From Rubrivivax sp. (GTDB lineage: Bacteria > Pseudomonadota > Gammaproteobacteria > Burkholderiales > Burkholderiaceae_C), in NCBI GenBank assembly GCA_004210455.1, contig SEFA01000021.1, positions 1 to 64,000 of the forward strand: a DNA stretch of 64,000 bases, read 5' to 3'. Positions within the stretch are counted from its first letter, which is position 1, and every line of letters starts with the position of its first letter. Under the pieces are notes generated by a model that worked only from the letters and a program-made list of their open reading frames with translations, was not told the DNA's origin and made no database searches. Positions 1 through 64,000 of this stretch are shown in pieces. A program made the position numbers and the translations under genes.

Positions 1-336
1 GGTGGCCGATGCCGCGCTTGGGCGTCGTCACCGCGCGCAGGAACGCCGGATCGTCGTCCTGGTTCACCAGCAGCCGCATCCAGGCTATCCGGGCCAACGA
101 GCCGACGACGAAGTTCTCGGACTTCGCGATCCTCTACCGCGCCAACCACCAGTCGCGCATCTTCGAGCAGGCGCTGCGCCGCGCCGAGATCCCGTACAAG
201 GTCTCCGGCGGCCAGAGCTTCTTCGACCGCACCGAGATCAAGGACCTCTGCGCCTGGCTGCGGCTGCTGGTGAACCAGGACGACGATCCGGCGTTCCTGC
301 GCGCGGTGACGACGCCCAAGCGCGGCATCGGCCACC
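1..336. repeat. Inverted repeat at window start (probable fold-back artefact)
   Basis: Bases 1-78 are the exact reverse complement of 259-336. Matching continues to 85/252 with one mismatch at 79/258. About 166 bp separate the arms. The right arm encodes a conserved part of the helicase (FLRAV..PKRGIG), so the right arm is the authentic copy and the left arm is its inverted duplicate. The left arm reads in frame into the gene and makes a false N-terminus. A perfect inverted copy of a unique coding segment at the extreme end of a sequence is typical of a chimeric or fold-back contig end. A real inversion-duplication cannot be excluded. Confidence 0.9.
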
Positions 337-1157
337 AGACGCTAGGACATCTGAGCGAGTTCTCGGCGAAGTGGAAACTGTCGATGTTCGAGTCGCTGTT
401 CGCCGAGTCGCTCAAGGCGACGCTGTCGAGCAAGGCGCTGCACGGGCTGCACGAGTTCGGCCGCTATGTCGTCGACCTCGAGTACCGCGCGCGCCACGCC
501 GTCGGTGCGGAGGAAGGCAAGGCGCTGATCATGGAGTGGCTCAAGGACATCGCCTACGAGCAGTACCTGATCGACCAGGAAGACAACGAGAAGGTCGCGC
601 AGGCCCGCTGGGGCAACGTGCTCGACTTCGTCGACTGGGTCGCCAAGCGCTGCGGCGGGGAGATCTCGACCGACGGCGGCATCACCACCGAAAGCCCCCG
701 CCAGACGCTGCTGGAAGTGGCGCAGACCATCAGCGTGATCCTGTCGCTGGCAGAACGCCAGGAAGAGCAGGACCAGGTGGTGCTGACGACGCTGCATGCC
801 TCGAAGGGCCTCGAATGGCCGCACGTGGTGCTCGCCGGCGTGAACGAAGGGCTGCTGCCATTCAAGGCGGATAACGACGAGCTCACCCCGCAGCGCGTCG
901 AGGAAGAACGCCGCCTGATGTACGTCGGCATCACCCGCGCGCGGCGCACGCTGGCGGTGTCGACGCTGCGGCGGCGTAAGAAGAACCGCGAAACGGTGGT
1001 GGGCGTGCCCAGCCGGTTCATCGCGGAGATGAAACTCGGCGAAGGGGGCGTCAAGGAAGACCCCCGGGAGAAGCTCAAGCGCATGCGGGAGCAGCTCGCC
1101 GCCAAGGCCGCCGACACCGCGGCGAAGCAGGCTCAGGCGGCGAAGGACGATCGCTGA
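78..1157 (+). CDS. rep: ATP-dependent DNA helicase Rep, C-terminal part (5' partial)
   Basis: Superfamily 1A 3'-5' helicase that unwinds DNA at stalled replication forks. What is visible is the 2A/2B half. Conserved blocks are [18 protein letters not shown] (motif IV region), [43 protein letters not shown] (motif V) and [14 protein letters not shown] (motif VI, arginine finger). The spacing and the SFFDR-EIKDL block fit Rep better than UvrD or PcrA. Domain 1A with the Walker A motif is missing because the authentic sequence begins near base 78. The upstream 23 codons of the open frame come from the inverted repeat at 1-78 and are not native. The C-terminus ends in an Ala/Lys-rich tail. The next gene starts 256 bp downstream on the same strand. 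Confidence 0.88.
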
Positions 1158-1413
1158 TTCCCGCGAGAGGCCAAGCGCGGGCTCTCCACGATGCATGGGG
1201 CCTCGCGTCCGCGAACCCCAAGCATCATTCCGGCCCCACCCGCACGCGCTGACCGCACGCTGTCGACGACCGTGGCGGGAGAGTTGGCAAGACCTGTCAC
1301 TCGAACAGTCTGTGACGGTCGTGGGCGAACGATTCTTACTGGTTCGAGTCATTTCGCAGCGACGCACACCTTCCTAGCATCCGGTCCCTCTGCGCCCGCC
1401 GAGGAGACCGACC

Positions 1414-2031
1414 ATGGCCGATGCCCCGCTGTCCTGTTCCCCACCTTCCCCGTCCCCATCCCCTTCCCCTGCGCCGTCCCTGAGGCCTTCTTCCCAGTGC
1501 CGCGATGCCCGCTCTCCGGCGGAGGTCGCAGAGCGGCATCGCACCATCGACGCGCTCGTCGACCAGCTGCGCAAGGCGCACTGGGACCAGGCCACGCTGC
1601 CGCTGGACCCCCACGAACTGGCCGACGGCGCCGGCGTCGAGGTGCGCGATCGCGGCGGACCGCAGGAGCCGATGTACCCCTATCGCGGTCGGCTCCTCTA
1701 TCTGGACGACCGCCCGGTGATCGAGCTCAATCTGGCGGAGGAACCGATGCGGCGACGCATCGTGCTGGCCCACGCGCTGGGCCACCACGTGCTCGGGCAC
1801 GGCCTGGTGCCGCCGGAGACCGCACCGAATCTCTCCAGCCACAGCCCGCATCGCATCGAGCAGGAAGCCCATCGCTTCGCGCTCGACCTGCTGATGCCGG
1901 ACTTCGCGATCTACCGGCTGATGAACCAGGGTGTGGTCAGCGCGCGTCGGCTGTCGGAGAAATTCCTGGTGCCCGAGTCCGCCATGCACGAACGCCTGCA
2001 AGCCCTCGATCGCCACTGGTCGCACCTGTGA
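1414..2031 (+). CDS. ImmA/IrrE (DUF955)-like protein with altered zinc motif
   Basis: 205 aa. Residues 1-30 are a Pro/Ser low-complexity stretch. The rest matches the IrrE N-terminal-like metallopeptidase domain. The zinc helix reads HALGHHVLGH and the second conserved block reads EQEAHRFALDLLMPD. Family members carry HELGH, where Glu is the general base. Here it is Ala, so the zinc-ligand histidines are kept and the catalytic residue is lost. Known relatives cleave phage or stress repressors. This one may be catalytically dead or work as a binding protein. A GAGGAG ribosome site lies about 9 nt before the ATG. There is no adjacent XRE regulator gene of the kind that often accompanies ImmA. 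Confidence 0.75.
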   Translation: MADAPLSCSPPSPSPSPSPAPSLRPSSQCRDARSPAEVAERHRTIDALVDQLRKAHWDQATLPLDPHELADGAGVEVRDRGGPQEPMYPYRGRLLYLDDRPVIELNLAEEPMRRRIVLAHALGHHVLGHGLVPPETAPNLSSHSPHRIEQEAHRFALDLLMPDFAIYRLMNQGVVSARRLSEKFLVPESAMHERLQALDRHWSHL

Positions 2032-2114
2032 CATGGGAAACCCCCCTGTAAGGTCTGCCATATCACCCGGATCCGGGGGGTGGGTGCGATCGGCAAACGG
2101 CAGAATGCGGGCGC

Positions 2115-2813
2115 ATGACAGCCTCCGCCGCCAAGTCCGCTACCAGGCTCGCCGCCGCGCTCCCGCTGCTGACCTTGCTCAGCGCGGCCGCCGCCATCCT
2201 CGCCTTGTCCCAGCCGGCGCAATTGCCGCCGGCCCTGGCCTTCCTGTTCAAGCCGCTGACGACGGTGCTGATCCTGCTCTACGCCTGGCCGCGGGGCGCG
2301 GATCGACCGCGGCTGGCCCGCTGGCTGCGCGCGGGGTTGCTGTGCTCGCTGGCGGGGGACGTGGCGCTGCTGTGGCCGGAGCAGGGGTTCCTGCCCGGGC
2401 TGGTGAGTTTCCTGGCCGCCCATGTCTGCTACATCGTCGGCTTCTGCACGCGCAAGCGGCTGGGCGCGGTGCGCTGGCCTTTCCTGATGTTCGGCGTGAT
2501 CGCGGCGGCGGTGCTGGGACGTCTCTGGCCGCACATCCCGGATGAGCTGCGGGCGCCGGTGGTGGTGTACGTCGTCTGCCTGTCGGTGATGGCCGCGCAG
2601 GCCTGGGCCTGGTGGCGCGGCAGCGTCGGCCAGCCCGATGAGCCGCGGGCGCGCTGGGCCGCCTGGGGCGGCACGCTGTTCGTGCTGTCGGACGCGATGC
2701 TGGCGATCAACAAGTTCGCCGGGCCGCTGGAGATGGCCAGCTTCTGGGTGCTCGCCAGCTACTGGCCGGCGCAGTGGTGCATCGCGAGCAGCCTGGAGCG
2801 GCGCCGCGCATGA
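2115..2813 (+). CDS. Lysoplasmalogenase-like YhhN/TMEM86 family membrane protein
   Basis: 232 aa and almost entirely hydrophobic, with about eight predicted membrane helices. Family features include the KPLTTVLIL segment after helix 2, the AGLLCSLAGDVALLW block with its conserved Asp, HVCYIVGF, and a late FVLSDAMLAINKF segment with a conserved Asp. The YhhN/TMEM86 family cleaves the vinyl-ether bond of lysoplasmalogens. In bacteria that lack plasmalogens the substrate is unknown. The stop codon overlaps the next start as ATGA, which implies translational coupling with the O-antigen-ligase-like gene. Confidence 0.82.
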   Translation: MTASAAKSATRLAAALPLLTLLSAAAAILALSQPAQLPPALAFLFKPLTTVLILLYAWPRGADRPRLARWLRAGLLCSLAGDVALLWPEQGFLPGLVSFLAAHVCYIVGFCTRKRLGAVRWPFLMFGVIAAAVLGRLWPHIPDELRAPVVVYVVCLSVMAAQAWAWWRGSVGQPDEPRARWAAWGGTLFVLSDAMLAINKFAGPLEMASFWVLASYWPAQWCIASSLERRRA

Positions 2814-5548
2814 ACTTCGTCCTGCCCCGACGTCCCGCCGCCCTCGCCTCGCTGGCGACAGGCCTTGCCTGCGCCGTGCTGGGCCTCTGGCTCATGCGGC
2901 ATTACCCGGTCGAGCCGATCGCCGCCACCGCGCTGTGGACGGCGATCGCGGTGGCCGGCTTCTTCGGCTGGCGGGTCCTGCCGCTGCTGGTGCCCGCGCT
3001 GGTGCCGGTGATCGGCTTCGCCCCGTGGACCGGCTGGATCACCTTCGAGGAACTCGACCTGCTGGTGCTGGCGGTCGCCGCGGGCGGCTATACCGCGATC
3101 GCGTTGACCGCGCCGCCGCACAAGCCGGTGGCGTGGCGCTACCGCACGCTGCGCTGGCGCGCCGCCGTGCGGGTGCTGATGGCGGTGTTCGCGTTGTCGA
3201 CCTTCATCGCCATCTGGCGCGGATTCGATCAGGCCGGCGGGGTGGAGTTCGGGTTCTGGCAAGGCTTCCAGGAGCCGATGAACAGCCTGCGCGCGGGCAA
3301 GAGCTTCTTCCTGGTCCTGCTGCTGCTGCCGCTGTGGCAGAAGGCGTCGGACCTGCGGCCGACGGCAGTGCAGCGCCTGTCGCGCGCCGCCTGGGTGCTG
3401 GTGCTGATCGCGACCTCGCTGGGCGCGCTGTGGGAGCGGTGGGTCTACACGGCGCTGCTGGACTTCTCGTCGGACTACCGCACGACCTCGCTGTTCTGGG
3501 AGATGAACGTCGGCGGCGCGTCGCTGGACGGCGCGCTGGCGCTGAGCGTGCCGTTCGCGATGCTCTGGGCGATGCGGGAACGCCGGCCGCTGCGCTTCGT
3601 GGCCGCGCTCGCCGTGATGCTGCTGGCGTTCTACGCGTCGCTGACGACCTTCTCCCGCGGCGTCTATCTGGCCGTGCCCGCCGGCATGGCGCTGTGCGCG
3701 ATCCTGTGGGCGGTGCAACGCCGGGAAGGACCTGAAGCGTCCCGGCAGGATGCCTCGGCGGCCGGTGCGTTCCCCGGGGCTCGATCCAGCGCTTTCGCCG
3801 GCGCTCGTCCCAGTTCGTTCCACGGCGCCCTGCCTGGCGCGGGCGGCAGGGTCCCCCTGGGCGGCGCGATCGGCGTGGTCCTGGGCACCGCGGCGGCGGC
3901 CTGGGTGCTCTTCGGCGCCGGCGGCTATCGGGCGATGCTCGCGCTGGCCGGCAGCGCCGCGGTGCTGCTGGCGATGCCGGCCACGCGCGCCGCCTGGCCG
4001 CGCGGCCAGATGCGGGCGCTGCTGGTGGTGGCGACCGTGCCGGCGCTGCTGCTGGCGCTGCTCGGCGGGCTGCTCATCGACCTCGTGCCCAAGGGGGCGT
4101 ACCTGATCGACGGCGCCGTCGTGCTGCTCGGGCTGGGCCTGGCCGGGTTGTGGCGCGGCGGACTGACGCAGCCGTCGCAGGCTTTCGCGCTGGCGGTCGT
4201 GTGGATGGCCTCGCTGGCCGGCGCAGGGCTGGTGGCGGCGCACTGGGGCGGCGGACGGGACGTGATCGGCATCGCCGCCGTGCTGACGCTGCTGGCGGTG
4301 GCATGGATCGCGACGCAATGGTCGCCGCGCGTGGGTGCGGGCCTGCGCAACGCGGGCTGGCGCGCCCGGGGCCTGGTGTGGACCGCCTGCCTGCTCGCCT
4401 GCGCGGTGGTTGCGGCGCTGGGTGGCGGCGCCTACATCGGTCAGCGGATGTCGACCGGGCAGCAGGACTTCGACGGCCGCCTCGAGCATTGGCGCATCGG
4501 GCTCGGCCTGCTCAAGTCCATGGACGAATGGCTGCTGGGCAAGGGCAGCGGACGGTTCCCGGCGAGCTTCGCCAACGGCGGTCCGTTCGACGAGCGCGTC
4601 GGCGACTACCGGCTGAATCCGCCCCGGTCGGAGGTGCCCGCCTCCGGTCTGCCGGGCGCGGAGCCCTTCCCCCATCCGACCGTGACGCTGACCAGCGGCC
4701 TCCACATGATGGGCAACGGCGAGATGTTCCGTCTCAGCCAGCGCGTGCCGGCGGTGTCCGGCGAGGTCGCGGCGACGGTGGTGCTGCGCACGCAGTTCAA
4801 GACGCAGGTACGGGTCGAGGTCTGCGAGAAGTTCCTGCTCTACCCGCTGCAATGCGTGATCCGCCAGGAGATGGTCGAGCCGAAGGGCGGGGCCTGGCAG
4901 TCGGTGCAGCTCAAGCTCGGCCAGACACCGGACGGCTTCGGCGGGCCGTCCTGGGCGCCGCGGCGACTGGTGGCGTCGGTGACGCAGAACTGGCGCGGCG
5001 GGGTGATCGAGATCGCTTCCGTGTCCATCGTCGATAGCGTGCACGGTCCGGTGCTGCGCAACGGCGACTTCAGCGAGGGCCTGGCGCGCTGGTTCTTCAC
5101 CAGCGACCGCAACCACATGCCCTTCCACATGAAGAGCCTGCCGGGGCATGTGCTCTTCGAGCAGGGCCTGTTCGGCCTGGCGCTCTGGACCAGCCTGCTG
5201 GTGACGGTGCTGGTACGCCTGAGCTTCGGCGCGGGTCGTCACCATCCGCTGGCGCCGGCGGTCGCGGGCGGGCTTGCGGGCTTCGTGATCGTCGGCCTGT
5301 TCGACAGCCTCATCGACGCGCCGCGGATCGCCTTCCTGTTCTATGCGCTGATGGCGCTGGGACTGGGACTGCGCGCCTCGTCGCGCAAGTCGCAGGGGCC
5401 GGGCGATCCCGATTCACGCCTGGAGCTGGAGACGCTGCAGCCCGAGCTGGAATCCGCCTTCGAAGCCGCCCCCGAGGTCCGCCGCGCGATGGCGGCGGCG
5501 GGCGTCAAGCTCAAAGGCCCCGCGACACCGAAACGCCCCCACCGCTGA
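2810..5548 (+). CDS. Large O-antigen ligase/polymerase-like membrane protein
   Basis: 912 aa from the ATG that overlaps the lysoplasmalogenase stop. An ATG 36 bp upstream is possible but less likely. About 12 membrane helices are visible. Near residue 560 is GRLEHWRIGLGLLKS followed by LLGKGSGRFP, the R..W..G..L....G.G.G pattern of the periplasmic loop in Wzy/WaaL-type polymerases and ligases. Near 775 is GHVLFEQGLFGLALW, resembling the HN..L..E.G..GL segment. Between them, about residues 620-770, is an inserted soluble region rich in beta-type sequence. It looks like a carbohydrate-binding jelly-roll. Residues 315-360 are a Pro/Ala/Ser linker. The C-terminal 60 residues are charged. The likely role is transfer or polymerisation of a lipid-linked glycan. 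The substrate cannot be read from the sequence. Confidence 0.65.
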   Translation: MNFVLPRRPAALASLATGLACAVLGLWLMRHYPVEPIAATALWTAIAVAGFFGWRVLPLLVPALVPVIGFAPWTGWITFEELDLLVLAVAAGGYTAIALTAPPHKPVAWRYRTLRWRAAVRVLMAVFALSTFIAIWRGFDQAGGVEFGFWQGFQEPMNSLRAGKSFFLVLLLLPLWQKASDLRPTAVQRLSRAAWVLVLIATSLGALWERWVYTALLDFSSDYRTTSLFWEMNVGGASLDGALALSVPFAMLWAMRERRPLRFVAALAVMLLAFYASLTTFSRGVYLAVPAGMALCAILWAVQRREGPEASRQDASAAGAFPGARSSAFAGARPSSFHGALPGAGGRVPLGGAIGVVLGTAAAAWVLFGAGGYRAMLALAGSAAVLLAMPATRAAWPRGQMRALLVVATVPALLLALLGGLLIDLVPKGAYLIDGAVVLLGLGLAGLWRGGLTQPSQAFALAVVWMASLAGAGLVAAHWGGGRDVIGIAAVLTLLAVAWIATQWSPRVGAGLRNAGWRARGLVWTACLLACAVVAALGGGAYIGQRMSTGQQDFDGRLEHWRIGLGLLKSMDEWLLGKGSGRFPASFANGGPFDERVGDYRLNPPRSEVPASGLPGAEPFPHPTVTLTSGLHMMGNGEMFRLSQRVPAVSGEVAATVVLRTQFKTQVRVEVCEKFLLYPLQCVIRQEMVEPKGGAWQSVQLKLGQTPDGFGGPSWAPRRLVASVTQNWRGGVIEIASVSIVDSVHGPVLRNGDFSEGLARWFFTSDRNHMPFHMKSLPGHVLFEQGLFGLALWTSLLVTVLVRLSFGAGRHHPLAPAVAGGLAGFVIVGLFDSLIDAPRIAFLFYALMALGLGLRASSRKSQGPGDPDSRLELETLQPELESAFEAAPEVRRAMAAAGVKLKGPATPKRPHR

Positions 5549-5553
5549 CGCCG

Positions 5554-6447
5554 TCAAAGGCTCTTGATCGGCTTCAGCTTCCCACCGAAGCGCTCTTCCT
5601 TCAGGCCGCCGGCCACCGGCGGGAACTGGAGTTCCTTCGCCGGCACGCTCACATCCGGCAGGTGATCCAGCAGATGGCGGATCAAGGTCAGCCGGCCTCG
5701 CCGCTGATCGTTGAAATCCACCAGCGCCCAGGGCGCGTGCCTGGTGTGCGTGTGTTCGAGCATGCGGTCGCGCGCGCGGCCGTAGTCTTCGTAATGCTGT
5801 CGCGCCTCCAGGTCGATCGGCGAGAGCTTCCACTGCTTGAGCGGATCCTCGGCGCGTTCGGCGAAGCGCTCTTCCTGCTGTTCCTGATCGACCGTCAGCC
5901 AGTACTTGAACAGCAGCAGGCCGTCATCGACGAGCAGCCGCTCCAGCGTGGGCGCCTGCTTGAGGAAGTCTTCCGTCTGTTGCGGTGTGCAGAAGCCCAT
6001 CACCGCCTCGACGCCGGCGCGGTTGTACCAGCTGCGGTCGAAGAGCACGATCTCGCCGGCCGACGGCAGATGGGTCAGGTAGCGCTGGAAGTACCACTCG
6101 CCCTGCTCCCGCTCGCTGGGCTTGCCCAGCGCGACGGTGCGGCACTGGCGCGGGCTCAGCGTCTCGGAGATCGCGCTGATGACGCCGCCCTTGCCGGCAG
6201 TGTCGCGGCCCTCGACGATGACCAGCAGCCGCTTGCGCGTGTGCTGCAGCCAGCGGCCGAGGTTGTTGAGCTCCACCTGCATCGGCTGCAGGCGCTCCAG
6301 GTAGTCCGACTTCGAGAGCCTGTCGCTCTTTTCGCTCTTTTCGTTCTTTTCGCTCTTGGCGCTCTTGGAGCTCTTGGAGCTCTTGGCGTCCTTGTCGCTT
6401 TTTTCGTCGCTGCGCTTGCCGCTGTTCTTGGACTTCTTCCCGGCCAT
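5554..6447 (-). CDS. ppk2: Polyphosphate kinase 2 family protein
   Basis: 297 aa. The PPK2 fold transfers phosphate between polyphosphate and nucleotides. Walker A is GRDTAGKGG (about residue 79), Walker B lies around LFDRSWYNRAGVE, and the lid region includes KYWLTVDQEQQEERF. Residues 1-45 form a Lys/Ser/Glu low-complexity tail encoded by nonamer repeats, followed by DYLERLQPMQVELNNL, where the domain begins. The gene converges on the O-antigen-ligase-like gene with only 5 bp between stops. Class I, II or III, and so preference for ADP, AMP or both, cannot be settled by eye. Confidence 0.88.
   Translation of the reverse strand: MAGKKSKNSGKRSDEKSDKDAKSSKSSKSAKSEKNEKSEKSDRLSKSDYLERLQPMQVELNNLGRWLQHTRKRLLVIVEGRDTAGKGGVISAISETLSPRQCRTVALGKPSEREQGEWYFQRYLTHLPSAGEIVLFDRSWYNRAGVEAVMGFCTPQQTEDFLKQAPTLERLLVDDGLLLFKYWLTVDQEQQEERFAERAEDPLKQWKLSPIDLEARQHYEDYGRARDRMLEHTHTRHAPWALVDFNDQRRGRLTLIRHLLDHLPDVSVPAKELQFPPVAGGLKEERFGGKLKPIKSL
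6324..6404. repeat. Nonamer tandem repeat inside ppk2 (nine imperfect units)
   Basis: Nine consecutive 9-bp units follow the pattern CGCTCTTNN on the + strand, with variants AGCTCTTGG, CGTCCTTGT and CGTTCTTTT. On the minus strand they encode the Lys/Ser/Glu tail of PPK2. Because 9 is a multiple of 3, gain or loss of units changes tail length without a frameshift. Confidence 0.85.
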
Positions 6448-6481
6448 GCTGACTCCGTGCAGTGAAGGACGGGCCAGCTTA

Positions 6482-6511
6482 CCGCGCCTCGCCGCCGATG
6501 CGGCGGCGCGG
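6482..6511 (-). terminator. GC-rich hairpin between hexose-6-P mutarotase and ppk2
   Basis: The arms CCGCGCC..GCCGC and GCGGCGGCGCGG pair over 12 bp around a CGAT loop, with a 2-nt bulge at 6489-6490. It starts 3 bp after the mutarotase stop. No T-tract follows on the minus strand, so it may be a terminator of the non-canonical kind or an mRNA-stabilising hairpin. Confidence 0.4.
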
Positions 6512-6513
6512 CT

Positions 6514-7359
6514 TCAGAGCAGTTCGAGCGTCTGCATGCCCGCCCAGGTCTCGCCGGGCGGCAGCTCGATCGGCTTGAGCACCTGCGCGGCCTCGACACA
6601 AAGCATCTGCTTCCAGCCGCCTTCCGGCATGTCGGGCAGCGCGTCGCCCTTGGCCTGGCCGGGGTTCCAGACCACGACGTCGGTGAAGCCCTGCTGACGG
6701 ATCGCCACGCGGCGGTCGCCGTCGCGCAGGGTCAGGTCGTGCTTCGCGTCCTGGTAGATGCGGTCCATCTCGCCGTCCAGACGCAGCAGGTCCTCGTGCT
6801 GGGTGCCGGCGCGTTCGGCGGCCGAGTCCCAGTAAGCCAGACCCGACAGGCCCTGCACCGACGCCGACATGATCTGCGTCAGCCGCAGATAGGTGTGCAG
6901 CGCCGCGGTGAAGCTCAGCGGCTCTTCGCCCTTGTTCTCGCAGGCAAGTTCGATCTGCAGCGCGCGGCCGGCGATGCGGATGCTGATCTCGGCCTCGAAC
7001 GCGTGGGGCCAGACCATGCGGGTGGCGTTGTCGTCGGTCAGGCGCAGGACGGCGAGCGCGTCCTCCTTGCCGGACTCGGCGCTGACCAGCTGCCAGGGCT
7101 TGCCGCGCGCGAAGCCGTGACGCTGCAGCGGGCCGCGGGTCGAGAACTGCGGAAAGATGACCGGCACGCCGCCGCGGATCGCCTGGCCGGTGGTGAAGGC
7201 GCTCTTCGGCGACAGGAAGAGCTGCTCGTCGGCGCCCGCGGGCACCCACGACACCAGATGGCCGCCGTGCAGCAGCAGGGTCGCGCGGGCGCCGCCGGGC
7301 GCGCGGAGTTCGAGGGCTTCGAGGCCCTGGTGACGGGTGACGGCGATCGGAGTGGACAT
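6514..7359 (-). CDS. D-hexose-6-phosphate mutarotase (YeaD-type aldose 1-epimerase)
   Basis: 281 aa from the ATG giving MSTPIAV. A TTG 12 bp upstream would add four residues. Galactose mutarotase-like fold. Conserved segments are LLHGGHLVSWVPAG, LFLSPKSAF, IRGGVPVIFPQF with the GVP..FP signature of YeaD proteins, ALHTYLRL with the conserved His, and DVVVWNPGQAKG near the C-terminus. It interconverts alpha and beta glucose-6-phosphate. It lies 14 bp after the PPTase gene on the same strand, so it could be the tail of the APE transcript, although its function gives no obvious link to pigment synthesis. Confidence 0.85.
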   Translation of the reverse strand: MSTPIAVTRHQGLEALELRAPGGARATLLLHGGHLVSWVPAGADEQLFLSPKSAFTTGQAIRGGVPVIFPQFSTRGPLQRHGFARGKPWQLVSAESGKEDALAVLRLTDDNATRMVWPHAFEAEISIRIAGRALQIELACENKGEEPLSFTAALHTYLRLTQIMSASVQGLSGLAYWDSAAERAGTQHEDLLRLDGEMDRIYQDAKHDLTLRDGDRRVAIRQQGFTDVVVWNPGQAKGDALPDMPEGGWKQMLCVEAAQVLKPIELPPGETWAGMQTLELL

Positions 7360-7373
7360 GGGCGGGAACAACT

Positions 7374-8078
7374 TCAGGCGGAGGGCCGCGATTCTAGGAG
7401 TTGCCAGCGCATGTGCTCGCTGGCCATCTCCGCGGGAAGGTCATGCGGGCGCAGACCGCGCCCGGTGAGCCCCGGATCAACGACCACGGCCAGCATCAGG
7501 CCGAGGCCCTGCACGCGGGCGCAGGCGCAGTCCGCGCGCGACGCATCGGCGTCGTCGGCGGGTTGGAATTCGAGCCCACGCATCTGCGCGAAGTCGAGAC
7601 CGCGTCCCCGGCACTTCAGCCAGGCTTCCTTGAGCGTCCACCAGCCGTAGAAGACTGCGAGCGCATCGGCGTCGCGGCCAAGGACGCGGAGGCGTTCGAT
7701 CTCGGCGCACTGGGCGTCGCCGTGCACCTGACGCGCGAGCGCGAGCAGGTCGCCGCGCCGCGGCCGCAGCACTTCGAGGTCGACGCCGACCGGCAGCGCG
7801 CACGCGCCGCCGAACAGCCAGTCGCCACTGTGGGAGAGATTGACATGCCCGGACGGCAGCGTGCTGCGCCCGTGGGCATCGATGTCGGGAGGAACGGCCG
7901 TGAGCTGCCGCAGCAGCCGGCGTCCCTGGACGAAGCGCTCACTCGCGTCGTCATGCCGGAGGCCCGCGAGCCGGGTGCGCTCACCCGGCAGCAGGTCCTC
8001 GGCGGCCAACGGCGGACCGGACAGGCCGGTCCGCGTCGTCAGCGCCAGGCGAAGGAACGGCGGCAGCGCGGCGCTCAT
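7374..8078 (-). other. PPTase module with its own start codon
   Basis: 234 aa starting MSAALPPFLRLAL, the normal size of an Sfp/AcpS2-type enzyme. Landmarks are LLPGERTRLAGLR and the RF..GR.LLR helix, VNLSHSGDW, VGVDLE (Mg-binding acidic pair) and WTLKEAWLK (catalytic Glu and Lys). It would attach 4'-phosphopantetheine to the conserved Ser of ApeE and ApeF. PPTases are frequent members of aryl polyene clusters. No good Shine-Dalgarno precedes the ATG (GGCAGC only), so translation may depend on ribosomes arriving from the lipoprotein frame. Confidence 0.8.
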
Positions 8079-8441
8079 GCCGGAGCTGCCGGCCAACGGG
8101 CCGAGCATCACGCGGGTCGCGCCGTGGGTGAATTCCATCTGCTCGACCACCGGCGTGACCGTCAGCTTGCGGCCGTTGTCCGGCTTGGCGTTCCAGTCGA
8201 GCTTGGCGGAGGACAGGCCCTTGTCCAGGTTCTCCTGGATCTTGGCCACGGCGCCCGGGCTGGCCTTGATGCCGTCGGCGACGCGCACCGGCTGCACCTC
8301 GATGCGGCCGAAGGACTGGAAGGCCTCCGCCGGCGGCGGATTCTCGGCGGCGGAGGCCTTGATCTTGGTGGCGCAGCCCTGCAGGGCGGCAAGGCCCATC
8401 AGGCCGGCGATCGCGAAGACGCGAAGCATGTGACGACGCAT
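7374..8441 (-). CDS. In-frame fusion: truncated lipoprotein plus 4'-phosphopantetheinyl transferase
   Basis: 355-codon frame. Residues 1-23 are a lipoprotein signal peptide with lipobox LQGC. Residues 24-121 (KIKASAAENPPPAEAF to GPLAGSS) look like the N-terminal half of a small outer-membrane lipoprotein, possibly of the DUF4410 type. The half that should follow GPLAGSS is absent. From Met122 the frame is a full-length Sfp-type PPTase. The start is supported by GAGGGA about 7 nt upstream of the ATG at 8441. A lipid-anchored PPTase would be exported away from its ACP and CoA substrates, so the fused reading is probably a deletion scar, with the PPTase translated from its own ATG at 8078. It is the last gene of the APE run. 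Confidence 0.75.
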   Translation of the reverse strand: MRRHMLRVFAIAGLMGLAALQGCATKIKASAAENPPPAEAFQSFGRIEVQPVRVADGIKASPGAVAKIQENLDKGLSSAKLDWNAKPDNGRKLTVTPVVEQMEFTHGATRVMLGPLAGSSGMSAALPPFLRLALTTRTGLSGPPLAAEDLLPGERTRLAGLRHDDASERFVQGRRLLRQLTAVPPDIDAHGRSTLPSGHVNLSHSGDWLFGGACALPVGVDLEVLRPRRGDLLALARQVHGDAQCAEIERLRVLGRDADALAVFYGWWTLKEAWLKCRGRGLDFAQMRGLEFQPADDADASRADCACARVQGLGLMLAVVVDPGLTGRGLRPHDLPAEMASEHMRWQLLESRPSA

Positions 8442-8494
8442 GGAAAACTCCCTCGATATGTCGTTGGTATGGTGAAAACAGTGCGCTGGTCCGC

Positions 8495-8917
8495 TCAGCG
8501 GCGCAGCTCTTCCTGGATGTCCTTGCCCAGGTTGATCACCCAGCCGTTGTAGAGCGGATGGATCTGGGCCACGCCGTCCTTCATGCCCCACAGCAGGTCC
8601 CTGCTGGAGACATACTTGATCTGGAAGCTGGCGTCGTCGTAGGTCACCGAGACCACCGCCTCGTGCTTGCCGTTCTGCTTGTCCAGCACCAGCAGCACTT
8701 CACCGGGCTTCTCCTCGCGGACCTGCCAGGTGCGCTTGGCGCCGCCTCGGATGATGGCCTCCTTGATGGCGTCCGCGCCCGGGGCCTTGCCGGCGGCGTT
8801 GGTCACGGTCACGCGTTCCTGCTCCAGCAGCGGCGCGGGGCTGCGCGCAGCCAGGGCGCTGGGGGCGGCTGCGCCCAGCGCGGCGGCCATCATGGCGGAA
8901 ATCAACAGCTTCTTCAT
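8495..8917 (-). CDS. Small exported protein of unknown function
   Basis: 140 aa. Signal peptide MKKLLISAMMAAALGAAAPS ending at ALA-AR near residue 27. The mature domain of about 110 residues has an AIKEAIIRGGAKRTW helix, then alternating strands (GEVLLVLDKQ, EAVVSVTYDD, FQIKYVSS) and ends IHPLYNGWVINLGKDIQEEL. This architecture recurs in small periplasmic proteins of betaproteobacteria, but I know no assigned function. CAGGGAG precedes the ATG. Same strand as the APE genes and 53 bp upstream of the lipoprotein-PPTase frame. The distance to the previous gene (131 bp) is filled by an octamer repeat. Confidence 0.75.
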   Translation of the reverse strand: MKKLLISAMMAAALGAAAPSALAARSPAPLLEQERVTVTNAAGKAPGADAIKEAIIRGGAKRTWQVREEKPGEVLLVLDKQNGKHEAVVSVTYDDASFQIKYVSSRDLLWGMKDGVAQIHPLYNGWVINLGKDIQEELRR

Positions 8918-8990
8918 TCGGTACTCCCTGAATCGGACGATATGGATCAACCTCCGCGCGCGCCGTCCTGCGCGGCGCGGAGGGTCAAGC

Positions 8991-9046
8991 GGTCTGCCGG
9001 TCTGCCGGTCTGTCGGTCTGTCGGTCTGTCGGTCTGTCGGTCTGCC
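8991..9046. repeat. Octamer tandem repeat (7 x GGTCTGYC)
   Basis: Seven uninterrupted 8-bp units, in order CC, CC, TC, TC, TC, TC, CC at the last two positions. The array lies between the stop of the 9049-9519 gene and the start of the 8495-8917 gene, where both are read on the minus strand. The unit length is not a multiple of 3 and the array is non-coding. Copy-number change would alter leader length and spacing for the downstream gene. Confidence 0.9.
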
Positions 9047-9048
9047 GC

Positions 9049-9519
9049 TCAGTTGGCGACCTTGGCGTACGTGCCCTTCAACGCGACGCCGATGATCATG
9101 GCGCCGGCGTGGCACTCGAAGGTCGTGTCGCTCTTGGTCTCGTTCTTCTTGTAGTAGCTGACCATGTCGACGACGGCGTTCGCGCCTTCGCGCTTGGCGC
9201 TGTTCTGGAACTGGATCAGCGCGCTCAGCGCGGCCCACTTGCAGCCGAACTCGTCGGACTTGCCCACGCCGTTGGTCTTCTGGTTGGAGCTGTCCGTGCC
9301 CATGCGCTTCTCGACGCGCGGCGTCTTGGCGCCGGCCAGGTAGAACTTGACCGAACCGTCGAGCTTGCCTTCGGCTTCCGGCATGGCCAGCACGTCGGCC
9401 AGCGGGATGTGCAGCACCGTGTCGCGCGCCTGCGCGGCACCGGCCGCCAGGCCCAGCGCGGCGACGCCGACGGCCAGCGAGCGCTTCAGGACGAGGGCGT
9501 ACGTGTTCTTCGAGGTCAT
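9049..9519 (-). CDS. Exported protein of unknown function at the end of the APE cluster
   Basis: 156 aa. N-terminal signal peptide: KRSLAVGVAALGLAAGAAQA with cleavage before RDTVLH. The mature part starts with a short IPLADVLAMPEA helix, then strands and two cysteines (FGCKWAAL and TFECHAGA) that could form a disulfide in the periplasm, and KREGANAVVDMVSYYKK, a layout reminiscent of small secreted YbjQ/YdgH-like beta-alpha domains. Function unknown. Similar genes are sometimes labelled 'excinuclease ATPase subunit' in databases, which the sequence does not support. The ATG at 9519 follows AGAAAGGG. It lies 68 bp after apeR. Confidence 0.72.
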   Translation of the reverse strand: MTSKNTYALVLKRSLAVGVAALGLAAGAAQARDTVLHIPLADVLAMPEAEGKLDGSVKFYLAGAKTPRVEKRMGTDSSNQKTNGVGKSDEFGCKWAALSALIQFQNSAKREGANAVVDMVSYYKKNETKSDTTFECHAGAMIIGVALKGTYAKVAN

Positions 9520-9587
9520 GGGGTCCCTTTCTGGAGGACGTTGTGGTGGTGGAGGACGGTGGTGGTGCGCGGCCCGCGGTGGCGGCC

Positions 9588-10817
9588 TCAGATCCGGCGG
9601 AAGATCAGCGAGGTGTTGATGCCGCCGAACGCGAAGTTGTTGCTCATCACCAGGTCGGTCTGCAGCGCGCGACCGTCGCCGGTGAGGTAGTCCAGCTCGC
9701 CGCAGCGCGGGTCGACCTCGGTGAGGTTGAGCGTCGGGGCGAACCAGCCCTCGCGCATCATCTCGATGGTCATCCACGCTTCGAGCGCACCGCACGCGCC
9801 CAGCGTGTGGCCCATGTAGCTCTTCAGCGACGAGATCGCCACCTTGGACCCGAACACCTCGTTCGTCGCGCGCGACTCGGCCACGTCGCCGTGCTCGGTC
9901 GCGGTGCCGTGCGCGTTGACGTAGGGGATCGCCGCAGCGTCCAGGCCCGCGCTCTCCAGCGCCAGGCGCATCGCCTGCGCCATCGTCGGCGCGTTGGGCT
10001 GCGTGACGTGGCAGCCGTCGCTGTTGGTGCCGAAGCCGATCACCTCGGCCAGCATCGTCGCGCCGCGCGCCTTGGCGTGTTCGTAGTCCTCCAGCACGAA
10101 GGTGCAGGCGCCCTCGCCCAGGACCAGGCCGTCACGATGGACGTCGAACGGCCGCGGCGTCAGCGACGGGCTGTCGTTGTGCTTGACGCTGGTGGCGAAA
10201 AGCGTGTCGAAGACCGCCGCCTCGGTGGCGTCGAGTTCCTCGGCGCCGCCGGCCAGCATCGCGACCTGCTGGCCGCTGCGAACCATCTCGTAGGCGTAGC
10301 CCAGACCCTGGCTGCCGGACGTGCAGGCGCTGCTGGTCGTGACGACACGGCCGGTCAGGCCGAAGGTGACGCCGATGTTCACCGGCGCCGTGTGCGACAT
10401 CATCTTGATGTAGGTCGTGGCGTTGATGCCCTCGGTGCTCTTCTCGATGAGCATGCGGCCAAAGTCGCCGATGGCCTTGGGCGTCCCGGCCGACGAGCCG
10501 TAGGACACGCCGACCTTGCCGCCCTTGAGCACCGGATCGCCGAGCAGGCCGGCCTGCTCCAGCGCCATCTCGCTGGCACGCACCGCCATCAGCGCGACGC
10601 GGCCCATGCTGCGCGTGGTCTTGCGGTTGTAGCGGACAGGATCCAGATGGAAGGGCGCGGCAGGCACGCCGACGCGGGTGTTCAAGCCCTCGTAGAGGTC
10701 CCACTCGTCGATGTGCTGGACCGCATTGCGGCCGCTGCGCAGATGAGCGAGCACCGAGGTCCAATCGCAGCCCAACGGGCTGATCGCCCCAATGCCCGTG
10801 ACGACGACGCGCCTCAT
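9588..10817 (-). CDS. apeR: Beta-ketoacyl-ACP synthase, ApeR-type
   Basis: 409 aa FabF-like condensing enzyme. Catalytic triad visible as Cys165 in TTSSACTSGSQG, His303 in NAHGTATEHGD and His337 in SYMGHTLGACGALEA. Starts MRRVVVTGIGAISPLG and ends AFGGINTSLIFRRI, so it is complete. In studied aryl polyene systems ApeR is a second, stand-alone ketosynthase, probably for initiation or early extension, beside the ApeO-ApeC pair. The ATGA overlap with apeQ indicates coupling. Assignment as R rather than O rests on gene order (last of the N-O-P-Q-R run). Confidence 0.85.
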   Translation of the reverse strand: MRRVVVTGIGAISPLGCDWTSVLAHLRSGRNAVQHIDEWDLYEGLNTRVGVPAAPFHLDPVRYNRKTTRSMGRVALMAVRASEMALEQAGLLGDPVLKGGKVGVSYGSSAGTPKAIGDFGRMLIEKSTEGINATTYIKMMSHTAPVNIGVTFGLTGRVVTTSSACTSGSQGLGYAYEMVRSGQQVAMLAGGAEELDATEAAVFDTLFATSVKHNDSPSLTPRPFDVHRDGLVLGEGACTFVLEDYEHAKARGATMLAEVIGFGTNSDGCHVTQPNAPTMAQAMRLALESAGLDAAAIPYVNAHGTATEHGDVAESRATNEVFGSKVAISSLKSYMGHTLGACGALEAWMTIEMMREGWFAPTLNLTEVDPRCGELDYLTGDGRALQTDLVMSNNFAFGGINTSLIFRRI

Positions 10818-11560
10818 CCCACCATTCCTCCGTTGACCGAGATCACCTGCCGGGTGATGTAGGCCGCGTCCTTGCCCATCAGGAAGGCCACCGTGGCGGC
10901 CACCTCCTCCGGTGTCCCGACGCGTTGCGCCGGGATCAGCTTCATGGCTTCCTCGAGGATCCGTTCGTCCACCATCTCGGTGGCAATCAGGCCGGGCGCG
11001 ACGCAGTTCACCGTGATCTGCCGGCTGGCCAATTCGACCGCCAGCGCTTTTGTGGCGCCGATGATACCGGCCTTGCTGGCGCTGTAATTGACCTGACCCC
11101 GGTTGCCCATGACACCCGACACGGAGGCCAGCGTCACGATGCGGCCCGGCTTGCGGCGGCGCACCAGCGGCATCGTCAGCGGATGCAGCACGTTGTAGAA
11201 GGCGTCCAGGTTGGTGTGGATGACCTGGTCCCAGTCCTCGCCGCTGAGCGCCGGGAAGGCGCCGTCGCGCGCGATGCCGGCGTTGCAGACGACGCCGTAG
11301 TAGCAGCCGTGCGCCTCGACGTCGGCCAGCAGCGCGGTCGACGCGGCCTCGCGGTCGGCGACGTCGAACTGCAGCACGCGGGCCTGGCGACCCAGGGCCG
11401 TGATCTCGGCGGCGACGGCGTCGGCTTCCTCGACACGGCTGCGGCAGTGCACCACCACGTCGTAGCCGTCGCGCGCCAGGCGCAGCGCCACCGCGCGCCC
11501 GATGCCCCGGCTGGAGCCGGTCACGAGGACGGTGTCCTTGGAATCGTTGTCGTTCTTCAT
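10814..11560 (-). CDS. apeQ: 3-ketoacyl-ACP reductase, ApeQ-type (FabG-like SDR)
   Basis: 248 aa short-chain dehydrogenase. Cofactor motif TGSSRGIG at residues 14-21, NAG at 93-95, catalytic Ser146, Tyr159 and Lys163 in NYSASKAG. Ends ISVNGGMVG as FabG proteins do. It reduces the beta-keto group formed after each malonyl extension of the polyene. The 74-bp gap to apeP is the longest in the apeO-apeR stretch and is relatively AT-rich (11561-11634), so an internal promoter is possible. No clear -35/-10 pair was identified and the ribosome site is weak. Confidence 0.9.
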   Translation of the reverse strand: MKNDNDSKDTVLVTGSSRGIGRAVALRLARDGYDVVVHCRSRVEEADAVAAEITALGRQARVLQFDVADREAASTALLADVEAHGCYYGVVCNAGIARDGAFPALSGEDWDQVIHTNLDAFYNVLHPLTMPLVRRRKPGRIVTLASVSGVMGNRGQVNYSASKAGIIGATKALAVELASRQITVNCVAPGLIATEMVDERILEEAMKLIPAQRVGTPEEVAATVAFLMGKDAAYITRQVISVNGGMVG

Positions 11561-11634
11561 GAAGCTTGGTAAGCGGTCTTTTCTTGAATTCTCGTCGGGC
11601 GCGCGGAGCGCCTCTTCACGCCATCTTCACAGCA

Positions 11635-12249
11635 TCATCCTGTCGTCGCCCCGGCCAGGAAGGCCGCCGGATCCGGCGGCCCGAACACCGTGAGCTGCGC
11701 CTGGGCCAGCGGCGGCTCGTCCGGGGCCGGCGGCATGGGGCCGGCCAGGTGGAGCATGCAAGCGAACTGGCCGAGGCCGTTGTCGGCCTGGAACTCGCGC
11801 GCGATCTCGACGCGCAGCGTTTCGCCGGCCTCGAAGCGGGCGCGCGTGCTGCGGTACTTGCGGCAACCGAGCAACAGGCCGATGCGCGGCGGCTCGCCGC
11901 GCGCGCGGCCCTGCACGCCCGCCCATGCGGCCACCGCCTGCGCCATCAACTCGATGCCGATCCAGCCGCCGATGCCGGTGCCGTCGCCCTGGCTGTCGTG
12001 GAAGAGCTGGTCGCCGGTGAGCGCCGCCTCGGCGACGAGGCGGTCGCCCTCGCAGGACAGCACGCGCGTCAGCAGGCTCATGCGTCCGGCGTGAGGCACG
12101 AGGTCCGCCGCCGGCATCGGGAACACGAGGTCGAAGGCGGCGTCGGACGAATTCGACGGCGTCGACGGCGTCGACGGGATCGACGGGATCGACGGGATCG
12201 ACGGGATCGACGGGATCGACGGGATCGACGGGTTCATCGGCTCAGACAT
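11635..12249 (-). CDS. apeP: 3-hydroxyacyl-ACP dehydratase, ApeP-type, with repeat N-terminus
   Basis: 204 aa. The hotdog-fold dehydratase domain begins at about residue 45 (LVFPMPAADLVPHAGRMSLL) and includes DGTGIGGWIGIELMAQAVAAW, corresponding to the long central helix. ApeP works with ApeI to remove water after ketoreduction, giving the trans double bonds. Residues 6-32 are an insertion of Ile-Pro-Ser and Thr-Pro-Ser triplets encoded by a nonamer repeat. I would expect family members to begin close to the catalytic domain without this tail. The start overlaps the apeO stop by 8 bp. Confidence 0.82.
   Translation of the reverse strand: MSEPMNPSIPSIPSIPSIPSIPSIPSTPSTPSNSSDAAFDLVFPMPAADLVPHAGRMSLLTRVLSCEGDRLVAEAALTGDQLFHDSQGDGTGIGGWIGIELMAQAVAAWAGVQGRARGEPPRIGLLLGCRKYRSTRARFEAGETLRVEIAREFQADNGLGQFACMLHLAGPMPPAPDEPPLAQAQLTVFGPPDPAAFLAGATTG
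12152..12232. repeat. Nonamer tandem repeat in apeP 5' end
   Basis: Nine 9-bp units: TTCGACGGC, two GTCGACGGN units, then six identical ATCGACGGG units at 12179-12232 (as read on +). It encodes (Ile/Thr-Pro-Ser)n. The identical units suggest recent expansion. Unit changes keep the reading frame. Confidence 0.92.
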
Positions 12250-13444
12250 CGTGTCGGCTCAGGATCAGCGCGGCATTGCTGCCGCCGAAGGCGAAGGAGT
12301 TGCTCAGCACGTGGCGTGGCGCGCGGCCCAGGAGCTCGCCCGGCGCGGCCAGCCGGATCGCGGGCAGCGTCGGGTCGCGGCGACCATCCCACCAGTGTGG
12401 CGCGAGCCGGCCGTCCGGGTTGTCGCGCAGATGTATCCAGGCGATGGCGGCCTCCAACGCGCCGGCGGCGCCGAGCGTGTGGCCGGTCAGCGGTTTGGTC
12501 GAGCTGCACGGCAGGTCGAGCCCGAACAACGCTTCCACCGCCCGGCTCTCCATCGCGTCGTTTTGCGGCGTGGCCGTGCCGTGGAGGTTGAGGTAGTCGA
12601 TGTCGGACGGCTGCAGGCCGGCCTGCGTCAGCGCCGCATGCATGGCCGCCAGCGCGCCGGTGCCGTTGGGTTCGGGCGCCGAGATGTGATGCGCGTCCGA
12701 GGTCTCGCCCCAGCCGGACAGTCGGACCGGGCCGGGCTCGCGCGTCATCAGGAACAGCGCGGCGGCCTCGCCGATGTTGATGCCTTCGCGGCCTTCGCTC
12801 ATCGGGTTGCAGCGCGCGTCCGCGACCGAATCCAGCGCCGCGAAGCCCGCGACGGTGAAGCGGCACAGCGAGTCCGCGCCGCCGCAGACGACGGCGTCGC
12901 AGAGGCCGGCGCGCAGCAGCCGCGCGGCGCTCGCCAGCGCCTTCGCGCTGGACGAGCAGGCCGTCGAGATCACATGGCGCGGGCCGGCGGTGCCGATCTC
13001 ACGCGCGAGCATCAGCGCGGGCGCGCCGATCTCCTGCTGGCCGACGTGGAAGGACGCGGGCAATTGAGGCGTCTTGCCACCGGCATCGGCTGAAGCGATC
13101 CAGGCCTGCTCGGCTTCGCCGACGCCCGAGGTGCTGGTCCCCAGCACCACGCCGACGCGGCCCGCGCCGAAGCGCGCGATCGCCGCATCGACGGCGGGAC
13201 GGATCTGGGCGAGCGCCTCCAGCAGCAGCGCGTTGTTGCGGCTGCGCTCGGCGAGCGGGCGCGCGTCGACGGTCGGCAGCGCGGCGTTCACCGCGCCCAG
13301 GTGCAGGGAGCGCCCGGGCCAGATCGCCTCGTTCGGCGCGACGCCGCCGGGTGCGTCCGCGAAGACGCCGGCGCGCAGCGCCTCGACGCCGCTGCCCAGG
13401 GCGCAGACGACGCCCAGCTCATGCAGATAGACGGCCACGCTCAT
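12242..13444 (-). CDS. apeO: Beta-ketoacyl-ACP synthase, ApeO-type (KS partner of ApeC)
   Basis: 400 aa from the ATG at 13444 that overlaps the apeN stop as ATGA. The open frame extends far upstream, but that part is antisense-like and not coding. The triad is Cys163 in STACSSSAKAL, His288 in NLHGTATPQND and His322 in LTGHTLGAAGALEA. The C-terminus is NSFAFGGSNAALILSRHDV. In characterised APE synthases ApeO pairs with the chain-length-factor-like ApeC to form the elongating ketosynthase. Confidence 0.86.
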   Translation of the reverse strand: MSVAVYLHELGVVCALGSGVEALRAGVFADAPGGVAPNEAIWPGRSLHLGAVNAALPTVDARPLAERSRNNALLLEALAQIRPAVDAAIARFGAGRVGVVLGTSTSGVGEAEQAWIASADAGGKTPQLPASFHVGQQEIGAPALMLAREIGTAGPRHVISTACSSSAKALASAARLLRAGLCDAVVCGGADSLCRFTVAGFAALDSVADARCNPMSEGREGINIGEAAALFLMTREPGPVRLSGWGETSDAHHISAPEPNGTGALAAMHAALTQAGLQPSDIDYLNLHGTATPQNDAMESRAVEALFGLDLPCSSTKPLTGHTLGAAGALEAAIAWIHLRDNPDGRLAPHWWDGRRDPTLPAIRLAAPGELLGRAPRHVLSNSFAFGGSNAALILSRHDV

Positions 13445-14151
13445 CGGCCGGACTCCAGGGGTCGGGATTCGATCAGGAGCCGATAGTGCTCCCGCTGATT
13501 CGTGATGACGATCCGGCTGTCCCCGGCGAGGTCCCCGGAGACGGCGACATCGATGACCGGGTGGGCGAGGTCCGCGCCCGCGATCAACTCGTGGTGCTCC
13601 GGCGTCCCGCGCAGCGTCCAGCCCCGCGGCAGCGCGCCGCGCAGCGCGGCGGCCGGCCAGTAGACCAGCGTCATGTCGCGCAGCATGCGCTGCTCGTCGA
13701 CCTCGACGGGCAGGCGCGGATGGCGCTGCGTCTTCAGTTCGCGACCGTCCCACTGCATCAGCAGCACGCGCTGGCCGATCGCAAAGGCGGCCAGACGCAG
13801 GCCCTCGCGGTCGATCTCCAGTTGCACGTCCACGACCTGCGGCGCACGACCGCTGCCATCGAGCGGCGTGACCGTGAGACGCTGGCTCAGGCTCGCGTCG
13901 CGTTCGAGCAGCGCGGGCGAGAGACGCAGCATCGGCAGCGGCATCGCCTCGGTGGCCGGTGCCGGGGTCGGTGCTGCCGGCGTCGTTGCTGCCGTCGTCG
14001 TTGCCACGGCCCTCGCTGCAATCGCTCCACTCGCTGCGCTCGAAGCCGCCGACGGCGCGCGCGAGGAGGCGCAACCCGTCATCGCCACGGCGAACGCGAC
14101 GAGGAGCGACGCCTGCAGCATCCGGCGCATCTGGCGATCCATCGGGTGCAT
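13441..14151 (-). CDS. apeN: DUF3261-type lipoprotein, ApeN
   Basis: 236 aa. Lipoprotein signal with lipobox MTGC about 28 residues from the ATG at 14151, which overlaps the methyltransferase stop as TGATG. ATGs 9 and 21 bp downstream are also possible starts. Residues 30-75 are an Ala/Ser/Thr/Pro linker typical of an outer-membrane anchored protein. The mature domain is mostly beta (LTVTPLDGSG, VVDVQLEIDREGLRLAAF, VLLMQWDGRELKTQRHPRLP) with MTLVYWPAAALRGALP, in line with DUF3261. It probably acts with LolA-like ApeL and MMPL-type ApeM to move the polyene lipid to the outer membrane. Confidence 0.78.
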   Translation of the reverse strand: MHPMDRQMRRMLQASLLVAFAVAMTGCASSRAPSAASSAASGAIAARAVATTTAATTPAAPTPAPATEAMPLPMLRLSPALLERDASLSQRLTVTPLDGSGRAPQVVDVQLEIDREGLRLAAFAIGQRVLLMQWDGRELKTQRHPRLPVEVDEQRMLRDMTLVYWPAAALRGALPRGWTLRGTPEHHELIAGADLAHPVIDVAVSGDLAGDSRIVITNQREHYRLLIESRPLESGR

Positions 14152-15272
14152 CACGCCTTTGTCAACCGCATCAGGCTGTGACAGTAGCCGATGTTGTCGC
14201 GCATCGTGACCAGCTTCAGGCCGGCCTCGGCGGCCAGGCGCAGGTAGTCGCCGCTCTGGTAGACCTTGGAGTTGCCGCTGGCCATCGCGGTGAAGTATGG
14301 TGAGGTGTTGATCAGGCAGTACGCGGCGATGTCGTAGCGCTGGCGATCCCACAGCGTGTCCAGGATCAGCACCTGGCCGCCGGGCGCCAGTGCGTCGGCC
14401 ACGCGGCGGAAGATGCTGGCGATCTGCGGCTCGCCGAAGCAGCTCAGGAACTGGCTCATCCAGATGAGGTCCATGCCTTCGGGCAGCGCGGCAGCGTCGT
14501 CCAGCATGTTGCGGCCGTGGAACTTCGCGCGGTCGACGCTGCCGGCCTCGCTCAGCGTGGCACGGGCCAGTTCGAGCTGCTGGGGCAGGTCGACCAGGTT
14601 CAGCTCGAAGTCGGCGTTGTAGGCCAGCGCCGCGCGGCTGAACTTGCCGGTGTTCGCGCCGATGTCCATTACCCGCTTGGGCGCGGTGGCGAAGACGTCG
14701 GGCAGGATGTCCGGGAAGGAGGTGTCGGAATAGAAGTGGTCGAACTCGAACCAGCTCGTGCGCGCCGGCTCCTGCAGCTGCGACAGGCCTTCGTAGATCG
14801 TCGGCCACGGGCCGAGGTGGGCCAGGCCCAGCGGGCGTTCCTCGTCGAGCGAGCGTTCCAGGTCGAAGAGCCCCTGGTAGCAGACGTCCTGGACGAAGTT
14901 GATGTTGATCTGCGTGATGCGGTCGCTGATCAGGCAGTAGCCGGTCTTGTCCAGCGCCCAGCGGCCCTGCTTGAGCTCGACCACGCCGGCCGACAGGCAG
15001 GACTCCAGCGCGAGCTTGAGCGCGTAGGCGGTCCAGCGGCCGTCGGCCACCAGTTCTTCCATGCTCAGCCCGGCGTCGCCGGCGCCGGCCAGCTTCTCCA
15101 GCATGCCGCGCTTCCAGGCGTAGCGCACGCACTGGAAGACGACCGGGCCGAAGGCGATCTTCTGCGCTTCGTAGCGCGCGGCGAAGGCGCTCTGCTTGGG
15201 CGGGGAGAAGCGCTTGTCGATGGCCTCGGCGGCACCGTTCGCTGCGGTGTCCTGGGTCGGGGTCGTGGTCAT
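14151..15272 (-). CDS. SAM-dependent O-methyltransferase of the APE cluster
   Basis: 373 aa, class I methyltransferase of the plant-type O-methyltransferase kind. It has an N-terminal winged-helix dimerisation region (SMEELVADGRWTAYALKLAL, RWALDKTGYCL), then the SAM-binding motif VMDIGANTGKFSRAAL, LVDLPQQLELAR (acidic loop), DLIWMSQFLSCF and GGQVLILDTLWD. Proposed role: methylation of the aryl head hydroxyl or another position of the pigment. The start at 15272 overlaps the apeM stop as ATGA. Flanking by export genes is normal for APE clusters. The exact acceptor is not readable from sequence. Confidence 0.82.
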   Translation of the reverse strand: MTTTPTQDTAANGAAEAIDKRFSPPKQSAFAARYEAQKIAFGPVVFQCVRYAWKRGMLEKLAGAGDAGLSMEELVADGRWTAYALKLALESCLSAGVVELKQGRWALDKTGYCLISDRITQININFVQDVCYQGLFDLERSLDEERPLGLAHLGPWPTIYEGLSQLQEPARTSWFEFDHFYSDTSFPDILPDVFATAPKRVMDIGANTGKFSRAALAYNADFELNLVDLPQQLELARATLSEAGSVDRAKFHGRNMLDDAAALPEGMDLIWMSQFLSCFGEPQIASIFRRVADALAPGGQVLILDTLWDRQRYDIAAYCLINTSPYFTAMASGNSKVYQSGDYLRLAAEAGLKLVTMRDNIGYCHSLMRLTKA

Positions 15273-17707
15273 GGAGTCCCTTGTGATGAAGGTGGTGTGG
15301 GCGCGATGGCGCCGGTCGGATCGTCGGATTCGTCGATGGCGTCGGCCGGCATGAACAGCGGCGTGAGCCACCAGGCCAGCGTGACGCCGATCAGCAGCGT
15401 CAGCCCGAAGGCGCGCAGCGCCGGTGTGGTCGACAGCGCCAGCAGGCCGAATGCCAGCAGCGTGGACAGCGCGGCCAGGCTCACGGAGAGGAAGGGCTGG
15501 ATCTCATGGCGGCCGGGTTGTTCGAGCAGGAAGATGCCGTAGTCGACGCCCAGCCCGAGCAGGATGAGCAGCGGCAGCAGATGGAACAGCGTGACGGGCA
15601 CGCCCGCGACGCCGAAGACGGCGAGCGTGAGGAGCGTGGCCAGCGAGGTCGGCACCAGCGCGCGCCACGCCCGGCGGCCGAAGCGCGGCAGCAGCGCGAG
15701 CCACACCAGCAGATGTCCGGCCACGACCATCAGGCCGAACAGCGACGCATAACGGCCGAGCAGCGCGGAGATCTCGCCGACCTTGTCGACCCAGATCGCG
15801 CCGGGCAGTTGGCCGATCGCCGACGAGAGACGCGCGGTGTCGAGGTTCATGTCGCCGCCGCGCAGCAGCACGGCACTGCGCCAGACGCCGTCCGCGCCGC
15901 GGCCCAGCCACTGGTGGCGCAGCGGCTCGGACACCGGCGACGCGAGCCACTGCGCCGGCAGCAGCGGCGACGAGGCGGCAGTCGGCGCGGGCAACGTTTC
16001 GTCGAGCATCGTCGACAGGGCGCCGTTGATCTCGGTCGCACGGCGTCCGATCAACGCGGCGTCCTCGCGCTGCGCCTGCAGCGACGGCAGCCATTGCGAC
16101 ACGGCCTGCGACTCGACGCCCGACGCGCCCAGCGCGCGCACCACGGCTTCGTCGCGGGTCAGCAGCTGTTCCTCGTTGCCGCCCTCGACCAGCACGAAGC
16201 GCGCGACCCCGGGCAGGCCCATCACGCGGCTGACCTCGCGCTGCTGCTCGATCAGCGCGGCGGGCGCGCTCTGCAGCTGGCGGATGTCGTCGTTGCGCGT
16301 GAGCAGGGACAAGCCGATCGCGAGGAACAAGGCCGCGACGACAATCGCGCTCGCCCACCCTGCCCGCTTCCGACGGCCGGAGGCGACAGACGGCACGCGG
16401 GCGCGCAGGCCGCCGAGCCACAGCCCGAAGCGCGTCGCCGGCGCGGCCTCGCCGTCCAGCCACGGGAACCAGAGCATCACCGTCGCGAAGGCGCCGAGCA
16501 GGCCGGCCGACGAGAACACCGCGATCTGGCGCAAGCCCGGGAAGGGCGCGATGCCGATCAGCGCGTAGGCGATCACCGTCGTCAGCATCGCCAGGCTGAC
16601 GATCGGCCACTGGCGCCGCAGCATGTCCCAGCGCGCCGCGCGCGCCAGGCCCATGCGGGCGCAGAAGTAGTTGCTGCCGTAGTTCTCCGCGACGCCCAGC
16701 AGCGTCGCGCCGAACACCAGCGTGATGAGGTGCAGTCCGCCGAAGAGCGCGTGCGTCACCGACACCGCCGCCCCCAGGCCCACCGCCATCGACAGCGTCA
16801 CCAGCACGCGCGGACGCAGCGAGCGGAACGCGCACCAGGTCAGCAGCACGATGCCGATCAGCGAACCGGCGCCGATGGTGTGGATCTCGCGCTCGGCCTG
16901 CGCCGCGGCGGAGGCCGCGAACAGCGGCACGCCGCCCATGAGCACGCGGGCGTCGGGCACGGCGACGCGTGCGGCGTCGCCCGCCGATTCGAGCCTCGCC
17001 ACCAGCGCGCGCTGCGCCGAGACGGCGAACGCCGGTGCCGTCGATTCGGCCATCAGCACCGCGTAGGTGGTGTCGCCGTCGGTCACCGTGAGGCGTCCGT
17101 CCTGGACACGCACGCGGCTGATGCCGGCGCGCTCGGCGAGCCAGCGGCCTCGGAGGTTCAAGGGATCCTCGGCCCAGGAGCCGATGCGCGGCAGACCGAC
17201 CGGCTGGTGCAGCGCGCGCAGCGCCTGCTGGGCGAGCACCTCGGTCGACTGCGTCTGCAAGGTTCGACGGTCTTCGTCGGTCAGCAACGCCGCGCGCCAC
17301 GGCGCGTAGAAGCCCAGCCAGGTGTTCTGCTCGCCTTCGTCGACACGCCAGCGCAGGGCAGCACCGGCGGAGGGAGCCACTGCTGCGCCCTCCGCGCCCT
17401 TCGCGCCCTCCCCGCCCGCCATCGCCAGGGCGAAAGCATCACCGGCCGCGATCGCCTGCGTCAGACCCTTCGCGCCGATCAGCACGACGACGCGCCGCTC
17501 GCCGGCATCGGCCAGCGCGCGCGTGGCCGCGGCCACGGCGGGACGCCGTTCGTCGCGCGGCAGCATCGCGAGCACGTCGCTGTCCAGCACGCCGGCCGGC
17601 CGCGTCCACAGCCACGCCTGGTGCGCCGTGATGACGAGCACCACCACCAGCCACAGCCAGGCGAGCAGGCGGTGACCGCGCGGCGGACGCGACACGAAAG
17701 CAGTCAT
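15269..17707 (-). CDS. apeM: MMPL/RND-type exporter, ApeM
   Basis: 812 aa. N-terminal helix (RLLAWLWLVVVLVITAHQAW), large periplasmic region, then membrane bundle 1 from about residue 275 (GAGSLIGIVLLTWCAF, VTHALFGGLHLITLVFGATLLG, ENYGSNYF with charged residues typical of the proton path), a second periplasmic region, and bundle 2 from about residue 660 (LFGLMVVAGHLLVWLALLPRF, LFHLLPLLILLGLGVDYGIF). The layout of 1+5 and 1+5 helices is that of MMPL lipid exporters. Likely role: lifting the aryl polyene lipid from the inner membrane to the LolA-like carrier. Starts 6 bp after the apeL stop. Confidence 0.85.
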   Translation of the reverse strand: MTAFVSRPPRGHRLLAWLWLVVVLVITAHQAWLWTRPAGVLDSDVLAMLPRDERRPAVAAATRALADAGERRVVVLIGAKGLTQAIAAGDAFALAMAGGEGAKGAEGAAVAPSAGAALRWRVDEGEQNTWLGFYAPWRAALLTDEDRRTLQTQSTEVLAQQALRALHQPVGLPRIGSWAEDPLNLRGRWLAERAGISRVRVQDGRLTVTDGDTTYAVLMAESTAPAFAVSAQRALVARLESAGDAARVAVPDARVLMGGVPLFAASAAAQAEREIHTIGAGSLIGIVLLTWCAFRSLRPRVLVTLSMAVGLGAAVSVTHALFGGLHLITLVFGATLLGVAENYGSNYFCARMGLARAARWDMLRRQWPIVSLAMLTTVIAYALIGIAPFPGLRQIAVFSSAGLLGAFATVMLWFPWLDGEAAPATRFGLWLGGLRARVPSVASGRRKRAGWASAIVVAALFLAIGLSLLTRNDDIRQLQSAPAALIEQQREVSRVMGLPGVARFVLVEGGNEEQLLTRDEAVVRALGASGVESQAVSQWLPSLQAQREDAALIGRRATEINGALSTMLDETLPAPTAASSPLLPAQWLASPVSEPLRHQWLGRGADGVWRSAVLLRGGDMNLDTARLSSAIGQLPGAIWVDKVGEISALLGRYASLFGLMVVAGHLLVWLALLPRFGRRAWRALVPTSLATLLTLAVFGVAGVPVTLFHLLPLLILLGLGVDYGIFLLEQPGRHEIQPFLSVSLAALSTLLAFGLLALSTTPALRAFGLTLLIGVTLAWWLTPLFMPADAIDESDDPTGAIAPTPPSSQGTP

Positions 17708-17713
17708 GCGGGG

Positions 17714-18412
17714 TCAGTCGAAGAGCCGGGCGCCGCCCTCGGGGGCGGTGTCGCGCAGGTTGGAGAAGCTGATGCGGGTCACGTCGCCGCCGGCCTCGAC
17801 CAGCTCGACCGCGCGCACATGCGTGTCGCCGCTGAGCGCGAGGCGCTGCAGCACGTGCAGCCATGCCGCCTGGCGCGGGCGCAGGTCCAGCTTCCAGGCA
17901 GCCGCGCCGATCAACTCGCCGTCCAGCGCGAAGAGCTTGGACAGCGCGCCCACGTCGCCGCCGAGCAGCGCGAACATCATCTCGTTGACCAGCCGCAGCG
18001 CGGGCTCGCGCTGCGCGTCCATCCGCATGGCCGTCGCGCCGCCCTGGCTGGCGCGGATCTCGTCGCGCGTCAGACGCAGCTCGCTCTCGAACGGCGTGCG
18101 CGTGCGCCACAGCACGCCGCGACCGCGCGCCACGACGAAATCGCCGCGCGAGACGACCGGCTTCTTGAACCCCGGCACCTGCTTCGATTGCTCGAAGTCG
18201 CCGCGCAGCCACTCGGGCTGACGCAGGCGCGCCTGCACGCCCTTCATCAGCGCGGCTTCGTCGGTCGCCGCCCGCGCCGCGGTCGGCAGACCGATCGCCG
18301 ACAGCGCGACCAGCGCCAACAGACGCCGACGACTCGGATCCACGTTCATCGAGTTCATCGAGTTCATCGAGCCCATCGAATTCATCGCGCTCATCGAATC
18401 CCTCGTCGTCAT
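17714..18412 (-). CDS. apeL: LolA-like periplasmic lipid carrier, ApeL
   Basis: 232 aa. The start at 18412 overlaps the apeK stop (ATGA). Residues 1-24 are a repeat-encoded Met/Asn/Ser stretch, followed by DPSRRRLLALVALSAIGLPTAARA. The SRRRLL pattern could be read by Tat as well as Sec. The mature part has LolA features: an N-terminal helix ALMKGVQARLRQPEWLRGDFEQSK, then strands VVSRGDFVVARGRGVLWRTRTP and the FE..LRLTRDEI block. It probably shuttles the polyene lipid across the periplasm between ApeM and ApeN. Confidence 0.83.
   Translation of the reverse strand: MTTRDSMSAMNSMGSMNSMNSMNVDPSRRRLLALVALSAIGLPTAARAATDEAALMKGVQARLRQPEWLRGDFEQSKQVPGFKKPVVSRGDFVVARGRGVLWRTRTPFESELRLTRDEIRASQGGATAMRMDAQREPALRLVNEMMFALLGGDVGALSKLFALDGELIGAAAWKLDLRPRQAAWLHVLQRLALSGDTHVRAVELVEAGGDVTRISFSNLRDTAPEGGARLFD
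18344..18397. repeat. Nonamer tandem repeat in apeL 5' end
   Basis: Six 9-bp units on +: three identical GTTCATCGA, then GCCCATCGA, ATTCATCGC and GCTCATCGA. On the minus strand this encodes Ser-Met-(Asn/Gly/Ala) units directly before the signal peptide. The repeat offers several in-frame ATG codons, so the true start of ApeL could be any of them. Confidence 0.9.
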
Positions 18413-18849
18413 GCGGGCCTCACGCCGAGCTTGTCCCACAGCACGCGCGGGCAGACGTACTGCATCTGCCGCGTGGCGATCTCCAGCGCGACCTGGATCG
18501 TGTAGGCCTTGTTGAGCACGCGCCCCGTCGCCGCGTCACGCACCTGGTACTCGACCTTCAGGCGGTTCTCCCACTCGACGATCTCGGCGCGGATGCGCAC
18601 GGCCTGGCCGTACTCGACCGTGCCGACGTACTTCAGCCGCATGTCGACGATCGGCCACGCGTAGCCCGACGCCCTCATCTGCGGATAGTCGTAGTCGAAC
18701 TTCTGCAGCAGCGCGGATCGCGCCAGCTCCAGGTACTTGACGTAGTTGCCGTGCCAGACGATCTCCATGACGTCGATGTCGTGGAAGGCCGGCGAGAGCT
18801 CGATCTCATGGCTGAGATCGGGTTGGCTGCCGGGGGCCTCAGTCGTCAT
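18409..18849 (-). CDS. apeK: Acyl-ACP/acyl-CoA thioesterase, ApeK
   Basis: 146 aa single hotdog domain of the 4HBT type. Active-site region HDIDVMEIVWHGNYVKYLELAR, where Asp and the WHGNY turn match 4-hydroxybenzoyl-CoA-like thioesterases. Followed by VDMRLKYVGTVEYGQAVRI. In APE systems it releases or edits acyl chains from the ACP. The start lies inside the 3' end of the ammonia-lyase gene (11-bp overlap). Confidence 0.86.
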   Translation of the reverse strand: MTTEAPGSQPDLSHEIELSPAFHDIDVMEIVWHGNYVKYLELARSALLQKFDYDYPQMRASGYAWPIVDMRLKYVGTVEYGQAVRIRAEIVEWENRLKVEYQVRDAATGRVLNKAYTIQVALEIATRQMQYVCPRVLWDKLGVRPA

Positions 18850-20395
18850 GCAGCCTCCATTGCCGCTCGCGCAGCGCGTGCACCAGCGCGAGCAGCTCGC
18901 GGTCGAGCGCCCGGTCTTCCTCGATCAGCGGCAGGCGCGTCGACAGTTCCTCGAACATCGCCGCCGCCTCGGCGCCCAGCGCGAGTGGCTCCGGCTGCTG
19001 GCGCGCCCGCAGCGCCAGGCCCTGGCGCGCGGCGATCAGCATCGCGGCGACGACCTGCTCGGCCAACTCCAGCACGCGCAGGCAGTCGCGCGCGGCGATC
19101 GTGCCCATGCTGACCTTGTCCTGGTTGTGGCACTCGGTGGAGCGGCTGAAGACCGAGGCCGGCATCGTCTGCTTGAGCGCTTCGGCGGTCCAGGCGGAGA
19201 CGCTGATCTGCAGCGCCTTCAGGCCGTGGTTGATCGCGGCGCGTTCGCCGGAGGCGCCCGACAGGTTGGACGGCAGGCCGTGGTTGTAGCGGGTGTCCAC
19301 CAGCAGCGCGAGCTGGCGGTCCAGCAGGTCGGCGACGTTGGCGACGGCGTTCTTCAGCGTGTCCATCGCCAGGGCGATGTGGCCGCCGTAGAAATGGCCG
19401 CCGTGCAGCACGCGTTCGTTCTCGGCGTCGATCAGCGGGTTGTCGTTGGCGCTGTTGAGCTCGTTCTCGATCAGCTGGCGCAGGAAGGGCAAGCCGTCTT
19501 CGAGCACGCCGATGACGTGCGGCGCGCAGCGCAGCGAGTAGCGGTCCTGCAGGCGATGCGAATTGCGGCTGGGCGCGTCGACCGCGAGATCGGCGCGCAG
19601 GCGCGCGGCGATCTTCTGCTGGCCCGGGTGGGGCTTCGCGGCGAACAGCGTCTCGTCGAAGTGATGCGCGTTGCCGGCGCTGGCGACGACGTTCATCGCC
19701 GTCAGGCGCGTGGCCATGCGGTTCAGGTAGTCGGCGCGCATCCACGCCAGGCAGGCCAGGCCGGTCATGACGGCCGTGCCGTTCATGATCGCGAGGCCCT
19801 CCTTCGGGCGCAGCCGGTGCGGCGCCAGGCCGATGGCCTTGAGCGCGTCGGCTGCGGCCATGCGCTCGCCGCGCCACATCACCTCGCGCTCGCCGCAGAG
19901 CACGGCGGCGACGTAGGACAGCGGCGTCAGGTCGCCGCTCGCGCCGACCGAACCTTCGGACGGGATCAGCGGCAGCACGTCGTGGCGCAGCAGCTGCTCC
20001 AAGCCCTGCAACAGCTCCAGGCTGACGCCCGACATGCCCTGCGCCAGCGAGTTCAGCCGCGCGGCCAGCACGGCGCGTGTCTGCTCCGCCGTGAGGTAGG
20101 CCCCCGCGCCGCAGCCGTGGTACGTGTAGAGGTGGTGCGGCAGCTCCGTGACCAGGTGCGGCGGGATCACGACCGTGCAGGAATCGCCGTAGCCGGTCGT
20201 CACGCCGTAGATGACGCCGTCCTCGGCCAGCAGGCGGGCGACGAAGTCGGCGCCGGCCCGGATGCGCGCCTGGAAGGCGGGATCGGTCGACAGGCGAGCC
20301 TCCGCGCGGCGTTCCGCCAGCGCGGCGACGTCCTCGATGCGAAGCGGGCCGCCGTCGAAGGTCACGAGGGGCAGCGGGGTCTCAGGACTCGACAT
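18839..20395 (-). CDS. Aromatic amino acid ammonia-lyase (HAL/PAL/TAL family)
   Basis: 518 aa from ATG 20395 (MSSPETPLP). An upstream ATG at 20434 is less likely. The MIO prosthetic group should form from Ala152-Ser153-Gly154 in SEGSVGASGDLTPLS. The catalytic Tyr is in VIYGVTTGYG. Other family blocks are LNSLAQGMSGVS, NSANDNPLIDAE and QDRYSLRCAPHVIG. The selectivity loop reads HHLYTYHGCG. By eye this does not settle histidine versus tyrosine or phenylalanine. In this cluster the product is probably an aryl acrylate (coumarate or cinnamate) used as the polyene starter. Overlaps the acyltransferase gene by 14 bp. Confidence 0.88.
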   Translation of the reverse strand: MSSPETPLPLVTFDGGPLRIEDVAALAERRAEARLSTDPAFQARIRAGADFVARLLAEDGVIYGVTTGYGDSCTVVIPPHLVTELPHHLYTYHGCGAGAYLTAEQTRAVLAARLNSLAQGMSGVSLELLQGLEQLLRHDVLPLIPSEGSVGASGDLTPLSYVAAVLCGEREVMWRGERMAAADALKAIGLAPHRLRPKEGLAIMNGTAVMTGLACLAWMRADYLNRMATRLTAMNVVASAGNAHHFDETLFAAKPHPGQQKIAARLRADLAVDAPSRNSHRLQDRYSLRCAPHVIGVLEDGLPFLRQLIENELNSANDNPLIDAENERVLHGGHFYGGHIALAMDTLKNAVANVADLLDRQLALLVDTRYNHGLPSNLSGASGERAAINHGLKALQISVSAWTAEALKQTMPASVFSRSTECHNQDKVSMGTIAARDCLRVLELAEQVVAAMLIAARQGLALRARQQPEPLALGAEAAAMFEELSTRLPLIEEDRALDRELLALVHALRERQWRLHDD

Positions 20396-21338
20396 CGGGT
20401 TGATTCCAGAACGGGAAGAAGTTGAACCAGTCATGCGGCGAACGGCGCAGGCAGCGCGTCAACGCGTCGACGTAGGCGAGCGCAGGCGCGGTCATCGCGC
20501 CCTCGCGGTCGCCGCGCGGCAGCGCGATGCGCTCGGCCAGGCGCTCGAAGCGCAGCGCGTAGCCGCGGCCCTCGTGCACGCAGCCCATGAAGAAGAGCGG
20601 GCACTTGAGCAGCCCGGCGATCAGGTAGGGCCCGATCGGGAAACGCGCCGGCGCGCCCAGGAAAGGCAGCAGCAGCGTGCGGCCGCTGTTGACCGGCACG
20701 CGGTCGCCGGCGATGACGATGCACTCGCCGCCGGCGACACGCTCGGCCAGTTGCATCGCCAGCGCGGGGTCGATGCCGGTGACTTCGATCAGGCGCACGC
20801 TCGCGCCGTCCGCGATCGCATCGTCGCCCTGCAGCCGGTGGAGGATGCGGTTGAAGCTTTGCGCATGGCGCGTGTGCACCAGCACGTTGAGACGCACGCC
20901 CGGCATCCGGCCGGCGAGCGCGCGGCACAGTTCCAGGCAGCCGATGTGGGCCGTCGCGAGCACGACGCCCTGGCCGGTGCGCAGCTGCGCCAGCACGTCA
21001 TCCTGACCGGCGATGCTGACGTGCTCGGGCGGGAACCGGCCGGCCATCGCCAGCAGCTTGTCGAGCATGGTGTCGGCGAACAGCGCGACGTGCGCGACGC
21101 TGTCGCGCCAGGTCGGCGCGGGTCGCCCGGCCTGCGCGTGGATGCGGCCCAGGTAGTCGAGGCTGTCGCGACGCAGCGCGGGGCGGCTCAGCCAATGCAC
21201 GAACACGACCGGGAACATCGCCGCGCGGAACAGCCACCGTCCGGCGACGCGGTGCAGCGCATAGAGCAGCCAGATGCCGGCGACGAAGGTTGTCTCGCCG
21301 AATTGCGCCCAATGCCGGGGTTCGCTCGGAGCGCTCAT
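20382..21338 (-). CDS. LpxL/HtrB-like lysophospholipid acyltransferase of the APE cluster
   Basis: 318 aa. Starts with MSAPSEPRHWAQFGE, then an N-terminal hydrophobic segment FVAGIWLLYALHRVAG. The catalytic block is ATAHIGCLELCRAL (H-x4-E of LpxL-type enzymes), followed by VHTRHAQSFNRIL and a later ECIVIAGDRVPV with GRTLLLPFLGAPARFPIGPYL. Likely attaches an acyl or aryl-polyenoyl group to the lipid or sugar anchor. Coupled to apeJ by an ATGA overlap. In some APE clusters glycosyltransferase and acyltransferase are one protein; here they are separate. Confidence 0.83.
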   Translation of the reverse strand: MSAPSEPRHWAQFGETTFVAGIWLLYALHRVAGRWLFRAAMFPVVFVHWLSRPALRRDSLDYLGRIHAQAGRPAPTWRDSVAHVALFADTMLDKLLAMAGRFPPEHVSIAGQDDVLAQLRTGQGVVLATAHIGCLELCRALAGRMPGVRLNVLVHTRHAQSFNRILHRLQGDDAIADGASVRLIEVTGIDPALAMQLAERVAGGECIVIAGDRVPVNSGRTLLLPFLGAPARFPIGPYLIAGLLKCPLFFMGCVHEGRGYALRFERLAERIALPRGDREGAMTAPALAYVDALTRCLRRSPHDWFNFFPFWNQPDVES

Positions 21339-22069
21339 GCGGCCACCTTGCGCCACAGCAGCAGCGGCAGACGCGGCAGCATGCCGAAGAACAGCCGCGT
21401 GTGCATCCACGAGATCAGCAGGTTGTCCCGCAACGCGCGGAAGTGCGAGACGCCGTCCTCGGGATAACGCACGCGGGTCGCCACGTTGCGCACGCGCACG
21501 CCGTCCCAGACGAGGCGCACGGCGATCTCGACGTCGAAGTCCATGCGCCGGCCGATGCGCGTTCGCGTCAGCCGCGCCACTGTCGGCGCCAGCGGATAGA
21601 CGCGGAAACCGCACATCGAGTCCTTCACCGCGAAGGACAGCGTGTTGATCCACACCCAGACGTGGGTGGCGTAGCGGCCGTAGAGACGGCCCTTGGGCAC
21701 CGACGCGTCGTAGACGGGGCAGCCGCAGATGAAGTGGTCGGGGAAGGTTTCGGCCTCGGCCAGGAAGCGCGGCAGGTCGACGACGTCGTGCTGGCCGTCG
21801 GCATCGATCTGCAGCGCGTGCGTGAAGCCCAGGCGTTGCGCCTCGGTGAGGCCGGCGATCATCGCCCCGCCCTTGCCCTGGTTCACTGCGAGGCGCAGCA
21901 GGCGGACCTCGGCGTCGGCGGCGGACAACGCATCCAGCACCGCCGCGCAGCCAGGCTCGCTGCCGTCGTCGACCAGCAGCACCGGCAAGCCCTGAGCACG
22001 CAGGGCTCGCACGACGCCGCCCACCGGACCGCCGTGGTTGTAGACAGGCACGACCGCGGTGAGGTTCAT
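21335..22069 (-). CDS. apeJ: Family 2 glycosyltransferase, ApeJ-type
   Basis: 244 aa. GT-A fold: N-terminal VVPVYNHGGPVGGVVRAL, LVDDGSEPG, NQGKGGAMIAGL and ALQIDADGQHD, giving the donor-binding DxD (DAD). Then GRRMDFDVEIAVRLVWDG and a C-terminal RDNLLISWMHTRLFF amphipathic stretch. Resembles dolichyl-phosphate or polyprenyl-phosphate glycosyltransferases. In APE pathways it is thought to add a sugar during formation of the lipid anchor. The start overlaps the apeHI stop as ATGA. Confidence 0.85.
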   Translation of the reverse strand: MNLTAVVPVYNHGGPVGGVVRALRAQGLPVLLVDDGSEPGCAAVLDALSAADAEVRLLRLAVNQGKGGAMIAGLTEAQRLGFTHALQIDADGQHDVVDLPRFLAEAETFPDHFICGCPVYDASVPKGRLYGRYATHVWVWINTLSFAVKDSMCGFRVYPLAPTVARLTRTRIGRRMDFDVEIAVRLVWDGVRVRNVATRVRYPEDGVSHFRALRDNLLISWMHTRLFFGMLPRLPLLLWRKVAA

Positions 22070-23841
22070 GGCGTAGGCCCTTGCAGGCGGATCTTTCCAG
22101 CCGCGTGGACGCCGGCGGCGGAGCGATAGCCGAAGCTCAGCAGCGGCGCCGTGAAGGCGAGCGTCAGCTCTACCGTCATCCCGGGCGAGATCACCTGCTG
22201 GAACTTGAGGTTGTCGATGCCCGCGAAGTCCGCCTGACCGGTGGCCTGTCCCGCGGGCGGCAACGGCAGCCACTCGCGGGCGAGCAGCATCACCCAGTCG
22301 AGCTGGGCGACGCCGGGCAGGATCGGGTGGCCGGGGAAATGGCCATCGAACTGCGGCAGGCTCGCGTCGACGCTGAGTCGCAGCGTGACCTCGTTCGACG
22401 AACGCGCGAGCAGGCGCACGCCCGGGCGTCGGGGATCGAAGAGTCGCGTCAGCGCGGCGACCGTGACCTTGCCTTGCGCATTCACCGGCAGCTGAGAGAG
22501 GAAGCGCCAGCGCCGCGGCAACGCGATGCGTTCCAGGTGAGGCGCGAGGCGGTCCCGCAGCACTTGCGCGAACGCGGCCTTGCCGCGCGCGTCGTGCTCG
22601 GCCCAGCCGGCTTCGTTGAGCTGCGCGGCCACGGCGAGCTGCTCGCGCGCGCCCGGCTCCAGCACGAAGACGCGCAGGTCGTCCAGCCAGCCGCTGTCGC
22701 GCAGCACCGTCTCTATGGTCTGCAGCGACACGCGCTTGCCTTCGATCTTCACGATGCGATCGGCGCGACCCAGCAGCTCGAAGCCGTCGGCGGTGAGGCG
22801 CACGCGATCGGCGCTCTCGAACCATTCGGCGGGATCGGGCAGGTGGTGCGAGCGGACGCGCAGCGTGCCGGATTCATCGGCCCGCCAATCGATGCCGGGC
22901 AGCGCGGTCCACGTCGTCGGCGCGCCGTCGTCGCGCTGGCGCCAGGCCACGCCGCCGGTCTCGCTGCTGCCGTAGACCTCCAGCGGCGCCTGGCCGAAGA
23001 GGCGCCGGCAATCGGGCACCGCGTCGTCGGGCAGCGGGCCGCCAGAAGAGAAGATCAGCGCGAGATGACCGGCCTCGACCCGAGGCGCGCTGTCGGCGGG
23101 CGGCAGACGCTTCAGGTGCGCCGGACTGGCGACGACGGCGAAACGCGGGCCCTCGCGCAGCGCGGCGAGCAGGGTCTCGACATAGGGCAGGCGCTCCGCA
23201 TGCAGGACCCGGCCTGCGGCCAGCGGCCACAGGACGCGGTACAGCAGACCGTAGATGTGCTGGTGGGACACCAGGCCGAGGATCTCTGCGCCATCCAGGC
23301 GCGCACCGAAGGCCTGCTCGAGCGCGTCGACCTCGGCGAAGAGCTCGCGCAGCCGCTTCGGGATCGCACCCGGTTGGCCGGTGCTGCCGGAGGTGAAGAT
23401 GACGAGCCGTTCGGCTTCGGCATCGAGCGGCTCGAACGTCCGCTCATCAGGCGCCGTGGCCGCCTCGATGCGCCGCAGCGCGGCGTCCTCGACAAGACCT
23501 GTCACCGTCATCGGTGCGTCGCTGGCGAGCGCGCCCACGCGCCCGCGCAGCGCCTGCAGCGTCGCAGGCTGGAGATCGCCAGGTAGCCAGGCCGTGCCGC
23601 CCACGGCCCAGAGACCGAAGAGCGCGGCAGCGAATTCGACGGTGTCCTCGAAATGCATCGCCACGTGCGGCGCACCGGCCATGCGGTCGCCCGCCGCCAT
23701 CGACGCGAACGCCGCGCTCCATCGACGCGCCTGGGCGTGGAAGGCGGCTTCATCCACCAACGCGCCCGCACGGCGGGCGACTGGTCGGCGGGGACTGTCG
23801 GGCGCGCTCATCAGCGCGCACAGAGACTTCAGCAGACTCAT
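22066..23841 (-). CDS. apeHI: ApeH-ApeI fusion: acyl-ACP ligase plus dehydratase
   Basis: 591 aa. Residues about 1-450 are an adenylate-forming ligase: P-loop IFTSGSTGQPGAIPK, QHIYGLLYRVLWPL, VYGSSETGG, GRADRIVKIEGKRVS (hinge) and a late AQGKVTVAALTRLF with the catalytic Lys. Residues about 460-591 are a FabZ/ApeI-type hotdog dehydratase: FDGHFPGHPILPGVAQLDWV with the active-site His, and FQQVISPGMTVEL. In enterobacterial APE clusters these are two genes (apeH, apeI). Here a single protein would load the aromatic starter on the ACP and also dehydrate intermediates. Confidence 0.88.
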   Translation of the reverse strand: MSLLKSLCALMSAPDSPRRPVARRAGALVDEAAFHAQARRWSAAFASMAAGDRMAGAPHVAMHFEDTVEFAAALFGLWAVGGTAWLPGDLQPATLQALRGRVGALASDAPMTVTGLVEDAALRRIEAATAPDERTFEPLDAEAERLVIFTSGSTGQPGAIPKRLRELFAEVDALEQAFGARLDGAEILGLVSHQHIYGLLYRVLWPLAAGRVLHAERLPYVETLLAALREGPRFAVVASPAHLKRLPPADSAPRVEAGHLALIFSSGGPLPDDAVPDCRRLFGQAPLEVYGSSETGGVAWRQRDDGAPTTWTALPGIDWRADESGTLRVRSHHLPDPAEWFESADRVRLTADGFELLGRADRIVKIEGKRVSLQTIETVLRDSGWLDDLRVFVLEPGAREQLAVAAQLNEAGWAEHDARGKAAFAQVLRDRLAPHLERIALPRRWRFLSQLPVNAQGKVTVAALTRLFDPRRPGVRLLARSSNEVTLRLSVDASLPQFDGHFPGHPILPGVAQLDWVMLLAREWLPLPPAGQATGQADFAGIDNLKFQQVISPGMTVELTLAFTAPLLSFGYRSAAGVHAAGKIRLQGPTP

Positions 23842-23853
23842 GGGGAAAGAGGA

Positions 23854-24411
23854 TCAGGCCCGGACCGCGTCGTGCCGGCGCACCCACAGGCGCACCAGGT
23901 ACTCGCCGCCCATCAGCAGCCCGATGAGCAGATAGGACACCAGACCGTTGTACAGCGCCCAGACCCGGTCGTCGGCCCAGAAGGCCGTCGCCAGGGCGGT
24001 GCCGCCGTTCATCACGAAGAACCCGCACCAGACCTGCGTGACACGGCGCGTGTAGCGCTGGCCGCGTTCATCCAGGTCGGGCTCCGTCAGGCGCGCCAGG
24101 CGCTCGACGACGGGCGGTCCGTGCCACAGGCTCACGCCGAACAGGCCCAGCAGGCCAGCGTTCACCAGCACCGGGTAGAGCTTGAGCGGCAGACTTTCGT
24201 TCATCAACGCCGCGGCGCCGGCCAGCAGCGCGGCGCCGGCGGCGCTCCACCACCAGAGTCGCGCCTCCGCGCTGCCTCGGCGCGCGAGCGCGCGCAGCGC
24301 GGCCAGCGCCGCCAGCAGCAGCGCGAGATCGCGCGGCTGGGCATGCGCCAGTCCGAGGTACACGAGCAGGGGATAGGCCGCCGTCAGCAACCACAACGCG
24401 GCACGGGCCAT
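23854..24411 (-). CDS. apeG: COG4648-type membrane protein, ApeG
   Basis: 185 aa with about five membrane helices (WLLTAAYPLLVYLGLA, LALLLAALAALRALA, WWWSAAGAALLAGAAAL, KLYPVLVNAGLLGLFGVSLW and a C-terminal pair). Conserved polar stretch: EPDLDERGQRYTRRVTQVWCGFFVMNG. Found in nearly all APE clusters between the ACP and ligase genes; no biochemical role is established. The stop is 12 bp upstream of the apeHI start. Confidence 0.8.
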   Translation of the reverse strand: MARAALWLLTAAYPLLVYLGLAHAQPRDLALLLAALAALRALARRGSAEARLWWWSAAGAALLAGAAALMNESLPLKLYPVLVNAGLLGLFGVSLWHGPPVVERLARLTEPDLDERGQRYTRRVTQVWCGFFVMNGGTALATAFWADDRVWALYNGLVSYLLIGLLMGGEYLVRLWVRRHDAVRA

Positions 24412-24428
24412 GACGACTCCGGTCAGCC

Positions 24429-24692
24429 TCAGGCGCCGGCGGTCTCCGGCGTCTTGATCAGGCCCTGCAACGCGTCGACGACGTCCTGCAGCGTGCGCAC
24501 GGCCTTGAAGGCCTCGGGCTGCAGCTTCTTGCCGACCATCGGCTTGAGTTTCACGATCAGGTCGACCGCGTCGATCGAGTCGATGTCGAGGTCCTCGTAC
24601 AGGCGAGCCTCGGGGGTGATGCGACCGGCTTCGATGTCGAAGGTCTCGATCAGGATGTCGCGCAGGCGCGCGAAGATGTCTTCATTCGTCAT
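24429..24692 (-). CDS. apeF: Acyl carrier protein, ApeF
   Basis: 87 aa, acidic four-helix ACP. Ser39 in LDIDSIDAVDLI is the phosphopantetheine site. One of two ACPs in the cluster; in studied systems ApeE and ApeF share starter loading and chain elongation. It should be activated by the PPTase encoded at 7374-8078. Confidence 0.9.
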   Translation of the reverse strand: MTNEDIFARLRDILIETFDIEAGRITPEARLYEDLDIDSIDAVDLIVKLKPMVGKKLQPEAFKAVRTLQDVVDALQGLIKTPETAGA

Positions 24693-24719
24693 GTCGTAAT
24701 TGCTCCCTGCGGGCCTGAC

Positions 24720-25001
24720 TCAGGCCGCGACCTTGCCGTGCGCCGCGACGAAGCGGGCCAGCGCGCGGATGCTGGCGAAATGCTGGCGCGTCTCTTCGGA
24801 ATCCGCGGCCATGCTCACGCCATATTTCTTCTGCAGGGCCAGACCCAGTTCCAGCGCATCGATCGAATCGAGGCCCAGGCCGGTCACGAAGAGCGCGTCC
24901 TCGGCGTCGATCTGCTCGGGTGTCAGGTCCTCCAGATTCAAGGCCTCGATCAGTAGCAGTTTGATGTCACGTTCCAGCGCCTGCATGGCTCCCTCGTTCA
25001 T
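24720..25001 (-). CDS. apeE: Acyl carrier protein, ApeE
   Basis: 93 aa. Ser46 in TGLGLDSIDALELGLAL is the attachment site for phosphopantetheine. The start at 25001 overlaps apeD by 35 bp; an ATG at 24986 (MQALERDIK) would overlap by 20 bp and remove five residues. Helix 1 is QALERDIKLLLIEALNL. Partner ACP of ApeF. Confidence 0.9.
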   Translation of the reverse strand: MNEGAMQALERDIKLLLIEALNLEDLTPEQIDAEDALFVTGLGLDSIDALELGLALQKKYGVSMAADSEETRQHFASIRALARFVAAHGKVAA

Positions 25002-25776
25002 TCGAAAAGTAATCGGTCAGATGGTCCGTCAGCCGCCTGGCCGCCAGCGCGGGTTCGCCGCCGCTGGCCGCCAGGAACGGCGCCACCGCAATGTCTTCAC
25101 CCACGCAGAGGTCGAAGTGCAGGCGCCGCGATGCCACCTGCCACCACGGCTGGCCCTTGGTCAGGCCCAGCGGGGTGCATCGGATGGTCACCGGTGTGAT
25201 GTCACGGACGGCGCGCGTCGCGATCTGGGCGGCGCCGCGCTGCATGCGCATCGGCTCGCCGGGCCGCGTTCGCGTACCTTCCGGGAAGATGATCAGATTG
25301 CCAGACGCCGCCATGCTGTCCATACAGGATTGCAGCAATTCCGACCCGTAATTGTTGCAGATGTAGGCTGTTGACCGCACGGGGCCCCTGGTGAAGGGAT
25401 TGCTCGCCAGCGTGGACTTCACCACGCAGTCAGCGTTTCGCACGAGGGCGATCAAGAACACCACGTCGATCAACGTCGGGTGGTTCGCCAGGATCAGCAG
25501 TCCGCCGCGATGCAGACGTTCGCGATGGCGGATGTCGAAGCTGATCAGCCCCAGCAACCGCATCCAGCCAATGAACACGCGGAATGTTCGATGGATGGAC
25601 CAGCGAGCCCAGGCGATGCGACGGTCGCGATCGCGCACGAGGAGGTCCAGCGCCGGGAACCAGAGCAGCCAGAGGATCAGTCCGCCGAGACCGAAGCTGG
25701 TGAAGGCGATCGCCGTCGCGAGCACGCGCCAGGCGCGGCCGACGGTGCGGTCGAGAAGATCGAGCAGGAGGCCCAT
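24967..25776 (-). CDS. apeD: 1-acyl-glycerol-3-phosphate acyltransferase-like protein, ApeD
   Basis: 269 aa. Hydrophobic N-terminus (LATAIAFTSFGLGGLILWLLWFP, two helices) and the PlsC domain with His99 in ANHPTLID (H-x4-D), and IIFPEGTRT further on. Membrane acyltransferase that could place the polyenoyl chain on a glycerol-type anchor. Begins 9 bp after apeC. Confidence 0.85.
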   Translation of the reverse strand: MGLLLDLLDRTVGRAWRVLATAIAFTSFGLGGLILWLLWFPALDLLVRDRDRRIAWARWSIHRTFRVFIGWMRLLGLISFDIRHRERLHRGGLLILANHPTLIDVVFLIALVRNADCVVKSTLASNPFTRGPVRSTAYICNNYGSELLQSCMDSMAASGNLIIFPEGTRTRPGEPMRMQRGAAQIATRAVRDITPVTIRCTPLGLTKGQPWWQVASRRLHFDLCVGEDIAVAPFLAASGGEPALAARRLTDHLTDYFSNERGSHAGAGT

Positions 25777-25785
25777 GGCATCGGC

Positions 25786-26607
25786 TCAGCGCACGTCCGC
25801 GGAACGGGCGGGATGGCGCGACCAGCGCCAGCCGCCGGGCTGGCCGGCGATCAACCGGTCCAGCGAAACGGACGCCACGGTGCCGCCAGGCGCATCCGCC
25901 GCGGCGAGCAGCGCGAGCACCGGCAGGCTGCCACTCAGCCACGGCGACGATGGCGCTTCGGGTGTCAGCGCGTCTGCGGTCATCGGCTCGAGCGCAAAGG
26001 ACGTGGCCCCGTCCTCGGCCGGCGCCAGCACGCAGGCCCACGACATCAGCGCGGGATCGGCGGTGGAAGGCTCGATCTGGCCGAGCGCCGCGTAGGCGTC
26101 GGGCAGCGGCGCATCGACATGCGCGACCAGGACCTGAGCGGCACCGTCGGCCAGCATTCCGAGGGCTTCGCAGAAGGCTGCTTCCGCGCTGTGTTCGCCG
26201 CCGGCGACGGCGAGGTAGTTCTGTCTGTCCTGGCGCGCCATTGAATACAGCGCGCCCGACGCGTTGTGCACCGACAGGCTGAAGTGGGTGGGAGACAGCG
26301 GCTCGCCGCCGGCCAGTTGCTGCAGCAGCGTGAGCGAGCGGGCGATCTCACCCCAGCGCGAGGCGAAGATCACGGGCATCGTGCCGGCGCCCTCTTCCGG
26401 CGTGCCTTGCGCCCACCAGGCGGCCTGCAGCGCCGCGCGGCCCAGCGGATCGATGCGTCGGCGCATCATCGCCGGCACTTCGGCGAGCGGCGGCTGGCCC
26501 TCGGCCGCGATAGGCGCGGGCGAGGCAAGCCAGGCGCGCCAGCTGTCCCGGGAATCGAGACCCGGGGCCCAGGCGGCCCAACGAACGACGCGGAAGCGGT
26601 GAGTCAT
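25786..26607 (-). CDS. apeC: Chain-length-factor-like ketosynthase partner, ApeC
   Basis: 273 aa. Short ketosynthase-like fold of the type paired with ApeO: FRVVRWAAWAPGLDSRDSW at the N-terminus, MMRRRIDPLGRAALQAAWWA, VIFASRWGEI and HFSLSVHNASGALYSMA. The usual active-site Cys and His residues are absent, as expected for a chain length factor. First gene of the cluster. There is no free ribosome site: the only purine-rich stretch (GAGGCGGG) lies in the 3' arm of the hairpin at 26618-26643, and the ATG starts 10 nt after that hairpin. Confidence 0.8.
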   Translation of the reverse strand: MTHRFRVVRWAAWAPGLDSRDSWRAWLASPAPIAAEGQPPLAEVPAMMRRRIDPLGRAALQAAWWAQGTPEEGAGTMPVIFASRWGEIARSLTLLQQLAGGEPLSPTHFSLSVHNASGALYSMARQDRQNYLAVAGGEHSAEAAFCEALGMLADGAAQVLVAHVDAPLPDAYAALGQIEPSTADPALMSWACVLAPAEDGATSFALEPMTADALTPEAPSSPWLSGSLPVLALLAAADAPGGTVASVSLDRLIAGQPGGWRWSRHPARSADVR

Positions 26608-26608
26608 G

Positions 26609-26643
26609 ATGAAGAAAGCCCGCCTCGATGGTGCGAGGCGGGC
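26609..26643 (-). terminator. Rho-independent terminator of the atp operon, abutting apeC
   Basis: Perfect 10-bp stem: GCCCGCCTCG at 26618-26627 pairs with CGAGGCGGGC at 26634-26643. The loop has 6 nt, and on the minus strand TTTCTTC follows. It begins 36 bp after the atpC stop and ends 10 nt before the apeC ATG. It therefore separates the ATP synthase operon from the APE operon, and it also occupies the apeC leader. Confidence 0.85.
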
Positions 26644-26679
26644 CGCTCGGCGGGGTGGCCGGAGAGGGTCGGCGTGGGT

Positions 26680-27096
26680 TCAGCGCTTGGCGCGGAACTT
26701 CCGCAGGGCCGCGATCTGCGCGGCCATCGCGGCGAATTCGCTTTGCGCCTTGGCGAAGTCGATGTCGCTCTTGGCGTTCTTCATCGCTTCCTCGGCGGCC
26801 TGCTTCGCGGCCTGGGCTCGGGCCTCGTCGAGGTCCTTGCCGCGGATCGCGGTGTCGGCCAGCACGGTCACGACGCCCGGCTGCACTTCCAGCAGACCGC
26901 CGGCGACGAAGACGAATTCCTCGTTGCCGTCAGGACGCTGGATGCGCACCGCGCCCGGCTTGATGCGGGTGATCAGCGGGGTGTGCTTGGGCAGGATGCC
27001 CAGCTCGCCGCCTTCGCCCGGCAGCGCCACGAATTTCGCCTCGCCCGAGAAGATCTGCTCTTCCGCCGAGACCACGTTCACGTGGAGGGTTGCCAT
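26680..27096 (-). CDS. atpC: ATP synthase epsilon subunit
   Basis: 138 aa. N-terminal beta-sandwich [40 protein letters not shown] and IKPGAVRIQ, then a C-terminal helical hairpin with [17 protein letters not shown]. Central stalk subunit of F1; the C-terminal helices can inhibit ATP hydrolysis. Last gene of the atp operon, 153 bp after atpD, which is longer than the other intra-operon gaps. Confidence 0.96.
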
Positions 27097-27115
27097 TGCG
27101 TTTCCTTAGGTTGGC

Positions 27116-27211
27116 CCGCGGCAGGCCTCGGCCACCGCGGGAAGAAGGTCCAGTGAGCGAGCAGACGGTGGGCTGGCCAGGCGTCGCGCGGAGCCGGACT
27201 TCCTGTCCGGC
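27116..27211 (-). other. Two hairpins in the atpD-atpC intergenic region
   Basis: CCCGCGG at 27116-27122 pairs with CCGCGGG at 27137-27143 (7 bp, 14-nt loop). GCCGGAC at 27193-27199 pairs with GTCCGGC at 27205-27211 (7 bp, 5-nt loop). No T-tract follows either. They may tune atpC expression or stabilise processed mRNA ends; subunit stoichiometry control in atp operons makes this plausible but unproven. Confidence 0.5.
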
Positions 27212-27249
27212 GAGCACGGCAACGACGCCAGCGCGCCGTCTGCGAAGTC

Positions 27250-28674
<1,425 letters not shown>

Positions 28675-28710
28675 TCAATTCAAATCTGTTGCCTGCGATC
28701 GATCGCGAGA

Positions 28711-29586
28711 TCAACCGCTGATGGCGGCGGCGCCGCTGACGATTTCCGACAGTTCCTTCGTGATCGCGGCCTGGCGGGTCTTGTTGTAGACCAGCTTCAG
28801 CTCGCCGATCAGCGTTCCGGCGTTGTCGGTCGCGGCCTTCATGGCCACCATGCGCGCCGATTGCTCGGACGCCATGTTCTCGGCCACGGCCTGATAGACC
28901 AGGGCTTCGGTGTAGCGCACCAGCAGCTCGTTGATCACGGTCGGGGCGTCGGGTTCGTACAGGTAGTCCCATGCGTGACCCGCGGCATCCGTCTCCAGCG
29001 ACTCGGCCGTCAGCGGCAGCAACTGCTGCACCACCGGCTCCTGCTTCATCGTGTTGACGAAGCGGGTGTAGCAGAGATAGACCGCCGACAGCTTGCCGTC
29101 CGCATACGCGTCCAGCAGCGTCTTGACCGGGCCGACCAGCTTCTCGAGCTGAGGACTGTCGCCGAGCTGCGTCGCATGCGCGACGACCTTGGCGCCGATC
29201 CGGTTCATGAAACCGAGACCCTTGTTGCCGATCGCCACCACTTCGGACTTCTGACCCGCCGACTCAACTTCCTTGAGCTTGCCGGTCGCCGCGCGAAGCA
29301 GGTTGGTGTTCAAGCCACCGCACAGACCCTTGTCCGTCGTCACCACGACGAAGCCCACCGACTTGGCCTCCGGGTTCGCCACCATGAACGGGTGACGGTA
29401 CTCGGGGTTGGCCTTCGACAGATTGGCGGCGATGTTGCCGACCTTCTCCGCGTAAGGACGGGCCGCGCGCATCCGATCCTGCGCCTTGCGCATCTTCGAA
29501 GCGGCGACCATCTCCATGGCCTTGGTGATCTTCTTGGTGTTTTCGACCGACTTGATCTTGCCGCGAATTTCCTTGCCTGCTGCCAT
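28711..29586 (-). CDS. atpG: ATP synthase gamma subunit
   Basis: 291 aa. N-terminal coiled-coil helix [20 protein letters not shown] and [16 protein letters not shown], and a C-terminal helix with [15 protein letters not shown] and [19 protein letters not shown]. Rotor stalk of F1. Contains [17 protein letters not shown], the family signature. Confidence 0.97.
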
Positions 29587-29644
29587 GATTTCTCCTGTGA
29601 GGGCCGGGTCTTGCCTGACTTCAACGAGACCCGGTCATGGTTGC

Positions 29645-31198
<1,554 letters not shown>

Positions 31199-31289
31199 TG
31201 CTTGCTCCCAGCGGCATCCCGCCGAAGCGGGACACCAGGGTGAATCGGGGGGATCTCAGGCAGTCGGGCCGAAGCCTGAAGCCGAGGCT

Positions 31290-31823
31290 TCAGGCAGTGA
31301 GCGCCACTTTCATGCGTTCCAGACGGGCCTTCACCGAGGTGTCCAGCACCTCGTCGCCGACCACCACACGGATACCGCCGATCAGGCCAGGCTCCAGCTC
31401 AACCTGCGCTTGCAGCTTGCGGCCGAAACGCTTCTCCAGCGACGCGACCACGTCGGCCAACTGGGCCGGCTCGATCGGGAAGGCGCTGAAGATGTGCGCA
31501 TCGGACACGCCGGAAGCGGCGTTGGCCAGTTCGTGGAACTGCTGGACCATCGCCGGCAGCGCCGACAGGCGGCCGTTGGCGATCACCTCGCGCAGGAAGT
31601 TCTGAACGCCGGGCAGCAGCGACTGCTGGCTCGCCGCGGACACCACCTGGAACACCTGCTCGGTGCTCACCTTGGGGTCCTCGGAGAACTGGCGCAGTTG
31701 GCTGTCGCCGGCGACGAGCGCCAGCGCGGCGAGCTGCTCGTTCCAGGTCTTGAGGTCCTGGGAGGACGCGACCTGGAACAGCGCTTCGGCGTAGGGACGG
31801 GCAATGGTTGCGAGTTCAGCCAT
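31290..31823 (-). CDS. atpH: ATP synthase delta subunit
   Basis: 177 aa. N-terminal helical bundle [19 protein letters not shown] and C-terminal strand region [21 protein letters not shown], ending [15 protein letters not shown]. Connects the peripheral stalk to F1. Lies 2 bp after atpF. Confidence 0.96.
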
Positions 31824-31825
31824 GA

Positions 31826-32296
31826 TTACAGCTCCGTCTTGAGACGGTTCAGCAATTCGGCGTGCACGCCGGCGTTGACCTCGCGCTGCAGGATCTGCTC
31901 GGCGCCCTTGACGGCCAGCGCGGCGACCTGCTCGCGCAGGGCCTCGCGGGCACGCACCGACTGCTGCTCGGCTTCCGCCTTGGCAGCGGCGATGATCTTG
32001 GCGCCTTCGTCGTCCGCGCGCTTCTTCGCTTCGTCCACGATCGCGGCGCCGCGCTTTTCAGCGTCGGACAGCAGCTTGGTGGTTTCGTTGCGGGTCTGCG
32101 CCAGTTGCTCGTCGACCTTCTTGTTGGCGTTGGCCAGTTCGGCCTTGGCCTGGTCTGCGGCGGTGAGGCCGGCGCGGATCTTGTCCGCGCGCTCGTCCAG
32201 AGCCTTCACGATCGGTGGCCAGATGAACTTCATCGTGACGAACACGAGAAGTGCAAACGGGATCCACTGGATGAAGAGGCTAGCGTTGATATTCAC
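31826..32296 (-). CDS. atpF: ATP synthase subunit b
   Basis: 156 aa. One N-terminal membrane helix ([21 protein letters not shown]), then a long charged amphipathic helix that dimerises as the peripheral stalk. Ends [18 protein letters not shown]. Normal length. Confidence 0.96.
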
Positions 32297-32334
32297 GGCA
32301 CGATCCTTTCAGACGTGAAAGGGTTCGGGCTCGA

Positions 32335-32622
<288 letters not shown>

Positions 32623-32694
32623 TTAGATAAAGGTGAAAGGGAAAAGGAATCGAGGAATCGAGAAATCGCGAGAGATCGCGGCTGTCCGTCCGGA

Positions 32695-33564
32695 TCAGTG
32701 CGCGTCGTGCGCCTGGCCCAGGTAGATCAGCGTCAGCATCATGAAGATGAAGGCCTGCAGCGTGATCACAAGGATGTGGAACAGCGTCCACACCGTGCCC
32801 GCCAGGACATGGCCGATGGCCAGGCCGATGCCGGTTCCGGTGAGGGCCCAGCCGCCGCCCATCAGGGCGATCAGCATGAACACGAGTTCGCCGGCGAACA
32901 TGTTGCCGAACAGTCGCATGCCATGAGACACCGTCTTGGCGATGAACTCGATGACCTGCATGGCGAAGTTGAACGGCCACAGCACCGGATGGGCACCGAA
33001 CGGCGCGGAGATCAGTTCATGGCCCCAGCCGCCGAGGCCCTTGATCTTCACGCTGTAGAAGAACACCAGCACCAGCACGAAGGTGGACATGCTGAGCGTG
33101 GTCGACAGGTCGGCGGTCGGCACGACGCGCTGATAGGCGTGGTGCGGATCGTGGGCGACATAGTTGGTGAACAGCGTCGGCAGCCAGTCCACCGGCAGCA
33201 TGTCCATGAAGTTCATGAAGAAGATCCACACGAACACGGTCAGGGCGACCGGGCCGATGACCTTGCGGCTCTTCTCGTTGTGGATGACCGCCTTGGCCTG
33301 GTTGTCGACCATTTCGACCAGGATCTCGATGGCGGCCTGGAAGCGGCCCGGCACGCCGGCATGCGCCTTGCGTGCGACACGCCAGAGGAGGAACACGGCC
33401 AGCAGGCCGAGCACCGTCGAATAGATGAGCGAATCGAAGTTGAAGACGCTGAAGTCGACGATGCCCGTCTGCTTCACATCTTCGAAGGCGAAATTCTTCT
33501 GCCAATGCTGCAAATGGTGGGTGATGTATTCACCCGAAGTCGGCGCGTGCCCTTCTGCTGCCAT
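32695..33564 (-). CDS. atpB: ATP synthase subunit a
   Basis: 289 aa. The essential Arg of the half-channel lies in SHGMRLFGNMFAGELVFML. Other family segments are FVWIFFMNFMDMLPVDWLP and a C-terminal FHILVITLQAFIFMMLTLIY. The proton path partner of the c-ring. 90 bp upstream of atpE. Confidence 0.97.
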   Translation of the reverse strand: MAAEGHAPTSGEYITHHLQHWQKNFAFEDVKQTGIVDFSVFNFDSLIYSTVLGLLAVFLLWRVARKAHAGVPGRFQAAIEILVEMVDNQAKAVIHNEKSRKVIGPVALTVFVWIFFMNFMDMLPVDWLPTLFTNYVAHDPHHAYQRVVPTADLSTTLSMSTFVLVLVFFYSVKIKGLGGWGHELISAPFGAHPVLWPFNFAMQVIEFIAKTVSHGMRLFGNMFAGELVFMLIALMGGGWALTGTGIGLAIGHVLAGTVWTLFHILVITLQAFIFMMLTLIYLGQAHDAH

Positions 33565-33580
33565 GGTGGTGTTTCCGTCT

Positions 33581-34135
33581 CTATTTTCTGATTCGACCCC
33601 GCCGAAGCAGGGCCAGCCAATTTGCCTTCAGGGTCACGACGAGGGTCGAGAGCAATGCCGCCCAACTCAACGATGCGAAACCCGCGACGACCGCCACCAG
33701 GATGGCGACCGCCAGAATGATCTTCACCAGCTCCCAGACCGCGAACGTGAGCATCGGCGTGCCCGCGTCCCTGGCTGATTGCCGCGTCATGCCCCACGCC
33801 ATCAGGGCGTTCGGCACGACGACCGAGACGGCACCGAACAGCGCCGACCAGGTTTTGTCGGCCTGCAGGGACAGCAGTCCCCACAGCGCGACCATGACCG
33901 CCCCCGCCGCGGCCTGCCAGGCCAACAAGGACCAGACGGACATCACCGGGAGCCGGGCCCGCAAGTCCTGCGCTTCTTCTCGCGTCAGGGGCTTGAAAGC
34001 CGGTTCGGCAGCCGCATCTCCTTCCATTCCATCGTCCCAGGGATCCTGGCTGGCGGTGCCGCGGTCGTTCGTCGGAACGGGCCGGGGCGGCTCTGCGGGC
34101 GACGCAACCGGTGCGTGCGCTGGATCGGGATTCAC
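33581..34135 (-). CDS. atpI: ATP synthase protein I (assembly factor)
   Basis: 184 aa if started at the GTG at 34135. Four membrane helices (VMSVWSLLAWQAAAGAVMVAL, WSALFGAVSVVVPNALMAWG, TFAVWELVKIILAVAILVAV, SWAALLSTLVVTLKANWLAL) preceded by FKPLTREEAQDLRARLP, a typical AtpI start region. The frame is open up to an ATG at 34219, but that ATG lies upstream of the TATAAT promoter element, so the transcript cannot include it. An ATG at 34027 is an alternative. 16 bp before atpB. AtpI helps c-ring assembly and Mg uptake. Confidence 0.85.
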   Translation of the reverse strand: MNPDPAHAPVASPAEPPRPVPTNDRGTASQDPWDDGMEGDAAAEPAFKPLTREEAQDLRARLPVMSVWSLLAWQAAAGAVMVALWGLLSLQADKTWSALFGAVSVVVPNALMAWGMTRQSARDAGTPMLTFAVWELVKIILAVAILVAVVAGFASLSWAALLSTLVVTLKANWLALLRRGRIRK

Positions 34136-34166
34136 GGCGTCAGGGGGCGAGCTGCAAAACCACGGG

Positions 34167-34172
34167 ATTATA
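34167..34172 (-). promoter_or_regulatory. Probable atp operon promoter (-10 element)
   Basis: Perfect TATAAT on the minus strand in an otherwise GC-rich region, about 32 bp before the GTG start chosen for atpI. The best upstream partner is TTAAGG at 20-bp spacing, which is not ideal, so the -35 is uncertain. Predicted transcription start is near 34160. Confidence 0.6.
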
Positions 34173-34254
34173 GGGGTTCTGGCCTTACAGACCCTTAACA
34201 GGCCGTCGCGCTGGCCCATCCCCGCCGACTTGACAGTCTGTGCGATCCACGCCT

Positions 34255-34272
34255 AGGGCTCTCCCGAGCCCT
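34255..34272 (-). terminator. Short perfect hairpin after the SMP-30 gene
   Basis: AGGGCTC-TCCC-GAGCCCT, 7-bp stem and 4-nt loop, about 100 bp after the stop of the lactonase gene and upstream of the atp promoter. There is no T-tract. It may end the lactonase transcript before it enters the atp operon. Confidence 0.4.
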
Positions 34273-34370
34273 GTTCATCGGCTTTCGCATCACTTCCAGC
34301 ACATGCCCGCGCGCGGTGTGCGCGCAACACCTGGCCCCACCCGTCGCCGGGAATGTCCGCGGGAATGCCC

Positions 34371-35315
34371 TCAGTCTTCCCAGTGAGCGAACTGAACCGG
34401 TAGCCCCGCCACGGCCACGCGCATCTTCAGCACACAGCCCGCCCAGGGCTGGGCGGCGAGTTCGGCCTCGCTGCGCTTTTCCCGTGCGGTGGTGACGAAA
34501 AGGGTGCGCATGTCCGCACCACCGAAGGTCGGCATGGTCGCGCATCGCACAGGCAGTTCGACGCGCTGCAGCACTTCGCCCGACGGCGACAGCCGCAACA
34601 GCTGCTGCCCTTCCATCATGGCGATCCAGTAGGCGCCTTCGACGTCGACCGCCGCGCCGTCCGGCCGGCCGCCGTAGCTTTCCAACGACTGTTCCGGCGC
34701 GCGCTTCTCGAAGCTGGCGAAAACTTCGCGTGGTCCGACGGTGCCGGTTTCGACATCGAAACTCAACCGGTAAATCTCATGGGCCTTGGTGTCGGCCCAA
34801 TACATCGTGCGGCCGTCCGGGCTCCAGGCCAGGCCATTGGACACGGTGATGCCGTCCTGGACCTGCTCGAACGCGCCGTTGCGCAGGCAGTAGAGCGCCG
34901 ATTCCGGCTGACGCGCGTCGTCGATCGTGCCCACCCACAGCCGGCCCTTCGCGTCGGCCTTGCCGTCATTGAACCGGCGCTTGGCGGCGTCATAGGGTGG
35001 GTCGAGCAGCTTGTCGTACGCGCCGGTCGCCGGATCGAAGCGCCACAGGCCGTTGCGCTGCGGGATCAGCAGATTCCCGTCGGGCAGCGGCACGACGCAG
35101 CCCGGCTCGTCGTTGAGGGGCCAGCGGGTCGGCGTGTCCGCCCCGTTGTCGAGCCGGAACAACGCCTTGCCCGGGATGTCGACGTAATAGAGGCATTGCT
35201 CCAAAGGGTGCCAGAACGGCGACTCCCCGAGCAAGGCCGGCGTCAGCGACGCGGGCTCGAGGCGGTAGAGGTCGTCCGAGGACGTCGTCGAAGCGGCATG
35301 GGGCTGTGAGCTCAT
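34371..35315 (-). CDS. SMP-30/gluconolactonase/regucalcin family hydrolase
   Basis: 314 aa six-bladed propeller. Metal ligands expected: Glu in LLGESPFWH near the N-terminus, Asn in ISNGLAWSPDG-type segment (TVSNGLAWSPDGRTMYWADT) and Asp in YGGRPDGAAVDVEGAYWIAM. Also RFNDGKADAKGRLWVGT, the characteristic N-D-G-K block. Predicted to open a sugar lactone such as glucono- or xylonolactone. No sugar dehydrogenase or transporter gene is adjacent, so the substrate is open. Confidence 0.86.
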   Translation of the reverse strand: MSSQPHAASTTSSDDLYRLEPASLTPALLGESPFWHPLEQCLYYVDIPGKALFRLDNGADTPTRWPLNDEPGCVVPLPDGNLLIPQRNGLWRFDPATGAYDKLLDPPYDAAKRRFNDGKADAKGRLWVGTIDDARQPESALYCLRNGAFEQVQDGITVSNGLAWSPDGRTMYWADTKAHEIYRLSFDVETGTVGPREVFASFEKRAPEQSLESYGGRPDGAAVDVEGAYWIAMMEGQQLLRLSPSGEVLQRVELPVRCATMPTFGGADMRTLFVTTAREKRSEAELAAQPWAGCVLKMRVAVAGLPVQFAHWED

Positions 35316-35377
35316 GCCCCGATGCTATGCCGGTAACCCGACGAAACCCGACTGAATCTGACGGCACCCGAAACCTT

Positions 35378-35869
35378 TCAGTCCAGGTCGACCTTCAGGT
35401 AATGCGCGCCGGCGATCGGATTGAAGTAGTACGGCGGGATCTCCTCGAAACCCAGGCTCTCATACAGATCGCGCGCGGCTTCCATGTCGTCCAGCGTGTC
35501 CAGCAGCATGCTGGAATAGCCGGCGGTGATGGCGCGATCGATCAGGGCCTGCGCCATCGTGCGGCCCAGGCCGAAACGGCGGAACGCGGGGCGGATGAAC
35601 AGGCGTTTCATCTCGCAGGCGTTGGCGTAGTCGGAATCGGTCATCGGCCGGAATCCGCCGCAGCCGGCGATCTGGCCGTCGACCAGCGCCAGCAGCAGCG
35701 TGCCCTGCGGTGCGTCGTATTCGCCAGGCAGCGCGGCAAGTTCCTGGTCGAAGTTCTGGAAATCCAGGTCGATGGCCAGGCTCTGCGCGTATTCGCGCAT
35801 GATCACGCGCGCTTCGTCCCACAACGTGGGCGAATCGGGGCAGATCAGTCGTATCTCAGGGGTGTCCAC
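35378..35869 (-). CDS. GNAT family N-acetyltransferase
   Basis: 163 aa from a GTG at 35869 (VDTPEIRLICPDSP). An ATG at 35932 would add 21 residues but lies upstream of the predicted promoter. GNAT motif A is RLFIRPAFRRFGLGRTMAQALID with acetyl-CoA-binding R-R-x-G-L-G, then LLDTLDDMEAARDLYESLGFEEI (motif B). The N-terminal REYAQSLAIDLDFQNFDQEL block marks the subfamily; the acceptor is unknown. Confidence 0.8.
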   Translation of the reverse strand: MDTPEIRLICPDSPTLWDEARVIMREYAQSLAIDLDFQNFDQELAALPGEYDAPQGTLLLALVDGQIAGCGGFRPMTDSDYANACEMKRLFIRPAFRRFGLGRTMAQALIDRAITAGYSSMLLDTLDDMEAARDLYESLGFEEIPPYYFNPIAGAHYLKVDLD

Positions 35870-35877
35870 AGCGGGCG

Positions 35878-35905
35878 AGTGTAGCGAGACGGTTCCGCCG
35901 ATCAA
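35878..35905 (-). promoter_or_regulatory. Predicted promoter for the GNAT gene
   Basis: On the minus strand TTGATC (35900-35905), 16-bp spacer, TACACT (35878-35883). The transcription start would fall about at the GTG at 35869, meaning a leaderless message. Confidence 0.5.
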
Positions 35906-35928
35906 GCGCGGCGACCCGGAAACGATCG

Positions 35929-36561
35929 TCAAGGACCGGCGGCCGGGCCATGGGTGGCGAAGCCGGGGCGCTCAAGCAGATGGTGGATCCAGGCATCGAT
36001 CGCCGGCAGCGCCGCATGCGCGATCGGCGCGGCGCGCCAGCGATGAGCGGACAGTCCCAGTACCACGTCCGCCAGCGTGAAGGTCTCGCCGAGCACGAAT
36101 GGCCCGTCCGACCGCAGGAGCTGGTCTTCGAGCATCGTCATGTGCCGGTTCCAGTTCGCGACACTGGCTTCGATCAACGTGGCGTCCTGGTGCTGCGCGC
36201 TCTTGCGCACCGTCGCCATGAACGCGTAGCGCCAGCTGTTGTTCAGCTCGCCGCCCTGCCAGTCCATCCACATCTCGACGAGCGCTCGCTGGCGAGGCTC
36301 GTCAGGCAGCAGGTCGATGCGGCCCTCGCGTCGGGCAAGGTAGCGGCAGATGCTGTTGCTCTCCCACATCGAGAAGGCGCTGCCGGCCCCCTCATCGTCG
36401 ATCAGCACCGGCATCATCGCGTTCGGGTTCAGTGCGCGGAAGGCATCGGCCTGCACGTCGACGTCCTCGCGCGTCAGATCCAGGCCCAGCTCGACGCCGG
36501 TCCACAACACCTTGCGAACGTTGATGGACGCTGCGCGCCCGAGCACTCGAAGGCCGCTCAT
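35929..36561 (-). CDS. Glutathione S-transferase family protein
   Basis: 210 aa starting MSGLRVLGRAASINVRKVLW; the SINVRK segment carries the catalytic Ser/Asn region of bacterial GSTs. Thioredoxin-like N-domain includes NPNAMMPVLIDD (cis-Pro) and MWESNSICRYLARRE, binding the gamma-glutamyl end. The C-domain is helical with FTLADVVLGLSAHRW (N-capping motif). The start overlaps the alaX stop as ATGA. The region just upstream in the same frame is antisense noise. Confidence 0.87.
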   Translation of the reverse strand: MSGLRVLGRAASINVRKVLWTGVELGLDLTREDVDVQADAFRALNPNAMMPVLIDDEGAGSAFSMWESNSICRYLARREGRIDLLPDEPRQRALVEMWMDWQGGELNNSWRYAFMATVRKSAQHQDATLIEASVANWNRHMTMLEDQLLRSDGPFVLGETFTLADVVLGLSAHRWRAAPIAHAALPAIDAWIHHLLERPGFATHGPAAGP

Positions 36562-37283
36562 GTCGATGCCATCGCCGCAAAGCCGAGCACGACGCGGCGC
36601 GTCTTCGCCGACTTCTTTTCGATCTTCGTGACGATCACCGCGCCGATCTCCGCCGTGTTGGCGACATGCGTGCCGCCGCAGGGCTGCAGGTCCACGCCGT
36701 CGATCTCCAACAGGCGGACGCGCCCGGTGCCTCGCGGCGGCAACACGCTCAGGCTGCGCACCAGCGTCGGATTCGCGTCGAGTTCCTCGTCGCTGATCCA
36801 GCGATGGCCCACCGGATGCGCCTCGGCGACGAGCCGGGCGATGCCGGCGGTCAGCGCGTCCTTGTCGAGCGGATCGGTCATGTGGAAGTCGAGCCGCGCA
36901 TAACCCGCCGTGATCGAGCAGCCGTCGACCGGATGCGGGACCAGCGCGCAGAGCAGATGGGTCGCCGTGTGGAAGCGCATGTGGGCGTGACGACGCGTCC
37001 AATCGATGCGCGCGGTGACCCGCACGCCGGCATCGAGTCCGCTCAGGTCCTGATCCGCCGCGGGGAGGTGCAGGATCTCGCCGCCTTCGCCCTTGCGGGT
37101 GTCGGCAATGCGCAACTCGCGCCCGCCCGGCAGCGTCAGCGTGCCGGCATCACCGGCCTGTCCGCCGCCTTGCGGATAGAACACCGTGCGGTCCAGCAAC
37201 AGGCCGCGTTCGTCGGCGCGCAGCAGCGCCGCGTCGCACTCGCGCAGCTGCGCATCCTCGCGGAAGAGATCCTGCGTGCTCAT
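36558..37283 (-). CDS. Alanyl-tRNA editing protein AlaX-like
   Basis: 241 aa. Resembles the editing domain of AlaRS: TVFYPQGGGQAGDAGTL, zinc motifs RFHTATHLL (HxxxH) and CGGTHVANT (C..xH), GYARLDFHM. Hydrolyses Ser-tRNA(Ala) or Gly-tRNA(Ala) in trans. The full set of zinc ligands is visible. Coupled to the GST gene downstream. Confidence 0.88.
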   Translation of the reverse strand: MSTQDLFREDAQLRECDAALLRADERGLLLDRTVFYPQGGGQAGDAGTLTLPGGRELRIADTRKGEGGEILHLPAADQDLSGLDAGVRVTARIDWTRRHAHMRFHTATHLLCALVPHPVDGCSITAGYARLDFHMTDPLDKDALTAGIARLVAEAHPVGHRWISDEELDANPTLVRSLSVLPPRGTGRVRLLEIDGVDLQPCGGTHVANTAEIGAVIVTKIEKKSAKTRRVVLGFAAMAST

Positions 37284-37301
37284 CGAGTCCCGGCAGCCAC
37301 T

Positions 37302-37958
37302 TCAGCGGGCCGCCGGCAGGACGTCGTCGAGGTCGCCGGACTGCGTCGGCGCATCGGACAAGGTCCCCTCGATGGCTTCCAGCTCGACCGTGCCCTGGGG
37401 CGTCGACAACTGCGCGCGCAGGCCGTCGCGGGCCTCGAAGCCCAGCAGCCGCACCCCGCTTTCGGGCAGCTTGTCGGTCGGATGAGCATCGCCCTTCCAT
37501 TCGATGGGCACCGGCAGGCCTTCCTTGCGCAGCCGGCGGCCATCCTCGCGCAGCGCGATGCGCCAGCTCAGATCGCCGCGGGCGGCCTCGACCGCCTCGC
37601 CGGCGTCGACGCCCTCGCCCGACCACGTGGCCAGCGTCGCGTCCAGGCTGGGCACGCGCGCGACCCAATGCAGCAGCGACGGACCGTCCTCCTTCAGACG
37701 CTCGCGCACGGCGGGCTGGTCCAGGTCGAACCAGCGCGGCCGGCCGGGATCCGGCGCTTCCGGATCGATCGCGATGATCTCCAGGTAGCAGCGCGGATAG
37801 GCCGGCGGCCCGCTGATGTTGAGCAGCAGGTTATGCGTGCCCATCAGCGCATGGCGCCCACCGGGTTGGGGAGACACGCCGAGGACACGCTCGCACCAGG
37901 CGCGGCCCTCCTCCAGCGTATTCGCGGCGACAACGAGATGATCGACTTCCATGCTCAT
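37302..37958 (-). CDS. VOC/glyoxalase-like domain protein
   Basis: 218 aa. N-terminal VDHLVVAANTLEEGRAWCER with the metal-binding His and helix typical of glyoxalase-like domain 3, HALMGTHNLLLNI, CYLEIIAIDP with Glu ligand, and a second half with LLGFEARDG and TPQGTVELEAIEG. No identified substrate. Lies 18 bp upstream of alaX in a same-strand row with PhzF-like, VOC, alaX and GST genes. Confidence 0.78.
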   Translation of the reverse strand: MSMEVDHLVVAANTLEEGRAWCERVLGVSPQPGGRHALMGTHNLLLNISGPPAYPRCYLEIIAIDPEAPDPGRPRWFDLDQPAVRERLKEDGPSLLHWVARVPSLDATLATWSGEGVDAGEAVEAARGDLSWRIALREDGRRLRKEGLPVPIEWKGDAHPTDKLPESGVRLLGFEARDGLRAQLSTPQGTVELEAIEGTLSDAPTQSGDLDDVLPAAR

Positions 37959-37962
37959 GGCT

Positions 37963-38802
37963 TCACAACCTCACCTGACCGTGGATCAATGGCGTGACAT
38001 CGCCGCCAATCCAGCAATGTCCGCCCTCTTTCGCCACATGCACCCGGCCGGCACGCCCGAGGGCGGCGCCCTGGGCGGCCACATAGCTGTCGGGCGCCAG
38101 ACCGGCGCCTTGCAGCCATAGTGCCAGACCCGCGTTGAGGCTGCCCGTCACCGGGTCTTCAGCGGGACCGAGACCGGGCACGAAGGCCCGCACCTCGAAT
38201 TGCAGCGGCGAGCCCGCAGGATAAGCGCCAACGACGCCCAGCTTGAGTCGCCCCATGGACACGTAGTCCGGTTCGATGGCGAGGACCGCCTCGGCCGACG
38301 CCAGGCGCGCCGCCATCCAGTCGGGGCCGTTGTTCACCCAGACGACGTCCAGCAGGTCGGCGTCAGGGACGCGCAGCGCACGCGCCACCTGGTCGCGCAA
38401 CGCGGGTTCGACCGGGCCTTCGCGCCGCAGCGGCGGCGCGGCGAAGGCCAGCCGCGTGCCGTCGCGGCGGATGCGCACCAGGCCGATGGCGCATTCCTGG
38501 ACCACCTCGCCGGGCCGCTTCGGATCGCCGCCGCTGGACAGCCACGCATGGCAGGAACCCAGCGTCGGATGCCCCGCGAAGGGCAACTCGCCACCCGGCG
38601 TGAAGATGCGGACGCGGTAGTCGGCCTCCGGATGGGTCGGCGGCAGCAGGAAGGTCGTCTCGGAGAGATTCGTCCACTCGGCGAACTTCGCCATGGTGGC
38701 GTCGTCCAGGCCCGCGCCGTCGATGACGACGGCCAGCGGGTTGCCCTTCAGCGCCTCGGCGGTGAAGACGTCGACTTGAACGAAGCGGCGGAGTTCGGAC
38801 AT
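37963..38802 (-). CDS. PhzF family epimerase/isomerase
   Basis: 279 aa from the ATG giving MSELRRFVQVDVFTAEAL. The catalytic Glu is in NLSETTFLLPP. Other family blocks are FTPGGELPFAGHPTLGS and the late EDPVTGSLNAGLALWL. The diaminopimelate-epimerase-like fold is visible as two similar halves. Phenazine biosynthesis genes are not present nearby, so this is more probably a general housekeeping PhzF-like protein. 4 bp upstream of the VOC gene. Confidence 0.86.
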   Translation of the reverse strand: MSELRRFVQVDVFTAEALKGNPLAVVIDGAGLDDATMAKFAEWTNLSETTFLLPPTHPEADYRVRIFTPGGELPFAGHPTLGSCHAWLSSGGDPKRPGEVVQECAIGLVRIRRDGTRLAFAAPPLRREGPVEPALRDQVARALRVPDADLLDVVWVNNGPDWMAARLASAEAVLAIEPDYVSMGRLKLGVVGAYPAGSPLQFEVRAFVPGLGPAEDPVTGSLNAGLALWLQGAGLAPDSYVAAQGAALGRAGRVHVAKEGGHCWIGGDVTPLIHGQVRL

Positions 38803-38883
38803 GGGGAACCTCGGAAAAACAGGACGAGTCGATCCGTCCCGCCTGACGGGGCGGTGACGAGTGGCGGAAACAGGGGACAAGGC

Positions 38884-38903
38884 CCGACCCCGGGCGGGGT
38901 CGG
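38884..38903 (-). terminator. Hairpin after the aminotransferase gene
   Basis: CCGACCCC-GGGC-GGGGTCGG, a perfect 8-bp stem with a 4-nt loop, 40 bp after the aminotransferase stop and about 80 bp before the PhzF-like start. On the minus strand GCCTTGTCCCC follows, with no T-run. Candidate terminator. Confidence 0.45.
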
Positions 38904-38943
38904 TGTCGGTGCCTGGCCGGGTGCCGCGCGGGCCGCGAGTCGA

Positions 38944-40158
38944 TCAGGGCGCCGTCTCGGCGGTCGCCTCCGCGAGCGCCTCGTGCAGCACGCGGCCGAG
39001 CTTGTCGACACCTTCGGCGATCAGGTCGGGCGTCAGCGTCACGAAGGACAGGCGCAGCGTGCGCGTGTCCGGCTGGTGCGCGTAGAACGCGGCGCCGGGG
39101 ACGTAGGCGATGCCAGCGTCGACCGCGCGCGGCAGCAGCGCCATCGCGTCCAGCCCCTCGGGCAGGCGGATCCAGAAGAACATGCCGCCCTCCGGGGTCT
39201 GCCACTCGCAGCCGGGCGGCAGCGCCGTTTCCAGCGCCTTGGCCATCGCGTCGCGGTTGGCCTTGTAGCGGGCGCGGATCTTGGGCACGTGCTCGTCCAG
39301 GAAACCGCCCTTGATGACCTCGTGCACCACGCGCTGGTTGAAGCCCGGCGTGTGCAGGTCGGCCGCCTGCTTGGCCTGCAGCAGCTTCGGATAGAGCTCG
39401 CTGGGCGCGACGATGTAGCCCAGGCGGAAGCCGGGCGTCAGCACCTTGGAGAACGAGCCCAGGTAGATGCTGCCTTCCGGCCACAGCGAACTGAGCGAGG
39501 CCGGCGGCGCCTGGTCGAACCACAGGTCGCCGTACGGGTTGTCCTCGACGATGGGGACGCCGGCCTTGCGGGCGGCGGCGACCACGGCCTGGCGGCGTTC
39601 CAGGCTCATCACGCGGCCGGTGGGGTTCTGGTAGTTCGGCAGCAGATACGCGAAGCGCGTGCCCGGCGCGTCGTGCGGCAGCGCCTCGATGGCCGAAGGC
39701 AGCGGACCCTCGGCGTCGCTGGCGAGGCTGGCGAAGATCGGTTCGTACGGCGTGAACGCCTGCAGCGCGCCGAGGTAGGTCGGCGTCTCGACCGCGACGG
39801 GCGCGCCCGAATCGCACAGCAGCTTGCCCACCAGGTCGAGGCCCTGCTGGGATCCGCTGGTGATCAGCACCTGGTCCGGCGAGGCGTTGATCCCCAGCGT
39901 CGCGACCTTGGCCGCGACCCACTCGCGCAGCGGCGCGAAGCCCTCGCTGGCGGCGTACTGCAGCGCCTCCTTGGCGTTGTTCGTCAGCACGCGGTCACAG
40001 GCCGTCCTGATCGCGTCGACCGGGAACGTGTCCGCGCTGGGCAGGCCGCCGGCCATGGACAGGATGCCCGGCTTCTCGGTGACCTTCAGGATCTCTCGGA
40101 TGATGGACGGATTCATGCGCGCCGCGCGGCGGGCCTGCGTCCAGGGACTGCGGTTCAT
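38944..40158 (-). CDS. PLP-dependent aminotransferase (2-aminoadipate-type class I/II)
   Basis: 404 aa fold type I enzyme. LSMAGGLPSADTFP at the N-terminus, ITSGSQQGLDLVGKLL, LPNYQNPTGRVMS with substrate-binding Asn, VEDNPYGDLWF with Asp for the pyridine N, and GSFSKVLTPGFRLGY with the Schiff-base Lys. Ends with the RLSFVTLTPDLIAEGV substrate-carboxylate Arg. The family covers LysN-like and multi-substrate (aromatic or branched) transaminases. Divergent from a MocR regulator, which probably controls it. Confidence 0.87.
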   Translation of the reverse strand: MNRSPWTQARRAARMNPSIIREILKVTEKPGILSMAGGLPSADTFPVDAIRTACDRVLTNNAKEALQYAASEGFAPLREWVAAKVATLGINASPDQVLITSGSQQGLDLVGKLLCDSGAPVAVETPTYLGALQAFTPYEPIFASLASDAEGPLPSAIEALPHDAPGTRFAYLLPNYQNPTGRVMSLERRQAVVAAARKAGVPIVEDNPYGDLWFDQAPPASLSSLWPEGSIYLGSFSKVLTPGFRLGYIVAPSELYPKLLQAKQAADLHTPGFNQRVVHEVIKGGFLDEHVPKIRARYKANRDAMAKALETALPPGCEWQTPEGGMFFWIRLPEGLDAMALLPRAVDAGIAYVPGAAFYAHQPDTRTLRLSFVTLTPDLIAEGVDKLGRVLHEALAEATAETAP

Positions 40159-40250
40159 GGGGGTTGTCTCCGGTTGAGCGGATCAGTCTAAGGGGTCGAC
40201 CAGCACAGCACCAATACACTGCGCCATACCACCGCATGATCTGTATCGGC

Positions 40251-41720
40251 ATGGACACCAGCACAGCCCACGGCAGCATGAGCGCTCCCAACAGCGCGAA
40301 TGTCGCGCCGGTCGCCCTCTCCCGCAACGCCAGCCAGCCGCTCGCACAGCAGCTGGCGCAGCGCTTCGCGGCGCGGATCCAGCAGCGGCTGCTGCTGCCG
40401 GGGGCGCGGCTGCCCTCGGTGCGGGACTGCGCGCGGCATCACGGCGTCAGTCCGTACACGGTGGTGGCGGCCTATGACCAGCTGCTCGCGCAGGGCCTGC
40501 TGGAGGCGCGGAAGAAGCGAGGGTTTTTCGTTCGCGAAACCCGGCTGCCCGCGCCCCGGGCGCCGCTCGCCCATGACGTCGCTCCGGCGCCACTCCCGCC
40601 GCCGGTCGACGCGAGTGCGCTGATCCGCGGCATGTTCCAGGCGGATGCGCGGCGTTCGCCGGGCCTGGGCACGCTGCCGGCGGAATGGCTGGATCTCGGG
40701 TTGCTGCAGTCGACCCTGCGCCGGCTCGCCGCGAACGCGGACGACGCGCTGCTATCCGGCTACGGCGAGCCGCTCGGCGATGAGCGCCTGCGGCGCGCGC
40801 TATCGCGCCGGCTGCTCGACATCGCCGTCCAGGCCGCGCCGGACCAGATCATGAGCACCGTCGGCGCGACGCACGGCCTGGACCTGATCACCCGGGCCTT
40901 CCTGGAGCCCGGCGACGCCGTGCTGGTGGACGACCCGGGCTGGGCGATCGAATACGCGCGGCTGTCGCAGGCCGGCATGCGGCTGCTGCCGGTGCCGCGC
41001 GGCGCCCACGGACCGGACATGGCGGTGATGCGCCGGCTGATCGAGGAACACCGGCCGCGCATGTACGTGACGGTGTCGGTGCTGCACAACCCGACCGGCG
41101 CGACGCTGGACCTGGCGCATGCGCATCAGGTGCTGCAGCTGGCGCACGAGCACGACCTGCTGATCATCGAGGACGACACCTACGCGCTGTTCGCGCCCAA
41201 CCACGCGCCGCGGCTGGCGGCGCTCGACCAGCTGCGGCGCACGATCTACGTCTCCGGTTTCTCGAAGATGCTGTCGCCGGCGTGGCGCGTCGGTTTCGTC
41301 GCGGCGAGCCCCGACCGCATGGCGCGCCTGACCGACCTGAAGCTGCTGGCGTCGCTGACGACCAGCCCGCTGATGGACCGCGCGGTCGCGCTGTGCCTGG
41401 AGCAGGGCCTGCTGCGCAAGCATGCCGAGCGGATCGCGGCGCAGCTGGTCTCCGCGCGTCAGCGCTGCGTGCGGCTGGCCGAGGAGGCCGGCTGCCGCTT
41501 CGCCGCGACGCCCGCCGGCCTGTTCGGCTGGGTCGACGTGGGTGCCGACACCGAGCGCCTCGCGCCCGTGATGATGGACCAGGGCTGGCTGATCGCGCCC
41601 GGCATCCTGTTCAGCCCGACGCGCACGCCGGGCACGCTGATGCGGATCAACTTCGCGACCTCGCAGGATCCGAAGTTCTGGCACGCGCTGGATCGGGCGC
41701 GCGAGGCGCTCAAGCGCTGA
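40251..41720 (+). CDS. MocR/PdxR-type transcriptional regulator (GntR HTH + aminotransferase-like domain)
   Basis: 489 aa from ATG 40251; ATGs at 40164, 40236 and 40278 are alternatives. GntR winged helix at about residues 35-95: LAQQLAQRFAARIQQRLLLPGARLPSVRDCA and HHGVSPYTVVAAYDQLLAQG. The PLP-binding aminotransferase-like domain has LHNPTGATLDLAHAHQ, IIEDDTYALF and SGFSKMLSPAWRVGF with the PLP Lys. The 92-bp divergent region contains the 8-bp palindrome GGTCGACC at 40194-40201. Likely regulates the adjacent aminotransferase in response to a PLP-bound amino compound. Confidence 0.87.
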   Translation: MDTSTAHGSMSAPNSANVAPVALSRNASQPLAQQLAQRFAARIQQRLLLPGARLPSVRDCARHHGVSPYTVVAAYDQLLAQGLLEARKKRGFFVRETRLPAPRAPLAHDVAPAPLPPPVDASALIRGMFQADARRSPGLGTLPAEWLDLGLLQSTLRRLAANADDALLSGYGEPLGDERLRRALSRRLLDIAVQAAPDQIMSTVGATHGLDLITRAFLEPGDAVLVDDPGWAIEYARLSQAGMRLLPVPRGAHGPDMAVMRRLIEEHRPRMYVTVSVLHNPTGATLDLAHAHQVLQLAHEHDLLIIEDDTYALFAPNHAPRLAALDQLRRTIYVSGFSKMLSPAWRVGFVAASPDRMARLTDLKLLASLTTSPLMDRAVALCLEQGLLRKHAERIAAQLVSARQRCVRLAEEAGCRFAATPAGLFGWVDVGADTERLAPVMMDQGWLIAPGILFSPTRTPGTLMRINFATSQDPKFWHALDRAREALKR

Positions 41721-41753
41721 TTCGCTGAGGTGCCGGCACTAAGATCCGCGGTC

Positions 41754-42539
41754 ATGACGACCCTCAACGCCTCCTCCCCCGTCGACCTCGGTGCCGCGCT
41801 GGCCGAGGCCTGGACCCACGACACCCTGCTCGATGACGCCGCGTGGTCGCTGCCCGACGAGGCCGCCGCCTATGTGGCGCAGGCCGAACTGGCCAAGCGG
41901 CTCGACTGGCTGTCGCCCGGCCGGGCGCAGTTCTGGAAGTGCGGCGGCTCGTCGCGCGAGGGCGCGCTGGGCAGCTCGCCGCTGCCGCCTCAACGCGCAC
42001 GCGAGGTGCGCGGACTGCGCAACGGCGGCGATTTCAGCGAGTTCGCGCTGGTCGGCGCGGAGGCCGAGATCGCGCTGCGACTCGGTCAAGACGTGACCCC
42101 GGAGATGGCGGCGGCGCTGGTCGCCGGCGAGGCCGAGCACCTGATCGACGCGATGTGCGTCGCGGTGGAATGGCTGGGCTCGCGCTGGCAGCGCGGCCTG
42201 GCGGCGGACAACACGCTGCGCCTGGCCGACGCGCAGACACACGGCGCGCTGGCGCTGGGACCGTGGCAGGCGTGGAAGCCCGGTCACGACTGGGCGAACC
42301 AGCCCTGCGAACTGATCGTCGAGGGTCAGGCGCCCATGGGCGGCGTCGGCGGACACGGCCTGAACGACCCGGCGTGGGTCGTCGCCGGCTGGCTGCAGAC
42401 CGCGACGCGCGGCGGGTTGACGGTGCCGGCGGGCAGCGTCGTCACGACGGGCTCGTGGCGCGTCGCGACGAAGATCGCCAAGGGGGCGGCGGTCACCGCC
42501 CGCTACGACGGATTGGGCGAGTTGGCCGTCCGGGCCTGA
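41754..42539 (+). CDS. 2-keto-4-pentenoate hydratase/fumarylacetoacetase-like protein
   Basis: 261 aa from the ATG at 41754. FAH-superfamily C-terminal domain of the MhpD-like hydratase/decarboxylase group: GGDFSEFALVGAEAEIALRLG with the conserved metal-ligand Glu pair, AVEWLGSRW, NQPCELIVEGQAPMGGVGGHGLNDP and TGSWRVATKIAKGAAVTARYDGLGEL. 33 bp after the MocR gene. Aromatic or keto-acid breakdown is the usual setting, but no meta-cleavage genes are near. Confidence 0.8.
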   Translation: MTTLNASSPVDLGAALAEAWTHDTLLDDAAWSLPDEAAAYVAQAELAKRLDWLSPGRAQFWKCGGSSREGALGSSPLPPQRAREVRGLRNGGDFSEFALVGAEAEIALRLGQDVTPEMAAALVAGEAEHLIDAMCVAVEWLGSRWQRGLAADNTLRLADAQTHGALALGPWQAWKPGHDWANQPCELIVEGQAPMGGVGGHGLNDPAWVVAGWLQTATRGGLTVPAGSVVTTGSWRVATKIAKGAAVTARYDGLGELAVRA

Positions 42540-42991
42540 CGGCTCCGGCCGGTTCCTCCCAAGGCCGTCCGCCGCTCATCCGCTCGGCCGCTCAGCCGCT
42601 CAGCCGCCATTGGCGGGGCCACGGACTACCGGACCCCGCCGACGCGCAGGAGGCATGACACCCGGGTCTTGCGCGACGAGCCAGGCCCGGTTCGCGCGAG
42701 CCAGGAGGGCCGACACCTGCTGCATCCGGGACGCCACGGCCACGAGTGACTGCGAGGGCGCCCGGCCGAGCGGGGCCTGAGCGCACAGGTCCCGCCGCCG
42801 TCCCGTAGCAGGACGCGGGTCCGATGAGGAGGACGACGACGCCCCACCCGGCTGATCGGGGACGAGGCAAGACGCGGAAAAAGCCCAGGGAGAGAGGAGC
42901 GGCAACATGCGGCACCGTGGTCGTGTGGAAAGGCGCTGTGTCGGCACTTCCACAAGGCCGGTTCAGGCGCCGCCGCCGGACGGCACCGGCC
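42540..42991. other. 452-bp intergenic region without a supportable gene
   Basis: Between the convergent hydratase and uup stops. It contains a CCGCTCA-type short repeat at about 42572-42606 and an imperfect hairpin (GCGGGG at 42613-42618 with CCCCGC at 42634-42639). Several short frames are open, but none has a ribosome site or recognisable protein. Confidence 0.6.
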
Positions 42992-44869
42992 TCACTTCCC
43001 GTCCAGCTCTTCCCAGCGCGTCATCAGGGTCAGCAACTCGTCGTCGATCTCGGCGGCGCGATTGGTGACTTCGGTGATGCGGCCGGCGCCCTGCTGGTAC
43101 AGCTCGGTGCTGTTGAGCAAGGCCTGCAGGTGCTTCTGCTCGGTCTCGAGCGCGCCGATCTGCTTGGGGATCTCGTCCAGCTCGCGCTGTTCCTTGTAGC
43201 TGAGCTTGCGCCTGGTCGCCACCACCGGTGCCGGCGCGGGCGCCGGAGCGGGTGCCGGCGTGGGCGCCGCGGCTGGGGTCTGGCGCGCCCGGATCTCGGC
43301 GGCGCGCTGCGACTGCTGCAGCCAGTCCTCGATGTCGCCTTCGTACTCGCGCCACTTGCCCGCGCCTTCGCTGACGATGGTCGAGGTCACGACGTTGTCC
43401 AGGAAGCGCCGGTCATGGCTGACCAGGAACACGGTGCCGTCGTATTCGGCCAGCAGTTCCTCCAGCAGCTCCAGCGTCTCGATGTCCAGGTCGTTGGTCG
43501 GTTCGTCCAGCACCAGCACGTTGGCCGGGCGCGCGAACAGCCGGGCCAGCAGCAGCCGGTTGCGCTCGCCGCCGGAGAGGCTGGACACCGGCGATTCCGC
43601 GCGCGCCGGCGAGAACAGGAAGTCGCTCAGGTAGCTCTTGACGTGTTTGCGCTGGTTGCCGATCTCGATCCACTCGCTGCCGGGGCTGATCGTGTCGGCC
43701 AGCGTCGCGCTGAGGTTGAGCGCGTCGCGCATCTGGTCGAAGTAGGCGACCGTCATCTTGGTGCCCAGGCGCACTTCGCCGCTGTCGGGCGCCAGTTCGC
43801 CGAGGATCATCTTCAGCAGCGTCGTCTTGCCGGCGCCGTTCGCGCCGATCAGGCCGACCTTGTCGCCGCGCAGGATGGTGCCGCTGAAGTTGTCGACGAT
43901 CACGCGATCGCCGAAGCGCTTGGAGACGTTCTCCAGTTCCGCCACGATCTTGCCGCTCGAATCGCCGGTGGCGACGTCCAGCCGCACCTTGCCTTGCACA
44001 TCGCGGCGGGCCTGGCGTTCGTTGCGCATCTCGTGCAGGCGCTGCACGCGGGCGACGCTGCGGGTGCGGCGCGCCTCGACGCCCTTGCGGATCCAGACCT
44101 CTTCCTGGGCCAGCAGCTTGTCGAAGCGGGCGTTGGCCAGCGCCTCGTTCTCGATCTCATAGGCCTTGGACGCCTGGAAGGCGGCGAAGTTGCCGGGATA
44201 ACCGCGCAGTTGGCCGCGGTCGAGTTCGACGATACGGTTGGCGACGTTGTCCAGGAACGCGCGATCGTGGGTGATCAGCAGCAGCGAGCCCTTGAAGCCG
44301 TTCAGCAGCTCCTCCAGCCAGCGGATGGCGTCGAGGTCCAGATGGTTGGTCGGTTCGTCGAGCAGCAGCACGTCCGGCTGCGCGACCAGGGCGCGGGCCA
44401 GCGCGACGCGCTTCTTCAACCCGCCGGAGAGTTCGCCGATCTTGCGCGAGCCGTCCAGGTCCAGGCGGTGCAGCGTCTCGTCGACGCGCTGTTCCCAGTT
44501 CCAGGCGCCGATCTGCTCGATGCGCTCCTGCACCCAGCCGAGGTCGTCGTTCTCGTCGTGAGCCTCATAACGTTCGCGCAGCGCCTTGGCTTCGGCGACG
44601 CCTTCGCTGACGACGTCGAAGATCGTCGCCTCGGAGCGCAGTTCGGGTTCCTGCGGCACGTAGACGCTGGTCAGGCCCTTTTCGAGCTGCAGCAGCCCGT
44701 CGTCGAGCTTCTCGATGCCCGCGAGGACCTTCAGCATCGAGGACTTGCCGGTCCCGTTGCGACCGATCAAGCCGACGCGGTCGCCGGTTTCGAGGGAGAA
44801 ATTGGCGCCGTCGAGCAGCGGCACGTGGCCGAAGGCGAGGTGGGCGTTGGAGAGGGAAAGGACAGCCAT
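42992..44869 (-). CDS. uup: ABC-F family ATPase Uup
   Basis: 625 aa, two ABC domains. Walker A sequences GLIGRNGTGKSSML and GLIGANGAGKTTLL; signature sequences ELSGGLKKRVALARAL and SLSGGERNRLLLARL; Walker B DVLLLDEPTNHLDLD and VLVLDEPTNDLDIE. The linker has ARFDKLLAQEEVWIRKGVEA. Residues 530-560 are an Ala-Pro repeat, followed by the C-terminal coiled coil LSYKEQRELDEIPKQIGALE characteristic of Uup. Ribosome-associated or DNA-structure-related ATPase involved in transposon excision control. Confidence 0.93.
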   Translation of the reverse strand: MAVLSLSNAHLAFGHVPLLDGANFSLETGDRVGLIGRNGTGKSSMLKVLAGIEKLDDGLLQLEKGLTSVYVPQEPELRSEATIFDVVSEGVAEAKALRERYEAHDENDDLGWVQERIEQIGAWNWEQRVDETLHRLDLDGSRKIGELSGGLKKRVALARALVAQPDVLLLDEPTNHLDLDAIRWLEELLNGFKGSLLLITHDRAFLDNVANRIVELDRGQLRGYPGNFAAFQASKAYEIENEALANARFDKLLAQEEVWIRKGVEARRTRSVARVQRLHEMRNERQARRDVQGKVRLDVATGDSSGKIVAELENVSKRFGDRVIVDNFSGTILRGDKVGLIGANGAGKTTLLKMILGELAPDSGEVRLGTKMTVAYFDQMRDALNLSATLADTISPGSEWIEIGNQRKHVKSYLSDFLFSPARAESPVSSLSGGERNRLLLARLFARPANVLVLDEPTNDLDIETLELLEELLAEYDGTVFLVSHDRRFLDNVVTSTIVSEGAGKWREYEGDIEDWLQQSQRAAEIRARQTPAAAPTPAPAPAPAPAPVVATRRKLSYKEQRELDEIPKQIGALETEQKHLQALLNSTELYQQGAGRITEVTNRAAEIDDELLTLMTRWEELDGK

Positions 44870-44905
44870 GGGCGCGATTGTCCTCGAAGGCGCGTGACGA
44901 CTCCC

Positions 44906-45832
44906 TCAGACCCAGACACGATAGGCCCAGAACGCCTCGTCCTGGGCGACGCGGCGGCGCAGTTCCTCGGGGCTGAAGCCACTGAGGCGGCGGGTTTCGC
45001 GGCAGAGGTGGGCCTGGTCGGCATAGCCGTGGTCCTGCGCCAGCGCGCTCCAGATCACGGCGCCCTCGTCCTCTTCGAGCTTGCGCACCTGCTGGAAAGC
45101 AGCTTCGGCGCGGCTGACCAGCCGCAACGCGCGCAGGCTCTGACCGCTCCATTGCTTGATGCGGCGCTCCGCCTGGCGGACGCTGCGCCCGTGACCGGCG
45201 GCGATCGCGCGCAAGGCCAGATGCTGCATCCAGCCGGCGTAGCCGCGGGGCGGCGGATCGTCCGCCAGCACCTCGTCGCGCACGGCGCGCCAGCGCGGCA
45301 GCAGGAAGTCCTCCAGCGTGCGACGGGCGGTCTGTTCGTCGCGGGCCGCGAGCATCGCGGCGTCGAGCGCATGCCATGCCGGATCGTCGATGAAAGACAA
45401 CGGCAGCATCCGGTCCTTGAGTTCAGCGAGGTCGACGCCCGTCATCGCCTGCAGCGCCTCCGGCCGGATCGCGACCATGAACGCCCGGCAGTCGGGCGTC
45501 GCCTGGAAGCGCTTCGGACCGGCGCGCGGACCGCCGATGACACTGGCGGGCAGCCAGGGGCCTGGAGCGCCGTCTACGTCCGTCCCGGCGTCGACGTCCC
45601 GCGCCGCCTCCGTTCCGATGCCCAACTCCCGCACGCGGCCGCTCAGGGTCCAGCTGAGGCCGCACAGCGGCGTCGCGGGGAACCAGCTCTGGCATTGGGC
45701 GTCGGACAAGGTCTCGCCTTGCGTGGCCGCCGCCGAAAGGTCCCGCCAGAGAGAGGCGTACAGACAACCCTCCAGCGAGCGCGGCGGGATATGCAGACGA
45801 GCGACGGTACCGGGATGCAGCGGAGCGTCCAT
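44906..45832 (-). CDS. AraC family transcriptional regulator
   Basis: 308 aa. The C-terminal 110 residues hold two HTH units: RAIAAGHGRSVRQAERRIKQWSGQSLRALRLVSR and IWSALAQDHGYADQAHLCRETRRLSGFSPEELRRR, the latter with the AraC signature. The N-terminal part resembles the DUF6597-like sensing domain. Divergent from the P450 gene across a 225-bp region that carries a palindromic REP-type pair. Confidence 0.85.
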   Translation of the reverse strand: MDAPLHPGTVARLHIPPRSLEGCLYASLWRDLSAAATQGETLSDAQCQSWFPATPLCGLSWTLSGRVRELGIGTEAARDVDAGTDVDGAPGPWLPASVIGGPRAGPKRFQATPDCRAFMVAIRPEALQAMTGVDLAELKDRMLPLSFIDDPAWHALDAAMLAARDEQTARRTLEDFLLPRWRAVRDEVLADDPPPRGYAGWMQHLALRAIAAGHGRSVRQAERRIKQWSGQSLRALRLVSRAEAAFQQVRKLEEDEGAVIWSALAQDHGYADQAHLCRETRRLSGFSPEELRRRVAQDEAFWAYRVWV

Positions 45833-45865
45833 GCGTCGCAGTCTAGGCGCACCGCCCGTTTCACT

Positions 45866-45959
45866 CCCTCTCCCGCAGTTCGGGAGAGGGTGGGGGTGAG
45901 GGTCGTCGTCCTGCCACCACCCTCACCCCAACCCCTCTCCCGCAGTGCGGGAGAGGGGG
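45866..45959. repeat. REP/BIME-like palindrome pair
   Basis: Left hairpin CCCTCTCCCG-CAGTT-CGGGAGAGGG (45866-45890), then TGGGGGTGAGGG (45891-45902), whose near reverse complement CCCTCACCCCA is at 45920-45930, then right hairpin CCCCTCTCCCGC-AGT-GCGGGAGAGGGGG (45932-45959). The whole 94 bp forms one large inverted repeat made of two hairpins, the layout of a bacterial interspersed mosaic element. Such elements often occur between genes in betaproteobacteria and xanthomonads and may act as transcript ends. Confidence 0.85.
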
Positions 45960-46057
45960 CAGGAAAGCCAGCGGAAATCATTGCATCGGATCGCAGACAC
46001 GCACGATGTCGCTTCGATTCAAGACGCCCCGGCGCGGCACGGAGACGATGCGATCCC

Positions 46058-47443
46058 ATGAGCCACGTCCTTGCGATCCCTGATGCCGTCCCCGGTCCGC
46101 GCCCGCGCTGGGCCGGTCTGCCCGAAGTGCTGTCCATGCGCCGCGACTACCTCGGCCACATGCAGCGGCTGCACCGGCAGTACGGCGACGTGGTCCACCA
46201 GCGGCTGCTCGGCCTGGACGACTTCAACTTCTTCCATCCCGACCAGGTCCGCGAACTGCTGATTGCCGGTCACGACGGGATGATCCGCTGGGAGCGCGCG
46301 ACGCAGGTCTTCGCCGACGCACACGGTCGGAGCGTCCTCGTCGCCGAGGGTCCGGCATGGCAGCGGCAGCGCAAGCTGCTGCAGCCGGGCTTCGCGCCGC
46401 AGCGCGTCCAGGGCTTCGTCCCGCTGATGGTCGATGCCGCCCATCGCGCCCTGGATGGACCCGCCGCTGGATCCACTGCACCGGACATCGACATCGACTT
46501 CGAACAGCGGATGACGCTGCTGACGATGGACGTGATCCTGCGCACGCTGTTCTCGACCGGCGAGCGTGAGCCCGTCGTCGCCGAAGCGTCCTGGGCAGTG
46601 CACGAGCTTGGCAGGATCGCCATGGGCGAGATGTACGTGCCGGTCAGTGCGCCGCTGTGGGCGCCGTGGAAGCGCGGCAAGCGCCGTGCGCTCCGTGCGC
46701 TGGACACGCTGATCCGCGGTCACCTGGCCGGACGCCGTGAAGGCGCCCAGCGCGGCGAGCCGCCGCCGGACGACCTCCTCGCCATGCTGATGTCGCTGCT
46801 CGACGCCGACGGCACCGCACTCGACGACACCGCCTTGCGCGACGAGTGCATGACGACCTTCCTGGCCGGCCACGAGACCAGCGCGGCCGCGCTGACCTGG
46901 TGGGGCTGGTGCATGGCGGCGAATCCGGACGCGCAGCGACGCGCGGCCGACGAGGTCGACGCGGTGCTTGGCGGCCGGACGCCGACCGCGGCGGACCTGA
47001 CACGGCTGCCGTGGCTGAGCCTGTGCATCAAGGAAACGCTCCGCCTGTATCCGCCAGCGCCCGCCCTCTTCTCGCGCCAGCTGACCGGCGACATGGAGAT
47101 CGCCGGGCTGCGGCTCAAGCGCGGCGCGATGATTCGCCTGACCCCCGGCGTGATCCAGCGGGACCCGCGCTGGTTCGACGAGCCCGACGCCTTCCGCCCG
47201 GAACGCTTCGATCCGGCGACCGGCCATCGCGAAATCCCGCGCGGCGCCTGGATGCCCTTCGGCGCGGGACCGCGGGTGTGCCTCGGCAGCCATTTCGCGC
47301 TGATGGAGATCACGCTGATCGCAGCGATGGTGTTGCAGCGGCATCGCCTCGCACCGCTGCCTGGAACGCCGCCGCCGACCCCGGTGCTCAACATCACGCT
47401 GCGCCCGGCGACGCCGCTGCGCCTGCGCCTGCTGCCGCGCTGA
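46058..47443 (+). CDS. Cytochrome P450
   Basis: 461 aa starting MSHVLAIPDAVPGPRPRW. The frame is open for several kb upstream, but that part is antisense to the uup/araC genes. I-helix TTFLAGHETSAAALTWW with acid/Thr-like HETS, K-helix SLCIKETLRLYPPAP (ExxR), PERFDP meander and the heme-binding loop FGAGPRVCLGSHFAL with Cys. Soluble, no membrane anchor, so electrons must come from separate ferredoxin and reductase proteins, not seen nearby. CYP102/CYP4-like bacterial type; substrate unknown. Confidence 0.9.
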   Translation: MSHVLAIPDAVPGPRPRWAGLPEVLSMRRDYLGHMQRLHRQYGDVVHQRLLGLDDFNFFHPDQVRELLIAGHDGMIRWERATQVFADAHGRSVLVAEGPAWQRQRKLLQPGFAPQRVQGFVPLMVDAAHRALDGPAAGSTAPDIDIDFEQRMTLLTMDVILRTLFSTGEREPVVAEASWAVHELGRIAMGEMYVPVSAPLWAPWKRGKRRALRALDTLIRGHLAGRREGAQRGEPPPDDLLAMLMSLLDADGTALDDTALRDECMTTFLAGHETSAAALTWWGWCMAANPDAQRRAADEVDAVLGGRTPTAADLTRLPWLSLCIKETLRLYPPAPALFSRQLTGDMEIAGLRLKRGAMIRLTPGVIQRDPRWFDEPDAFRPERFDPATGHREIPRGAWMPFGAGPRVCLGSHFALMEITLIAAMVLQRHRLAPLPGTPPPTPVLNITLRPATPLRLRLLPR

Positions 47444-47512
47444 ATCCACGCATTGAATCTTTTATTCGTGGACGGCGTGCGAGGCGGTCCGTAGCCTCGC
47501 GGCATGACCGCC

Positions 47513-48079
47513 TTACGAGATCGTCTCGGTCAACCGAACGAAGCTCCCGTCCGAAAGCTGGAAGCGCACCCAGCGCATCCGGCTCGGTTGGATAGGCATG
47601 TCCTGCTCCGCCGACGCGCCGGTGTCGAACTCCACCGCGCCGGGCGCCGGCTCGTACCAGCCGAGCGCGTCGAGCCGCGCCTCCTGCGCCACGATCTCCG
47701 GCGTCGCGTAGCACCACAGCGCACGGCCGATCAGCTCCGCGCGCGGCAGCCGGCAGTGGCGCTCGCGACCGCGCGACATCGCGAGCAGGCGATGGCTCAG
47801 GTCGCAGATCAGATGCACCGCGCCGGGCGCGCGCTCGACCAGGCGACCCAGCTCGAAGTCGGCGGCGCTGTCCAGCCGCGCGGCCATCAATCGACGCAGC
47901 GTCTGCTGCTCATCGAGCGAGGGAGCGGCGATCCCCGACTCCCAGCGCGAGACCGTCGTCTGCGACACGCCCAGTTCGGCACCGACCGCGCCCTGCTTCA
48001 GGCGGCGCAGCGTGCGCCATTGACGCAGGCTTCGTCCGAGCTGGCGGGCATCGCAGGAGAGCAGCGGCGAGTCGTTCAT
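47513..48079 (-). CDS. XRE family regulator with C-terminal sensing domain
   Basis: 188 aa. HTH at residues 15-65: LGRSLRQWRTLRRLKQGAVGAELGVS and QTTVSRWESGIAAPSLDEQQ. The C-terminal half (LICDLSHRLLAMSRGRERHC, LIGRALWCYATPEIVAQEAR) resembles a PAS-like or sensor fold found in XRE regulators. Divergent from the MFS gene 104 bp away, with a hexamer repeat in between, so it probably regulates that transporter. Confidence 0.84.
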   Translation of the reverse strand: MNDSPLLSCDARQLGRSLRQWRTLRRLKQGAVGAELGVSQTTVSRWESGIAAPSLDEQQTLRRLMAARLDSAADFELGRLVERAPGAVHLICDLSHRLLAMSRGRERHCRLPRAELIGRALWCYATPEIVAQEARLDALGWYEPAPGAVEFDTGASAEQDMPIQPSRMRWVRFQLSDGSFVRLTETIS

Positions 48080-48114
48080 GGTACGGCGGCGGGCAATCGG
48101 AAGGACGACGGATC

Positions 48115-48156
48115 GATGTCGATGTCGATGTCGATGTCGATGTCGATGTCGATGTT
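48115..48156. repeat. Hexamer tandem repeat in a divergent regulator/transporter promoter region
   Basis: Six exact GATGTC units (48115-48150) and a seventh GATGTT (48151-48156). Non-coding for the annotated genes. It lies 28 bp before the MFS start and 36 bp from the XRE start, so copy number would change promoter or operator spacing by 6-bp steps, that is, about half a helical turn each. Confidence 0.9.
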
Positions 48157-48183
48157 CAGGGCGATCGGTACCGGAGGACCGAA

Positions 48184-49404
48184 GTGAGGATTTTGCTGTA
48201 CTACCTGTGCGGCGTGTTCGCCGCGGCCCAATTGGGCAAGCTGGCCGCGCTGTCGCCGCCGATCGCGCGCGAGCTCCAGCTCGGACTGGCCGCGATGGCG
48301 GCGTTGACCTCGCTGCTCGAGGTTTGCGGCGCCACGCTGGGCGGCGCGGCGGGTCGCTGGCTACCGCGACTCGGGCTCAAGCGCGCGTTGGCTGCAGCGG
48401 TGCTGGCGCTCGCCGTCGGCTCAGCCGCGGCGGGATTCGCCCACGGCCTGGCCCTGCTCGCGCTGGCGCGGCTGGTCGAGAGCCTCGGTTATCTCGCCAT
48501 CGTGGTCGCCGCGCCCGTGCTGATCGCCCGCGCCGCCGACGGCCGTCGCCAGGCCGCCGCAATGGCGCTCTGGAGCACCTTCCTCCCGGTGGGCATGGCG
48601 ATCGGCGCGTGGGCCTATGCGCATGCGGCGGGCTGGGCCGGCTGGCGGCCCGCGCAGGCGCTGAGCGTCGCGGGCGGCGTCCTGCTGTGGATCGGTCTGT
48701 GGACCGTCCGTGTGGACGACGACCCGCACGCCGTCGAGTCCCGCCACCCACCGGGACCGACCGGCGCGCTGCTCTGGGCGCTGGTCGCCGCCTTCGGCGC
48801 GTACGCAATCGCCGAGGTCGGTCTGCTCGCGCTGCTGCCCAGCCTGCTCACGCAAGGCGGCATGCCCTTGAGCGCGGCAGGCACCTGGACCGCTGCGGCG
48901 GCGCTGGCCAACGTGCCCGCCAGCGCTCTCGGCGCCTGGCTGCTGCGACGACACGGCGCGCTGTCACGAGCGATCGCCGTCGGCATGGCGGTGTCGCTGG
49001 GCGCGTCGGGGCTGCTCTACCTCGGCGTGATGCGGGACGCAGGCGACGCGTCCTGGCAAGCGATGCTCGCCATCTGCATCAACGCGGCATCAGGCGTGTT
49101 CCCGAGCCTGGTCTTCGCGCTGCTGCCGTTGTCCGCGCGCACGCCGGAGCGGTTGTCGCTCGCCAGTGGCCGCCTCACGCAGTTCGGCGCCTCGGGCGCG
49201 CTGCTCGGCCCGCCGCTGATGGGCACGGTCGTCGAACGCTGGGGCTGGAGCGCCGCGGGCGGCCTGTCGCTCGCGCTCTCGCTGCTGGCGATCCCGCTGG
49301 CGCTCTTCGCATGGCGACGGCTCGCTCAATCGTCCGACGAGAACCCGGACGCCGCCACGATCGGGCCCCACTGCGTGCGTTCGGCGGCGAGGCGGCGCGC
49401 GTAG
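48184..49404 (+). CDS. MFS transporter (YbfB-like / drug:H+ antiporter type)
   Basis: 406 aa starting at GTG 48184, supported by GGAGG 9 nt upstream. Twelve membrane helices. The loop between helices 2 and 3 has GGAAGRWLPRLGLKRAL, the A-motif of MFS antiporters; ARLVESLGYLAIVVAAP is helix 4. Last residues SSDENPDAATIGP onwards are soluble and overlap the 3' end of the convergent Bug gene by 79 bp. Substrate unknown; control by the divergent XRE protein is likely. Confidence 0.85.
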   Translation: MRILLYYLCGVFAAAQLGKLAALSPPIARELQLGLAAMAALTSLLEVCGATLGGAAGRWLPRLGLKRALAAAVLALAVGSAAAGFAHGLALLALARLVESLGYLAIVVAAPVLIARAADGRRQAAAMALWSTFLPVGMAIGAWAYAHAAGWAGWRPAQALSVAGGVLLWIGLWTVRVDDDPHAVESRHPPGPTGALLWALVAAFGAYAIAEVGLLALLPSLLTQGGMPLSAAGTWTAAAALANVPASALGAWLLRRHGALSRAIAVGMAVSLGASGLLYLGVMRDAGDASWQAMLAICINAASGVFPSLVFALLPLSARTPERLSLASGRLTQFGASGALLGPPLMGTVVERWGWSAAGGLSLALSLLAIPLALFAWRRLAQSSDENPDAATIGPHCVRSAARRRA

Positions 49405-50321
49405 TCCGCCGGCGCCATGGCCAACGGCTCGCAACCGAGCTTGGCCAGGCCCTCGACGACCTGCTTCTCGCGGAGCGCGACGCGGACCAGGTCGTAGACC
49501 TTGTCGACGACGGCGGCCGGCGTCTTCGGCGGCAGGAACAGGCCGTAGGTCTCGACGCCGATGATGCCCTTGAAGCCCTGCTCGGCGAAGGTGGGCACTT
49601 CCGGGGCGAAACGCGAGCGCTCGTGGTCGGTGACGCCGAGGACGCGCACCCGTCCACCCGCGACGTAGGGCAGCAGGTCGCCCAGGAGGAAGCAGCCCGA
49701 GGCGATCTGCCCGCCCATCAGGTCCTGCAGGCCGGGCGCGGCGCCGCGGTACGGCACGTGCGTCAGCGAGATGCCGGCGGCGCGCTTGAACTGGTCGCCG
49801 AGGAAGTGCGGCATCGCGCCGGCCGCGGGCGAGGCGTAGGACGACTGCTCCGGATGCGCCTTGGCCCAGGCGGCGAAATCGCCCATCGTCTTCACCGTCG
49901 CGGGCACCATCGGCCCGACGCCGAAGCCGCACGTCGCGTTGGCCATCGGAGAGACCGCGATCGCGTCGGTCTCCGGCTTGTAGGCCAGCTTGCGGTAGAC
50001 GTGCGGATAGATCGTGAACATCGAGGACGGGCTCACCAGCATCGTGCCCCCGTCGGGCGGCGCGTCGCGCAGCGCGGTCACCGCGAGCCGGCCGCCGGCG
50101 CCGACGCGCTGTTCGACAAGCACGTTCTCGGCGAGACGTCCGCGCCAGGCCTCGGCGAGGCGCCGCGCGCTGACGTCCACCGAGCCGCCGGCGGGGAAGC
50201 CGACGAGGATGCGCGGCATCGCCGCGGTCTGCGCGCGCAGCGGTCCGGCGAGGCCGGCCATCGCCGCGCCGAGCAGCAGGCCGGCGTCGCGCCGGGTGAG
50301 CTTCGGATCGAGGTCATTCAT
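49326..50321 (-). CDS. Bug/TctC family tripartite-tricarboxylate substrate-binding protein
   Basis: 331 aa. Twin-arginine-like signal LTRRDAGLLLGAAMAGLAGPLRA. The binding domain starts PRILVGFPAGGSVDVSARRLAE, then VLVEQRVGAGGRLAVTALRDAPPDGGTMLVS, HVPYRGAAPGLQDLMGGQIAS and EVPTFAEQGFKGI, all typical. Members bind carboxylates or aromatic acids in the periplasm; the membrane partners TctA/TctB are not in this window. The stop overlaps the MFS gene. Confidence 0.9.
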   Translation of the reverse strand: MNDLDPKLTRRDAGLLLGAAMAGLAGPLRAQTAAMPRILVGFPAGGSVDVSARRLAEAWRGRLAENVLVEQRVGAGGRLAVTALRDAPPDGGTMLVSPSSMFTIYPHVYRKLAYKPETDAIAVSPMANATCGFGVGPMVPATVKTMGDFAAWAKAHPEQSSYASPAAGAMPHFLGDQFKRAAGISLTHVPYRGAAPGLQDLMGGQIASGCFLLGDLLPYVAGGRVRVLGVTDHERSRFAPEVPTFAEQGFKGIIGVETYGLFLPPKTPAAVVDKVYDLVRVALREKQVVEGLAKLGCEPLAMAPADYARRLAAERTQWGPIVAASGFSSDD

Positions 50322-50388
50322 CGCTTGTCTCCGTCGTTGTTGTGCGTCGTTGTTTTCCGTCGTCGCTGTCTGTCGTCGCCAGTCGGCG

Positions 50389-50913
50389 TCATGCGTCGTT
50401 CTTGTCCGTGATCGTCGCGGCGATCTCCGCCAGGCGTTCCAGGTCCGCCTTCAGGCGCGCGGCGCGTTCGCCGAGTCCACTCATCAGGCGCGCGTCATGC
50501 ACGCGCACGCGGCGCTCCAGCACCGTGAGCTGACGCTTGCCCGCCGCCGTCAGGAACAGCCCCCAGCGGCGCGCATCTTCTGCATCGTCGCGCCGTTCCA
50601 CCCAGCCGCGGTCGGTGAGCCAGTCCGTCAATCGCAGCGCGCCGCTGCGATGCAATCCCATCGCCTGAGCGAGCAGCCCCTGCCGCATGCCCGGATTGCG
50701 TCCGACAAGCACCAGCGCGGCGAAGCGCTGCGGGCTGACGTCGAGTTCCGCGGTCGCGCGATAGAAGTCCAGGTAGAGCGCGTTCTGAGCGCGCCGCAAC
50801 GCGTAGCCGAGCAGGTCGTCGAGGACGCCGTAATCCAGCCCGGGCACAGGCAGCAAGGGCGCTTCCGGCGGGTCGGGAACGGCATTCGACGGCTTGGATC
50901 GGCTCATCGGCAT
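50389..50913 (-). CDS. MarR family transcriptional regulator
   Basis: 174 aa from ATG 50913 (MPMSRSK); 50907 and 50940 are possible. Winged helix: SPQRFAALVLVGRNPGMRQGLLAQAMGLH and RSGALRLTDWLTDRGWVERR, wing DDAEDARRWGLFLTAAGKRQL. Divergent from the flavin monooxygenase gene. A palindrome overlapping the monooxygenase promoter (50927-50941) is its probable operator, a common MarR arrangement for aromatic compound sensing. Confidence 0.87.
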   Translation of the reverse strand: MPMSRSKPSNAVPDPPEAPLLPVPGLDYGVLDDLLGYALRRAQNALYLDFYRATAELDVSPQRFAALVLVGRNPGMRQGLLAQAMGLHRSGALRLTDWLTDRGWVERRDDAEDARRWGLFLTAAGKRQLTVLERRVRVHDARLMSGLGERAARLKADLERLAEIAATITDKNDA

Positions 50914-50926
50914 CAGCTTAGGTACT

Positions 50927-50956
50927 GTTGCATAGCGCAACTATCTCGCTTACCCT
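50927..50956 (+). promoter_or_regulatory. Monooxygenase promoter with overlapping MarR-type operator
   Basis: TTGCAT (50928-50933), 17-bp spacer, TACCCT (50951-50956) on +. The palindrome GTTGC-ATAGC-GCAAC occupies 50927-50941 and covers the -35 box. It lies 14 bp upstream of the MarR ATG, so it would also repress marR. Confidence 0.6.
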
Positions 50957-51032
50957 GACTCGATCGGACCGGCACGGTCGCTCGCTCGCCGGGGCGCCGC
51001 CACATCACCTTCCACGACGCCTGGAGATCCCC

Positions 51033-52319
51033 ATGGCCCTCGACATCCTGATCGCCGGCGGCGGCATCGGCGGACTGACCGCGGCGCTGGCGCTGCAGCG
51101 CGACGGCCACCGCGTGACCGTCTGCGAAGCCACGGCGGAACTCAAGCCGCTGGGCGTGGGCATCAACCTGCTGCCGCATGCGGTGGCCGTGCTCGACGGA
51201 CTGGGGCTGATGCCGGCGCTGCAGGCGATGGCCGTGCCGACCTCCGCGCTGATCTTCGCCAACCGGCACGGACAGACGATCTACGAGGACCGCCGCGGAC
51301 TGGCCGGCGGCTACAGCCACCCGCAGTTCAGCGTGCATCGCGGCGAGCTGCAGCTGATGCTCTGGCGCGAAGCCGCGGCGAGGCTCGGCGCCGAACGCGT
51401 CGTCAGCGGCTGGCGCACCACGGGTGCGCGCAACGATGGCGACGGCGTCATCGTGCACGGGACGGACACGACCGGCGAGCCGGTCGAGCGACGCGCGGAT
51501 CTGCTGATCGCGGCGGACGGCATCCATTCGGCGATCCGCCGTCAGTTCCATCCCGACGAGGGCGCGCCGCGCTGGAACGGGATGATGATGTGGCGCGGCA
51601 CCTCGCTGGCGAAGCCCTTCCTCGACGGTCGCACGATGGTGCAGGCGGGCCACCGTCGCGCGAAGTTCGTCGTCTACCCGATCGCGCCGCCGCGACCGGA
51701 CGGCTTGCAGCTGATCAACTGGATCTGCGACCGCCGCCTGCGCGAGGATGGTCTCGGCGGCGGCCTCACCGCGCCCGGCCGCGAGGACTGGAACAAGCCC
51801 GGCTCGATCGCCGATCTGCTGCCGACCTTCGGCGGCTGGCGCTTCCCTTGGCTGGACGTGCCGGGCGTGATCGGGAGCGCGACGCAACTGCTGGAATGGC
51901 CGATGGTCGACCGCGATCCGCTGCCGCGCTGGCGGCATGGCCGCATCACGCTGCTCGGCGACGCGGCGCATCCGATGTACCCGATCGGCTCCAACGGCGC
52001 GACGCAGGCGATCCTCGACGCCGAGGCGATCGCACGGTCGCTGCGCGAGGAACGGCGTGTGGAGACGGCACTCGACCACTACGAGGCCGAACGCCGGCCA
52101 ATGTGCGCGCGCATCGTCGAGCTGAACCGGCAGGAGGGCTTGGACTACATCCTCGACATGGTGGAAGAACGAGCGCCGGACGGCTTCGACCGCCTGGAAG
52201 ATGTGATCGATCCGGCGGAGGTGGATGGGTTCGTCAAGCGATACAAGGCAGCGGCGGGGCATCGTCAGACGACGCCGGCGGCCCCGCCAGAAGGTGCGCC
52301 TTCGGCGCCCTCGCCGTAG
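51033..52319 (+). CDS. PhzS-like FAD-dependent monooxygenase
   Basis: 428 aa from ATG 51033, with GGAG upstream. Rossmann motif ILIAGGGIGGLTAALAL near the N-terminus, ELKPLGVGINLLPHAV, SVHRGELQLMLW, LLIAADGIHSAIRR (DG motif) and HGRITLLGDAAHPMYPIGSNGA (second FAD motif). The order and spacing resemble PhzS and related salicylate-type hydroxylases. No other phenazine gene lies nearby, so an aromatic acid hydroxylase under MarR control is the safer reading. The tail is Pro-rich. Confidence 0.87.
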   Translation: MALDILIAGGGIGGLTAALALQRDGHRVTVCEATAELKPLGVGINLLPHAVAVLDGLGLMPALQAMAVPTSALIFANRHGQTIYEDRRGLAGGYSHPQFSVHRGELQLMLWREAAARLGAERVVSGWRTTGARNDGDGVIVHGTDTTGEPVERRADLLIAADGIHSAIRRQFHPDEGAPRWNGMMMWRGTSLAKPFLDGRTMVQAGHRRAKFVVYPIAPPRPDGLQLINWICDRRLREDGLGGGLTAPGREDWNKPGSIADLLPTFGGWRFPWLDVPGVIGSATQLLEWPMVDRDPLPRWRHGRITLLGDAAHPMYPIGSNGATQAILDAEAIARSLREERRVETALDHYEAERRPMCARIVELNRQEGLDYILDMVEERAPDGFDRLEDVIDPAEVDGFVKRYKAAAGHRQTTPAAPPEGAPSAPSP

Positions 52320-52466
52320 CATCCGGAACCGCCCTCCTCATCTCGGTCACCCAAGCTCCTTGAATCGGGGGCTGCGCCTGGATTTCATGCGGATTGAGGT
52401 GAGAGACGTCAGGCGGAGTACCTCGAAGAATCACTGCTCATTCCACAACCAAGCAAGGAGCGGTGA

Positions 52467-52928
52467 ATGGCCTATGCATATTCGGACCGCCTGATGCCTT
52501 CCAAGCCAATCCCGCCGCGCGCATCGCCGGCACATCACAGCGAACCGCAGCAGTCCCACGCCACCGGCCCGCTATGGCTGCTCGTCCAAGATCGGCTGGC
52601 CGAGTTGGCGGCGCTGCCTGCGGATTGGAATGACGAAGGCGCTCCCCCCATCTCCGTGTTGGCACTGGAGATCACCCGGCAACTCCTGGCACTGCGTCCA
52701 CCGCTCATGCGGTTGAGCGAGCTGTTCCCTTCTCCCGAAGGCGGCGTGCTGATGGAATATGTCCGGGGCTCCTGGGACCTCACGGTGGAAATCAGCGCCG
52801 ATGGAACGCTGGAGATCTTCGGGTTCGAAATCGACGGCACGCTCAAGCTGTTCCCGCATCCCTACCCCTCCTTGAATGCCGAGTTTCTCGAGGCGCTCGA
52901 CACCGCAGGAGGTCCGGAATGGCTGTGA
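52467..52928 (+). CDS. Uncharacterised protein, first gene of a small lower-GC pair
   Basis: 153 aa. Strong AAGGAG ribosome site. N-terminal 30 residues are Pro/Ser/His-rich. The remainder has a RLAELAALPADWNDEGAPPIS block and a strand-rich SWDLTVEISADGTLEIFGF segment. I do not recognise a named family. Its stop lies inside the next gene (10-bp overlap), so the two are translationally coupled. GC content is visibly lower than the flanking genes. Confidence 0.75.
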   Translation: MAYAYSDRLMPSKPIPPRASPAHHSEPQQSHATGPLWLLVQDRLAELAALPADWNDEGAPPISVLALEITRQLLALRPPLMRLSELFPSPEGGVLMEYVRGSWDLTVEISADGTLEIFGFEIDGTLKLFPHPYPSLNAEFLEALDTAGGPEWL

Positions 52929-53323
52929 GGTTGAACAACGCGGACGAGGTCCTGTTCCGTCAGATCCATCCCAGCGGGCTGAAGGCCGGTAGCCCCTGCA
53001 GCTCCTGCTTCATGCCCTCGAAGTCAGACAACGCGCTCTTGTCGGTCGACCGGTCGACACTCACGACAGCTGAGAAGTCCCATCGGCTCTACACGAGCAA
53101 CGACAGGGCATCTGTCGCGGTCTATGGACTGAGCGTTGCCGAGTTCCTGGCATGCGGCGTCACGTGCTTCGAAGATCCGGTCCAAGACCACCCGACTCTG
53201 GCGGACAACCCGGCCCATGCCCTCGCTGACTTCTCCGCGCAGAGTCAGACGAGCCGGCGAGTCACCGCGAAGGAATTGAAGCGACTGGCCATTCGACGTG
53301 GTCGCCTGTTCGGTGCCTCATGA
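52919..53323 (+). CDS. Uncharacterised protein, second gene of the pair
   Basis: 134 aa. Blocks that look conserved are VLFRQIHPSGLKAGSPCSS, LLSVDRSTLTTAEKSHRLYT, SVAVYGLSVAEFLACGVTCF and DPVQDHPTLADNPAHALADF. Proteins with this layout recur as partners of a short upstream gene, but I know no assigned function. Two Cys (PCSSC) sit close to the N-terminus. The coupled two-gene arrangement and lower GC suggest horizontal acquisition. Its stop overlaps a 27-codon frame as ATGA. Confidence 0.72.
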   Translation: MAVRLNNADEVLFRQIHPSGLKAGSPCSSCFMPSKSDNALLSVDRSTLTTAEKSHRLYTSNDRASVAVYGLSVAEFLACGVTCFEDPVQDHPTLADNPAHALADFSAQSQTSRRVTAKELKRLAIRRGRLFGAS

Positions 53324-53403
53324 ACGCGCAGGAATTCTTCAAATGGCAGCCGATCCGGGATGACTTGCACGAGCTGATCGACGGCGTTCCAAGACCCGTG
53401 TGA
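53320..53403 (+). pseudogene. Remnant of a third gene (27 codons)
   Basis: ATGA overlap with the preceding stop. Reads MNAQEFFKWQPIRDDLHELI then DGVPRPV and stops. The ELIDG-P pattern is like the N-terminus of Uma2/DUF820 nucleases, but the frame ends there and no continuation in other frames was recognised. Either a truncated gene or a chance short frame. Confidence 0.4.
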
Positions 53404-53427
53404 GCGGGTAGGTCACCATCGCCACCT

Positions 53428-54171
53428 TCACGTGGCAGCCCACCCCGTCCTCAACCACCTCGCCCAGTCTTCCCGACCGTTCCGGGAAGCGAGGCTTGCC
53501 ATCGCTTCGTGGTCGTATGGCAGGCTGATCGACTCGGTCGTCCAACCCTGCGCGGTCCGTTCCACGATCGCGTAACGGGCATCCGGCGACCCCACTTCCG
53601 CGACGTGAGGTACCGGATGCTCGTCATCCCACGCCTGCAGCCCGACGCTGCCGGGATTCACCAGCCATTGCCCACGCGCGCTGCGCAGCACGCGCGGGAC
53701 ATGCGTGTGGCCGCAGCACACCACCGTTGACGCTTCATCGCCGAGCCGGTCGGCGATCTCCAGCGACGTCGCCATCCGCAAGCGCGGACCGTCCTGCGTA
53801 TCGAGGAAGTACTCGATGTCGCGGCGCGGCGTGCCGTGGCAGAGGAAGATTTCTTCGGTCAGTCGCAGTGTCTCCGGCAGGCCGCGTATCCACGCCAGTT
53901 CCGCTTCACCCAGTTGCTCGCGCGCGAAACGGTCCGACGCGCCGCCGGGCTTCTCCGCAGTGATCGCGAGCAGTTGCCGCTCGTGGTTGCCGGCGATCGT
54001 CGGCCAATGCTGCGCCATCAGGTAGCGCGCCGTTTCCAGCGGCTGCAGCGGCCCCGACAGGATGTCGCCGAGGTTCACGATCTGGTCGACGCCGCGCCGC
54101 CGCGCGTCGGCCACGACGGCCTCCAACGCGAGCAGGTTGCCGTGGATGTCGGACAGCAGGGCGATGCGCAT
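53428..54171 (-). CDS. Calcineurin-like metallophosphoesterase (YfcE-type)
   Basis: 247 aa. Metal-binding motifs in order: LLSDIHGNLLAL (DxH), VNLGDILSGP (GD), IAGNHERQL (GNHE), FLCHGTPR (H) and CGHTHVPRV (GHxH), ending with VNPGSVGLQAWDDE. All catalytic residues are present. Cytosolic. Acts on phosphodiesters; the physiological substrate is unknown. Confidence 0.9.
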   Translation of the reverse strand: MRIALLSDIHGNLLALEAVVADARRRGVDQIVNLGDILSGPLQPLETARYLMAQHWPTIAGNHERQLLAITAEKPGGASDRFAREQLGEAELAWIRGLPETLRLTEEIFLCHGTPRRDIEYFLDTQDGPRLRMATSLEIADRLGDEASTVVCCGHTHVPRVLRSARGQWLVNPGSVGLQAWDDEHPVPHVAEVGSPDARYAIVERTAQGWTTESISLPYDHEAMASLASRNGREDWARWLRTGWAAT

Positions 54172-54219
54172 GGCGGCCTCGAAGGTGGCGGCGCGGCGTG
54201 GCGTTCAGTCGGAAGACAG

Positions 54220-55080
54220 TCAGCCGATCAGTTGCCGCGCGTGATGCACGAGGTGATCGTCGATCACCGTCGCGATGAAGTAGTAGCCGTGGTCGTAGCC
54301 CTCGTGGCGGCGCAGCGTCAGCGGCTGCCCGATCGCCGCGCAGGCCGATTCCAGCGCTTCCGGATACAGCTGCTCCACGAGGAACTTGTCCGCCAGACCC
54401 TGGTCGACCAGGATGCCGTGCGGATACGGCGCTCGCTTCTGCGCCTGGATCAGCGCGCTCGCGTCATGCGCGGGCCAGGCGTCGCGGTCCTCGCCGAGGT
54501 AGCCGGTGAAGGCCTTCACGCCCCACGGGCAGCGGCTGGGCGCGGCGATCGGCGCGATCGCCGACACCGACGCGAAGGCGCCCGGATGCCGCAGTGCCAA
54601 CGTCAGCGCGCCATGCCCGCCCATCGAGTGGCCGGCGATGCCGGTCTTGGCCGCGTCCAGTCCGAGCGAGGCCTGCACCTGCGGGATCAGCTCCCGCATC
54701 AGGTAGCTTTCCATCCGCCAGTGCGTCGCCCACGGCGCCTGGGTCGCATCGAGGTAGAACCCCGCCGCGACGCCGAAGTCCCAGGACGCCGTCGCGCCCG
54801 GCAACGCGCTGACCGCGTCGCCGCGCGGACTCGTGTCCGGCATCAGCAGCGCGATCCCCAACTCGGCCGCCTGGCGCTGCGCGCCCGCCTTCATGGTGAA
54901 GGTCTCCTCGCTGCAGGTCAGCCCCGCCAGGAACACGACCAGCCCCTTCACCGCCCGCGCCCCGCCCGGCGGCAGGAACAGCGCGAAGCGCATCGGCAGG
55001 CCGATCTCGGCCGAGTCGTGGCGGTGGAAACGCTGCACGCCGCCGAAGCTGGCGTGCTCGCTGATCAATTCGAAAGTCAT
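54220..55080 (-). CDS. fghA: S-formylglutathione hydrolase
   Basis: 286 aa alpha/beta hydrolase of the esterase D group. FLAGLTCSEETFTMKAGAQR, DTSPRGDAV, the nucleophile Ser in GIAGHSMGGHGAL, the Asp in DQGLADKFL and the His in HEGYDHGYYFIA complete the triad. Hydrolyses S-formylglutathione in formaldehyde detoxification. The partner dehydrogenase adhC is not adjacent, but the next gene upstream is glutathione synthetase. Confidence 0.92.
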   Translation of the reverse strand: MTFELISEHASFGGVQRFHRHDSAEIGLPMRFALFLPPGGARAVKGLVVFLAGLTCSEETFTMKAGAQRQAAELGIALLMPDTSPRGDAVSALPGATASWDFGVAAGFYLDATQAPWATHWRMESYLMRELIPQVQASLGLDAAKTGIAGHSMGGHGALTLALRHPGAFASVSAIAPIAAPSRCPWGVKAFTGYLGEDRDAWPAHDASALIQAQKRAPYPHGILVDQGLADKFLVEQLYPEALESACAAIGQPLTLRRHEGYDHGYYFIATVIDDHLVHHARQLIG

Positions 55081-55105
55081 GGCGATGTCCCGATGCGTCC
55101 TGCGA

Positions 55106-56089
55106 TCAACGGGCGGCGACCATCGCCGCTTCCAATGCGTCGATGAACACGGCGCCGACGTCGAAACCTGTCTGCTCCATGATTTCCTGGAAACAGGTCG
55201 GGCTGGTCACGTTGAGCTCGGTCATCTTGTCGCCGATCACGTCCAGACCCACCAGCAGCAGGCCGCGCGCGGCCAGCACCGGTCCCAAGGCCTCGGCGAT
55301 GCGGCGATCGTCGTCGGTCAGCGGCTGCGCAACACCCTTGCCGCCCGCGGCCAGATTCCCGCGCACCTCGGTCCCCTGCGGGATCCGCGCCAGCGAATAC
55401 GGCACCGGCTTGCCGCCGATCAGCAGGATGCGCTTGTCGCCCTTGACGATCTCCGGCACGAAGCGCTGCACCATCACCGACTGCGCGCCGTTCTTGTTCA
55501 GCGTCTCGATGATGCTGCCCAGGTTCAGCGCATCCGCCTTCACGCGGAAGATGCCCATGCCGCCCATGCCGTCCAGCGGCTTCAGGATGATGTCCTGGTG
55601 CTCCGCGTGGAACGCGCGGATCGCCGCCGCTGAGCGCGTCACCAGCGTCGGCGCGATGAACTGCGGGAACTCCAGGATCGCGAGCTTCTCCGGATGGTCG
55701 CGCAGCGACGCGGCCTTGTTGAACACGCGCGCGCCTTCGCGCTCCGCCTGCTCCAGCAGATGCGTGGCGTAGAAGAACTCCGAATCGAAGGGCGGATCCT
55801 TGCGCATCAGCACCGCGTCGACATCGGCCAGGGCCAGGTCTTGCGTGGCGCTGACCTCGTGCCACACGGCCAGCTTGGTGCCGGCCTGGCTGGCGACGGC
55901 TTCCGGCGTCAGCGTCAGCTGCTTCGCCGCGTGCGCGGTCACGCGGCCGCCGCTGACCCATAGCAGGTCGGGCACCTCGCAGACCCAGAGCTCATGGCCG
56001 CGCCGGGCGGCCTCGCGCATCATCGCGAAGGTGGAGTCCTTGTAGGTATTGAAGGTCGACAGCGGATCGGCGACGAACAGCAGTTTCAT
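55106..56089 (-). CDS. gshB: Glutathione synthetase
   Basis: 327 aa from the ATG giving MKLLFVADPLSTFNTYKDST; an ATG 27 bp upstream is unlikely. ATP-grasp enzyme: LMRKDPPFDSEFFYATHLLE, ILKPLDGMGGMGIFRV, VMVQRFVPEIVKGDKRILLI, SLARIPQGTEVRGNLAAGGK and GLDVIGDKMTELNVTSPTCF. Adds Gly to gamma-glutamylcysteine. gshA is not in the window. Confidence 0.95.
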   Translation of the reverse strand: MKLLFVADPLSTFNTYKDSTFAMMREAARRGHELWVCEVPDLLWVSGGRVTAHAAKQLTLTPEAVASQAGTKLAVWHEVSATQDLALADVDAVLMRKDPPFDSEFFYATHLLEQAEREGARVFNKAASLRDHPEKLAILEFPQFIAPTLVTRSAAAIRAFHAEHQDIILKPLDGMGGMGIFRVKADALNLGSIIETLNKNGAQSVMVQRFVPEIVKGDKRILLIGGKPVPYSLARIPQGTEVRGNLAAGGKGVAQPLTDDDRRIAEALGPVLAARGLLLVGLDVIGDKMTELNVTSPTCFQEIMEQTGFDVGAVFIDALEAAMVAAR

Positions 56090-56112
56090 GGGCAAGGCTT
56101 TCGGCAAGGAAC

Positions 56113-57279
56113 TCAACGAGTGCGGAAGTGTTGCACCAAAAGAGAAACCGCACCGGCGACCACGCCCCAGAAGGCCGAGCCGATGCCCAGCAGGCTCAGC
56201 CCGGACAGCGTCACCAGGAAGGTCAGGATGGCCGCGTCGCGATGCGCCTCGTCCTTCAGCGCGGCCGACAGGCCGCCGGCGATCGTGCCCAGCAGTGCCA
56301 GGCCGGCCACGGCGGCGATCAGCTCACGCGGAAAGGCGGTCAACAAGCCCACGACCGCACCGCCCGCCAGGCCGATGACCAGATAGAACACCCCCGCCAT
56401 CGCCGACGCCATGTAGCGCCGGGCCGGATCCTCGTGCGCTTCGCGCCCCATGCAGATCGCCGCGGTGATCGCCGCGAGGTTGAACGCGTAGCCCCCGAAA
56501 GGCGCGAAGACGATGGACGCGAAGCCGGTCGCCGCGATGCTGGCCGACACCGGCGTCTGGTAGCCCGACGCCCGCTGCGCCGCCACGCCGGGCAGGTTCT
56601 GCGACGCCATCGTCACCAGGAACAGCGGCAGCGCGACGCCGACCAGCGCCGTCACCGAGAACGACGGCGTGACCCACACCGGCGAGGCCCATCCCCAGTC
56701 GACGGCCTCCAGATGCAGCCGTCCTTGCGAAGCCGCGACGGCGATCCCGGCGACCAGCACCAGCGGCGTCGCATAGCGGGGCAGGAAACGGCGCGCCAGC
56801 ACATAGGTGAGCGCCATCGTCAGCACCATTGCCGGCGCCGTCTTCGTCGCCAGCACGGCATCCAGCCCGAAGCGTGCCAGCACGCCGGCCAGCAGCGCCG
56901 AGGCGATCGCGATGGGGATGCGGTCCATGATCCGTTCGAACCACCGCGTCGCGCCGGCGATCAGGATCAGCGCGCCGCAGACGATGAACGCGCCGACGGC
57001 TTCCGGCATCGAGATGCCGGACACCCCCGCGATCAGCGCCGCGCCCGGCGTGGACCAGGCGGTCAACACCGGTTGCCGGGTCCACAGCGACAGGCCGAGG
57101 CTGGTCAGCCCCATGCCGAGTCCCAGCGCCCAGATCCAGGAACTGGTCTGGGCTGGTGTCGCGCCGAGCGCCTGTGCCGCCTGGAACACGATGGCCACCG
57201 AACTCGTGAAACCCACCAGCACGGCGACGAAGCCCGCGACCACGGCGGACAGGGACAGGTCTTTCAGCCATCGATTCAT
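56113..57279 (-). CDS. BenE family benzoate/H+ symporter-like transporter
   Basis: 388 aa, about 12 membrane helices. Family features: AVVAGFVAVLVGFTSSVAIVF, WSTPGAALIAGVSG, SQNLPGVAAQRASGYQTPVS and FGGYAFNLAAITAAICMG. The NLPG and GYAFN segments match BenE. Gene symbol benE is avoided because no benzoate catabolic genes are adjacent. Confidence 0.88.
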   Translation of the reverse strand: MNRWLKDLSLSAVVAGFVAVLVGFTSSVAIVFQAAQALGATPAQTSSWIWALGLGMGLTSLGLSLWTRQPVLTAWSTPGAALIAGVSGISMPEAVGAFIVCGALILIAGATRWFERIMDRIPIAIASALLAGVLARFGLDAVLATKTAPAMVLTMALTYVLARRFLPRYATPLVLVAGIAVAASQGRLHLEAVDWGWASPVWVTPSFSVTALVGVALPLFLVTMASQNLPGVAAQRASGYQTPVSASIAATGFASIVFAPFGGYAFNLAAITAAICMGREAHEDPARRYMASAMAGVFYLVIGLAGGAVVGLLTAFPRELIAAVAGLALLGTIAGGLSAALKDEAHRDAAILTFLVTLSGLSLLGIGSAFWGVVAGAVSLLVQHFRTR

Positions 57280-57343
57280 GGCCCGGAGCATAGCGACCGC
57301 ACTCGGCTAGAGTCGCCGTCCAGAGAGAGAAAGGGACAGATCC

Positions 57344-58204
57344 ATGCGCGACATCGCCCGCGCGAAAACCAGGCTCGTCACCGCGATCACCGGCCTGGGC
57401 CTCCTCAGCAGCCTGAGCGGCCCCGCCTGGGCAGGACCTGCGAGCATCGGCACCATTTTCGGCACCCCCCACATCGGCGGGAAGGTCACGAACGGTGACC
57501 TCGATGAGGTCCGGCGGGACCTCACCGGTCACTTCGACAAGCCGATGATGCTGCGCGTCGATCCCGCCAGCCATGGTGCGGAGGTCATGCGCATTGGCCT
57601 GTGGCTGCGAGATCAGCAGCCGGCAATCCGGGTTCGGGATACCTGTGTCGGAGCCTGCGCCTGGTTCATGCTGGACAGCGGCCGCAGCCTGCAGGTGGCC
57701 AAGGACACGGTCATCGCCTTTGGCGCCTATGCCGAGCTCTGGTCAAGCATCGAGATCCAGCTCGACCGCGGAGACCTCACCATCGACGACGACCGATCGC
57801 GCGATTCGATCCGCTCCTTCAAACAGCGTATCCCAGCCGCTGTCTGGAGGGACGCAGCGGCGTTGCGCGAGGCACGTCTGACGAAGGCTCGCGCGCCTGC
57901 CTGGGTGCAGGACTTCGTGATGTCAACAACCTCGTTGACTGTTGAACAATTGGCTCGCGACGAGAAGGATTTCAACTTCCGCGTCCTCACGTCGCCGCAT
58001 CGCTGCGTCTGGTGGGTGCCGGACGCAGAAGGGATGCGGCAACTGGGACTGTCGGTCCCCGGCTACGTGCCGCCGGACCCAGCCCGGGCTGCGACAGCGC
58101 TGCGCGTCCCCGCGAAGGTGATCTACATCGGACCGGCGCTGCCTGAGCTGCCGCCGACCGCGCTCTGCGAGGGCGATCCGACGCTGCAACTCAAGCTGCC
58201 CTGA
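57344..58204 (+). CDS. Exported ClpP/crotonase-fold-like protein without nucleophile Ser
   Basis: 286 aa. Signal peptide ITGLGLLSSLSGPAWA before GPASIG. Then FDKPMMLRVDPASHGAEVMR and DTCVGACAWFMLDSGRSLQV. This resembles the region of periplasmic ClpP-like proteins where a conserved C-x-S-A-C motif holds the Ser; here the Ser position is Gly. Followed by a helical region and ending with ALPELPPTALCEGDPTLQLK. Convergent with kup, 6 bp between stops. The function is unknown; similarity to ClpP is by pattern, not proof. Confidence 0.65.
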   Translation: MRDIARAKTRLVTAITGLGLLSSLSGPAWAGPASIGTIFGTPHIGGKVTNGDLDEVRRDLTGHFDKPMMLRVDPASHGAEVMRIGLWLRDQQPAIRVRDTCVGACAWFMLDSGRSLQVAKDTVIAFGAYAELWSSIEIQLDRGDLTIDDDRSRDSIRSFKQRIPAAVWRDAAALREARLTKARAPAWVQDFVMSTTSLTVEQLARDEKDFNFRVLTSPHRCVWWVPDAEGMRQLGLSVPGYVPPDPARAATALRVPAKVIYIGPALPELPPTALCEGDPTLQLKLP

Positions 58205-58210
58205 CCCCCG

Positions 58211-60094
58211 TCAGATCTCGACCTTCGACCCCAGCTCCACGATCCGGTTCGCCGGCAGATGCAGGAAGTCTGCCGCCGCCGCCGCGTTTCTGTGCATGCT
58301 CGCGAACAGCTTTTCCCGCCACAGCGCCATGCCCGAGCCGATCGTCGGGATGACGATGTCCCGCGACAGGAAATAGCTGGTCTCCATCTCGTCCAGATGC
58401 ACCCCGCGCTGCTCCAGCAACTTGAGCGCGTCCGGCACATCCGGCTCGTTCTTGAAGCCGAAGTGCAGGTTGACCTGCCAGCAGTCGTTGTCGAGGCTTT
58501 CCACCTCGACGCGCTTCTCGAAGCCGATCCACGGTACCTCGTGATGCTTGACGCTGACGAACAGGTTCTGCTCGTGCAGCACCTTGTTGTGCTTCAGGTT
58601 GTGCAGCAGCGCGTTGGGCGTGACGCCCACCTCCGCCGACAGGAACACCGCCGTGCCCTGCACCCGCGTCGGCGGGTTGATGAAGACGGCCTCCAGGAAG
58701 CTCTTCAGGTCGATCGCGTCCTCGCGCAGCTTGTCCGACAGCAGCCGGCGGCCCTGCTTCCAGGTCAGCATCAGCGTGAACATGCCGAAGCCGATCAGCA
58801 GCGGGAACCAGCCGCCGTGCGCCACCTTCAGCAGGTTGGACGCCAGGAAGGTCGCATCGATGACGAAGAAGGCGCCTGTCGCGACCAGGCACAGCCACAG
58901 CGGATAACGCCAGCCGAAGCGGATCACGAAGAAGGTCATCACCGTGGTGATGGTCATGTCGATGGTCACCGCCACGCCGTAGGCGCCGGCCAGCTTGCTC
59001 GACGACTCGAAGAAGGCCACCGCCACCACGACGAAGGCGAACAGCCCCCAGTTGACGAAGGGCACGTAGATCTGCCCGATGTCGCGAACCGACGTGTGCA
59101 CGATGCGCATGCGCGGCAGCAGTCCCAACTGCACCGCCTGCTTGGTCACCGAGAACGCCGCCGTGATCAGCGCTTGCGAGGCCACGATCGCCGCCAGCGT
59201 CGCGAGCACGAACAGCGGGATCTCCGCCCAGCTCGGCGCCAGCAGGAAGAACGGGTTCTTGATCGCTTCCGGCCGGTCCAGCAGCAGCGCGCCCTGGCCG
59301 AAGTAGTTCAGCGTCAGCGCCGGCATCACGAAGCTGTACCAGGCGATGCGGATCGGCTGCTTGCCGAAGTGGCCCAGGTCGGCGTAGAGCGCCTCCCCGC
59401 CGGTCACCACCAGCACCACCGCGCCCAGCGCGACGAACGCGATCCAGCCGTAGTGGGTGCAGAACTCGATCGCCCACATCGGGTTGATGGCCTGCAGCAC
59501 GTGCGGATTGCCGACGATCTTGGGGATCCCCAGCAGCGCCAGCGAGGTGAACCACACCAGCATCACCGGCCCGAAAGCCTTGCCCACGCCGCCGGTGCCG
59601 AATCGCTGCACCGCGAACAGCCCGGCCAGCACCACCAGCGAGATGGGCACCACCGCGTCGTGGTACTGCGGCGCGTAGACCTCGATGCCCTCGACCGCCG
59701 AGAGCACCGTCATCGCCGGCGTGATCACCGCGTCGCCGAAGAAGATCGCCGTACCGAACAGTCCCACCAGCATCAGCCCGCGCCGCAGCGTGGGCTTCTC
59801 CCGCACCGCCGTGGTGGCCAGCGCGAGCATGGCGATCAGGCCGCCTTCGCCGTTGTTGTCGGCGCGCAGGATCAGCAGCACGTACTTGAAGGAGACCACG
59901 ATGGTCATGGTCCAGAACAGCAGCGACAGCACCCCGAGGATGTTGTCGTGCGTCATGGGCACGTGCGCGCCGTGGAAGACTTCCTTGAGCGCGTACAGGG
60001 GACTGGTGCCGATGTCGCCGTAGACGACGCCGAGGGCCCCGACGGTCAGGCCGGCCAGGGCGGCGGGCGTGCGGGGCGCGTGATGTGAACTCAC
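58211..60094 (-). CDS. kup: Low-affinity K+ transporter Kup
   Basis: 627 aa with 12 membrane helices and a C-terminal soluble domain. Starts [20 protein letters not shown], the Kup signature, then [25 protein letters not shown], and [20 protein letters not shown]. The C-terminal region has [20 protein letters not shown]. Complete. Proton-coupled K+ uptake. Confidence 0.95.
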
Positions 60095-60139
60095 AAAGGT
60101 CGCGGCAGCCGCCCGGGCCGCCGGAAGTCGAAAGCGCCT

Positions 60140-60170
60140 ATTGTCTGCCTTCCGTTGTGCAGTGCGTCAA
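60140..60170 (-). promoter_or_regulatory. Candidate kup promoter
   Basis: On the minus strand TTGACG (60165-60170), 19-bp spacer, GACAAT (60140-60145), about 45 bp before the kup ATG. The TTGACG lies in one arm of the hairpin at 60166-60205, so transcript end and promoter may share this sequence. Long spacer; weak call. Confidence 0.35.
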
Positions 60171-60205
60171 TGCCCCCCGCCACCGTTGCGGGGGCGGGGG
60201 TTGAC
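60166..60205 (-). terminator. Large hairpin between the TonB receptor and kup
   Basis: GTCAA (60166-60170) and TTGAC (60201-60205) frame an inner pairing of CCCCCGCC with GGCGGGGG. It starts 5 bp after the receptor stop. There is no T-tract. Candidate terminator of the receptor gene. Confidence 0.5.
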
Positions 60206-60210
60206 GCCGA

Positions 60211-63200
60211 TCACTGGAACACGTAGCTCGCCCCCACGTTGAAGCGGCGTCCCAGCACGTTGGACGCGCCGCTGTCGTAGTAGCTGAACACCGTCGGGAT
60301 GCCGTTGGCGCGGTCGTAGTCGTTGGTGACGTTGATGACGCTGGCCGACAACGTCAGGCCCTTGATGCCGCTGTACGAGGCGCCCAGGTCGATCGTGCGG
60401 TCGCGGCCGACGCGGCAGCGGTTGAGGTTGCTCAGGAAGGCCCGCTGTGCCGCGGACAGCGACGAGCACACGGTGCTGGACAGCGGATCCGCATGGTTGA
60501 AGCGGATCCAGCCGCGCGCCTGGTCGGTGTCCCACTTGAAGGTCGCGCTGGCGCGCGTCTTGGAGATGTCCGACGAGGTCGTGCCGACCTGGTGCTGCAC
60601 CGCCTGGCCCTTCACGACCAGCTGGTCGTAGCGCGCCGTGTAGGTGCCGTTGACGTTCATGCTGAACTTGCCCCAGGCCATCGCGGGCAGCCGGATGTTG
60701 AGGTCGTAGTCGATGCCCGAGGTCTTGGTCCACTCGTTGTTGCCGTACTGGCGCACCAGCATGATGATCGGGCCGCTGTCGGCCACGCCCGGCAGCCAGG
60801 TTTCCGGGTTGGGATCACGCACCACCTGCACGTTCCCCGCGCTGGGGTTCGCGTTGTAGTCGTCCATGATGTCCACGCCGCGCTGCGAGCGGATCTCGTT
60901 CTTGCGGTGGAAGTACCAGCCGTCGATCGCCAGGTCCGCGTACTTGCTCGGCGTGAAGATCATGCCGGCGGTGAACGAATTGGATTTCTCCGGCTCCAGG
61001 TTCGGATTGGCGCTGATCACCGTCGGGATGCTGCCCGGGCTCGTCGTGCCCGACGGGACCGCGGTGAAGCCCAGCACGTTGCAGTCGCGGTTCACCGACA
61101 CAGGCGCCTTGCTGACCGGCGCGTTGGGGTTGCTCGTGTCGCAGCGCAGGCTGTCGAAGACGCGGCGTTCCTGGAAGCTGTGGAAGGACAGCGAGAACGA
61201 GTTGCCGATCTGCGAGATCGCCGGCGCGCGGAAGCCCGTCGCCGCCGTGCCGCGGAAGGCCATCAGCGACGGCAGCGCCGTCCACTTGAAGCCGGCCTTG
61301 CCGGTGGTGCTGCTGCCGAAGTCGTCGTAGTGCTCGTAGCGCGCCGCGGCCTGCAGTTCCAGCTGCTTGACCACGGGCAGGCTCAGTTCGGTGAAGGCGG
61401 CGTAGGACTTGCGGCTGCCCGACGCGCCGTTGGCCACCAGGCCGATGTAGTCGCCGGTGCCGTAGACGTCGTCGGGAACGGCGTCGAGCTTCTCGCGGCG
61501 CAGTTCGGTGCCCACCGCGATCGCGGCCGGACCGCCCGGCAGCTGGAACAGCTCGCGGCTGCCGCGCAGGTCCCACGACACCAGCTGCGACTTGCCCTCG
61601 TTGTAGGCGGTCGACGACACGCTGTTGATCGCCTCCTGCGAGTTCTGCTTGCCGAAACGGTAGCTGCCGTTGGCGATCGCGGCATTGAGCAGGGAGCTGC
61701 GCACGCGGCCTTCCTGGAAGCGCTCGTTGTTGTTCTGGCTGACCAGGATCGCGGTGTCGAAATCCCAGCCGAAGGCCGTGCCCTCCAGCCCCGCCGTCAG
61801 GCGCGTGGACCGCAGGACGTTGATGTCCCCGGTGGGCAGGTCCTCGAAGCGGTAGATCAGCTGCACCTGCTGCGGCGTGGCCGTGCCGTTGGTCGGGTTG
61901 TCCGGGTGGCCGACGGGCAGGATGATCGCGTTCTGGCGCAGGAAGCTGCCGTCCAGCTTCGGCCAGGTCGTCGCGACCGGATTGCCCGAGGTGACCAGCG
62001 ACGTCGTCAGCGCGTACGGCACGCGCTGCTCGGTCGTCTTGGTCTTCGAGTACATCAGGTCGGCGTACGCGGTCAGGTCGTTGTTGATGGCGAAAGTGCC
62101 GCGCACCATGCCGCTCTGGCGGTCCTGCTTGGCGACGACCTCGTCCGCGTCGTCGAGGCTGAAGCGGCACAGGCCCGTGGGCAGCGAACCGGTGGTGGGC
62201 AGGAAGCCGCCGGGCCGGTTCGGCACGCCCTGGCCGATGGTCCGGTCCTCGGGGCAGCCCGACAAGGTGCCCAGGTAGTTGGCGCCCGACAGGCTGTTGT
62301 TGGCCACGCTGATGCCGCCGATGGGCGTCGAGCCCGTCAGGCTGGTCGGCACGCGGTAGTAGTTGCCGTAGAACGACGCCGACGAATCCGGCGTGAAGCG
62401 CGCCAGCGAGCCGTTGGAGGTCAGGTACTGGTTCTGCAGCGCGAGGTTGCCGCGGTCCTTCAACTCGTTGGCCATCACGCTGTCGCGCCTGGAGACCTCC
62501 AGACCGCCGAAGACGTTGAAGCGCTGCGTGTCCAGGTTGCCGAAGCCGAAGGTGATCGCGCCGTTCTTCGTCGCGCCCACGCCGCGGTCGTTGGCGCCGT
62601 AGGAGGCGCTGCCCTCGATGCCCTGGTAGTCCTTGCGCAGGATGTAGTTGACGACGCCGGCCATCGCGTCCGAGCCGTACAACGCGGACGCGCCGTCCTT
62701 GAGGATGTCGATGCGCTCGATCGCCTCCTTGGGGATGGTGTTGACGTTGATCATCGTGCCGCGGCCGAAGTTCACGTCCACCGCCGCGACCGGCGCCGTG
62801 CGCCGGCCGTTGATCAGGATCAGCGTGCCCTGCGAGCCGAAGCCGCGCAGCGAGATCGTCGACACGCCGCCGACGAAGCCCGACGCGGCGCCGTCGCCGA
62901 TCGAGCCCAGGTCGACGGCGGAGTTCGCACGCAGCAGCTCCTCGACGTTGGCATATCCGGAGTTGCGGATGTCCTCGCGCGTGATACTTTGGACGACCGA
63001 CGGCGTCTCCTTGTCGGTGCGCTTGATCAGCGAGCCGGTGATCTCGACCCGCTCCAGCTTCTTCGAGTCATCCGCCGGCGCGGCAGCGGATGCTGCGGAG
63101 GCGGCGGGGGTCGGGGCTTGCTGGGCGTGAGCCTGGCTGGCGAGCGCGAGGGCGACGGCAGCCGCGAGGTGCAGGGGCTGCAGCGGCTTCGGGGCACCCG

Positions 63201-63231
63201 GACGGTGCGGACGGGCAATACGACGGACCAT
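60211..63231 (-). CDS. TonB-dependent outer membrane receptor
   Basis: 1006 aa. N-terminal signal peptide (LHLAAAVALALASQAHA). Plug domain KLERVEITGSLIKRTDKETP, VEELLRANSAVDLGS, VSTISLRGFGSQGTLILING and IERIDILKDGASALYGSDA. The barrel ends with VLGRRFNVGASYVFQ, with Phe-like C-terminal aromatic as expected for BAM insertion. No CarboxypepD or secretin-like signalling domain, so it is not a FecA-type transducer. The style (LKDGASALYGSDAMAGVVN) fits receptors for carbohydrates or other large ligands. Divergent from a LysR gene, which may control it. Confidence 0.92.
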   Translation of the reverse strand: MVRRIARPHRPGAPKPLQPLHLAAAVALALASQAHAQQAPTPAASAASAAAPADDSKKLERVEITGSLIKRTDKETPSVVQSITREDIRNSGYANVEELLRANSAVDLGSIGDGAASGFVGGVSTISLRGFGSQGTLILINGRRTAPVAAVDVNFGRGTMINVNTIPKEAIERIDILKDGASALYGSDAMAGVVNYILRKDYQGIEGSASYGANDRGVGATKNGAITFGFGNLDTQRFNVFGGLEVSRRDSVMANELKDRGNLALQNQYLTSNGSLARFTPDSSASFYGNYYRVPTSLTGSTPIGGISVANNSLSGANYLGTLSGCPEDRTIGQGVPNRPGGFLPTTGSLPTGLCRFSLDDADEVVAKQDRQSGMVRGTFAINNDLTAYADLMYSKTKTTEQRVPYALTTSLVTSGNPVATTWPKLDGSFLRQNAIILPVGHPDNPTNGTATPQQVQLIYRFEDLPTGDINVLRSTRLTAGLEGTAFGWDFDTAILVSQNNNERFQEGRVRSSLLNAAIANGSYRFGKQNSQEAINSVSSTAYNEGKSQLVSWDLRGSRELFQLPGGPAAIAVGTELRREKLDAVPDDVYGTGDYIGLVANGASGSRKSYAAFTELSLPVVKQLELQAAARYEHYDDFGSSTTGKAGFKWTALPSLMAFRGTAATGFRAPAISQIGNSFSLSFHSFQERRVFDSLRCDTSNPNAPVSKAPVSVNRDCNVLGFTAVPSGTTSPGSIPTVISANPNLEPEKSNSFTAGMIFTPSKYADLAIDGWYFHRKNEIRSQRGVDIMDDYNANPSAGNVQVVRDPNPETWLPGVADSGPIIMLVRQYGNNEWTKTSGIDYDLNIRLPAMAWGKFSMNVNGTYTARYDQLVVKGQAVQHQVGTTSSDISKTRASATFKWDTDQARGWIRFNHADPLSSTVCSSLSAAQRAFLSNLNRCRVGRDRTIDLGASYSGIKGLTLSASVINVTNDYDRANGIPTVFSYYDSGASNVLGRRFNVGASYVFQ

Positions 63232-63307
63232 GGAAGGAACACTCCTGTGACGGGACTCGGGGGAGACGAGTTCACGGTAAGGAGGCGTGTCTGCCGGGCC
63301 ATGATGC

Positions 63308-63325
63308 TTTGTGATGGATTTGTGA
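63308..63325. promoter_or_regulatory. Direct repeat in the LysR/TonB receptor divergent region
   Basis: TTTGTGA occurs at 63308-63314 and again at 63319-63325, 11 bp apart, just before the LysR start at 63336. Spacing of one helical turn fits a regulator site. No proof that LysR binds it. Confidence 0.4.
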
Positions 63326-63335
63326 AACTTAGGTT

Positions 63336-64000
63336 ATGAACGCGTCATCCACGTCGCCTGAAGCCGCCGAACACTTCGTCATCCGACGCATGTCGTTGCG
63401 CCATGCGCGGGTGCTGCTGGCCCTCAGCGACACCGGCAACATCAGCGCTGCCGCCGATCAGCTGCACGTCACGCAGCCCGCGGTGAGCAAGACACTGGCG
63501 GAACTGGAGCAAGGGCTGGGACAAACCCTGTTCCTGCGGCGCGGACGCAACATGCAGCCCACGCCGCTGGGACGACGCCTGCTGGCGCTGGCGCGCAAGC
63601 TCGATGCCGACCTGCAACGCGCCGCCGGCGATGTCGCCACCATGGTGCGCGGCGCGTCCGGCGAGGTGCGCATCGGCGCGACCAACGCCTCGCTGGCCCG
63701 CCTGCTCCCTGCGACCATCACGGCGATGAAGCGCGAGAACCCCGGCGTGACGCTGAGCGTGCGCACGCATGCGCTGCGCTCGCTGTTCGCGGAATTGCAG
63801 GCCGGCACGCTGGACCTGGTCGTCGCCCGTGCGATGCCGCAGGACGAGCCGCTGGGCCTGGCGCGCGTGGACCTGTTGGCCCAGCCCGAAGTGCTGACGA
63901 TGAGCGCGCAGCACCCGCTGGTGCGCACGCCGAAACTCAGTTGGGAAGTGCTGAGCCAGCAGCGGTGGATCTGGCAGCTGCCCGGCACGCGTACGCGCAT
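63336..64000 (+). CDS. LysR family regulator (3' end beyond the window)
   Basis: 221 codons are visible and the frame runs past the window edge. Winged HTH: SLRHARVLLALSDTGNISAAADQ and LHVTQPAVSKTLAELEQGLG, FLRRGRNMQPTPLGRRLL. The substrate-binding domain begins at GEVRIGATNASLARLLPATI with further strands LDLVVARAMPQDEPLG and VLTMSAQHPLVRTP. It starts at ATG 63336 (MNASSTSPEA); ATG 63390 is an alternative. The gene diverges from the TonB-dependent receptor and may regulate it in response to the imported ligand. GbpR/CbbR-like subclass cannot be fixed. Confidence 0.87.
   Translation, partial: MNASSTSPEAAEHFVIRRMSLRHARVLLALSDTGNISAAADQLHVTQPAVSKTLAELEQGLGQTLFLRRGRNMQPTPLGRRLLALARKLDADLQRAAGDVATMVRGASGEVRIGATNASLARLLPATITAMKRENPGVTLSVRTHALRSLFAELQAGTLDLVVARAMPQDEPLGLARVDLLAQPEVLTMSAQHPLVRTPKLSWEVLSQQRWIWQLPGTRTR

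Follow-up and report, generated by a model that had tools for sequence, protein, structure and literature searches.

Introduction

Sfp-type phosphopantetheinyl transferases (PPTases) are about 220-240 aa long; the GxDxE and WxxKExxxK motifs provide the catalytic acidic and lysine residues of PPTases, and an HS motif is also expected. Gene fusion by deletion between neighboring operon genes is an event of an ordinary kind.

As described in the consulted part of the report on the aryl polyene (APE) cluster of E. coli, that cluster has no dedicated PPTase, and the ApeE and ApeF homologues were activated in vitro by the orphan AcpT, which lies outside the cluster (PMC8253772). The same part of the report states that most mutants in predicted core ape genes were unpigmented, and it proposes that the products of APE synthesis enter a membrane lipid and a Lol-like pathway of export (PMC8253772).

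Here, we analyzed a locus of the window (the whole 64,000-nucleotide stretch of Rubrivivax sp. DNA) in which a truncated lipoprotein is joined in frame to the PPTase of a predicted APE cluster.

Overall organization of the fused frame

The earlier note had described a lipobox LQGC, about 100 residues of a lipoprotein ending at GPLAGSS and a complete 234-aa PPTase in a single frame. Translation and a PF01648 match agreed with this description and placed the frame on the minus strand, where it begins with an ATG (8441), ends with a stop (7374-7376) and encodes 355 aa with no internal stop (Table 1). In the translation as read by eye, LQGC occupies residues 20-23 and is presumably the lipobox. 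The lipoprotein portion ends with GPLAGSSG at residue 121, and M122, directly next to it, opens the PPTase. The Pfam match of the fused protein to DUF4410 (E 0.095) was below the cut-off.

Given the composition of this DNA, little weight can be placed on the length of an open frame: the G+C content at third positions was 86-95% in the four window genes measured, and the opposite strand carries a 383-aa ORF across the fusion (7401-8552, plus strand), which is most likely a high-G+C by-product. The evidence for the fusion is thus the comparison with relatives, as the open frame by itself would prove little here. On homology, both halves are real, each matching a separate gene of Roseateles noduli, in different frames.

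Table 1. Positions of the fused frame, its parts and the associated cluster genes in the window
Feature	Position	Strand	Evidence
Shine-Dalgarno-like GAGGGAG 5' of the lipoprotein ATG	8448..8454	-	anti-SD pairing -8.5 kcal/mol
Lipoprotein signal peptide, codons 1-22, ahead of the lipobox Cys (LQG↓C)	8376..8441	-	translation
Truncated lipoprotein, mature residues 23-121 (99 residues), DUF4410-like below cut-off	8079..8375	-	homology to R. noduli lipoprotein
Fusion joint; ~254-260 bp of relatives' DNA absent	8078..8079	-	alignment to relatives
PPTase, codons 122-355 and stop; NLSHSG, GVDLE and WTLKEAWLK motifs	7374..8078	-	PF01648; alignment with Sfp 1qr0
APE core genes upstream of the fusion: apeR-, apeQ-, apeP- and apeO-like	9588..13444	-	family matches; open and collinear in R. 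noduli and G008
Cluster ACP, DIDSID motif, likely PPTase substrate	24429..24692	-	PF00550, NF003757
Second ACP, GLDSID motif, likely PPTase substrate	24720..25001	-	PF00550, NF006617

Comparison of the PPTase half with Sfp

The PPTase half matched PF01648 with 38.3 bits (cut-off 25), and its residues H204, D221, E223, E272 and K276 were aligned with the same residues of Sfp (1qr0, E 2e-9). Counted from M122, the PPTase is 234 aa long, and the Sfp chain has 228 aa. The AcpT model NF007676 (40.8 bits) and the HetI model NF042922 (44.3 bits) both missed their equivalog cut-offs of 174 and 370 bits, respectively. As judged from these matches, the C-terminal half is a complete Sfp/AcpT-type PPTase with predicted activity. 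In the source genome (G000), PF01648 matched only two genes, namely an AcpS that passes TIGR00516 and the fused PPTase; no PPTase of Sfp type other than the latter was found.

The surrounding aryl polyene cluster

The fusion belongs to a cluster on the minus strand, which is a predicted APE cluster and is otherwise open. In particular, it encodes ketosynthases, acyltransferases, two ACPs, a glycosyltransferase, an aromatic amino acid lyase, a thioesterase, a LolA-like protein, a KR, a methyltransferase, a DUF3261 protein and the apeO-, P-, Q- and R-like genes, followed by two small proteins and the fusion. ApeP, ApeI, ketosynthases, KR, the ACP pair and the ligase, which define membership in the APE clusters, were all present. 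An 812-aa cluster protein without a Pfam match lies at the place expected for the RND transporter.

The PPTase and the 12 other cluster genes compared were open in the window, R. noduli and G008 and followed the same gene order; this comparison omits the glycosyltransferase (partial in R. noduli, two stops in the G008 alignment), the epimerase (unmatched in the G008 stretch) and the small gene product of 8498-8953 (matched in part, at 48%, in R. noduli), and four genes were trimmed to their matched ranges. The two stops lie in the G008 glycosyltransferase alignment (L044, match to window 21338-22825) and may be a matter of frame or alignment. An AMP-binding ligase and an ApeI-like dehydratase were found in one 591-aa frame (22066-23841, minus strand); R. 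noduli and G008 match this frame over nearly its full length and therefore share the ligase-dehydratase fusion. Two small secreted-looking proteins are encoded on the minus strand between the apeR-like gene and the lipoprotein-PPTase fusion, at 8495-8953 (matched at 88% in G008 and at 48%, partial, in R. noduli) and at 9049-9522 (93% and 90%); Pfam and NCBIfam gave no convincing family for either.

Among the 16 genus genomes, ApeP was present in six, and by position a PPTase lay within ~4 kb of ApeP in all six. The cluster lipoprotein was found in three of these six, namely G000 (truncated), G005 and G008; a weak match in G011 was on another contig. The lipoprotein therefore seems dispensable for such clusters, and the PPTase accompanies them.

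Comparison with relatives supports a deletion

The two closest relatives found were R. noduli HZ7 (G005; L012) and G008. In both, the lipoprotein gene is full length (200 aa and 195 aa, respectively) with its own stop, and a separate PPTase follows in another frame, which is the arrangement that the earlier note had suggested looking for in related genomes. Over residues 1-122, the fused protein shared 76% identity with the corresponding front part of the 200-aa lipoprotein of R. noduli, and residues 6-234 of the PPTase showed 83% identity to R. noduli. Between the equivalents of codon 121 and M122, the window was shorter by 260 bp than R. noduli and by 254 bp than G008. Both 260 and 254 leave a remainder of 2 on division by 3, which equals the shift between the two frames that has to be made up for the genes to fuse in frame. 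The proposed deletion of the C-terminal part of the lipoprotein together with the DNA up to the PPTase is supported, as the relatives keep both genes and ~254-260 bp are missing here. Flanking repeats were considered as the cause of this deletion; in the 60-base stretches, the longest shared words were 5 bp in R. noduli and 8 bp in G008, which reveals no long repeat at the site, and words this short are not decisive.

The fused protein was searched against 40 genomes of relatives, 16 of the genus, 399 of the family and 399 of the order, where G000 is in each set, genomes overlap between sets, and the family and order sets are even draws from larger groups with at most five candidates scored per genome. 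A single match spanning both halves was present in no genome of these sets except G000, so the fusion was confined to this genome among those searched. Additionally, a scan of the genome contigs gave 13 loci, four of which (L012, L013, L017 and L019) contained both halves, all as separate genes, and none of the 14 plasmid records matched covered 80% of the fused protein. As far as searched, the locus is probably a private deletion fusion of one lineage.

An error of assembly or sequencing would instead mean that the contig lacks a segment at 8079/8078 and that the two genes are separate in the real genome. The assembly is a draft of 189 contigs, and the joint is known from a single genome of one strain. 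Nevertheless, we consider such an error highly improbable: the relatives have no long flanking repeat, the joint is in frame, as expected from random drop-out one time in three, and the missing part of the lipoprotein had no match on any other contig of G000.

Features lost from the lipoprotein half

All 11 lipoprotein homologues examined were full length with their own stop. This set omits G257, whose match figures equal those of Paucibacter sp. KBW04 and which is apparently the same genome, and two weak matches, in G011 (on another contig) and G480; the starts of KBW04, G393 and G107 were back-projected with a first residue other than Met, which makes their lengths approximate, and their ends are real stops. 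A PPTase match lay in the fetched stretch for seven of the 11; some stretches are short, and the other four are no proof of absence. DUF4410 was matched by six of seven lipoprotein homologues (best E 7.2e-5).

In the signal region (residues 1-24), the only difference from R. noduli was Met5, which is Phe in R. noduli and G008. The C-terminal stretches FFQR, NLAS and GGPTGAD were present in all 11 aligned homologues and absent from the fused frame. Invariant columns in the 11 homologues numbered 55, and 33 of these fall within residues 121-200 and are lost here. By the mean share of the commonest residue, the contrast between lost and kept parts was smaller, with 0.73-0.81 across three lost segments, 0.57-0.69 for residues 1-90 and 0.82 for the retained residues 91-120. 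Between R. noduli and G008, dN/dS was 0.58 for the front of the lipoprotein, 0.76 for its back and 0.38 for the PPTase; the lipoprotein thus evolves fast even where it is intact. The stub has probably lost its native role. A PDB search with the lipoprotein profile gave no match at E up to 1, and our literature search, with a scope limited to that search, gave no paper linking DUF4410 with a lipoprotein.

Codons changed in one lineage only were counted across the window, R. noduli and G008, and compared by uncorrected Fisher p values. The private changes in the PPTase (synonymous:nonsynonymous) were 11:7 in the window and 13:6 in R. noduli (p 0.74); a first count with slightly different ends gave 12:7. 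In the stub, they were 1:8 in the window and 7:6 in R. noduli. The comparison of stub and PPTase gave p 0.019 in the window lineage and p 0.47 in R. noduli, and the stub here compared with the stubs of R. noduli and G008 gave p 0.074 and 0.24, respectively. An intact small cluster gene (9052-9522) also had two synonymous and five nonsynonymous changes in the window lineage. These counts give a thin hint, based on nine stub changes in which those before and after the deletion are mixed, that constraint on the stub may have relaxed and constraint on the PPTase may have continued.

Translation of the PPTase

Both R. noduli and G008 offer the PPTase frame a possible GTG start within a 4-nt overlap (GTGA) with the stop of the lipoprotein gene. 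Such an overlap was found in three of the seven loci with a PPTase nearby (R. noduli, G008 and G393) and was absent in the other four. The N-terminus that results from the GTGA start in G393 resembles that of the G011 PPTase, beside which there is no cluster lipoprotein. In the consulted part of a published report, same-strand pairs most often overlapped by 4 nt or 1 nt, with all other spacings far rarer, and translational coupling fell off within ~20 nt in the pairs tested (PMC10666635). The gene arrangement suggests that the PPTase of this genus may already have been translated by coupling to the lipoprotein, in which case its dependence on upstream translation would be ancestral.

The anti-SD pairing energies (kcal/mol) of the candidate PPTase starts were +1.9, -1.1 and -2.4 in R. 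noduli, -1.5 and -5.0 in G008 and -2.6 at M122 here. Three of six control starts paired at -6.1 or better (the fusion ATG, -8.5; apeR-like, -9.5; and PPK2), and the other three paired at -1.9 or worse (FabG-like, 0.0; ApeP-like, -1.9; and lyase, +1.2); four of the 10 control positions (8953, 9522, 13462 and epimerase) were left out as they are not start codons. Since three control starts, as placed here, pair no better than -2.6, weak pairing is compatible with a start at M122. The claim that the deletion deprived the PPTase of its own ribosome site finds no support in the relatives, in which candidate starts also pair weakly, above all in R. noduli. Re-initiation at the PPTase, which had also been proposed, is impossible now: the deletion removed the lipoprotein stop and none remains before the PPTase in the fused frame, so that the remaining routes are internal initiation or the fused product.

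Compartment conflict and its likely outcome

A lipoprotein that has been cleaved and lipidated is exposed to the periplasm, a compartment devoid of CoA and ACP. The conflict between an exported lipoprotein and a cytosolic PPTase, to which the earlier note had drawn attention, is a fair reading of the lipobox and the PPTase family.

The best explanation as a whole, to which we assign a probability of about one half, is a deletion fusion whose stub serves as a 5' leader and whose ACPs are activated by a minor cytosolic pool of PPTase. A deletion of ~254-260 bp in this lineage would have joined lipoprotein codon 121 in frame to the start of the APE PPTase gene, and the stub, devoid of its native function, would now be a 5' leader carrying a strong ribosome site. 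Most of the product would be the 355-aa fusion, sent to the membrane by the signal, and the two cluster ACPs would be activated by a smaller cytosolic pool, produced by initiation within the frame (at or near M122) or consisting of fusion protein that folds ahead of export. Two in three random deletions would leave the PPTase out of the upstream frame; because the genome search gave no further PPTase of Sfp type, in-frame results that still supply some PPTase would be favored over out-of-frame ones. The pairing at M122, far weaker than that at the lipoprotein start or the apeR-like start, counts against this explanation, as does the point that AcpS might activate the cluster ACPs instead.

The main rival is that the fusion in effect knocks out the PPTase, with the product exported, the ACPs left apo and the cluster silent, and with the loss too recent for decay. 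The signal peptide nearly as in R. noduli and the strong Shine-Dalgarno sequence at the fused start, together with the weak one at M122, are consistent with this outcome, and the mostly unpigmented core ape mutants and the extra-cluster AcpT of E. coli described above also argue for it. However, the PPTase changes in the window lineage resemble those in R. noduli, and the other cluster genes compared are open; overall, we regard a knock-out as somewhat unlikely.

Alternatively, the stub could have been selected to anchor or position the enzyme at the membrane site of APE lipid assembly. The frame, signal and stub are all still open, and the membrane lipid and Lol-like export proposed for APE synthesis would fit such a site. 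Against this, the lipidated product would face away from CoA and ACP, the fusion was in no other genome searched, and the private changes of the stub, few in number, lean nonsynonymous; a selected tether is therefore very unlikely. It is also unlikely, to a lesser degree, that the only Sfp-type PPTase is made as a signal fusion and still works, either through a leaky signal that retains part of it at the inner membrane face beside APE lipid assembly or through a single mRNA from which an exported stub-PPTase and, by way of an internal start, a cytosolic PPTase are both translated.

Annotation would name a 355-aa lipoprotein-PPTase where there is probably no selected two-domain protein. The locus offers a natural experiment on how an enzyme is retained in the cytosol once a deletion has placed an export signal ahead of it. 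Pigmentation should make the effect visible, and the genome yielded no second Sfp-type PPTase by which it would be masked.

Comparison with known systems

Upon comparison with Sfp/AcpT-type PPTases (PF01648), the catalytic part is complete and its motifs align with those of Bacillus Sfp; in contrast, the enzyme here sits within a longer frame that opens with a lipoprotein signal. The cluster lipoprotein of R. noduli HZ7 and relatives (DUF4410-like, ~194-200 aa) shares residues 1-121, including the signal and lipobox, whereas its C-terminal ~75-80 residues are missing here. As in other gene fusions by deletion between operon neighbors, adjacent genes on the same strand became one frame, but here an exported and a cytosolic protein are joined; the event is thus ordinary in mechanism and unusual in its compartment conflict. 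With the E. coli CFT073 APE cluster, as given in the consulted part of its report (PMC8253772, Table 1 up to gene M), the cluster in the window has in common ketosynthases, acyltransferases, two ACPs, a ligase, ApeI- and ApeP-like dehydratases, a KR, a methyltransferase, a thioesterase and a LolA-like protein, and its large protein without a Pfam match occupies the place expected for an RND transporter. Unlike that cluster, as far as the same part of the report describes it, the cluster in the window has its own PPTase; an aromatic amino acid lyase is a further difference, as are the two small proteins of secreted appearance beside the fusion.
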